33,188 bases of DNA from Thermotogaceae bacterium (GTDB lineage Bacteria; Thermotogota; Thermotogae; Thermotogales; Thermotogaceae): assembly GCA_026993805.1 (NCBI GenBank), contig JALWSA010000068.1:1-33188 (forward strand). The letters are read 5' to 3'. Position numbers and translations under genes: made by a program. How positions within the stretch are numbered: position 1 is the first letter of the stretch; each line of letters opens with the position of its first letter. Under the pieces are notes generated by a model, which was not told where the DNA came from, did no database searches, and was given only the letters and a program-made list of their open reading frames with translations. Below are positions 1 through 33,188 of the stretch, one piece after another.

Positions 1-1
1 T

Positions 2-655
2 TCTCAAATAGAGCTCAGAATTTTGGCACATTTCTCAGATGATGAAAACCTGAAGAAGGCATTCACGGAAGATCTCGATATCCATAGAATGACAGCAGCC
101 ATGATATTCGACGTAGGAGTGGATCAAGTCACCGATCAAATGAGAAGGATTGGTAAAATGGTCAATTTTTCAATAACATACGGTGTAACGGCCTACGGGC
201 TGGCTTCGAGGTTGAAAGTTCCCGTGAAAGATGCTCAGCTCATGATAAACAGATACTTTGAACTCTACCCCTCTGTCAAAGATTACATAAAAAAAGTCAT
301 TCAAGAGGCGGAGAAAACGGGAGAAGTGAGAACGCTTTTTGGAAGAAGAAGAGAGGTCCCTCAGCTCAGATCGAGAAACAAGAACATCAGAGCAGAAGGC
401 GAAAGAATAGCCATAAACACCCCTATACAGGGAACTGCAGCGGACATAATTAAAAAGGCGATGATAAACATACATTCAAGGATAAAAGGAATGAAATCTA
501 AGATGATAATGCAGGTGCACGACGAACTCGTCTTTGAAGTCCCGGATTATGAGGTAGAAGAGTTAAAAGCCATAGTTAAAGAAGAGATGGAAAATGCAGT
601 AGAGCTCAACGTTCCACTCAAGGTGGATATAGAGATTTCAGAAACTTACGAATGA
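2..655 (+). CDS. polA: DNA polymerase I, C-terminal part (5' end outside window)
   Basis: This is the last 217 residues of family A DNA polymerase I. The reading frame is open from base 2 and begins inside motif A (SQIELRILAHFSDDE follows the catalytic Asp, which lies just left of the window). The O-helix motif B is seen as RRIGKMVNFSITYG, with the Lys and Phe that bind dNTPs; Phe rather than Tyr at this position is the residue known to discriminate against dideoxynucleotides. Motif C, with the second catalytic Asp, is QVHDELVFEVP. The ATG-like TTG at base 23 is inside the gene and is not a start. The protein replicates and repairs DNA in the cytoplasm. The next gene follows after 30 bases, so they are probably cotranscribed. 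Assignment is certain; only the upstream extent is unknown. Confidence 0.97.
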   Translation, partial: SQIELRILAHFSDDENLKKAFTEDLDIHRMTAAMIFDVGVDQVTDQMRRIGKMVNFSITYGVTAYGLASRLKVPVKDAQLMINRYFELYPSVKDYIKKVIQEAEKTGEVRTLFGRRREVPQLRSRNKNIRAEGERIAINTPIQGTAADIIKKAMINIHSRIKGMKSKMIMQVHDELVFEVPDYEVEELKAIVKEEMENAVELNVPLKVDIEISETYE

Positions 656-685
656 ACCTGATATAATCACAAAAGAGGTGATTAC

Positions 686-1153
686 TTGAGGATAAATCCT
701 CTCGGAGATGGAGATCTCAAGAGTGAAAAGATAGAAGAGAAGAAAAGGGCCAAAAGGAAGAAAAAGAAAGGCGCTTTTGGTGTTGAAGAGCCCGGTTTTT
801 TCGACGTTCTTGAGGATGTCGAACTCAAAGCTCTGGAGGAACGGCTTGCGGAGCTTGTTGATGAGATAGTCGATGCTGGAAACGAACTCTCAAGATCTCC
901 AACGAGAAGAAATCTCGAACGTTACAAAAGAAAAGTAAAGGAATTTCTCCAGTTAGTTGAGAAGAAGCTCTACAAGCTGTCCGGACGGATGGATTTAGAA
1001 ACTCGAAAACCCAAGCTTCATGTCATCGTTGAGGAAATAAATGAAAAATTGGATGAGCTCACAAAAGCCCTGCTCGAAGCCGAAAGGCCCACCTTGAACT
1101 TGGCTGCAAGGGTGGGAGAGATAAACGGGCTTATAATCGATCTTGTGAGATAG
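686..1153 (+). CDS. YaaR/DUF327 family protein
   Basis: A 155-residue protein that resembles the YaaR (DUF327) family of unknown function. The N-terminus is short and very basic (Lys/Arg-rich, about residues 14-28), followed by a helical body with the pattern LxxxVDEIVDAGNELSRSPTRRNLERYKRKVKEF that I recognise from YaaR proteins, and a C-terminal IVEEINEKLDELTKALLEAE segment. No catalytic motif is visible. The start is TTG at 686, placed 3 bases after a near-perfect Shine-Dalgarno GAGGTGAT (675-682). It sits between polA and a carbamoyltransferase gene, 11 bases before the latter, so an operon is likely. The family match rests on recalled sequence; no function should be inferred from it. Confidence 0.8.
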   Translation: MRINPLGDGDLKSEKIEEKKRAKRKKKKGAFGVEEPGFFDVLEDVELKALEERLAELVDEIVDAGNELSRSPTRRNLERYKRKVKEFLQLVEKKLYKLSGRMDLETRKPKLHVIVEEINEKLDELTKALLEAERPTLNLAARVGEINGLIIDLVR

Positions 1154-1164
1154 GAGGGGGATTC

Positions 1165-2229
1165 ATGGAATACGGCGGAAGCACCAATCCCTTTTTCAGG
1201 GGAAGACATTTTATAACTCTTGATGACTTTACAAAAGAGGAAATAGATGTAATGTTAGATACTGCACGCGACCTCAAAATACGCTTCTACAGAGGAGAAC
1301 CCACACCACTTTTGCTCTACAAAGTCATATTCCTCATATTCTTCGATGAATCCACAAGAACGAGAAACAGCATGCAAGCCGGTATCGCACAGCTTGGAGG
1401 ACAGGGCATATTCCTCTCACCCGACAAAATGCAGATAGCTCATGGAGAGAGCCCGAGAGACACAGCGATAATCCTCTCTCGCTTCGGGGACGGAATAGGA
1501 ATACGGCATTGCACTTTTGGCGTTGGAAATAGATATATAAGGGATATCGCTGCAAACTCAAAAGCCCCTGTCATGAACTTGCAGGACGACGTATATCATC
1601 CATTCCAAGCACTCGCTGATCTCATGACAATACAAGAAAGGTTTGGAAAAGATCTAAGAGGCTTAAAAGTCACGATAAGCTGGGCATATGCAAAGAGCCA
1701 TCTCAAGCCGTTATCCGTTCCCCAATCTCAGATATTGCTATTCACGAGATACGGGATGGAGGTTACACTCGCCTATCCTGAGAAATTCGATTTGATGCCA
1801 AATATAGTTGAAAAAGCAAAGAAGAATGCCGAAAAGCATGGTGGAAAGCTCAACATAGTACATGACATGGATGAAGCATTCAAAGATGCCGATGTCGTCA
1901 TTCCGAAGAATTGGGGTGGATTCTTCGTAATGGGAGATGCCGAAAAGCTCCTGAGTATGCCCCCAGAAGAAGCCATGAAAGTGCTCAAAGAAAACGAAAA
2001 ACTCATATGGGAGGAGACGGAAAAGCACAAAGACTGGATAGCCAACGAGAGAAGAATGAACCTTGCCAAGAAAAACGCGATCTACATGCATGCACTTCCA
2101 GCCGACAGGGGAAGGGAAGTCGTTGATTCCGTTATAGACGGCCCGCACTCCGTGGTCTTCGACGAAGCTGAAAATAGACTTCACACGGCAAAAGCCGTGA
2201 TGGCACTCTTAATGGGCGGAAGAGTGTGA
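1165..2229 (+). CDS. YgeW-like carbamoyltransferase, substrate unknown
   Basis: A 354-residue member of the aspartate/ornithine carbamoyltransferase superfamily. The carbamoyl-phosphate motif STRTR is present (DESTRTRNSMQAG, about residues 62-74), as is HPFQALADL, the equivalent of the HPxQ motif. The second domain has SWAYAKSHLKPLSVPQSQ, which resembles the YgeW group rather than true ornithine or aspartate transcarbamylases, and the usual HCLP of OTCases reads HALPADRG here. The SMG ornithine-binding loop is replaced by NWGGFFVMG. The amino-group acceptor is therefore not known; YgeW-type enzymes are catalytically orphan. A strong GGAGG lies just before the ATG. There are no other arginine or purine-degradation genes nearby to indicate a pathway. 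The superfamily is certain, the subfamily probable. Confidence 0.85.
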   Translation: MEYGGSTNPFFRGRHFITLDDFTKEEIDVMLDTARDLKIRFYRGEPTPLLLYKVIFLIFFDESTRTRNSMQAGIAQLGGQGIFLSPDKMQIAHGESPRDTAIILSRFGDGIGIRHCTFGVGNRYIRDIAANSKAPVMNLQDDVYHPFQALADLMTIQERFGKDLRGLKVTISWAYAKSHLKPLSVPQSQILLFTRYGMEVTLAYPEKFDLMPNIVEKAKKNAEKHGGKLNIVHDMDEAFKDADVVIPKNWGGFFVMGDAEKLLSMPPEEAMKVLKENEKLIWEETEKHKDWIANERRMNLAKKNAIYMHALPADRGREVVDSVIDGPHSVVFDEAENRLHTAKAVMALLMGGRV

Positions 2230-2230
2230 G

Positions 2231-3754
2231 GTGATTCGAATAAAAAGTGCAAAACTCATTTGGAGTTTCCTTGTACCCATAATTCTCTTGTTCCTTTTAA
2301 TGCTACTGGGCAGATATTCCACGACTCCTGAGGGTATAGTCCTCAGAAAGCTTTTGGTTTCAGAAAACGGTAAAACGAAATTCATGGAACTTCCAGATTA
2401 CACCAGAGTCAGAAATCTAACAATCAGAAGCTACAAGGTGTACCTTCAAGGACCATACAAGGGATTCTTAGTGATACCACGTCCCAACGCTCAAGCCATC
2501 TGGGTCTACATCGACGGCCTATTGATATTTCAGCGTGGAAGCGAAAGATTGGCCTCCAACATGTGGACCTACACTTTCACTATTCCAGTGGATCTATCCG
2601 GTGGTGTACATGAGCTCGTAATAAAACTTCTTGGGGGATACGACATCGGATTCATGTCTCCCCCATTTCTCTCGGAAAATCCTTGGACAAAGGTGAGCGT
2701 TTCAAACGTGCTTTTCAGCCACTTCTACAATATTGCAATGGGAATAGCTTTGGGATTTTTCATATTGCTGATGATATTGGGAATGTCTTTGAAATACAAC
2801 AGAAACGTCTACATATATATGTCCATATCAGCTCTATTCACGGCTATGTATATGTCGGACTTCGTCTATCGCGAATTCTCTGGCACCCTCTTTACATACC
2901 TGGGAATGAAGAGGGCTTTTTACTCATTTACTTACTTGGCCATTGCATTCCTATACGGCGGAATGGAGAGGAGGGTAAAAAAGAGCAACTTATTCCCTTA
3001 TTATCTAACAGCCTCATTGATAATCTCTGCCATTATACTCGCATCACCTTCTTTCCACTTCGCCAGGGAATTTCATTTAAAAGCCCTCTTATTTCTCCTT
3101 GTCATGCTGGTATCCACTATATGGGTCGCATTTCTAACCCACGATGAAAGATACATATGGCCATTTTTCTTCTTGGGATTGGTAATAGCACATGACGTGA
3201 TAGCTTTGATATTCGACTTGAAGGATCCATTAATTCTCGGATATGGAGTCGTCATTACCGGAATAGCACTGAGCATTATTCTTGTCGAAGATTACAGAAG
3301 CCTCTTCTCATCGATGGTCAAAAGCTACGAGAGATCCATCACAGATCACCTGACTGGCGCCTACAGCCGTGGCTATCTCAACGAAATAAAAACCGATCCA
3401 AACACGAGTATCGTCTTCATAGATCTGGATAACTTCAAGAAACTAAACGATGAAAAAGGCCACGATTATGGAGACAAGATTCTCAGAGCATTGGTAGACA
3501 CGGCAAAAGAAAGTATTAGGAAGAGCGATGCGATTGTGAGGTACGGCGGAGATGAGTTCGTTTTAATCCTTAGGAACTGTTCCGAAGAAAATGCAGAAGA
3601 GGTTGCAAAGAGAATACTCGAAGACTTCAAAAGAGAGACCGGTGAGGAGTTTTCCTATGGTATATCCAGCTGTTCTACCAGCCTGAAAGATGCTTTGATA
3701 GAAGCGGATGATAAGATGTATGAAATGAAAAGAAAAAAGGGTGTGCTATCATAA
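2231..3754 (+). CDS. membrane-bound diguanylate cyclase (GGDEF)
   Basis: Likely synthesises cyclic di-GMP from two GTP. Residues about 9-27 form an N-terminal membrane helix, followed by a beta-rich extracytoplasmic domain (about 30-165), then some seven hydrophobic helices (about 165-350), the layout of 7TMR-DISM type sensors. The C-terminal GGDEF domain begins at DHLTGAYSRGYL; the active-site signature is intact (GGDEF at residues 439-443), and an RKSD inhibitory I-site (430-433) sits exactly five residues before it, so product inhibition is expected. No EAL or HD-GYP domain is present. The GTG at 2231 follows the previous stop by one base, but the only Shine-Dalgarno-like sequence, GAGGTGAT (2228-2235), overlaps that GTG, so the true start may be a rarer codon such as ATA at 2240. 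The sensed signal is unknown. Confidence 0.92.
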   Translation: MIRIKSAKLIWSFLVPIILLFLLMLLGRYSTTPEGIVLRKLLVSENGKTKFMELPDYTRVRNLTIRSYKVYLQGPYKGFLVIPRPNAQAIWVYIDGLLIFQRGSERLASNMWTYTFTIPVDLSGGVHELVIKLLGGYDIGFMSPPFLSENPWTKVSVSNVLFSHFYNIAMGIALGFFILLMILGMSLKYNRNVYIYMSISALFTAMYMSDFVYREFSGTLFTYLGMKRAFYSFTYLAIAFLYGGMERRVKKSNLFPYYLTASLIISAIILASPSFHFAREFHLKALLFLLVMLVSTIWVAFLTHDERYIWPFFFLGLVIAHDVIALIFDLKDPLILGYGVVITGIALSIILVEDYRSLFSSMVKSYERSITDHLTGAYSRGYLNEIKTDPNTSIVFIDLDNFKKLNDEKGHDYGDKILRALVDTAKESIRKSDAIVRYGGDEFVLILRNCSEENAEEVAKRILEDFKRETGEEFSYGISSCSTSLKDALIEADDKMYEMKRKKGVLS

Positions 3755-3785
3755 CGGAGAAGAAAAGAGAAGATGAGGGGGGATG

Positions 3786-4346
3786 ATGGTGAAGCATCCT
3801 GTGGTCAAAGAAACCGAAGAGAGAATGAAGAAAACCCTGAGCGCCGTAGAGGACGAGTTTAAGAAGATGAGGACGGGAAGACCTTCCCCGGCTGTTTTGG
3901 AAGAGATCAAGGTAGATTATTACGGCACTCCAACTCCGATAAATCAGCTCGCAACGGTGAGCGTTTCTGAGGAAAGAACCCTTCTTATAAAGCCTTGGGA
4001 TAAATCCGTTATCAACTCGATAGAAAAGGCCATAATGGCTTCGGACCTCGGATTGAATCCTCAAAGCGATGGCAACGTGATAAGGCTCGTATTCCCAACT
4101 CCTACGACCGAGCAGAGAGAAAAGTGGGTGAAAAAGGCCAAGGAAATCGCTGAAAATGGAAAGGTAGCAATAAGAAATATAAGGAGAGATTCTATGAAAA
4201 AGGTAAAAGAGATGAAAAACGATGGAGAACTGCCTGCAGATGACGCCAAAAGACTCGAGGACGAGATACAAAAGCTGACGGATAATTACATCGAGAAAAT
4301 CGATGAAGCGTTTGAAAAGAAGAAAAAGGAGATAATGGAATTCTGA
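3786..4346 (+). CDS. frr: ribosome recycling factor
   Basis: Ribosome recycling factor, which with EF-G splits post-termination ribosomes. The 186-residue length is normal, and the core motifs are all present: [54 protein letters not shown] and the C-terminal [15 protein letters not shown]. It is very similar to the T. maritima protein that I recall, which also begins Met-Val. I chose the ATG at 3786 over the one at 3783 because the Shine-Dalgarno GAGGGGGG (3775-3782) directly abuts 3783. The uppS gene begins in the stop codon (TGATG overlap at 4344-4348), so frr-uppS-cdsA are translationally coupled, an arrangement common in bacteria. Certain. Confidence 0.97.
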
Positions 4347-5017
4347 TGCACGTAGCCATCATAATGGACGGAAATGGGAGATGGGCTAAAAAAAGAGGTC
4401 TGCCAAGGATAGAAGGCCACAGAAGAGGAGCAGAAAAAGTGGAGAAAGTTGTGGAATGGGCCTCAGACTTGGGAATAGACTACCTAACGCTCTATGCATT
4501 CTCCACAGAGAATTGGAGAAGACCCTGGGAAGAAGTCAATTTCCTTTTCAAACTCTTCGTGGAATTCATGAAGAAGAAAGTCCAAAGAATGAAAAAAGAA
4601 GGCGTGAGGATAAGGATAATGGGCCGAAGGGAAGGACTTCCGGATGAAGTTTTGGATGTATGGAACTGGGTGGAAGAAGAGACGAAAGATGGCAGAAAGA
4701 TAACAGTGGTAATAGCTTTGAACTACGGTGGTAGAGCTGAGATATTAGATGCGGTTAGAAGAATCGTTAAAGATGGCAGAAAAATCGAAAGTGAGGAAGA
4801 TTTCAGGGAATACCTTTACATTCCAGATCTACCAGATCCAGACCTGGTGATAAGGACATCTGGAGAGATGCGGATAAGCAATTTTCTGCTATGGCAAATA
4901 GCTTACTCGGAACTCGTATTCTTGGATAAATACTGGCCGGATTTTGAAAAAGAAGATCTGGAGAAAGCTCTTGAGGATTTTTCTCGTCGTGAGAGGAGAT
5001 TTGGGGGGATAAGATGA
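4346..5017 (+). CDS. uppS: undecaprenyl diphosphate synthase (cis-prenyltransferase)
   Basis: Makes C55 undecaprenyl diphosphate from farnesyl diphosphate and isopentenyl diphosphate, the lipid carrier for peptidoglycan and envelope polysaccharides. The family motifs are visible: MDGNGRWAKKRG with the catalytic Asp8, GHRRGAEKV, TLYAFSTENW, and the substrate-binding RTSGEMRISNFLLWQIAYSEL region near residue 173. Its 223 residues are slightly shorter than the usual 230-250. The start ATG overlaps the frr stop, and the stop overlaps the cdsA start (ATGA at 5014-5017), so the three genes form one coupled operon. Soluble, membrane-associated. Certain from motifs. Confidence 0.96.
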   Translation: MHVAIIMDGNGRWAKKRGLPRIEGHRRGAEKVEKVVEWASDLGIDYLTLYAFSTENWRRPWEEVNFLFKLFVEFMKKKVQRMKKEGVRIRIMGRREGLPDEVLDVWNWVEEETKDGRKITVVIALNYGGRAEILDAVRRIVKDGRKIESEEDFREYLYIPDLPDPDLVIRTSGEMRISNFLLWQIAYSELVFLDKYWPDFEKEDLEKALEDFSRRERRFGGIR

Positions 5018-5823
5018 AAAAAGAAACAAAGGTCAGGATAATCTCTGCACTGGCAATTGCACCTTTTGTTGTTGCTTGCTTTGTATCTTACGAAAGCCTC
5101 GTAGGTCTCGTATCCGCCATAGTAGTCCTTTCAAGCTATGAGCTCCTTCTCTTTTCTCTCAAAGGAAGAACGCGGGCATACATAGCGTATCTAACGGCTC
5201 TCTCAGCACTTTTTCCTGTGATATATGGACTCTTTCTCTTCGAAGCCCCCCACATGGTTTTGATAACTCTATTTCTCATAGGAGTCATAAGTATAATGAT
5301 AAGATCGAAAACCCCTGAAGAAGCCCACGAAGAATACGCAGCATTTTTCACATCTCTGCTCTATGTAGCATTGGGACTCTCCTTCTTCCTCCCCATTTAC
5401 AAGGACTTCGGTGGTGGCGTAGCCTTGCTCGCCTTAACAGGGGTTTGGGCATTCGACTCTTTCGCGTATTTCGTTGGCTTGAAATACGGAAGGATAAAAA
5501 TATTCAAGAAATACACGAGAAAATCCTTGGAAGGAGTAATAGGAGGGTTCCTGGGTACCTTCCTATATTCGATAATCTTCAACCTCATCTTATCCCTCAT
5601 GCACATAAGGCATCTAAGCGTTATGGAATCTTTGATATTTTCTTTGATCGTATCCGTTATGGACACATTCGGTGACGTCTTCGAATCCTCGCTCAAGAGA
5701 AAAGCAGGCGTCAAGGACTCGGGTGTTATAATGCCGGGTCATGGCGGAATGCTCGATAGGATAGATGGACTCCTCTTCAGCACACCCGTTTTTTACATGG
5801 TATTAAAGCTCATCGGAGGATGA
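5014..5823 (+). CDS. cdsA: phosphatidate cytidylyltransferase (CDP-diglyceride synthase)
   Basis: Converts phosphatidic acid and CTP to CDP-diacylglycerol, the precursor of phospholipid head groups. The protein has 269 residues with about seven or eight hydrophobic helices. The C-terminal CDS signature is complete: SSLKRKAGVKDSGVIMPGHGG followed by MLDRID (about residues 228-254), containing the KD and HGG...DR residues required for metal and substrate binding. It overlaps uppS by four bases (ATGA), and tsaB starts four bases after its stop. Integral membrane protein. Certain from the signature. Confidence 0.95.
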   Translation: MKKETKVRIISALAIAPFVVACFVSYESLVGLVSAIVVLSSYELLLFSLKGRTRAYIAYLTALSALFPVIYGLFLFEAPHMVLITLFLIGVISIMIRSKTPEEAHEEYAAFFTSLLYVALGLSFFLPIYKDFGGGVALLALTGVWAFDSFAYFVGLKYGRIKIFKKYTRKSLEGVIGGFLGTFLYSIIFNLILSLMHIRHLSVMESLIFSLIVSVMDTFGDVFESSLKRKAGVKDSGVIMPGHGGMLDRIDGLLFSTPVFYMVLKLIGG

Positions 5824-5827
5824 AAGC

Positions 5828-6487
5828 TTGATAGTCGCCTTCGACACCTCCACCAAAAAGATCACCATAGCACTGAAAAAAGATCACTCTATATATACAA
5901 TCACCTACTCGGGCAAAGAAAAGCACGCTGTAAAGCTTGCCCCTATTTTCTATCATCTCCTCAAAAGCGCTGGTACGTCATTAAACGAAACAGAGCTCAT
6001 AGGCTTGGGAATAGGTCCCGGATCGCTGACCGGTCTCCGCATAGGAATAGGTTTTGCGCTCGGCGTTGCTTCAACGCTCGGAATAAAAATCGTCCCGCTC
6101 AACTCCCTCCATCTGATAGCGAAGAACATCGCCTGGGATGGCGAGATAGTCGTCGTGAGAAAAGCCCGCCAGGGCTGGGTTTACTTTCAAATCTTTTCAA
6201 AAGATCACTTGCCCCTTAGCGAACCATTGGTTATGAGTGTCCGAAACGCTGGGGAAAAGATAAAACAGCTCTCGAATCCCATCCTCGTCGGGGATGGAAA
6301 AGAGCTCTTTCAAGGCGCAAGAGCTTCACACCATCTTGACTTTCCCATCCCAGAGGTTTTAATAGATGCCACACTGGAACACGCTGAAGAAGCCTCCCAG
6401 TTCTTCGAGATCGAGCCACTTTACCTCCAAAAATCTATAGCCGAGATAAACTGGGAAAGGAGGAGAAGAGATGAAAAAGGAGTTTAG
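5828..6487 (+). CDS. tsaB: TsaB, tRNA N6-threonylcarbamoyladenosine complex subunit
   Basis: TsaB is the non-catalytic ASKHA-fold partner of TsaD in the bacterial complex (TsaB-TsaD-TsaE) that makes t6A37 on ANN-decoding tRNAs. Residues 1-10 give the fold's first strand (MIVAFDTSTK), and GIGPGSLTGLRIGIGFALG (about residues 61-79) is the characteristic TsaB signature. The length of 219 is normal. The start is TTG at 5828, with GGAGG inside the end of cdsA. Its 3' end overlaps the following transporter gene by 17 bases, so the two are coupled. No tsaD or tsaE lies in the window. High confidence. Confidence 0.92.
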   Translation: MIVAFDTSTKKITIALKKDHSIYTITYSGKEKHAVKLAPIFYHLLKSAGTSLNETELIGLGIGPGSLTGLRIGIGFALGVASTLGIKIVPLNSLHLIAKNIAWDGEIVVVRKARQGWVYFQIFSKDHLPLSEPLVMSVRNAGEKIKQLSNPILVGDGKELFQGARASHHLDFPIPEVLIDATLEHAEEASQFFEIEPLYLQKSIAEINWERRRRDEKGV

Positions 6488-7760
6488 CTACGGTAGAATC
6501 TTTGTTTTAGGCCTTGGATTTTTCGGAATATCCATAATTTGGTCCATATACAACGCATATGTCCCCATTTTTCTAAAGTACTTTTATCTTTCATCAACGG
6601 TAATAGGTTTTATAATGACGATCGACAACATCTTTGCCATCATCATGCTCCCGTACATAGGTGCCCTTAGCGACCAGACAAGAACACGCCTTGGAAGAAG
6701 AATGCCCTACATCCTTGCTGGAGCACCGATAGCCGCCCTCTTCTTCTCAACCATCCCACTCTTTTGGATGAAGGTGAAAGACCTTTACAATCCATCTGGA
6801 GTTCCCGAAAGCGTCCTCTCACAGATAACAGGCTACCTTCCCTGGATGATGCTCACAATCATAATAATGAACTTTGCGATGGCGCTCTTCCGCTCACCCG
6901 TAATAGCCCTTATGCCGGACATAACACCCTCCAAATACAGGAGCCAGGCAAACGGCATCGTTAACTTAATGGGTGGTTTGGGAGCTCTCATGGTCTATTT
7001 TGTTGGAAAAGTGATCTACGACAAAAGCCCCCTTCTTCTCTTCGTCCTCGGAGCCCTCATAATGCTTGGAGCGAACCTTGCGGTCGTTCTTTTCATAAAA
7101 GAACCTGAAGAGTACAGAAAACCCTCGAAGACCTCGAAAGTGGACTTCTCGTTCAAAAGAAGTTTCTCAGAGCTCCTTGAAAACCTCAAAGATGTTTTCT
7201 CGTCAAAGGAAAAATCTTTACTCGCGATGCTCCTTGCCATATTACTCTGGTTCATAGCCTTCAACTCCATAGAAACCTTCTTCACGAGCTACGCCAAGTT
7301 CTACTTGGGTATAAAAGAGAGCACGGGAGCTCTCATTCTTGGATTCTTCTCGCTCTCCTTCATGATCTTTTCCATACCAGCTGGCTTTATCGGCGCCAAG
7401 ATAGGAAGAAGAAAGAGCATGACGATAGGACTCATCATAGTGGCCCTGATGGTCCTTGCCGCTCTGACGTTCAAGAGTGTCCTTGCCTTGATGATCCTCT
7501 TCCTCGTCGGAGGGTTCGGATGGGCTATGGTCAATGTTAACTCCCTTCCCACCGTTGTCGACATGACATCCGATGAGAAGGTTGGGGGATACACGGGCCT
7601 TTATTACTTCTTTTCAATGGCTGCAAACATCATAGCCCCGCCACTTTCAGGATTTTTCATAGACAAAACAGGTTATCCATCACTGATGATATTCGCTGCC
7701 GTCTTCTTCTTCGCGGCGATGATAGCTTTGAGATTCGTAAGAAGAGGAGATGTGGTATGA
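6471..7760 (+). CDS. MFS transporter, GPH/SLC45-like
   Basis: A 429-residue major facilitator superfamily permease with about 12 predicted membrane helices. The loop between helices 2 and 3 reads ALSDQTRTRLGRRMPYILAG, the motif typical of the glycoside-pentoside-hexuronide/SLC45-like branch, which suggests a sugar or related solute as substrate. A second, related motif GFIGAKIGRRKSMTIG occurs in the second half. No direct indication of substrate is visible. The ATG lies 6 bases after a GGAGGAG Shine-Dalgarno that is inside the tsaB 3' end. A strong hairpin terminator starts at the base after its stop, so this is the last gene of the operon. Transporter class is certain; the substrate is not known. 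Confidence 0.85.
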   Translation: MKKEFSYGRIFVLGLGFFGISIIWSIYNAYVPIFLKYFYLSSTVIGFIMTIDNIFAIIMLPYIGALSDQTRTRLGRRMPYILAGAPIAALFFSTIPLFWMKVKDLYNPSGVPESVLSQITGYLPWMMLTIIIMNFAMALFRSPVIALMPDITPSKYRSQANGIVNLMGGLGALMVYFVGKVIYDKSPLLLFVLGALIMLGANLAVVLFIKEPEEYRKPSKTSKVDFSFKRSFSELLENLKDVFSSKEKSLLAMLLAILLWFIAFNSIETFFTSYAKFYLGIKESTGALILGFFSLSFMIFSIPAGFIGAKIGRRKSMTIGLIIVALMVLAALTFKSVLALMILFLVGGFGWAMVNVNSLPTVVDMTSDEKVGGYTGLYYFFSMAANIIAPPLSGFFIDKTGYPSLMIFAAVFFFAAMIALRFVRRGDVV

Positions 7761-7787
7761 AAGCCCGGCAAGTGCCGGGCTTTTTTC
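7761..7787 (+). terminator. Rho-independent terminator of the frr-uppS-cdsA-tsaB-MFS operon
   Basis: A nine-base-pair stem, AAGCCCGGC (7761-7769) with GCCGGGCTT (7774-7782), closes a four-base loop and is followed by a run of T. It begins immediately after the MFS stop codon and overlaps the end of the convergent oadA-like gene. It terminates the plus-strand operon; on the minus strand the tail is weaker. Confidence 0.9.
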
Positions 7788-9162
7788 ATACGGGATAGGC
7801 ACCGTCAAAACTTTCCATCACCGAAGTGTCCAAATTTATCTTCTGCAAATAGCGTTTTTCGAGGAAAGCTTTTCCGATGTTTCCAAGTATCACGTATATT
7901 AGAAGATCTTCATCACTCTCGGCGATAACACCTATCTCTCTTCTCGCCTTCTCAAGCTCCGGTTCCAAAAGATCTGCCGGTCTGCAGTCTATAGGCCTTT
8001 CACTTCTCAAAACCTTCTCTCTGAGTTCCTCATCCACAGGTGCTGGCGGCCTTCCGTACATACCCAAGAAGTACTTCTTAACTTCGTTGGTAGTTTTGGC
8101 ATACCTTTGGCCCGTCATGACATTAAGCACTGCTTGGACACCTACTATTTGGCTGACCGGAGTCACGAGTGGGGGGTATCCGAGTTCTTTCCTGACCTTA
8201 GGTATCTCTTTCAACACCTCGGGAAGCTTGTCGAGCATTCCCTGCTCTGAGAGCTGCTTTATCAGATTTGAGTACATGCCTCCCGGAACCTGCGATGAGA
8301 GTATCCTGTAATCCACATAGCGCATATTCACATCGTGCTCCCTGTGTCTCTCTCTAACGGCTTTGAAATGGGAGACCAAGAACGACACCCTATCCCAGTC
8401 AAGCGGTGGGAGATTTTTATATTCGCTCAAAGAGTAATAGACCGCTTCAAATGGCGGCTGAGAAGTCCCAGAAGCAAATGGTGAGATAGCCGTATCCAGA
8501 ACATCTGCTCCTGCTTCCGCAGCAGCCAGAAGCGCCATAGTGCATAGTCCTGCCGTGCAGTGAGTGTGAACCTGAACTGGAAGTGAGAACTTCTCTTTGA
8601 GCTCTTTGACGAGTTCATAGGCCATCTTTGGAGTAAGGAGCCCCGCCATGTCTTTTATGCAAATCGAATCGACTCCAAGCTCGACGAGCTGGCGCGCAAA
8701 TTCGAGGTAATACTCTACTGTATGCACAGGACTTACCGTGTAAGATATCGCCCCCTGAACATGTGCTCCCACACTCTTTGCAACCTCGATGCTTTTCTGA
8801 AGGTTTCTCACATCGTTGAGGGCATCGAATACCCTGAATCTATCAACTCCGTTTTTGTGTGCAAGCTTCACGAAAAGTTCCACGACATCGTCCGCGTAGT
8901 GTCTGTAGGCAACGAGGTTCTGTCCCCTCAAAAGCATCTGTGTGGGAGTTTTCTTCAGCCTCTCTTTTATCTCCCTGAGCCTCTCCCATGGATCCTCGTT
9001 GAGGTACCTCACGCACACATCAAAAGTCGCCCCGCCCCACACTTCCATAGCTTCAAACCCCATCTCGTCCATAACCTCGAGAGCGGGAAGCATATCGTCT
9101 GTCGTCATTCTCGTTGCTATCAAAGATTGATGCCCATCCCTCAACGTTGTATCCATGAACAT
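7786..9162 (-). CDS. oadA: carboxyltransferase subunit (oxaloacetate decarboxylase alpha / pyruvate carboxylase B type) without biotin domain
   Basis: The 458-residue protein has the HMG-CoA-lyase-like TIM barrel of oxaloacetate decarboxylase alpha and pyruvate carboxylase subunit B. It opens with MDTTLRDGHQSLIATRM (metal-binding Asp, Arg-Asp-Gly motif), contains CIKDMAGLL (the Lys that is carboxylated in the family) and VHTHCTAG (metal His pair). The sequence ends after the post-barrel helical domain: the C-terminal biotin-carrier domain with its MKM motif, present in full-length OadA, is missing, so a separate carrier protein would be needed. I preferred the ATG at 9162 over the in-frame starts at 9195 and 9168 because AAGGGAG lies about 8 bases upstream of it. 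A good promoter lies at 9209-9238. The direction of the reaction cannot be told from sequence. Confidence 0.88.
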   Translation of the reverse strand: MFMDTTLRDGHQSLIATRMTTDDMLPALEVMDEMGFEAMEVWGGATFDVCVRYLNEDPWERLREIKERLKKTPTQMLLRGQNLVAYRHYADDVVELFVKLAHKNGVDRFRVFDALNDVRNLQKSIEVAKSVGAHVQGAISYTVSPVHTVEYYLEFARQLVELGVDSICIKDMAGLLTPKMAYELVKELKEKFSLPVQVHTHCTAGLCTMALLAAAEAGADVLDTAISPFASGTSQPPFEAVYYSLSEYKNLPPLDWDRVSFLVSHFKAVRERHREHDVNMRYVDYRILSSQVPGGMYSNLIKQLSEQGMLDKLPEVLKEIPKVRKELGYPPLVTPVSQIVGVQAVLNVMTGQRYAKTTNEVKKYFLGMYGRPPAPVDEELREKVLRSERPIDCRPADLLEPELEKARREIGVIAESDEDLLIYVILGNIGKAFLEKRYLQKINLDTSVMESFDGAYPV

Positions 9163-9208
9163 AAGCATCACTCCCTTGATAATTGCATCGTGCACAAAAC
9201 TTGGGGCT

Positions 9209-9238
9209 ATTGTAAAACCAAAACGCGGAAATTGTAAA
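9209..9238 (-). promoter_or_regulatory. sigma-A-type promoter for the carboxyltransferase gene
   Basis: On the minus strand, TTTACA (-35, 9233-9238) and TACAAT (-10, 9209-9214) are separated by 18 bases and sit about 47 bases upstream of the chosen start codon. Each box matches the consensus at five of six positions. Inferred from sequence only. Confidence 0.6.
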
Positions 9239-9324
9239 GCGGAAAAATTCAGACGCTTTATATCACAAAAATCGCAATCTCCGGTACTTAATATGTGAAA
9301 AATATCTCAAATAATACTCATCAT

Positions 9325-9350
9325 ATAAAATCCCCGCCATTCAGGCGGGG
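9325..9350 (-). terminator. terminator of the tRNA-Tyr/tRNA-Trp operon
   Basis: A seven-base-pair G/C stem, CCCCGCC/GGCGGGG (9332-9338 and 9344-9350) with a five-base loop, is followed on the minus strand by ATTTTATA. It lies directly after the CCA end of tRNA-Trp. Confidence 0.8.
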
Positions 9351-9351
9351 C

Positions 9352-9427
9352 TGGCAGGGCCGGAGGGACTCGAACCCCCAACCACCGATTTTGGAGACCG
9401 GCGCTCTACCATTTGAGCTACGGCCCT
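9352..9427 (-). tRNA. tRNA-Trp (CCA)
   Basis: The minus strand folds as a canonical cloverleaf: acceptor AGGGCCG/CGGCCCT, D-arm GCTC...GAGC, an anticodon stem-loop whose loop CTCCAAA carries anticodon CCA, and T-loop TTCGAGT. The discriminator base is G, and the 3' CCA is encoded (9352-9354). It lies nine bases... five bases after the CCA of the upstream tRNA-Tyr, in the same transcript. Confidence 0.96.
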
Positions 9428-9432
9428 ACCTT

Positions 9433-9519
9433 TGGTGGTGGGGGGAGGATTTGAACCTCCGAAGGCATTCTGCCAGCGGATTTACAGTCCGCCCCCTTTG
9501 GCCACTCGGGCACCCCACC
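9433..9519 (-). tRNA. tRNA-Tyr (GTA)
   Basis: A type II tRNA with a long variable arm. The acceptor GGTGGGG pairs with CCCCACC, the anticodon loop CTGTAAA carries GTA, the T-loop is TTCAAAT, the discriminator is A and the CCA end is encoded (9433-9435). It is the first gene of a two-tRNA minus-strand operon with its promoter at 9537-9566. Confidence 0.96.
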
Positions 9520-9536
9520 ACTTCACCGCGAAGGAT

Positions 9537-9566
9537 ATTATGTCATAGACTCCTAATGTAGGTCAA
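9537..9566 (-). promoter_or_regulatory. promoter of the tRNA-Tyr/tRNA-Trp operon
   Basis: On the minus strand TTGACC (9561-9566) and CATAAT (9537-9542) are spaced by 18 bases, placing the expected transcription start about 10 bases before the 5' end of tRNA-Tyr. The boxes match consensus at five of six positions each. Confidence 0.7.
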
Positions 9567-9603
9567 CCATTGCCACAAAAGATCTCCAACTATGTTACTA
9601 CAA

Positions 9604-9634
9604 TTGATTTAAAATCCAAAGATCGTGGTACAAT
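9604..9634 (+). promoter_or_regulatory. possible promoter for glycerate kinase
   Basis: TTGATT (9604-9609) and TACAAT (9629-9634) are separated by 19 bases, about 70 bases upstream of the glycerate kinase start. The -10 box is good; the spacing is long, so this is a tentative call. Confidence 0.45.
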
Positions 9635-9704
9635 TTTTCTGCTTATTTTCTAAAGATTCAATTTATGAGTTTCGCCATTGCATAAGGCTTGGGAGGTAAA
9701 CCAC

Positions 9705-10970
9705 ATGTCTCTAATAAAGAAAATGAGGGAAGAAGCTCGAAAAATCATCGACTACGCTATAAAAAAGGTTCTGCCCGACAACGCCGTAAGAGAAGAGCTC
9801 GAGAAGGTTGAACTAAATGATGTTTATGTTGTGGCCATTGGAAAAGCCGCATGGAGAATGGCATACGCTGCGGCTGAAATCCTGAAAGACCGCATTCGCA
9901 TGGGCATTGTCATAACGAAATACGGTCACAGCGAGGGAGAAATCGAAAAATTCAGGATATACGAAGCCGGTCATCCACTCCCGGATGAGAACACCATAAA
10001 AGCCACCAAAGAGGTTCTGAAAATGGTCTCTGGACTCACGGAGAACGACACTGTGCTCTTTCTCGTCTCCGGGGGAGGATCAGCACTTTTCGAAAAACCG
10101 TTAGACGGTGTAACCATCGATGACATAATAGAAATCTCCGACAAACTCATGAAAGCCGGCGCAAACATCTGCGAATTGAATACGGTTCGTAAACATCTCT
10201 CACGAGTTAAGGGTGGGCGCTTCGCTCAGCACGTGGCGCCCGCCCATCTTGAAGTTTTGGTACTCTCCGACGTCCTCGGCGACAAACTGGACATGATTGC
10301 ATCAGGTCCGGCGTATCCTGATTCCACAACATCGGAAGACGCGTTAGCCATTCTCGAAAGGTACGGAATAGACGTGAGTGAAAACATAAAGCGGGCGATT
10401 ATGATTGAAACACCAAAAAGAGTCACCAATGCAACACACAGAATCGTTGGAAACGTGGAAAAGGCTTGCCAAGCTGCCGCAGCAATAGCGCAAGAATTCG
10501 GTTACAACCCCACAATTCTCACAACGACACTCCACGGTGAAGCATCTGAAGCCGCAAAATTCATAGCTTCGATGGCTTTAGAAGTGGAAAAACACAATAG
10601 ACCCATTGGAAAACCGGCAGCTTTGATATTCGGTGGGGAAACGACTGTTCATGTACGAGGAAACGGAGTAGGAGGAAGAAACCAGGAACTCGCCCTTGCT
10701 GCGGCAATAGAGATTCAAGGAATGGAGAACATCGTTATAGCATCCGTTGGAACAGACGGGACAGATGGACCCACGGATGCAGCTGGAGGAATCGTAGACG
10801 GTTTCACTGTAGATCGAATGAGAGAAAAGGGCATAGAACCCTTGAAATACCTCGAAAACAACGACTCTTACAACGCCTTGAAAGTGTCGGGAGATCTGCT
10901 AATCACCGGTCCCACTGGAACTAATGTGAACGACATAGTTTTGGTTCTTGTCCGTGAAAAACAGAGATAA
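9705..10970 (+). CDS. glycerate 2-kinase (GckA/TtuD, MOFRL family)
   Basis: A 421-residue protein of the glycerate kinase type-2 (MOFRL/GckA) family, which phosphorylates glycerate at the 2-position with ATP, feeding serine/glycerate carbon into lower glycolysis. Visible landmarks are VVAIGKAAWRMAYAA near the N-terminus, FLVSGGGSALFEKP (nucleotide/substrate glycine loop), CELNTVRKHLSRVKGGRFA, SDVLGDKLDMIASGP, and the C-terminal MOFRL domain with GGETTVHVRGNGVGGRNQE and SVGTDGTDGPTDAAGG. I chose the ATG at 9705 because GGGAGGT lies seven bases before it; an upstream in-frame ATG at 9678 has no such site. The gene appears monocistronic: a lysine-riboswitch transcription unit follows. Family certain; 2-kinase rather than 3-kinase by family. 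Confidence 0.9.
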   Translation: MSLIKKMREEARKIIDYAIKKVLPDNAVREELEKVELNDVYVVAIGKAAWRMAYAAAEILKDRIRMGIVITKYGHSEGEIEKFRIYEAGHPLPDENTIKATKEVLKMVSGLTENDTVLFLVSGGGSALFEKPLDGVTIDDIIEISDKLMKAGANICELNTVRKHLSRVKGGRFAQHVAPAHLEVLVLSDVLGDKLDMIASGPAYPDSTTSEDALAILERYGIDVSENIKRAIMIETPKRVTNATHRIVGNVEKACQAAAAIAQEFGYNPTILTTTLHGEASEAAKFIASMALEVEKHNRPIGKPAALIFGGETTVHVRGNGVGGRNQELALAAAIEIQGMENIVIASVGTDGTDGPTDAAGGIVDGFTVDRMREKGIEPLKYLENNDSYNALKVSGDLLITGPTGTNVNDIVLVLVREKQR

Positions 10971-11004
10971 AATCAACGGTTTTGAATCATCAAACACCTT
11001 GGGC

Positions 11005-11034
11005 TTGACACGTTTGTGAAAGTTGTGCTACCAT
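11005..11034 (+). promoter_or_regulatory. promoter of the lysine-riboswitch/ABC transporter operon
   Basis: A perfect -35 box TTGACA (11005-11010) and a TACCAT -10 (11029-11034) are 18 bases apart. The predicted transcript starts near 11041, just ahead of the first strand of the riboswitch aptamer. Confidence 0.7.
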
Positions 11035-11052
11035 AGCCAAAACTATTGAAAA

Positions 11053-11238
11053 CCCGGCGGAGGTTGCCTCCGAGATGAGTAACCCTTCTCTTCACGGGGG
11101 AATTGGGGAAGGGTGAAAGGCGAGGAGGCCGAAGGGTGCAGGGAATCCCCCTACCCTGCATGCCTGGGGGCATGGGGAATACCCATGTCACTGTCACGGA
11201 AAAAGGAGGTCCCTTTTTCCGTGGAGAGCCGTCCGGGG
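11053..11238 (+). promoter_or_regulatory. lysine riboswitch (L-box) aptamer
   Basis: The leader matches the lysine riboswitch consensus as in the T. maritima asd leader. P1 is CCCGGCGG (11053-11060) with CCGTCCGGG (11229-11237, one bulged T). The conserved core blocks occur in order: CGAGATGAGTA, GGTGAAAGGCGAGG, GGCCGAAG, the P4 stem-loop region GGGGAATACCC...CACTGTC, and GGAGAGCC before the closing strand. P5 is unusually long: CACGGAAAAAGG/CCTTTTTCCGTG, 12 pairs with a five-base loop. Lysine-type riboswitches usually repress lysine synthesis or transport genes when lysine is bound; here the target is an amino-acid ABC transporter. The class is recognised by eye from core motifs; ligand binding is inferred. 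Confidence 0.93.
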
Positions 11239-11263
11239 CTGATTGGAAGCACAAAATCAGCTC

Positions 11264-11304
11264 GGGGCGCTTTCCATGGAAAGGGAAGCGCCCCTAAATT
11301 TTTA
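11264..11304 (+). terminator. riboswitch-controlled intrinsic terminator
   Basis: GGGGCGCTT(T)CC (11264-11275) pairs with GGGAAGCGCCCC (11283-11294) around a short loop and is followed by TAAATTTTTATT. It stands between the aptamer and the first ABC transporter gene, the position expected for the expression platform. A further hairpin, GGGCTGATT with AATCAGCTC (11236-11244, 11255-11263), shares two bases with P1 and may couple the two. Confidence 0.85.
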
Positions 11305-11322
11305 TTAAAAGGAGGTGGATTT

Positions 11323-12087
11323 ATGTTCAGAAGGATCATGGTCTTTGTCTTGCTGGCAGCAGCCGTTATTTCGATGGCAGATTTGCTGGACGAGATACGC
11401 TCAAGAGGAGTGCTAAGAGTCGGACAGGATGCGGGGTACATGCCGCTTTACGGGAGCGACGAGAGTGGAAATAGGATAGGCTTTGAAGTGGATCTTGCAA
11501 GAAAAATGGCAGAGATTTTGGGCGTGAAGCTTCAGTTCGTAATAGTCAATTGGGACGGCATAATCCCTGCGCTGATCTCCGGAAAATTCGACATAATCTT
11601 CTCCGGAATGACGATCACACCAGAAAGGGCTCTGAGGGTAGACTTCACGGATCCATATCTAACGGTAGGCCAAACAGTGCTCTACAACACAAGAAGGTTC
11701 TCATCGCCTCCAAGCTACGAAGATCTCAGAAACATGAAGGGGCTCCGGGTTACGGTTCAGCTTGGAACAACTGGTGATGAGGCAGCAAAAAGACTCTTCC
11801 CCAACGCCCAGATCCTCAGATTCGACACAATGGACGAGGCGGCGTATCAGGTTGCAAGCGGCAAAGCCGATATCATGGTTGTTGATTCTATATACGCAAG
11901 ATACATGGCGAACAAATACAGCAACCTCAGCGTCACCGGAGAGCTTCTCACAAGGGAAAACCTTGGCATCGCCGTCAGAAGGGGAAATCTGGAATTCCTC
12001 CACTGGCTTAACACATTCATAAGATGGGCGAGGACGAGTGGACTCATAGAAGAGCTGAAAGAGAAATGGGGGGTTGAGGCTGAATAA
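11323..12087 (+). CDS. amino-acid ABC transporter substrate-binding protein (lysine-type, first paralogue)
   Basis: A 254-residue cluster-3 (polar amino acid) extracytoplasmic binding protein. The N-terminus is a signal peptide (basic MFRR, hydrophobic core, cut probably near VISMA-D) without a lipobox. The mature protein starts DEIRSRGVLRVG; the pocket motif VGQDAGYMPL resembles the Asp11/Tyr14 region of the lysine/arginine/ornithine-binding protein, and GMTITPERALRVDF carries the Arg that binds the ligand carboxylate; ADIMVVDS holds the Asp expected for the amino group. The ATG at 11323 has a perfect AGGAGGTG upstream. Together with the lysine riboswitch this points to lysine uptake. A hairpin separates it from the permease gene. 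It is closely related to the protein at 13709-14476. Confidence 0.92.
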   Translation: MFRRIMVFVLLAAAVISMADLLDEIRSRGVLRVGQDAGYMPLYGSDESGNRIGFEVDLARKMAEILGVKLQFVIVNWDGIIPALISGKFDIIFSGMTITPERALRVDFTDPYLTVGQTVLYNTRRFSSPPSYEDLRNMKGLRVTVQLGTTGDEAAKRLFPNAQILRFDTMDEAAYQVASGKADIMVVDSIYARYMANKYSNLSVTGELLTRENLGIAVRRGNLEFLHWLNTFIRWARTSGLIEELKEKWGVEAE

Positions 12088-12092
12088 AAGAG

Positions 12093-12113
12093 GGCGGCAC
12101 CAGATGTGCCGCC
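12093..12113 (+). repeat. intercistronic hairpin after the first binding-protein gene
   Basis: An eight-base-pair perfect stem, GGCGGCAC (12093-12100) with GTGCCGCC (12106-12113), encloses a five-base loop and has no following T run. Such hairpins between binding-protein and permease genes often protect the upstream message or reduce downstream expression; that role is inferred. Confidence 0.7.
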
Positions 12114-12134
12114 AACGGAAAGGGGACGGATATC

Positions 12135-12938
12135 ATGACGAAGGGCGGACTTGCAGAAGATATTTTAACATCTCAACTGCTCAAAGAGAATAAAAATGAA
12201 AAACTCAAAAGACTTTTCAGAAGAAGTCTCACATTTGTGGTAATAGTTCTGCTTGGAGCTTTGATTTACCTTTCCATAGCCAAAGTCTATCCTTTCAACT
12301 GGACAACTGTCTTGAGATACAGAAGACTCTTTATCACAGGAATACTTGTAACGCTGAAACTGAGCGCAGCATCTATGGGTATCTCTTTGGGCCTTGGACT
12401 CGTCTTCGCCGTTATGAGAACATCGAAGATGGAACTTTTAAACGAAATAGCAAGTCTCTATGTATGGGTTTTCAGGAACATGCCCCTCCTCGTCGTGATA
12501 CTCCTTACCTATTACGGTGTGGGAAACATCCTGGATCTTTCAAGATTCTGGGCAGCTGTTTTTGCGCTATCAGCGTTCGAAGGAGCCTATATGACAGAGA
12601 TAATAAGATCGGGAATAGAAGCTGTAGATAGCGGCGAGATAGAAGCTGCAAGGTCTCTGGGAATGAGTGATTTTCAAATATTCTCTTCCATAGTTTTCCT
12701 GCAGGCAATCAGGATATCCCTACCCCCCTTAATAGGTCAGATGATAAGCCTCGTTAAAGACAGCTCTCTGGCATCTGTCATAGCCCTAAATGAACTCACA
12801 ATGATAGGAAGGCAGGTAGGAACAAGCTCCTTTGCAACGTTCGAGAGCTACATAACCGTCGCGGTTATATACCTTCTCATGACCTCCGTTTTGTCCTATC
12901 TCGGCAGGTTTCTGGAAAGGAGGCTGATGCTGCCATGA
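12135..12938 (+). CDS. amino-acid ABC transporter permease
   Basis: A 267-residue inner-membrane permease of the HisM/GlnP family. After a hydrophilic start of about 30 residues there are about five or six membrane helices. The cytoplasmic EAA loop that docks the ATPase is clear: EIEAARSLGMSDFQIFSSIVFLQAIR. The segment VWVFRNMPLLVVILLTYYG (family RGTPLLVQ-like region) is also present. Only one permease gene is found, so the transporter would use a homodimer. The stop overlaps the start of the ATPase gene (ATGA, 12935-12938), giving translational coupling. Part of the operon under the lysine riboswitch. Confidence 0.93.
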   Translation: MTKGGLAEDILTSQLLKENKNEKLKRLFRRSLTFVVIVLLGALIYLSIAKVYPFNWTTVLRYRRLFITGILVTLKLSAASMGISLGLGLVFAVMRTSKMELLNEIASLYVWVFRNMPLLVVILLTYYGVGNILDLSRFWAAVFALSAFEGAYMTEIIRSGIEAVDSGEIEAARSLGMSDFQIFSSIVFLQAIRISLPPLIGQMISLVKDSSLASVIALNELTMIGRQVGTSSFATFESYITVAVIYLLMTSVLSYLGRFLERRLMLP

Positions 12939-13681
12939 ACAGCGTGATCAGTCTTCGCGGGGTGGTTAAAACTTTTGGTTCTTTAAGAGCTTTGAATGGC
13001 GTGGATTTAGATGTCAGAAGCGGCGAGATACTCACGATACTTGGGCCATCCGGTGCGGGAAAATCCACACTTTTAAGGATCATGAACATGCTTATAAAAC
13101 CTGATATGGGACAGGTGATATTCGAAGGCAAGAACTTGGGCAGTTTAACGAAAAAGGAATTGAGGCATGTCAGATCAAGAATTGGTTTTGTGTTCCAACA
13201 TTTCAACCTTTTCTCCCATCTAACAGCGCTCGATAACGTCGCGATCGGACTCGTGAAGGTCAAGGGAATGAAATGGCAGAGCGCACGGGAAATCGCTATG
13301 GAGTATTTAGAAAAAGTAGATCTCGCGGACAAAGCCAGAAACTATCCCTCCCAGCTCTCGGGCGGGCAAAAACAAAGGGTGGCAATAGCAAGAGCTCTCG
13401 CTATGGAGCCTGACATAATCCTTTTCGATGAGCCTACATCCGCCCTCGATCCGTCTTTGGTTGGCGAAGTCCTGCGGGTGATGAAGCGCCTGGCCGCAGA
13501 AGGAAGGACGATGGTCGTTGTTACCCACGAAATAGGATTTGCAAGGGGAGTTGCGACGCGAATCGTTTACATGGAAAAGGGTAAGGTGGTAGAAGAAGCA
13601 GATCCCGAGGTCTTCTTCACCTCACCTGCAGCTGCGGGGGCTCAGAAATTCCTTCGCTCAATAATGGAAAACGCCGTCTGA
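12935..13681 (+). CDS. amino-acid ABC transporter ATP-binding protein
   Basis: A 248-residue ABC ATPase of the polar amino-acid (GlnQ/HisP) type. Walker A is GPSGAGKST (about residues 32-40), the Q-loop lies in IGFVFQHFNLFSHLTALDNV, the signature is LSGGQKQRVAIARAL, Walker B is IILFDEPTSALDP, and the H-loop is VVVTHEIGFARG. All catalytic residues are intact. It overlaps the permease by four bases and precedes a second binding-protein gene by 27 bases. It energises import by the HisM-like permease in the inner membrane. Confidence 0.95.
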   Translation: MNSVISLRGVVKTFGSLRALNGVDLDVRSGEILTILGPSGAGKSTLLRIMNMLIKPDMGQVIFEGKNLGSLTKKELRHVRSRIGFVFQHFNLFSHLTALDNVAIGLVKVKGMKWQSAREIAMEYLEKVDLADKARNYPSQLSGGQKQRVAIARALAMEPDIILFDEPTSALDPSLVGEVLRVMKRLAAEGRTMVVVTHEIGFARGVATRIVYMEKGKVVEEADPEVFFTSPAAAGAQKFLRSIMENAV

Positions 13682-13708
13682 GAAATCTTGGTCAGGGGGT
13701 GAACAATA

Positions 13709-14476
13709 ATGAGAAGGTTTGTGATCTTCTCATTGGCTGTTTTGCTGTCAATCCTCGCCATTGGAAACGCACTCGATGAGATAAGAAAAAGAGGGGTTTT
13801 GAGAGTAGGACAGGGTGCGGGAGCCTACATTCCCCTTCACATGACCACACCGGAAGGTGACAGGGTGGGCTTCAACGTGGACCTTGCAAAAGCGATAGCG
13901 AATGCCCTTGGAGTCAAACTTGAGCTTGTACTCGTTAAATGGGAAGGGATAATACCCGCACTCGTCTCTGGAGATTTCGACATGATAATTTCCGGAATGA
14001 CGATTACTCCAGAGAGAGCCTTAAAAGTTGATTTCTCCATTCCATATCTAACCATAGGTCAGACCGTTCTCTACAGTCCGAGGAGATTTGACCATCCACC
14101 AACATATGAAGAGCTCAAAAAGATCAAGGGATTGAAGATAACGGTGGAGCTTGGGACAACGGGAGAATTTGCCGCAAGAAGAATGTTCCCAGATGCCGAG
14201 ATACTCACATACGATGACCTTGACGAAGCGGCCTTTCAGGTCGCGAGGGGAAAGGCAGACATAATGGTCGTTGATTCGATATACGCTATAGCCATGGCAA
14301 AGAAATACCCCTCACTTGAATGCACAGGTGAGCTCCTCACCAGGGAAGATCTTGGCATCGCCGTAAGAAAAGGCAAGCTTGAGCTTCTTCACTGGCTCAA
14401 TACATTCCTCAGATGGGCAAGAACAAGCGGGCTCATAGACAGGCTCAAAGAGAAATGGGGAGTGGAGGCCGAATAG
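13709..14476 (+). CDS. amino-acid ABC transporter substrate-binding protein (second paralogue)
   Basis: A 255-residue binding protein with signal peptide (MRRFVIFSLAVLLSILAIGNA), clearly a paralogue of the protein at 11323-12087: long identical stretches include GMTITPERAL, KADIMVVDSIYA, LGIAVR, LHWLNTF and the C-terminus KEKWGVEAE. The ligand loop differs: VGQDAGYMPL in the first copy is VGQGAGAYIPL here, losing the Asp that aligns with the basic-side-chain-binding Asp11 of the lysine/arginine/ornithine-binding protein. The two proteins may therefore present different amino acids to the same permease. Shine-Dalgarno AGGGGGTGA stands before the ATG. It is the last gene of the operon, one base from a convergent gene. 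Confidence 0.92.
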   Translation: MRRFVIFSLAVLLSILAIGNALDEIRKRGVLRVGQGAGAYIPLHMTTPEGDRVGFNVDLAKAIANALGVKLELVLVKWEGIIPALVSGDFDMIISGMTITPERALKVDFSIPYLTIGQTVLYSPRRFDHPPTYEELKKIKGLKITVELGTTGEFAARRMFPDAEILTYDDLDEAAFQVARGKADIMVVDSIYAIAMAKKYPSLECTGELLTREDLGIAVRKGKLELLHWLNTFLRWARTSGLIDRLKEKWGVEAE

Positions 14477-14477
14477 C

Positions 14478-14774
14478 TCAGCCTCTTCCCCAAGACCTTT
14501 TTTCCTGATCCCCATGTGCATTCCGGAAGGCCTGAAGGCTCTTTTTGTACTCCCGCGATTTGATCACAGCATCCTTAAATTCATCCATCATGTTCTTTAT
14601 CTTTTCCATCCTCTCTTCGTCTCTCTTTAAAAGCTCCTCTGCCAGCTCCGCTGGCAGATTTCCCATTTCCTTCAAAACCTTCTCGCGCTCATCCAAAAGC
14701 TCTGCAACTCTTTTGAAATCCCCTTCCTCTATTGCTTCGTCTATCATCTTTTCTATTTCTTCTAACCTCATCAT
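14478..14774 (-). CDS. small acidic helical protein, function unknown
   Basis: A 98-residue protein that I do not recognise. It is rich in Glu and Lys and almost wholly helical by pattern (MMRLEEIEKMIDEAIEEGD, then LLDEREKVLKEMGNLPAEL, then KRDEERMEKIKNMMDEF), probably forming two or three amphipathic helices or a helical hairpin. The LLxxRxxxL helix is loosely like FliT-type flagellar chaperones, but that is too weak to name it. The start codon overlaps the acpS stop (ATGA, 14771-14774), so it is translated as the last gene of the trmN-acpS operon. A second Met at position 2 could also serve as start. Coding potential is supported by codon use and coupling, not by a known family. Confidence 0.65.
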   Translation of the reverse strand: MMRLEEIEKMIDEAIEEGDFKRVAELLDEREKVLKEMGNLPAELAEELLKRDEERMEKIKNMMDEFKDAVIKSREYKKSLQAFRNAHGDQEKRSWGRG

Positions 14775-15280
14775 TCCACCTCCAAGATGTTTCCATACCT
14801 CAGAAGCTCACATCCCCTCTCCCTCAAAACCCTCAAAAGCTCATATGGCGGCAGATCCGTTTCTATCTCAAGTATCTCACCGCTCTTAGAAACTATTTCG
14901 AAGCCATCACACTCACCCTTTACAAAAACGCCTCCCCTCCTCCTCTCAAGAATGACAACCGCAACCAAAAGCTTGTCGTGACTCAAAGAGACATGGGCAT
15001 AGTTGAAAACGGGGTAAAAATCCTTCAGAATCTTCATCACAGGTCTTCCGGATTCCAAGCTCAAAAACTCCACGCTTTTAAAAGAATGCCCGTTTATCCC
15101 GGTTCCCAGCGCCTTGAAAAATGCCTCCTTTAAAGCGAACCTCCCTGCTATGTACTCTTTTCTTCTCTGCGGCTTCATTCGCTCCATCTGCTCGATTTCC
15201 GCTTCGGTCAGAACTTTTTTAGATATCTTTTCCTCAACCCTTGAAATATCCACTATATCAACGCCGATTCCAACTATCAA
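14771..15280 (-). CDS. acpS: holo-[acyl-carrier-protein] synthase with C-terminal extension
   Basis: Transfers 4'-phosphopantetheine from CoA to acyl carrier protein. The catalytic core is typical: MIVGIGVDIVDISRVEE (metal-binding Asp8), AGRFALKEAFFKALGTG (Glu52, Lys in the active site), HVSLSHD near residue 97. AcpS is usually 115-130 residues and ends shortly after the LLVAVVILE strand; here about 57 further residues follow (113-169), beginning GGVFVKGECDGFE and ending with a predicted helix ELLRVLRERGCELLRYG. This added region is not one I recognise. The TTG start overlaps the trmN stop (TTGA). Function of the core is certain; the role of the extension is unknown. Confidence 0.93.
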   Translation of the reverse strand: MIVGIGVDIVDISRVEEKISKKVLTEAEIEQMERMKPQRRKEYIAGRFALKEAFFKALGTGINGHSFKSVEFLSLESGRPVMKILKDFYPVFNYAHVSLSHDKLLVAVVILERRRGGVFVKGECDGFEIVSKSGEILEIETDLPPYELLRVLRERGCELLRYGNILEVE

Positions 15281-15930
15281 AAAGCCCCACCTCCAAGTAT
15301 CGGAGCTTCCACAACAAGACCGCTCTTTCCGTTCTTTCTGCCCCTTATCGCAACGAGCTCTGCCCTGTCTTTCGGATGGAAAAAGACCATTTTCTTCACC
15401 TCTAAACTCTTCGCTCTGAGCTCGTAAATCCAGTCAATGAGGTTTTCAGGAGAGAGAACGAAAACGAATTCTCCGCCGTTTTTAAGAGACCAAAACGTAG
15501 CTTCAACAAAAGCCCTCATAACTTCCTCATCTATACTTCTTTCAAGTTTTCTTCCTGGATCCGGGCTCGCCGGCTTTTTCGAGTGATGCGGCGGATTTGA
15601 TATCACCATGTCAAAACTCTCGGCCTTCACAGCATCCTTTACATCCCTCACATCGCAGCACTCAAACCTCACAAGATCTTCCACCCCGTTCATGCGTGCT
15701 ATGTCTTCGGCAGCCTTCACGAGATCGCACCTTATGTCTATCCCAAAAACCTTCCTGCCGTAGAGCTTGGCAACGGCGATGGAAACCACGCCCCATCCAC
15801 TTCCGAGTTCAAGAACCGTTCGTGCAGAGGCTTTCGGCTTTGAAAAATTCAGAAGCAAAGCGGTGGCGTGCGTTGTCTTTACATCGTATCCCCCTGTCTC
15901 AACTGTTCTTAACACTTCCGTAAAGTCCAC
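15277..15930 (-). CDS. SAM-dependent methyltransferase, TrmN6-like (tRNA1(Val) A37 N6-type)
   Basis: A 217-residue Rossmann-fold methyltransferase with the small-domain MTS layout. SAM binding is marked by VLELGSGWGVVSIAVAKL (motif I), and the catalytic N6-adenine motif is NPPHH (SNPPHHSKKPASPDPGRK), the variant seen in TrmN6-type enzymes where NPPY is expected; ARxE-like GRKLERSIDEE follows. The best guess is methylation of adenine in tRNA, but rRNA or protein glutamine methylation cannot be excluded from motif alone. The GTG start at 15930 diverges from the Crp-like gene. It heads a coupled three-gene operon with acpS and the small protein. Confidence 0.8.
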   Translation of the reverse strand: MDFTEVLRTVETGGYDVKTTHATALLLNFSKPKASARTVLELGSGWGVVSIAVAKLYGRKVFGIDIRCDLVKAAEDIARMNGVEDLVRFECCDVRDVKDAVKAESFDMVISNPPHHSKKPASPDPGRKLERSIDEEVMRAFVEATFWSLKNGGEFVFVLSPENLIDWIYELRAKSLEVKKMVFFHPKDRAELVAIRGRKNGKSGLVVEAPILGGGAF

Positions 15931-16007
15931 AACCCATCACCCACTCTGCAATAATATCATCGACGCAGAAATGCTGTGTTAAAATCTACACACAAGAGGT
16001 GATGGAA

Positions 16008-16658
16008 TTGGATCTCATAAGAATGCTTCTTTTAGACGCCGAATGCAAAAAGCTGAATTGCACGATCGAGACTTTCAATCCGGGTGATTTCATAAGAAGC
16101 GCCGGGGATGAGTTTTCTGACCTCATGGTTCTCAGAAAAGGAACGGTGGCCATTGAAAGTGTCGGAAGAAGCGGGAGAGTTCTTGAGGTTGACAGGTTCG
16201 ATGCCCCGGAGCTCATTTTCCCATGTGTTACTTTCTCTGATGAACCCGTATTGGATGTTGATTTAATAGCCGCAACTGAAGTGGAAATACTTCTAATAAG
16301 AAGAGATGTATTCTTCGACTACCTCTGGGAAGACAAAGAAAGAGCAATAAGCTTCTTTGGATATCTTGGAAAGCAGTTCTCGAGGATAGTAAGACGCCTT
16401 TCAGACGTTATCTTGAGCGATCTCAGGGAGAAAGTGGCAAATTACATCCTGCAGCTGCGGGAAGTACAGGGATCGGATGAGGTTACAATGCCACACACAC
16501 GGGAAGAACTCGCAAGACGGTTTGGAGCAACCAGGCCTTCGATATCCCGTGTCTTTTCTGGCCTTTCCGAAGAGGGAATAATCCAGATCAGAAGGAGCAA
16601 GGTAAAGATCTTGGACTTCGACGCCCTCAGAGCCATCGCGGAAGGAGAGGGATCATAG
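16008..16658 (+). CDS. Crp/Fnr family transcriptional regulator
   Basis: A protein of about 216 residues with an N-terminal cyclic-nucleotide-binding-type beta-roll (FNPGDFIRSAGDEFSDLMVLRKGTVAIES), a long dimerisation helix, and a C-terminal winged helix: MPHTREELARRFGATRPSISR is a well-formed helix-turn-helix and GLSEEGIIQIRRSKVKIL the wing. It lacks the four-Cys arrangement of Fnr, so no Fe-S cluster is indicated; the effector is unknown. The start is uncertain: Shine-Dalgarno GAGGTGAT (15996-16003) overlaps the GTG (15999) and ATG (16002), so the TTG at 16008, spaced as in other genes here, is the better choice. It diverges from the trmN-like operon, a possible target, and its 3' end overlaps tmcAL by six bases. 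Confidence 0.88.
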   Translation: MDLIRMLLLDAECKKLNCTIETFNPGDFIRSAGDEFSDLMVLRKGTVAIESVGRSGRVLEVDRFDAPELIFPCVTFSDEPVLDVDLIAATEVEILLIRRDVFFDYLWEDKERAISFFGYLGKQFSRIVRRLSDVILSDLREKVANYILQLREVQGSDEVTMPHTREELARRFGATRPSISRVFSGLSEEGIIQIRRSKVKILDFDALRAIAEGEGS

Positions 16659-17930
16659 AACTATCACGCGCTTTTTGAAATCCCTCTCACCATCCCTCTG
16701 GCCCGGATCGGGAAATAGGAGCGTATGCACCATCGTAGCCTTGATGTCCATATCGAACATCCACAAAAAGAGCGAGTCGTCCACCTCATGACGCTCTTCG
16801 TCCAATTCTTCTAAAGCTTTTTTATAAAGAGAAGGGGTCGTGATTATTGGAACCTTCGCCACTCTCTTTGCCATGGAAAGAAATTTTCTGCCTTTTTCCG
16901 TGAATCCAAGGACCCTTATGTACTGTGGACCAAGCTTGTTGGCTTTGTCCATCATGCCAGGCTTTATACCGAATAGAGCATAAAGCATAAGCCGCCTTAT
17001 CCTGCTGAAAGTGAATCTCTTCGCTTTAACCGCTTCTACGAACTCTCTTAGGGTGCCGGCTCTTTTCGCGGAATCCCAGAATCTTTTGTCGAGCCCCTCC
17101 GTGAAACCGTATATCTCCTCGAAATCTTCCCTGTTCATAAGCCGAAACCTCGCCAAGAATACTCTTTCCATATCTTCCCAAAAAACAGGTGCTCTGCCTT
17201 CTCCCATTTCCCTTTCGATTATCCAAAAGCTCTCTTCGGGAACGGCTTCTTTCACCAGTTCCATCGCTCTTTCCCTTACGAGCTTTCTTATCGAAGTGGC
17301 GCTTGAGAATCTCCCCCTGAAATGCTCATCCGTGTAGCTCGCCCCAACTCTCTTTATCGCATGAAATCTTATATCTGATCCATACCTAAATATCGCCCTC
17401 ACATACTCTACACCCAAGATATCGTTGGACCGTTCAATGTTTTTGACTCTTTCTGGATTGAGCGTACCTTCTTCCCTGAAATACTCCACCAAGGCCTCTT
17501 TCCTTGCGTTTGGAAAAGACAGACCCTTTTTCAGCTTCACATGGAGTATCTCCTGATAGCGCCATGGCTGCTCATGGAGCACCTTCGCAACCTTGATTAG
17601 AAACTCTTCGTCGGCCGATTCAGAGCCAAAGACAATGTCCGTCACCAGGCCAAGCTTGTGCAAAACCCCGACCGCGCCGAATGCAAATCCTCCAGCATCT
17701 TGCGTCGCGTAAACGAATGGAAGTTCAACGACAACATCGACGCCATGACGGAGAGCTATCTCGGCTCTCGAAAACTTGTCTATGATGGCAGGTTCCCCTC
17801 TTTGGGTAAAATTCCCACTCATAACGGCAATTGTAAAATCCGCTCCTATCAGCTCTTTGGCTTTCTCCAAATGGTACAAATGCCCGTTATGAAAGGGATT
17901 GTACTCAACGACAACACCTAAAACCTTCAA
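16653..17930 (-). CDS. tmcAL: tRNA(Met) cytidine acetate ligase
   Basis: A 425-residue nucleotidyltransferase-like enzyme of the TmcAL (YlbM) family, which activates acetate with ATP and forms N4-acetylcytidine at the wobble base of elongator tRNA-Met. The adenylylation motif is HNGH at residues 14-17 (VVEYNPFHNGHLYHLEKA), followed by VMSGNFTQRGEPAIIDKFSRAEIAL, characteristic of the family, and GSESADEEF. The C-terminal half is an alpha domain that binds tRNA in known members. The TTG start follows AAGGGGTGAT with three bases between. Length fits the family (about 400-430). Convergent with, and overlapping, the Crp-like gene by six bases. Confidence 0.92.
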   Translation of the reverse strand: MKVLGVVVEYNPFHNGHLYHLEKAKELIGADFTIAVMSGNFTQRGEPAIIDKFSRAEIALRHGVDVVVELPFVYATQDAGGFAFGAVGVLHKLGLVTDIVFGSESADEEFLIKVAKVLHEQPWRYQEILHVKLKKGLSFPNARKEALVEYFREEGTLNPERVKNIERSNDILGVEYVRAIFRYGSDIRFHAIKRVGASYTDEHFRGRFSSATSIRKLVRERAMELVKEAVPEESFWIIEREMGEGRAPVFWEDMERVFLARFRLMNREDFEEIYGFTEGLDKRFWDSAKRAGTLREFVEAVKAKRFTFSRIRRLMLYALFGIKPGMMDKANKLGPQYIRVLGFTEKGRKFLSMAKRVAKVPIITTPSLYKKALEELDEERHEVDDSLFLWMFDMDIKATMVHTLLFPDPGQRDGERDFKKRVIVL

Positions 17931-17979
17931 CTTATCACCCCTTAGCAGTACAGGGCAGTCATCGACAAGATGAGAAGAT

Positions 17980-18003
17980 TTAAAAAGCCGCCCGGCGGCG
18001 GCT
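17980..18003 (-). terminator. terminator of the minD-minE-yjbQ transcription unit
   Basis: On the minus strand AGCCGCC (17997-18003) and GGCGGCT (17986-17992) form a seven-base-pair G/C stem with a four-base loop, followed by TTTTTAAAT. The stem overlaps the last base of the YjbQ-family stop codon. Confidence 0.82.
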
Positions 18004-18401
18004 CATCCTTCCATTATCTTGACGTAAACCTTCCTTGTTCTCGGACCATCGTACTCACAAAAGAATATCCCTTGCCATGTGCCGAGAACGAGTTCCCCTC
18101 CCTGAATGATGAGAGTTATGGAAGGAGCGACTAAAGTACTCTTTATATGAGAGTCCGCGTTACCCTCAGCGTGCTTGTAGCCAGCTCCGTGGGGAACGAG
18201 CTTGTTTAAAAAGTCGGTAATGTCATGAGCCACGGCGGGATCGGCGTTCTCGTTAATCGTAATGGCAGCTGTCGTGTGAGGTGTGTAGAGGACACATATT
18301 CCCTCTTTCACACCCGCCTTTTTCACGATCTCCTTCACCTTCGACGTAATCTCCACCATCTCGTTTCTGGAATGCGTGGTTACAGTTATGGTTTCGAGCA
18401 T
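18003..18401 (-). CDS. YjbQ (UPF0047) family protein
   Basis: A 132-residue protein of the YjbQ/UPF0047 family, small trimeric beta proteins for which a weak thiamine-phosphate synthase activity has been reported but whose real role is unclear. The family signature is complete: [61 protein letters not shown], with the conserved His residues. The ATG at 18401 lies nine bases after AAGGAGG; an in-frame GTG at 18407 is only three bases from it and is less likely. It is the last gene of the minD-minE-like operon (17 bases after minE), and its terminator overlaps its stop. Confidence 0.92.
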
Positions 18402-18417
18402 CCACACATACCTCCTT

Positions 18418-18675
18418 TCATCTTAATGACACATTGGTAATGATTATCACATGGCCTTCTCCTTCTTCAAGCTCGACTTTCACCTTGTCCTTGTCCACAT
18501 TGAAAGTCTCAACGGCCCAGCTCACAACTCTCTTCTTTAAAGCTTCACTTCCCCCTTTTACCCCCGCAAACACATGGCCTTCTTTTTCCATTTTTCTTCT
18601 GACAGCAACAAGAGTTTGAACCCTTTTACGAGCTTCTTCTCTGCTCTTTTTCTTACCGAATATCCAAAAATTCAT
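18418..18675 (-). CDS. minE: MinE-like cell division topological specificity factor
   Basis: An 85-residue protein that fits MinE. The N-terminal membrane-binding/MinD-contact segment [25 protein letters not shown] resembles the MinE start ([15 protein letters not shown]), and the C-terminal part, [32 protein letters not shown], corresponds to the dimerising anti-MinCD beta domain. MinE binds membrane-bound MinD, stimulates its ATPase and confines the division inhibitor to the poles. Its position directly after minD with ATGA overlap (18672-18675) supports the call strongly. The middle part is more divergent than usual. No minC is in the window. Confidence 0.85.
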
Positions 18676-19493
18676 CTTCCCTCACCCCGCTTACGGGAGA
18701 AAAAACCTTTGAAAATCCCGAAGATTCCCCCGCTCTCAGCCACTTTTATGTCCTCTTCTATGGGAACCCTTTCTCCTTTGATTCTACGCGCTATGTTCTC
18801 GAAATTCCTCGAAAGTGAAGCTCCATTAAGCACAACCGGAATTCCTTTGTTCGTTGCAATTATCACTTCTTCTGAATCCGGGATGACACCGATTATATCC
18901 AGGGCGAGGGTTGTCTCTATATCTTCTTTCGTTAGCATATCACCCCTTTTGACCATCTTTGGCTTTATCCGGTTCACAACCACTTTTATCTTTTCATCTG
19001 GATATCCGAAATTCTCCAAAAGGCCTATCACTCTGTCGGCATCCGAAATGGAAGGAACTTCCGGTGTAGTAACAACGAGAGCGACTTCCGCCGGAGCCAC
19101 AGCATTTCTAAATCCCCTCTCAATTCCAGCTGGAGAGTCGATTATTATGTAATCAAATTCCTTCTCAAGATCGCTAACGATTCTCTTCATGTCATCTGGA
19201 GAAACCATTTCTTTTGTCGCGATTTGAGAAGCGGGGAGAAGATAGAGATTTCTCAGGATCTTGTGGCGTACCAAAGCCTCCTTTGCACTTACTGCCCCGT
19301 TCACAACATCTATGATCGTATAGACAATTCTGTTTTCAAGTCCCAAAACAACATCCAAATTCTTCAGACCTATATCTGCGTCGATGAGACAGACCTTTTC
19401 ACCCATCTGCGCCAGCGCGCACCCAACATTGGCAGCAATGGTTGTCTTACCCACTCCTCCTTTACCGGAGGTTATTACCAAAGTCTTTGCCAC
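18672..19493 (-). CDS. minD: septum site-determining ATPase MinD
   Basis: A 273-residue MinD, the membrane-recruited ATPase that places the division site. The deviant Walker A motif GKGGVGKTT is at residues 10-18, Lys11 being the signature Lys; switch motifs IDADIGLKNLDVVLGLE and IIIDSPAGIERGF follow. The C-terminal FGIFKGFFSRKRGEG forms the amphipathic membrane-targeting helix that distinguishes MinD from flagellar or partition ATPases. The GTG start has AAGGAGGG five bases upstream. minE-like and yjbQ follow in one transcription unit. It is divergent from the DHH gene, with only 48 bases between. Confidence 0.95.
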   Translation of the reverse strand: MAKTLVITSGKGGVGKTTIAANVGCALAQMGEKVCLIDADIGLKNLDVVLGLENRIVYTIIDVVNGAVSAKEALVRHKILRNLYLLPASQIATKEMVSPDDMKRIVSDLEKEFDYIIIDSPAGIERGFRNAVAPAEVALVVTTPEVPSISDADRVIGLLENFGYPDEKIKVVVNRIKPKMVKRGDMLTKEDIETTLALDIIGVIPDSEEVIIATNKGIPVVLNGASLSRNFENIARRIKGERVPIEEDIKVAESGGIFGIFKGFFSRKRGEGR

Positions 19494-19541
19494 AAAATCC
19501 CTCCTTCCTCCCCCATCTTCAGTTATGTTAACATAAAAGCG

Positions 19542-20375
19542 ATGGATTTGTTAAAAGATTTTCCCATACCCATACTTCATATGACGCACAAGTTAGCAGA
19601 TCCAGACAGCTTCGCCGGAGTATTTTGGGGCAAAAAGATCTTCGGTGGATGCACTCTCGTGCATGATCCCGACACCGCAACCAAGAACCTCATGGAGCGA
19701 CTCCGCTTTAAAAGCATACCATGCAGAAGCTTTAAAATGGCCTTCGCATACGATGTGGATAGGGAAGAAAGGCTACCATGCCATCCCGAAAGGCTCGTTG
19801 TCTTCGATCACCATGTGAAAAACTCCATAGAATGCGAGCGGAAGTTCCACAGAGTCAGAGCATCTCTTTCCATGAACCTCTACGACATATCTAAGGACTG
19901 CGGATTTAAACTGGACGAAGATGTGCTTTTGGCCTTTGCCGCCGCTCTTGCAACTGACACGGCTTTTTTGAGAACAGCTGGCTCTGAAGAACTCACCTAT
20001 CTCGGAAAATTCTTAGGGAGAAGGAAAATGGAGGATGTCTTTGAAGTCGTCCTTGGAAACAGAATAGAGCTCAAAACTTTCATAAAAGATTTGGAAGGCA
20101 TTGAAGTATCCAATGGAATATGCTACGGGCGCTTTTCCCGTGATGATCACTTCATATTCTTCGCGGATTCTTTGATGTACTCCCTGGGATGCAAAACGGT
20201 TGTGGGGCTGCTCGAGTGGGGGATATGGGTTTTCACAAGAAAGAAGGATGTGCAGCATGTATTCTCAAAGCTCAAGGAACTCGACCGGCTTGGATACGAG
20301 AGAAGAGTGGGAAAAATCTATGGATTGAAGGATCTGGATTTGATCAAAGAACTACTGAGTCAAAACCGCCGCTGA
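19542..20375 (+). CDS. DHH-superfamily phosphoesterase
   Basis: A 277-residue protein carrying the metal-binding motifs of DHH phosphoesterases: HMTHKLADPDSFAG at residues 13-25 (the H..DxDS motif I), DVD near 71-73, and VVFDHH with DHH at 89-91. A further Asp comes in ALATDTAFLRTAG. Related enzymes (NrnA, RecJ, GdpP) cleave nanoRNA, DNA or cyclic dinucleotides; the C-terminal part is too divergent for me to say which, and a clear DHHA1 glycine motif (GGH) is not seen. The ATG at 19542 is chosen because upstream codons fall within the divergent minD gene; there is no strong Shine-Dalgarno. Its 3' end overlaps convergent ybeY by 32 bases. Confidence 0.82.
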   Translation: MDLLKDFPIPILHMTHKLADPDSFAGVFWGKKIFGGCTLVHDPDTATKNLMERLRFKSIPCRSFKMAFAYDVDREERLPCHPERLVVFDHHVKNSIECERKFHRVRASLSMNLYDISKDCGFKLDEDVLLAFAAALATDTAFLRTAGSEELTYLGKFLGRRKMEDVFEVVLGNRIELKTFIKDLEGIEVSNGICYGRFSRDDHFIFFADSLMYSLGCKTVVGLLEWGIWVFTRKKDVQHVFSKLKELDRLGYERRVGKIYGLKDLDLIKELLSQNRR

Positions 20376-20772
20376 GAATTTCTCTCACGTACTCTTCCTG
20401 CTTTTTGAACATCTCATCCGCTCTCTCAGTGGAAAACTCGTGGTCATAGCCGCAAAGATGGAGCGCGGCATGAACGAGAGTTATCACCATCTGCTCGTTA
20501 AAAGATTTTCCGTTTCTCTCTGCCTCCTTTTTCACATATTCGGGGCAGATGATCACCTCACCGTAGATTTCATCGTCGTCGTAAACGAATGTAAGAACGT
20601 CTGTAGGACCATTGCCTTTTCTGTAAGCCTCGTTGATCTGGGAGATGACCGTCTCATCAACGAAAGCTACCGAAACATCCTTTGGATACCCTTCCCTGTC
20701 CAAAACATACTCCAGCATCTTTTCAACCACATCCAAATTCAACTTATAAAGGGTGTCATTTCTTAACTCCAT
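20344..20772 (-). CDS. ybeY: endoribonuclease YbeY
   Basis: A 142-residue YbeY, the metal-dependent endoribonuclease involved in 16S rRNA 3' maturation and ribosome quality control. The zinc motif H-x3-H-x5-H is intact as HAALHLCGYDH (His101, His105, His111), preceded by GEVIICPEYVKKEA and PTDVLTFVYDDD, which are also family blocks. Its start overlaps the end of the HD-domain gene by 17 bases, so phoH, the HD gene and ybeY form one coupled operon, a grouping common in bacteria. The 3' end overlaps the convergent DHH gene by 32 bases. Confidence 0.95.
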   Translation of the reverse strand: MELRNDTLYKLNLDVVEKMLEYVLDREGYPKDVSVAFVDETVISQINEAYRKGNGPTDVLTFVYDDDEIYGEVIICPEYVKKEAERNGKSFNEQMVITLVHAALHLCGYDHEFSTERADEMFKKQEEYVREILSGGFDSVVL

Positions 20773-22105
20773 TCAGCGCCCTCACCTCGATGCTCTCCTT
20801 TGGATACTCTATCCTGTGATGATAAAAGCTCATTATCACCCTGACGAATTCATCTATTATGTTCTCAAGATCTTCAAGGGTGAGACCCGATGAATCAAGC
20901 TGCTTCTCACCGAATATCCCCATGACGACCTCTTCGACCGTCGATCTTATCTGAGAATGGGTCTTTCCCTTCAGAGCTCTTGAAGCCGCTTCAACGGCAT
21001 CTGCAAGCATTATTATCCCCGATTCCTTGAATCTCGGCTTCGGACCCGGATACCTGAAATCATCCTCACTGACGTTCGGATCGAGTTCCTTCGCCTTGTT
21101 GTAGAAAAAGACCTGAACCCTCGTCCCATGATGCTCGGCTATTACGCATTCTATTGGAATGGGAAGCCTGTACTTTCTGGCGAGTACCCTACCGTATTTA
21201 ACATGCTCGTCGAGTATAAGATGGCTCAGAAAAGGACTTATTCCGTCGTGAGGATTTTCCCCTTCGAACTGATTCTCTATGAAGAACACTGGCCTTTTCA
21301 CCTTTCCTATATCGTGATAGTACGCAGCCACGCGAGCCAAAAGCGAGTTCGCTCCAATCCTTTCAGCCGCTGCTTCTGCAAGGTTAGCCACCATGCTGCT
21401 GTGATGATAGGTGCCAGGCGCTTTCATACTCAAGAGCTTCAAAAGAGGGTGGTTCAGATTTCCAAGCTCTATAAGTCCTATGTTCGAATAAATCCTGCTC
21501 GCGTATTCTATATAAGGCAGCAGCCCAAGGATGATAATGGAGGATATGAAAGGATTGGCGGCTGCCAGAGGTATTTCAAGCTTACCAACGGTTCCGATTA
21601 TAAACACTTTCATGGAAAAGAGGACTGCCTGCACTATGGACATGATAAGCGCGGATTTCAGAACATCGATTCTCCTGTAAACATACCTCAAAGTGATGGA
21701 AGCTATTATGGACATGATAAGCCCTTCGAGCAGGATCCAAATGTCTTCGTTGAAGTGCACGAACATGAGTACCGACAAAAAAACACCTATTCCACGGGCG
21801 GAAGCTTCCTCGAATAGGAGTATTGAAAGTGCGGCAAAAAGATATATGGTGGAGAGAGCAGATCCGAACTTTGCGATAACAGCAGAAGAAGCAAGAGAAC
21901 CTAAAATCAAGAGCGTGTGGAGGGTTGCAACATAGCTTTTGTGTATTCTGAAAAACGGGGACTTAGACAGCATGTCATAATTGACGATCATCCACACAGC
22001 TGAGGATATAAGAATTTCCAATACCAATCTGCTTATGTTCACTGGGAAAACGACATTTGCAGCAGCCACTGCAAGAAGCGGTGTTATGAACACCTTCCAT
22101 GACAT
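20756..22105 (-). CDS. 7TM-HD phosphohydrolase (PgpH-like, probable c-di-AMP phosphodiesterase)
   Basis: A 449-residue membrane protein: about seven hydrophobic helices in residues 5-205, then a cytoplasmic HD domain with GTYHHSSMVANLAEAAAERIG, HDIGK (His264-Asp265) and a second histidine block ILDEHVKYG...IAEHHGTRV. PgpH enzymes with this 7TM-HD arrangement hydrolyse c-di-AMP to pApA, and PgpH commonly sits between phoH and ybeY as here. Typical PgpH is about 700 residues with a large extracellular 7TMR-HDED domain between the first helix and the 7TM block; that domain is absent here. The start ATG is three bases after the phoH stop. Substrate is inferred by family. Confidence 0.88.
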   Translation of the reverse strand: MSWKVFITPLLAVAAANVVFPVNISRLVLEILISSAVWMIVNYDMLSKSPFFRIHKSYVATLHTLLILGSLASSAVIAKFGSALSTIYLFAALSILLFEEASARGIGVFLSVLMFVHFNEDIWILLEGLIMSIIASITLRYVYRRIDVLKSALIMSIVQAVLFSMKVFIIGTVGKLEIPLAAANPFISSIIILGLLPYIEYASRIYSNIGLIELGNLNHPLLKLLSMKAPGTYHHSSMVANLAEAAAERIGANSLLARVAAYYHDIGKVKRPVFFIENQFEGENPHDGISPFLSHLILDEHVKYGRVLARKYRLPIPIECVIAEHHGTRVQVFFYNKAKELDPNVSEDDFRYPGPKPRFKESGIIMLADAVEAASRALKGKTHSQIRSTVEEVVMGIFGEKQLDSSGLTLEDLENIIDEFVRVIMSFYHHRIEYPKESIEVRALNGVKK

Positions 22106-22108
22106 TAT

Positions 22109-23068
22109 TTATCTCTCCCTTTCCCTGCTGCGTTCGTACTCCTCGTACGCCCTTATTATTCTTCTGACCAAGGGGTTCCTTACAACATCATCCTCAGTGA
22201 GGTAGACGAAGGCAATTCCTTCAACATCTTTCAAGATCTTCTGACATTCTATCAAACCAGACTTTTCTTTCTCTATATCCAGCTGCGTTATGTCACCCGT
22301 TATGACAGCCTTCGAATTGAAGCCAAGTCTCGTTAGAAACATCTTCATTTGATGGTATGTCGTGTTCTGGGCTTCATCCAGTATGACAAACGAATTGTTG
22401 AGAGTTCTCCCTCTCATGTAAGCGAGCGGGGCTATCTCGATTATCCCTTTTTCCCTGTACGAATAGAACCTGTCCGGGTGGATCATGTCCATTATCGAAT
22501 CGTACAAGGGTCTCAAATAAGGATCGACCTTATCCATGAGATCTCCGGGCAGAAATCCGAGTTTCTCACCGGCTTCAACCGCGGGTCTCGTCAAAATTAT
22601 TCTCTGAACCTTTCCACTTCTCAGATAATCCAGAGCCATAGCAACGGCCAGATAAGTCTTCCCCGTTCCAGCCGGACCTATAGCAAAAACCACGTCATGG
22701 GCTCTTATCGCCTCTATGTACTCCTTCTGACCCTTTGTCTTGGGCCTAACCCTTGTCCCCAGAATCGAAGACTTGGCTATATCCATTAATGTAAGACCGT
22801 TTTCACCATCTAAGTATTTCTGAACTATGTATTGGAATTCATCCCAACCTATCAGCTTTCCTTCGCGAGTTATCTCTATAAGCTCCTTGAATACTCCTGT
22901 TGCCGCATCTACCTTCTTTTCATCCTTGCCTCTTATCCAGATCTCATCATCTATCAAAGATATCTCCACATTGAACATCCTTCTGATAAACCTCGCCTTC
23001 CGGTCGTACTGACCGAGTATCTCAACCATCTCGACATCCCTCGGAACACTTACCCTTTTAACAGCCAC
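22109..23068 (-). CDS. phoH: PhoH-like ATPase
   Basis: A 319-residue PhoH-like protein (YbeZ type). A KH-like N-terminal region (about residues 10-70, EILGQYDRKARFIRRMF and IWIRGKDEKKVDAA) is followed by the P-loop ATPase: Walker A GPAGTGKTY at 131-139, PAVEAGEKLGFLPGDL, Walker B-like FVILDEAQNTT, and ITGDITQLD. PhoH proteins are RNA-linked ATPases that act with YbeY in ribosome maturation, in line with the gene order phoH-HD-ybeY. The start is GTG at 23068, with GGGGAGG about 11 bases upstream. It is separated from rpsB by the rpsB terminator, so it needs its own promoter; TATACT on the minus strand about 50 bases upstream is a candidate. Confidence 0.95.
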   Translation of the reverse strand: MAVKRVSVPRDVEMVEILGQYDRKARFIRRMFNVEISLIDDEIWIRGKDEKKVDAATGVFKELIEITREGKLIGWDEFQYIVQKYLDGENGLTLMDIAKSSILGTRVRPKTKGQKEYIEAIRAHDVVFAIGPAGTGKTYLAVAMALDYLRSGKVQRIILTRPAVEAGEKLGFLPGDLMDKVDPYLRPLYDSIMDMIHPDRFYSYREKGIIEIAPLAYMRGRTLNNSFVILDEAQNTTYHQMKMFLTRLGFNSKAVITGDITQLDIEKEKSGLIECQKILKDVEGIAFVYLTEDDVVRNPLVRRIIRAYEEYERSRERER

Positions 23069-23138
23069 CCTGCTGTCAACCTCCCCTCGCTATGCACTCC
23101 TTCAAAAGTATACCACGCTGCAAAAGATCCTCCCTTTC

Positions 23139-23173
23139 AGAAAACAAAACCCGGTCCCAGCAGTGGGACCGGG
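23139..23173 (-). terminator. strong terminator after rpsB
   Basis: A perfect ten-base-pair stem, CCCGGTCCCA (23150-23159) with TGGGACCGGG (23164-23173), closes a GCAG loop. On the minus strand it is followed by TTTTGTTTT. It stands about 20 bases after the rpsB stop, so transcription is expected to end before phoH. Confidence 0.93.
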
Positions 23174-23193
23174 CAGCTATTGCAAGCAGCTCT

Positions 23194-24006
23194 TCAGGCT
23201 TCAACTGCCTTTTCCTCTTCTCCTTCTCTTTCCTCCTCTTCGCCCTCTTCCGCTTCACCTACGACTGCGCTCTCGACTCCGTATGGAACTCCCTCTCTAC
23301 CCTCGAGGTAAGCATCGGCTATCTTACTCGTTATGAGCTTTATGGATCTTATCGCATCGTCGTTGCTCGGTATGACATAATCTACAAGATCGGGATCTGC
23401 GTTCGTGTCTACCATAGCAACTATCGGTATTCCCAGCTTGTTGGCTTCCGCAATGGCTATCTTCTCTTTCCTCGGATCTACAACGTATATAACATCCGGG
23501 ATCCTTTCCATTCTCACAATTCTGCCGTCCTCGTAAAACCTCACGAGACCACCAAGGTTCTTTTTGAGCTTTTCGTAAATTCTTCTGAGCCTGCTCTGTT
23601 CCTTCTTGGGCATGGATTCGAACTCTTCTCTTCCTTCTCCCTCAATGAGGTTTCTGAGCTCAATGAGTTTATCAACCCTGGCGCTTATGGTGTGAAAATT
23701 GGTGAGGAGTCCTCCAAGCCAGCGGTTGTTGACATAAAACGCTCCGCATCTCTCTGCTTCTTCTTTTATGACATTCTGCGCCTGCTTCTTCGTACCTACG
23801 AAAAGGATCGTGGCACCTTCGGACGCCATCTTCTTGACGAACTCGTAAGCCTCATCCAAGAGCTTGACCGTTTTTTGCAAATCGATGATGTATATACCCT
23901 TTCTCGCGGCGTAAATGTAGGGCTTCATTTTGGGATTCCAGCGTCTCGTTCTGTGTCCAAAATGCACTCCGGCTTCCAGAAGCTGTTTCATCGTAACTAC
24001 AGGCAT
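23194..24006 (-). CDS. rpsB: 30S ribosomal protein S2
   Basis: A 270-residue S2 protein, which joins S1 to the 30S platform. Family blocks are [82 protein letters not shown] and [13 protein letters not shown]. The C-terminus ends in an acidic, Glu-rich tail of about 25 residues. The ATG at 24006 ([10 protein letters not shown]) lies seven bases after GGAGGTG; the in-frame ATG at 24048 lies in the structured leader and is not used. In many bacteria rpsB is followed by tsf, but here a strong terminator follows directly and no tsf is found. A leader that may be regulatory precedes it. Confidence 0.95.
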
Positions 24007-24035
24007 CCACCAACACCTCCGTTTTGGTTTTTCTT

Positions 24036-24098
24036 CCCCCTCCTTCATTCCCCGCTACCGACCCTTTTAGGGCACCGAGGGCGGAGTCCAGAGGGGTG
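24036..24098 (-). promoter_or_regulatory. structured leader of rpsB (possible autoregulatory element)
   Basis: Read on the minus strand, the untranslated region before rpsB can fold as nested stems: CCCCTC (24091-24096) with GAGGGG (24037-24042), CCGC (24081-24084) with GCGG (24052-24055), and an inner GCCC/GGGT hairpin with a TAAAA loop. Ribosomal protein S2 is known to regulate its own mRNA in several bacteria, but I cannot match this to a named leader; the structure is my own reading. Confidence 0.35.
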
Positions 24099-24113
24099 AT
24101 TGATTAAAATCAA

Positions 24114-24136
24114 CAAAAACGGGGGCAAAAGCCCCC
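24114..24136 (-). terminator. terminator of the tRNA-Glu/Val/Phe operon
   Basis: GGGGGC (24121-24126) pairs with GCCCCC (24131-24136) with a four-base loop; on the minus strand it is followed by GTTTTTG. It lies 13 bases after the CCA end of tRNA-Phe and before the rpsB leader. Confidence 0.8.
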
Positions 24137-24148
24137 AAAAATTTATCC

Positions 24149-24224
24149 TGGTGGCCAGGGGCGGAATCGAACCGCCGACACCTGGATTTTCAGTCCAGTG
24201 CTCTACCAACTGAGCTACCTGGCC
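24149..24224 (-). tRNA. tRNA-Phe (GAA)
   Basis: Minus-strand cloverleaf: acceptor GGCCAGG/CCTGGCC, D-arm GCTC...GAGC, anticodon loop CTGAAAA with GAA, T-loop TTCGATT, discriminator A and an encoded CCA (24149-24151). It is the third and last tRNA of the operon. Confidence 0.97.
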
Positions 24225-24253
24225 ACACATTAAATACCTGTGATTCCTTACCC

Positions 24254-24328
24254 TGGTGGGAGCGGCAGGACTCGAACCTACGACCTCCTGCTTGTAAGGC
24301 AGGCGCTCTCCCACTGAGCTACGCTCCC
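24254..24328 (-). tRNA. tRNA-Val (TAC)
   Basis: Minus-strand cloverleaf: acceptor GGGAGCG/CGCTCCC, D-arm GCTC...GAGC, anticodon loop CTTACAA with TAC, T-loop TTCGAGT, discriminator A and encoded CCA (24254-24256). Second tRNA of the operon. Confidence 0.97.
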
Positions 24329-24338
24329 ACCTTTTATT

Positions 24339-24414
24339 TGGCGCCCCCAAGGGGATTCGAACCCCTGCCTCTGGCTTGAAAGGCCAGTGTCCTAGGCCGC
24401 TAGACGATGGGGGC
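24339..24414 (-). tRNA. tRNA-Glu (TTC)
   Basis: Minus-strand cloverleaf: acceptor GCCCCCA/TGGGGGC, anticodon loop CTTTCAA with TTC, T-loop TTCGAAT, discriminator G and encoded CCA (24339-24341). First tRNA of the three-tRNA operon, next to its promoter. Confidence 0.97.
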
Positions 24415-24446
24415 AAATCAAAGACCCTACTCACACCGCGTGTGGA

Positions 24447-24475
24447 ATTTTACATAAAAAATCTCTCACTTGCAA
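24447..24475 (-). promoter_or_regulatory. promoter of the tRNA-Glu/Val/Phe operon
   Basis: On the minus strand TTGCAA (-35, 24470-24475) and TAAAAT (-10, 24447-24452) are exactly 17 bases apart, about 32 bases before the 5' end of tRNA-Glu. It lies back-to-back with the pel-like operon that begins at 24617. Confidence 0.7.
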
Positions 24476-24616
24476 CCCCCATATATTCCGTCTGTAACAC
24501 ATGAGTCTTAATGGGCAGCACAAATATATACCCATGTGAAGTATGATTTTCTAAAGCACGCTTTATATAAACATGCTAAAATTCTTTTTGAGAGTACCCA
24601 TTAAGGAGTTGAGAAA

Positions 24617-26767
24617 GTGGTTAGAGCAATCCTTCCGGTCATTCTAATATTAACGATCACAATTGCTTTGCCAAGAGCGCTATTGCTTTATAAATCCTCA
24701 GAAACCGGATACGGTGAAAATATACTTCTTAAGTATATAGCACCAGCTTTAAGAAAAGTGGGAGAAGATTACGATATAGTGAACGTAGAAAAAACGATAC
24801 CTCGCATGGATTGGTATGACATCGTCGTTAGCTGTTTTTACTCTCCTCAAATGAAGCACGCGAAGGAATACATAAGAGAACTTGCACGTTATGTACACAA
24901 TGGCGGGAAAGTTTTCATTATAAACAACATGGGTGCCTTTTCTGATCCACTGGGGAACAGTCCCACACTCGATGACTTGAATTCAGTCTTCAATCTTCTG
25001 GGAGCCGAATACGAATATGGATGGCATAAAGCAAACCTGAAATACGAATACGACAGCGACTACATCCTGAAGCCACCGCCCAAGAACATAAGAAGAGACA
25101 TTGAAAAATGGTGGGTCTTTTCAAAAAACGTGAAAGTTGTTCTGAAAGCATCCTACAATTCCAACGAAGTTCCTCTGGTATTCTTTGGCAGAAATGGCGG
25201 AATAGCCGTCTTGGATCACGCCTTCGACGAGAAAGGAGTTCCATTTATAGACCTCGGAAAAATCGTTAGAGAAATCATCGTCGATCCAAGTGAAAACTCT
25301 CTTATCATGTTTGGAAAAAATACGGACGTTGAGATGACTTTCAAAAACGCGGGCTTTGAAATCTTCAAGGTCTCTTATGATTCTCTCAAAGACATAGATT
25401 TCAACTTTTTCAAGCTGGTTATATTCATAGGAAACAATCTTGAAAAAAGGCTAAAAGATTTCTCTCAAATGGAAGGCATTGTTCTATGGATAGGCGATGG
25501 AAATGAAACAGCAGAAGGAACAGTGGTGCTTAAAGCCACACTTGATATACCATACGATATTCCTCTTTTTCAAAAAAAGTTGAGCTATTTCAAAGCACCC
25601 GAAAACGCAATACCAATAATCGAAGTGAATGGAAAGACTGTGGGATGGATATCAAAAGGATTGATATACATTCCTTCGGGTATGGCTACAAAGGCCACAA
25701 GAGGCATCTTGATGGATGCCGTTTTAATTGCAGCCAAGAGACTCGCAGTGCCTGTCATAAACGGTTTTTCCGTTTTCTTGGACGATTTTCCCCTGCCTGC
25801 ATACAACTTAAAGCGAAAGGAAATAACGAGGGAATTCGGAGACATAACAGACGCGGATTTCTATTACAAAATATGGTGGGATGATATGAAAAAGGTGGCA
25901 AAAGACCTGGGAATAAGGTATATTTCCGCACTCGTTACCAGTTACAACAACAAGCCCGATCCACCTTTTGACTTCACAGAATTTCTTCAAACTGAAGCTC
26001 CAGTAAGGTTCCTTGAAAAAGAGCATAAAACATTAGAAATAGAGCTTCACGGCTACAATCACCTCCCACCCCTGTCGAAAAACTGGGAAGAAAAGAATCT
26101 CATAGAGTCTTACAAAGCACTTAAAGCATTCTTGAAAAACGTGTGCGATTTTAAACCGATCGTTTTCATAGCACCAGACAACAAAGTAGACTGGCTCGGC
26201 ATAAAAGCCGCAAAAAAAGTTTTCCATTCAATAAAAGTAATTGGAACTACCTATTACGGTAACCCAGAAACCACTTTCTCAGAATTCGCTGTGAAAGACG
26301 ATGTGATCATTCTTCCGAGAACAACGAGTGGTTATTACCCGTTGAACAGGTTAATATATGAATCTATCTCTACTGTGCTCAACATAGGAACCTATCAGTA
26401 CTTCATCCATCCAGATGACTTGTTTTCCAAGCAAAGAAATCCAAAAGGTTTAACTTGGGATGAAATGATTCAGAATTTCAGGAACTTCTTGAGGGTCATG
26501 AAATCCACATATCCTTGGCTGAGAATGCTCGGCGCAAGAGAAATAGCCTACATTTTCACTGATTATTTCAAGTATCCGCCAAAGATCAGCTATCTTGAAG
26601 GTGAAATAAGAATATCTCTTCCAGAAGGTGCTGTTCTTCCCAGATACTTCTTCATCAAATCTTCAAACGGTGTGGTTATAACTGGTGGCAAGGTAATATA
26701 TGATATGAAGAATTTCAAAGTAGTAGAAATGAATAGCTATGAGATGATCGTTAAAACTTCGAGGTGA
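24617..26767 (+). CDS. DUF2194-type PelA-like polysaccharide deacetylase, first gene of pel-like operon
   Basis: A 716-residue exported protein. Residues 1-20 form a hydrophobic signal sequence or anchor. The N-terminal half (about 21-370) has Rossmann-like alternation (WYDIVVSCFYSP, ELARYVHNGGKVFIIN), as in DUF2194 proteins. The C-terminal half looks like a carbohydrate esterase family 4-like deacetylase barrel: FLDDFPLP (Asp389, Asp390), ELHGYNHLPP (His478 and His482, the H-x3-H metal pair), FIAPDN and FIHPDD (His598). In Pel systems the PelA deacetylase partly removes acetyl groups from the GalNAc polymer. The glycoside hydrolase domain of Pseudomonas PelA is not apparent. GTG start with AAGGAG upstream. 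PelG follows after four bases. PelA-like role is inferred from motifs and neighbours. Confidence 0.72.
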   Translation: MVRAILPVILILTITIALPRALLLYKSSETGYGENILLKYIAPALRKVGEDYDIVNVEKTIPRMDWYDIVVSCFYSPQMKHAKEYIRELARYVHNGGKVFIINNMGAFSDPLGNSPTLDDLNSVFNLLGAEYEYGWHKANLKYEYDSDYILKPPPKNIRRDIEKWWVFSKNVKVVLKASYNSNEVPLVFFGRNGGIAVLDHAFDEKGVPFIDLGKIVREIIVDPSENSLIMFGKNTDVEMTFKNAGFEIFKVSYDSLKDIDFNFFKLVIFIGNNLEKRLKDFSQMEGIVLWIGDGNETAEGTVVLKATLDIPYDIPLFQKKLSYFKAPENAIPIIEVNGKTVGWISKGLIYIPSGMATKATRGILMDAVLIAAKRLAVPVINGFSVFLDDFPLPAYNLKRKEITREFGDITDADFYYKIWWDDMKKVAKDLGIRYISALVTSYNNKPDPPFDFTEFLQTEAPVRFLEKEHKTLEIELHGYNHLPPLSKNWEEKNLIESYKALKAFLKNVCDFKPIVFIAPDNKVDWLGIKAAKKVFHSIKVIGTTYYGNPETTFSEFAVKDDVIILPRTTSGYYPLNRLIYESISTVLNIGTYQYFIHPDDLFSKQRNPKGLTWDEMIQNFRNFLRVMKSTYPWLRMLGAREIAYIFTDYFKYPPKISYLEGEIRISLPEGAVLPRYFFIKSSNGVVITGGKVIYDMKNFKVVEMNSYEMIVKTSR

Positions 26768-26771
26768 TATT

Positions 26772-28142
26772 CTGGCGGGAATAGGCTTTAAGCTTAGAGA
26801 AGTCATGGGAAAAGGTTTGATTACATTTGATATCGGCGCAATAATTTACGCCATTCTTATTACTTCCGGCCCCTGGATAATTTCGTCCACTTATATGTTT
26901 CTAATGGTCGCAATGCTGAACGTAGACGAATTTTTTTCTTCAAGCTTGATCTACTCGTTCATATTCTCAATGATAATATCCGGTGGATTCTCATTCTTGG
27001 TGACCAGATACATATCAGATGAGTTTTACATAAGCAACATTGAAGCCGTCAGAAGAGCATATGGAGGATCTATATTTTTGGTGGCACTAATAGCGCTCGC
27101 TCTTTCCATCTCTTTCTTTCTAATCAATCCATACTACAGCTTTTTGGATGCATTTCTTGCTATCTACGCTTTAACTTCTCTATCTGTTTTGTGGATACAA
27201 ATGGTATTCGTGGTATCATCCGAAAAGTTTCTCCCCGTTATCCTTTCTTATCTCAGCGGTTTCACACTTGCAATGATATTATCACTCATCTTTAAACAGA
27301 AATTCCTTCTCTTCTTCGATGCAGGAATCTCCCTCACAGTGGGTTTGCAGAATATCTTCATCATTAACGAAATAGGAGTGCCAGACAAGCTATCACTTGA
27401 ATTCTTGAAAGCCTTTAAAAAATATCCAGAGAACCTGCTAATCGGTTTTGGATACTACTTTGCCGTATGGGTTGATGACCTGATAGCTTGGGCTATAAGG
27501 GGAAGAGAAATAATCCCAGGCTTTGTGTTTTCACTCGATTACGATGTTCCTATGTTCTTAGCCTACTTGTTTGTAATTCCTTCTCTGTCCATGTTCATAT
27601 TCTTCGTTGAGACGGAATTCTACACAGAGTACAGAAAATTTTACCTTCAAATCGAAAAAGGCGAGCGGCTTTGGAAAATAAGTAATCAGACCGAACGATT
27701 GAAACAAGCGGTGAGACAGTCGATAGGCTCAATAGCCGCCGTCCAGATAACCATGACTTTCATAGGCTTCGCCATCTCAGAGAGCTTGAAAAGCTTGGGA
27801 ATGTCAGACATAGCGATATATATATTCAAATGGGGGCTTATAGGTGCAGGATTTAATGTGATGTTTTTGACGGCTCTATTAATAAACATGTACTTTGATT
27901 TCAGAGATATCGCATTTCAATCGATTCTCGTGGCTCTCGCGTCTAACATAATTTTTTCTATACTAACAATAAAAACCATGCCTGGTTTTGGCTTTGCCAT
28001 TTCATTTGCCATAAGCTTTATATTCATATCCATAAAGTTCTACGGCAGACTCAGCAACATCATAAGGTATGTTTTCATGCATTCTAAATCTGGACTTGAA
28101 AGATCCAAAGCAAGGAGGTTCAAACCTCATGGCTTCTTCTAA
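26772..28142 (+). CDS. pelG: PelG-like exopolysaccharide exporter, probable CTG start
   Basis: A 456-residue inner-membrane protein with about 12 helices, belonging to the PelG group of the polysaccharide/oligosaccharidyl-lipid flippase superfamily. PelG works with PelD and PelE to move the nascent Pel polymer across the cytoplasmic membrane. Known PelG proteins begin with an AGIGF-L-R-like motif followed by a SSGPW motif; here AGIGFKLRE and ITSGPWIISS are both present, but the first lies upstream of the first ATG (26805). The reading frame extends back to a CTG at 26772, which is three bases after a full GAGGTGAT Shine-Dalgarno (26761-26768), so I place the start there; ATT at 26769 is the alternative. 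Overlaps pelD by 14 bases. Confidence 0.85.
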   Translation: MAGIGFKLREVMGKGLITFDIGAIIYAILITSGPWIISSTYMFLMVAMLNVDEFFSSSLIYSFIFSMIISGGFSFLVTRYISDEFYISNIEAVRRAYGGSIFLVALIALALSISFFLINPYYSFLDAFLAIYALTSLSVLWIQMVFVVSSEKFLPVILSYLSGFTLAMILSLIFKQKFLLFFDAGISLTVGLQNIFIINEIGVPDKLSLEFLKAFKKYPENLLIGFGYYFAVWVDDLIAWAIRGREIIPGFVFSLDYDVPMFLAYLFVIPSLSMFIFFVETEFYTEYRKFYLQIEKGERLWKISNQTERLKQAVRQSIGSIAAVQITMTFIGFAISESLKSLGMSDIAIYIFKWGLIGAGFNVMFLTALLINMYFDFRDIAFQSILVALASNIIFSILTIKTMPGFGFAISFAISFIFISIKFYGRLSNIIRYVFMHSKSGLERSKARRFKPHGFF

Positions 28143-29289
28143 AAATTTTAAACTTTTAATATTTATCGAAATGCCCTTGATATATATTGCAGCTGCTGCT
28201 GCCGATTATCACATTACGAAAAGCTTTCCCATCAAATTTACTTGGCTGGTCCTTCTAATTTACTCCGTTAGAAGAGATATGATTGTTCATGTCATTTCCA
28301 GTGCAATATTCCTGCTGATGATAACATATGAAACCAGATTGGCATTAAATTCTGCAATGGTCCCCTCAACCGTTATTCTTGGAGTCTCCACTTTAATCGC
28401 ACTTATAAACAATTCAAGAGTTCATGGTATTCAACAACTGACATACGACATTCGAGATAGAGAAAAAGAGATAAACGATCTAAAAGAAAAGATCATCTAT
28501 CTCAACTCAATCATAGAGGACCTTAAAAGTAGGATATTCTATGAAGGCGAAGGACTGTCCACGCTATTTCTGCGATTGAAGAATATAAGAACAGATAATC
28601 CGAAACTCTTCTACAAAGACTTTGTGGAAACAATATCTACTTTCTTTTCTATACCGGGCATATCGGTTTATCGTTACAGGAGAGGGTTTTTCAGACTCCT
28701 CGCCGCAACAAAACCAACTACTTTAGGATTTACGTTTCGCGAAGGCGATTCCGTAGTAGTTGATGAAACCTTAAAGAAAGGGTACGCCAAGCTAATCGAC
28801 CTCCTTGATGAAAAACTATCGGATGTTGAACCTTGGATGGCCATTAAAATAGGGGAAGAACCAAAAGGCGTTTTAATCGTCGATGAAATAGACCCTGTAA
28901 AGCTTAAAAAACCTTATGAGAAGTACCTCTCATCTCTCTGTGCATGGTTTGATGTGATGCTGGAAAGAGTAGAAGAATTCGAAATACTAAAAAATCTAAG
29001 ACACTCAGATGGAACCTACCCCATCGAAGTTTACGAAAAACTGAAAAACGAACATATGAACATGGCTGAAAGAGGATTGCCATTTTCCGAAATTTGCGTA
29101 TGTCACGATAATCTATTAGAACTTTTGAGGTTTTTCAGAGAGGACGATATAGCCACAAAAATAAACATCGGTGGAAAAGAATGCTTAAAAGTCCTCCTGC
29201 CGATGTGTGATGAAGAAGGAAAGGAAAAGATAATGAAAAGGCTGAAGGGAAAGTTTGGAGATGATTTGGAAATATGTGATGTGGATTAA
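28129..29289 (+). CDS. pelD: PelD-like c-di-GMP receptor of the Pel complex
   Basis: A 386-residue protein with the PelD layout: about four membrane helices (residues 8-120), a coiled-coil linker (DIRDREKEINDLKEKIIYL), a GAF domain (about 140-290), and a degenerate GGDEF domain at the C-terminus. The active site is lost (NIGGKECLKVLLP in place of GGDEF), but an RxxD motif, REDD at 337-340, is retained; in Pseudomonas PelD an equivalent RxxD binds c-di-GMP and activates polymer export. The ATG at 28129 is used because AAGGAGG lies 10 bases upstream and the earlier in-frame ATG (28069) would add residues that duplicate the end of pelG. It overlaps pelG by 14 bases and pelE by 29. Confidence 0.85.
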   Translation: MASSKNFKLLIFIEMPLIYIAAAAADYHITKSFPIKFTWLVLLIYSVRRDMIVHVISSAIFLLMITYETRLALNSAMVPSTVILGVSTLIALINNSRVHGIQQLTYDIRDREKEINDLKEKIIYLNSIIEDLKSRIFYEGEGLSTLFLRLKNIRTDNPKLFYKDFVETISTFFSIPGISVYRYRRGFFRLLAATKPTTLGFTFREGDSVVVDETLKKGYAKLIDLLDEKLSDVEPWMAIKIGEEPKGVLIVDEIDPVKLKKPYEKYLSSLCAWFDVMLERVEEFEILKNLRHSDGTYPIEVYEKLKNEHMNMAERGLPFSEICVCHDNLLELLRFFREDDIATKINIGGKECLKVLLPMCDEEGKEKIMKRLKGKFGDDLEICDVD

Positions 29290-30061
29290 TTTTGCCTTTG
29301 GAATTTACAACCTGTACATGCTCTTTTCAGGGAAAACAGAATATTTCCTGATCGTATTCGCTGTTAACTTGCTGGTAACTTACATTGCAACTAAGAGCTT
29401 CCCAAGAACCATAATAGCAGCATTGGGGTATCCATTTGCATTACTTCCCGGTTCGGGGAAAGTTTCGTGGGAAAAAAGAGAATATGTTAACGTGAATGTA
29501 ACAGAAGAGCCCGCTGAGAGCGGGGAAGATATTTTGCCTATGAAAGACTACATACTGGCGGGAACTTCTGACGAGAAGAAGTATGCGATTATAGAACTCG
29601 TGAAAAATGCCATTTCAGGGACATTGGACATAGGAGAGGTCGTAGATATCTTGAAAAAATTCATATCAGATGAACACCCAGATGTCGCATTATACGCATC
29701 TGAGAGCATTGAAAAGATAGAATCGCATCTTCTCAAAAGAATGAGAAGTGCCAAAATCTCTCCCTTGGAATTCGCCCAATTGACTTATGCATACATATCC
29801 GCAGAATTTGCGCATGGAAAACTCAAAGAACATTACAGAAACCTTGCTCTAAAAGCTCTGGAAAAGGCAGAAAAAACTGAAGAATATTATGTGCTTTATT
29901 ACAAGCTATCTGGCGATAAAAAGATCTTGGAAGAAGGGCTCCAGAAAACTGGCTCCAAAAAGATAGCAGAAGAACTCATATATGCGGAATTAAAAGACAG
30001 AAATTTCAAGGCAGCTTCTGAGATTCGGAAAAAATACATTCAACCTGCTAACTCTTCATAA
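29261..30061 (+). CDS. pelE: PelE-like membrane/helical-repeat protein
   Basis: A protein of about 266 residues with two or three N-terminal membrane helices (to about residue 60) and a soluble helical C-terminal part with TPR/HEAT-like pairs (GTLDIGEVVDILKKFISDEHPDVALYASESIEKIES-like repeats, then ALKALEKAEKTEEYYVLYYKL). PelE in known systems joins PelD and PelG in the inner-membrane complex and has this layout. The call depends on size, topology and position, as PelE sequences are poorly conserved. The ATG at 29261 lies 10 bases after AAGGGA; a TTG six bases upstream is possible. It starts inside pelD and ends inside the 3' end of convergent pelF (22 bases of overlap). Confidence 0.72.
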   Translation: MIWKYVMWINFAFGIYNLYMLFSGKTEYFLIVFAVNLLVTYIATKSFPRTIIAALGYPFALLPGSGKVSWEKREYVNVNVTEEPAESGEDILPMKDYILAGTSDEKKYAIIELVKNAISGTLDIGEVVDILKKFISDEHPDVALYASESIEKIESHLLKRMRSAKISPLEFAQLTYAYISAEFAHGKLKEHYRNLALKALEKAEKTEEYYVLYYKLSGDKKILEEGLQKTGSKKIAEELIYAELKDRNFKAASEIRKKYIQPANSS

Positions 30062-31422
30062 AGCCTCTTATACGCACTTATCATTTTATCCAAAGAATAA
30101 TGCTTTCTGACTATTCTTCTACCAGCTTCTCCTATTTTCTCTCTCAACTTTCCATCTCTGAGTTCAATCAGTGATTCCGCCATGGAAATATAGTCTTTCG
30201 GTTTCACAACAAATCCTGCTTTTTCCGAGTCCTTTTCTACCATCTCTTTACATCCACCCACATCCGTTGTGACTACTGGTGTACCGCTTGCCATCGCTTC
30301 GAGGATGACTAACGGCTGACCTTCTGAAACACTACTCAAGAGAAGAACATCCATTTTCGGATAAAATTCCTTCGTATCCTGCAATCCGAGAAACTCAACG
30401 GTATCTTCAAGACCGAGGATCTCTATCTCACTCAAAAGCTCTTCTTCATATTCCTCATCCTCAACTGGACCAACTATCATAAACCTAACTTCCGGAATCT
30501 CATCTTTCACTATCCTGATGGATTTTATAGCCGTTTTTAAATCTTTTATTCTGGATATCCTTCCAACGAACCCTATTACATACCCAGGATGAGCTTCTTT
30601 TTGAAGATCGAATCTATCCACATCTATTCCATTGGGAATTATCATCATCTTTCTCCTATCTGCACCCAATTCTAATTGGAACAACTGGTTCTTTTCAAAA
30701 AGTGTGACCAATCTATCCGAGAATTGATATGAAACAGCGCTGATAACTTTGAAAAAACCAATCCAAAGCTTCTTGTAAATCTCCTTAACGAAGGAAGAAG
30801 TGAGAATCTCTCGTTCTCTTTCTCGATGATATATGCCGTGTTCAGTTATCAGCAGCTTCGTGCCGTGGTAGAGTTTCCCAGATATGGCTGTCAGCGAGGC
30901 ATATCCCGTTGTAACCGAATGGTATATATCGCACTTTTCGGGTATGAATTGGAAAGAATTCAAAAATGGAAGAAGGAGATTCCTTATGGTCCAAAAATAT
31001 TCTATAAAACTCTCTTTTTCAAAAAACCTATTGTATACATCGATCAAAACATCCCAAAATTCCTTACTCTTCATTGCAGCTATTACGTCCTTCCCCACTA
31101 TCTTCTCCATGATATCGGCCACAACAGAAGCTATTTTGATGACATTCTGATTGTAGAGCACTCTCTCATATATCTCTCTAAAATACTCACCAGGTGCCTT
31201 TTTACGAGGTCCCCATTCGACTTCCGAAAATATATTCAACACGTTGATCGAAGAAACATTACGGGGAATCTTGTACTTTACTTCTTTTTCCTTTAAATCT
31301 GGGGCAAGGTGATATATGGAGAATTCCACCTCTGGCAAATTCTCCATCAGTACTTGCAACCAACTTGAAACCCCACCCGTTACATACGGATAAGTCCCCT
31401 CGACCATCACACATACTTTCAA
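30040..31422 (-). CDS. pelF: PelF-like glycosyltransferase (GT4), opposite strand
   Basis: A 460-residue cytoplasmic glycosyltransferase of the PelF group (GT4, GT-B fold), which polymerises the Pel chain from UDP-sugars. The N-terminal block VEGTYPYVTGGVSSWLQVL is the hallmark of PelF (DUF3492). The C-terminal domain has FVGRISRIKDLKTAI and the nucleotide-sugar motif E-x7-E as SEGQPLVILEAMASGTP (Glu367 and Glu375), then TTDVGGCKEMV. Unlike in other pel operons the gene is on the opposite strand, with its 3' end overlapping pelE. The TTG at 31422 is preferred, since GGGGTGGGA lies about five bases upstream; a TTG at 31437 is upstream and less likely. A weak promoter is seen at 31447-31477. 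Confidence 0.9.
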   Translation of the reverse strand: MKVCVMVEGTYPYVTGGVSSWLQVLMENLPEVEFSIYHLAPDLKEKEVKYKIPRNVSSINVLNIFSEVEWGPRKKAPGEYFREIYERVLYNQNVIKIASVVADIMEKIVGKDVIAAMKSKEFWDVLIDVYNRFFEKESFIEYFWTIRNLLLPFLNSFQFIPEKCDIYHSVTTGYASLTAISGKLYHGTKLLITEHGIYHREREREILTSSFVKEIYKKLWIGFFKVISAVSYQFSDRLVTLFEKNQLFQLELGADRRKMMIIPNGIDVDRFDLQKEAHPGYVIGFVGRISRIKDLKTAIKSIRIVKDEIPEVRFMIVGPVEDEEYEEELLSEIEILGLEDTVEFLGLQDTKEFYPKMDVLLLSSVSEGQPLVILEAMASGTPVVTTDVGGCKEMVEKDSEKAGFVVKPKDYISMAESLIELRDGKLREKIGEAGRRIVRKHYSLDKMISAYKRLYEELAG

Positions 31423-31446
31423 GTTTTCCCACCCCAAGCGTTTTTC

Positions 31447-31477
31447 ATCATATCACATAAAAGTCTCTGATACTCAA
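31447..31477 (-). promoter_or_regulatory. possible pelF promoter
   Basis: On the minus strand, TTGAGT (31472-31477) and TATGAT (31447-31452) are 19 bases apart, about 25 bases before the pelF start codon. The spacing is long, so this is tentative. The rest of the 31438-31681 intergenic region shows no gene. Confidence 0.4.
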
Positions 31478-31681
31478 CAAAAACGAAGCAAAAACAAGTC
31501 GATTTATTCACAGCCCTTTCCTGAAATTCCAAATTTTTCACACTCTCATATCCCTACTTTCCGGTCTACAACATTTCTACCAAATCCTGCTCCCTATAAA
31601 AGTATTTTCAAAGCATTTTCTAAGGAAAGCCGAGTATCATAAATGCGAGAAAACCTATATTGAAAAAGGAGGAGTCAGGCG

Positions 31682-32674
31682 ATGAAAAACCTCTTGGCTT
31701 TGGTCGTTTTATCCCTCGTTTTCGTTTCGGGATTTTCTTTGCCTCTTGACGATGCCTTAAACACCGCCGTATCGAGCGACACGAGCTATATGGCAGCAAA
31801 AATCGAACTCGAGATAGCAAAAATGGACTACGAAAAAAGCAAGCTCCAGGCTGATACCGAGAGAGACACGCTCCTCGCAGAGCTTTCCTATCAAAAAAGT
31901 CTTCAAAGCTACGAGCTCTCCCTGAAAAACACTTATAAAGAACTCTTAGAAACTATATTCGACCTCATCTCAGACAGAATTTCACTCGATATTGCAAAGC
32001 TTCAGTTAGAAAACGCAGAAGAAGCATACCAAGCCAACAAACGCCTTTTCGAAAAGAGCCTGATCTCCGAAAACGACCTTAAGAGCTCTGAGCTTGATCT
32101 GAAGCAAGCCAGTGCAGACCTTGCCGCAGTGCAGAATTCCCTGAAATTATCAGAAGAGATTTACAAAAGCTATTTCGATGTGGATATAAAAGACATAGAG
32201 ATATCGCTTCCAGAAAATCCTCTCAAAGGGTTATCTTTGGAAGATTACATGGCAAATCTCACATCTGTGAAAATAGCAGAGCTTAACCTGAAGATAGCGG
32301 ATTACGATCTGAAAAATCTCTCCTTAGACGCTTCAACATACGAGAAAAATCGAGCGCAGCTTTCGTACAAAAAAGCGAAGATGGACCACGAAAACACAAT
32401 AAACGAGGCGAAGAAGAACTTCGAAAACTCTATAAACTCCCTTAAGAAAACTCTGGAAAACCTGAAAATCCTAAAGGAGAGCATTGACCTTGAAGAAAAA
32501 ATCCTAAAAGATTTCGAAAAGAGATTCGAAAAAGGTCTGATATCCAGGCAGCAGCTTAACACCCAAAAGATAAAGCTCCTAAATAAAAAGCAAAATTATT
32601 ATTCTCTCCTTAAGACATATTACATATCCTTAATAAATCTTCTGATAGATGCCAAAAAACCCATCTCATTTTGA
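31682..32674 (+). CDS. TolC-family-like helical envelope protein lacking beta-barrel segments
   Basis: A 330-residue exported protein with a signal peptide (MKNLLALVVLSLVFVSG). It contains the twofold repeat of outer-membrane efflux proteins: LxLEIAKMDYEKSKL and AKLQLENAEEAYQANKRLFEKSLISENDL (to residue 132) in the first half, and AELNLKIADYDL with EEKILKDFEKRFEKGLISRQQLNTQ (270-295) in the second. The LISxxxL turns at 126-132 and 286-292 are typical of TolC helix hairpins. TolC has beta strands after each first helix; here the corresponding places (about 58-72 and 216-230) have only short helical linkers, making the protein about 100 residues shorter. It may be a periplasmic helical conduit or spacer rather than a barrel. 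GGAGGAG precedes the ATG. The next gene is also TolC-like. Confidence 0.8.
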   Translation: MKNLLALVVLSLVFVSGFSLPLDDALNTAVSSDTSYMAAKIELEIAKMDYEKSKLQADTERDTLLAELSYQKSLQSYELSLKNTYKELLETIFDLISDRISLDIAKLQLENAEEAYQANKRLFEKSLISENDLKSSELDLKQASADLAAVQNSLKLSEEIYKSYFDVDIKDIEISLPENPLKGLSLEDYMANLTSVKIAELNLKIADYDLKNLSLDASTYEKNRAQLSYKKAKMDHENTINEAKKNFENSINSLKKTLENLKILKESIDLEEKILKDFEKRFEKGLISRQQLNTQKIKLLNKKQNYYSLLKTYYISLINLLIDAKKPISF

Positions 32675-32688
32675 AGAGGTGGTAGCAG

Positions 32689-33188
32689 ATGCGAAAACTC
32701 CTTTTAATTCTGCTACTACTCCCAGCGATGCTTTTTGGAAACGTGTTTGATATCTACCAAAAACGTCTTGAAGACTCCTCTAATTACCTTCAAGCATTGC
32801 TGAATCTGGAGGAAAGCCAGCTGAATCTGAAGCTTTACGAAATTCCCTTCGTTCCGGAAATAGCCCTATCTCTGGGTCCCAACGGAATCGTCATCGACGA
32901 GGATGGGATCCACGACTTCAACTTCTCCATAACCGCGAATTTCATTCACCTCTACGGTTTCAGAGCAGGCCTGTCGTTTCCCTTTTCTGTGAGTCCAGAA
33001 AAACCGGAGATATCACCCGATCTGCCTCTTTTAACGATCTCTAAGGATATAAAAGAAAATTTCGAAACCGCAAAACTTCGCGCCCAAGCATCCTACTTTT
33101 CGGCTCTCTTTTCCCTGACTTCCACGAAAAACTCCATCTTCATAGAGCTGGTGCAGGATATATTCGATTGGCACCACTTGACTGCAAA
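32689..33188 (+). CDS. TolC-family-like outer-envelope protein, 3' end outside window
   Basis: The reading frame is open from an ATG at 32689 to the window edge (166 codons) and is preceded by GAGGTGG. It has a signal peptide (MRKLLLILLLLPAMLFG), then a helix EDSSNYLQALLNLEESQLNL, and then EIPFVPEIALSLGPNGIVI, IHDFNFSITANF and YGFRAGLSFPFSV, alternating strands like the first beta segment of TolC, followed by another helix (ENFETAKLRAQASYFSALFSL). So unlike its upstream neighbour, 14 bases away, it keeps barrel-forming strands. I take it as the barrel partner of a TolC-like pair; a porin-like function is possible. The C-terminal half is not visible. Confidence 0.65.
   Translation, partial: MRKLLLILLLLPAMLFGNVFDIYQKRLEDSSNYLQALLNLEESQLNLKLYEIPFVPEIALSLGPNGIVIDEDGIHDFNFSITANFIHLYGFRAGLSFPFSVSPEKPEISPDLPLLTISKDIKENFETAKLRAQASYFSALFSLTSTKNSIFIELVQDIFDWHHLTA

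Follow-up and report, generated by a model that had tools for sequence, protein, structure and literature searches.

How could a bacterium with an outer sheath make a Pel-type polysaccharide with the component set of a Gram-positive organism, and by which route would such a polymer leave the cell? Thermotogota possess an outer sheath and, like Fusobacteriota, are diderms. The question is raised by a stretch of 33,188 nucleotides from a Thermotogaceae bacterium (contig JALWSA010000068.1), referred to here as the window, in which five adjacent open frames were found at 24617-31437 (Table 1). Four lie on the plus strand, closely spaced or slightly overlapping, and the fifth is convergent, as described in a first-pass annotation that had read them as a DUF2194/PelA-like deacetylase, PelG, PelD, PelE and PelF. 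The 3' ends of pelF and pelE share 22 bases (30040-30061), and because pelF is encoded on the strand opposite to pelA, pelG, pelD and pelE, the five genes do not form one transcript. A tRNA-Glu/Val/Phe cluster precedes the locus by about 200 bases.

We consider it likely (probability roughly 0.85) that these genes specify a synthase-dependent system under c-di-GMP control which makes a Pel-like (GalNAc/GalN) polysaccharide, where we infer both the polymer identity and the regulation by c-di-GMP.

Table 1. Coordinates of the pel genes and of other features discussed in the window
Feature	Position	Strand	Description
pelA-like gene (DUF2194)	24617..26767	+	Predicted Pel de-N-acetylase anchored in the membrane, of B. 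cereus PelADA (CE26) type; without hydrolase domain
pelG	26772..28142	+	Inner-membrane Pel transporter; PF16933
pelD	28129..29289	+	Predicted c-di-GMP receptor: membrane helices, long coiled coil, GAF, shortened degenerate GGDEF with RxxD
pelE	29255..30061	+	Two N-terminal membrane helices and cytoplasmic alpha-solenoid
pelF	30040..31437	-	Cytoplasmic GT4 polymerising glycosyltransferase; NF038011, DUF3492
GGDEF domain	3344-3739		Diguanylate cyclase domain
ybeY, HD-phosphohydrolase, phoH	20344-23068		Pointing away from pel
TolC-like pair	31682-33188		Second gene cut by contig end

Identification of the five components

PelG matched PF16933 at 1.9e-92 (Pfam; 311 bits against a cut-off of 29) and contains 11 hydrophobic segments. 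PelF matched the NCBIfam equivalog NF038011 at 5.1e-101 (339 bits against a cut-off of 100), which identifies it as a GT4 glycosyltransferase of the PelF type. It is the strongest GT4 match in the genome, its N-terminal DUF3492 scored 9.4e-76, and it carries the EX7E motif EGQPLVILE.

The PelA-like protein has a hydrophobic N-terminal helix (residues 1-19) and PF09960/DUF2194 as its sole domain (2.4e-137 in the Pfam search). The hydrolase domain that is fused to the deacetylase in Proteobacterial PelA was not found in it, and a sequence search gave no match to Pseudomonas PelA. Its single match in a PDB sequence search was 9zau (1.3e-28), an entry named "predicted membrane protein". Our own identification of 9zau as the probable B. 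cereus PelADA is based on the fit of its catalytic-residue spacing to the published description, in which D262, D263, H350, H354, R458, H488 and D491 are the metal and catalytic residues (PMC13254593). These correspond to D389, D390, H478, H482, R568, H598 and D601 of the PelA-like protein, and D389 D390, H478xxxH482, R568 and H598-P-D600-D601 are invariant in 24 Thermotogota homologues. From the 9zau match and these motifs, the protein is predicted to be a Pel deacetylase in which every metal and catalytic residue is kept.

By sequence alone, the window PelD had no match in Pfam, NCBIfam, PHROG or the PDB; GAF_3 was matched by 27 of 37 PelD homologues. An AF2 model based on 37 aligned homologues (pLDDT 84.7) contains membrane helices, a long coiled coil, a GAF domain and a small alpha/beta domain, and the top seven Foldseek hits of this model in the PDB were all P. 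aeruginosa PelD (8e-9 to 5e-7, the best at 8.3e-9). The corresponding TM-scores were low (0.27-0.38), which we read as a probable difference in domain orientation. A full-length profile comparison by hhalign with PelDs from Proteobacterial and Cetobacterium pel operons gave 99.4% (3e-21) and brought the RxxD motifs into register. The GGDEF domain of the window protein is shorter than that of P. aeruginosa PelD, and its RxxD sits two residues off the usual spacing to GG. The motif itself (R337-D340 counted from ATG 28129) is invariant in 38 of 38 Thermotogota PelDs and the GGDEF signature is gone, a combination that is the mark of a putative receptor rather than an enzyme. With its membrane region, GAF domain and degenerate GGDEF domain bearing RxxD, PelD is predicted to bind c-di-GMP.

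PelE could be identified by profile comparison only. The protein alone had no match in the profile library, Foldseek gave no significant match and the PDB profile search nothing convincing; hhalign against Proteobacterial PelE gave 95.5% (1.4e-8), compared with 0.1% for mismatched pairs as negative control. Its AF2 model (pLDDT 87.7) has the two membrane helices and the helical-repeat domain, an alpha-solenoid, of a PelE, and pelE adjoins pelD in nearly all loci. These tests therefore bear out the first-pass reading of all five proteins as Pel components, none of which scored better to a non-Pel family.

The start of pelG is probably CTG 26772 rather than the listed ATG 26805, because the conserved N-terminal consensus of Thermotogota PelGs, [ML]AGIGFKL, is encoded from this codon, 11 codons upstream; homology begins at profile position 2, which corresponds to 26775. 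Within 26769-26805 the start codon appears to be non-standard, CTG (or ATT), and the ribosome-binding site overlaps the pelA stop. ATG 28129, preceded by AAGGAGG, is the best candidate start for pelD, pelF probably starts at TTG 31422, and the exact start of pelE is uncertain within 29255-29279.

Elsewhere in the window, a GGDEF domain is encoded about 21 kb from pel, and ybeY, an HD-phosphohydrolase gene and phoH lie on the far side of the locus. The latter arrangement is also found beside pel in two distant genomes (G053 and G054; loci L057 and L067) and could be either a shared ancestral linkage or a coincidence.

Distribution and relation to known Pel systems

In a survey of 103 Thermotogota genomes, PelG scored over the cut-off in 40, and PelF in all of these 40 and in one fragmented genome. 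Comparison of the gene neighbourhoods, as the first-pass annotation had proposed, revealed that the pel genes are kept together in the 40 genomes, with PelG-PelD-PelE as the most constant block. This joint recurrence and the scores to PF16933, PF09960 and NF038011 confirm that the locus is real and not a chance arrangement. DUF2194 was present in 35 of the 103 genomes, every one of them PelG-positive (Fisher 1.7e-22, shared ancestry ignored). A contig scan for DUF2194 gave matches in Thermotogota only, but its patterns were narrow and have no bearing on the wider distribution. In both the PelG and the PelD tree, the window groups with genome G099, its nearest neighbour; genera of different families are mixed in these trees, suggesting some transfer within the phylum.

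The arrangement of the locus varies. Fervidobacterium-like genomes (genus g10) have a split locus with pelA-pelF apart from pelG-D-E, and T. maritima and its close relatives carry two tandem pelG-D-E/F units beside a single pelA. Such a tandem pelG-D-E duplication with convergent pelF is seen in L052 (2993-15529) of genome G093 from the T. maritima group and in L063 and L066, where one PelG copy is divergent and a single pelA and a single GH191 gene are common to both units. Many Thermotogota also have a family of small single-helix membrane proteins (130-235 aa) in the pel operon, which is missing from the window; it is encoded between pelE and pelF in 13 loci, and similar proteins occur in three more.

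The closest parallel in composition is the Gram-positive pelDEADAFG cluster of Bacillus cereus ATCC 10987, in which the same component set is required for Pel (PMC7112168, PMC13254593). Both loci comprise these five components, including an RxxD PelD and a PelA of PelADA type (9zau) with the deacetylase as its only domain, and both are PelB-less, with no PelC candidate beside the locus in the window, in line with the first-pass comparison to Gram-positive clusters. The window differs in its gene order, A-G-D-E with convergent F, in its distant sequences and in a host phylum with an outer sheath or membrane. With pelABCDEFG of P. aeruginosa it has in common the PelD fold, homologues of PelE, PelF and PelG and the c-di-GMP I-site, whereas the PelB barrel, a PelC candidate beside the locus and the N-terminal hydrolase domain of PelA are missing. 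The pel operon of Cetobacterium somerae (Fusobacteriota; NZ_CP092520.1) resembles the window system in its separate GH114, GAF-type PelD, DUF2194, PelE, PelF and PelG, in a diderm phylum and with no PelB barrel found in a PF24604 search. Unlike the window, it is a single operon and encodes a 305-aa beta-barrel-like protein after pelG.

A Pel locus in this phylum is not new as such: Bundalovic-Torma et al. 2020 (PMC7112194) have already counted Pel operons in Thermotogae, in one sentence, and Gram-positive pel has the same components. In the parts of that study available to us, Thermotogae pel is mentioned as present only, and locus architecture, the PelD site, the link to GH191 and the exit of the polymer are not analysed. 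The window locus is a well-supported member of a known system in an unusual envelope.

Polymer synthesis and the associated hydrolase

Most likely, a c-di-GMP-gated PelD-E-F-G synthase complex would extrude a Pel-like polymer that PelA would deacetylate at the membrane, a scheme that has been proposed for B. cereus (PMC7112168, PMC13254593). The window genome has 13 GGDEF and two PilZ matches, and c-di-GMP signalling is therefore present. Diguanylate cyclases would raise c-di-GMP, upon which PelD, with PelE and PelG, would recruit and activate PelF. PelF would then polymerise the UDP-sugar in the cytoplasm and PelG would carry the chain across the inner membrane, where membrane-anchored PelA (DUF2194, CE26-type) may partly de-N-acetylate the emerging chain and render it cationic. 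The polymer might be trimmed or recycled by a GH191-like endo-hydrolase, whose gene lies apart from pel in the window genome and inside the locus in T. maritima.

This hydrolase family is associated with pel across the phylum. Many relatives carry a GH114-like gene next to or inside pel, and GH114/191 was found in 38 of 103 genomes, 34 of which are PelG-positive (1e-16, shared ancestry ignored); the GH114-family gene of the window genome is located elsewhere (C19:3640-4560). The GH114-like protein of genome G093 is identical to T. maritima TM1410, whose gene sits inside the T. maritima pel locus, between pel genes. TM1410 has been crystallised (2aam, 9eux, 9euz) and is the founding member of GH191, but it neither bound nor cleaved fungal galactosaminogalactan, and an environmental GH191 cleaves Pel (PMC12054363). 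The word "operon" occurs nowhere in the text of that paper, and we found no report in the literature of a TM1410 assay on Pel. The locus context suggests Pel as a candidate substrate of TM1410.

The inactivity of TM1410 on galactosaminogalactan could also be taken to indicate that the product of the Pel-like machinery has a different chemistry, with another amino sugar or a mixed composition, in which case the gene names would carry over and the product would not. PelF and PelE have diverged far from the characterised proteins of their families, and the second, divergent pelGDE-F unit in T. maritima and its relatives suggests product diversification. However, no catalytic residue of a proven alpha-1,4-GalNAc deacetylase has been lost from PelA, PelG co-occurs with a galactosaminidase-like family of hydrolases, and the activity of the environmental GH191 on Pel (PMC12054363) points in the same direction. 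We therefore regard a different polymer as quite unlikely and retain a Pel-like (GalNAc/GalN) product as the preferred reading.

Passage across the outer membrane

The PelB barrel (PF24604) was found in none of the 103 Thermotogota genomes by profile search, nor in Cetobacterium, while the same profile matched all five Proteobacterial pel plasmids used as positive control, four of them over the cut-off. The absence of PelB noted in the first-pass annotation thus extends to all genomes surveyed. No PelC candidate adjoins pel among the neighbouring genes of the window and the other Thermotogota loci, and no conserved outer-membrane gene lies beside pel in Thermotogota, where only GH191, the small single-helix membrane protein and lineage-specific genes were seen. 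Exit across the outer membrane would presumably follow a non-PelB route.

The TolC-like pair directly after pelF has signal peptides, no other match to an outer-membrane-efflux family occurs in the genome, and the pair could be proposed as the exit duct for the polymer. This is highly improbable. Translations indicate that in T. maritima and in the PelG-negative genome G089 the orthologous pair opens an operon away from pel, followed by genes for a membrane-fusion-like protein and an ABC ATPase and, in T. maritima (L137 6283-11528), additionally a MacB-like permease; the window pair looks like the start of such a MacAB-TolC-type efflux operon. Presence of the pair does not track PelG either (19/40 PelG-positive versus 33/63 PelG-negative genomes, P = 0.69). 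The pair was rejected as exit duct on both synteny and co-occurrence, and the exit route stays open, as the first-pass annotation had left it.

Alternatively, the polymer may not be exported at all but form an envelope matrix beneath the toga, within the wide periplasm. Such retention would agree with the complete lack of the PelB barrel, given the working controls, and of a conserved outer-membrane gene adjoining pel, but the absence of PelB leaves room for porins or another duct, and we consider retention unlikely. In Cetobacterium somerae, the 305-aa protein encoded directly after pelG (L124 12108-13022) has a signal peptide, a beta-barrel-like sequence and no Pfam match, and as an exit candidate it is a lead only.

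A tentative possibility is that at least two diderm phyla, Thermotogota and Fusobacteriota, use a Pel system that lacks PelB and includes a dedicated outer-membrane step, which could be a new polysaccharide duct or the retention of a cationic polymer under the toga as periplasmic matrix. In a phylum of hyperthermophiles, what had been a passing survey remark becomes a defined system open to testing, with a conserved putative c-di-GMP site in PelD and a deacetylase with a solved homologue. The locus offers a candidate substrate for TM1410, a crystallised orphan of GH191, and poses the question of how Pel may pass an outer membrane without PelB.
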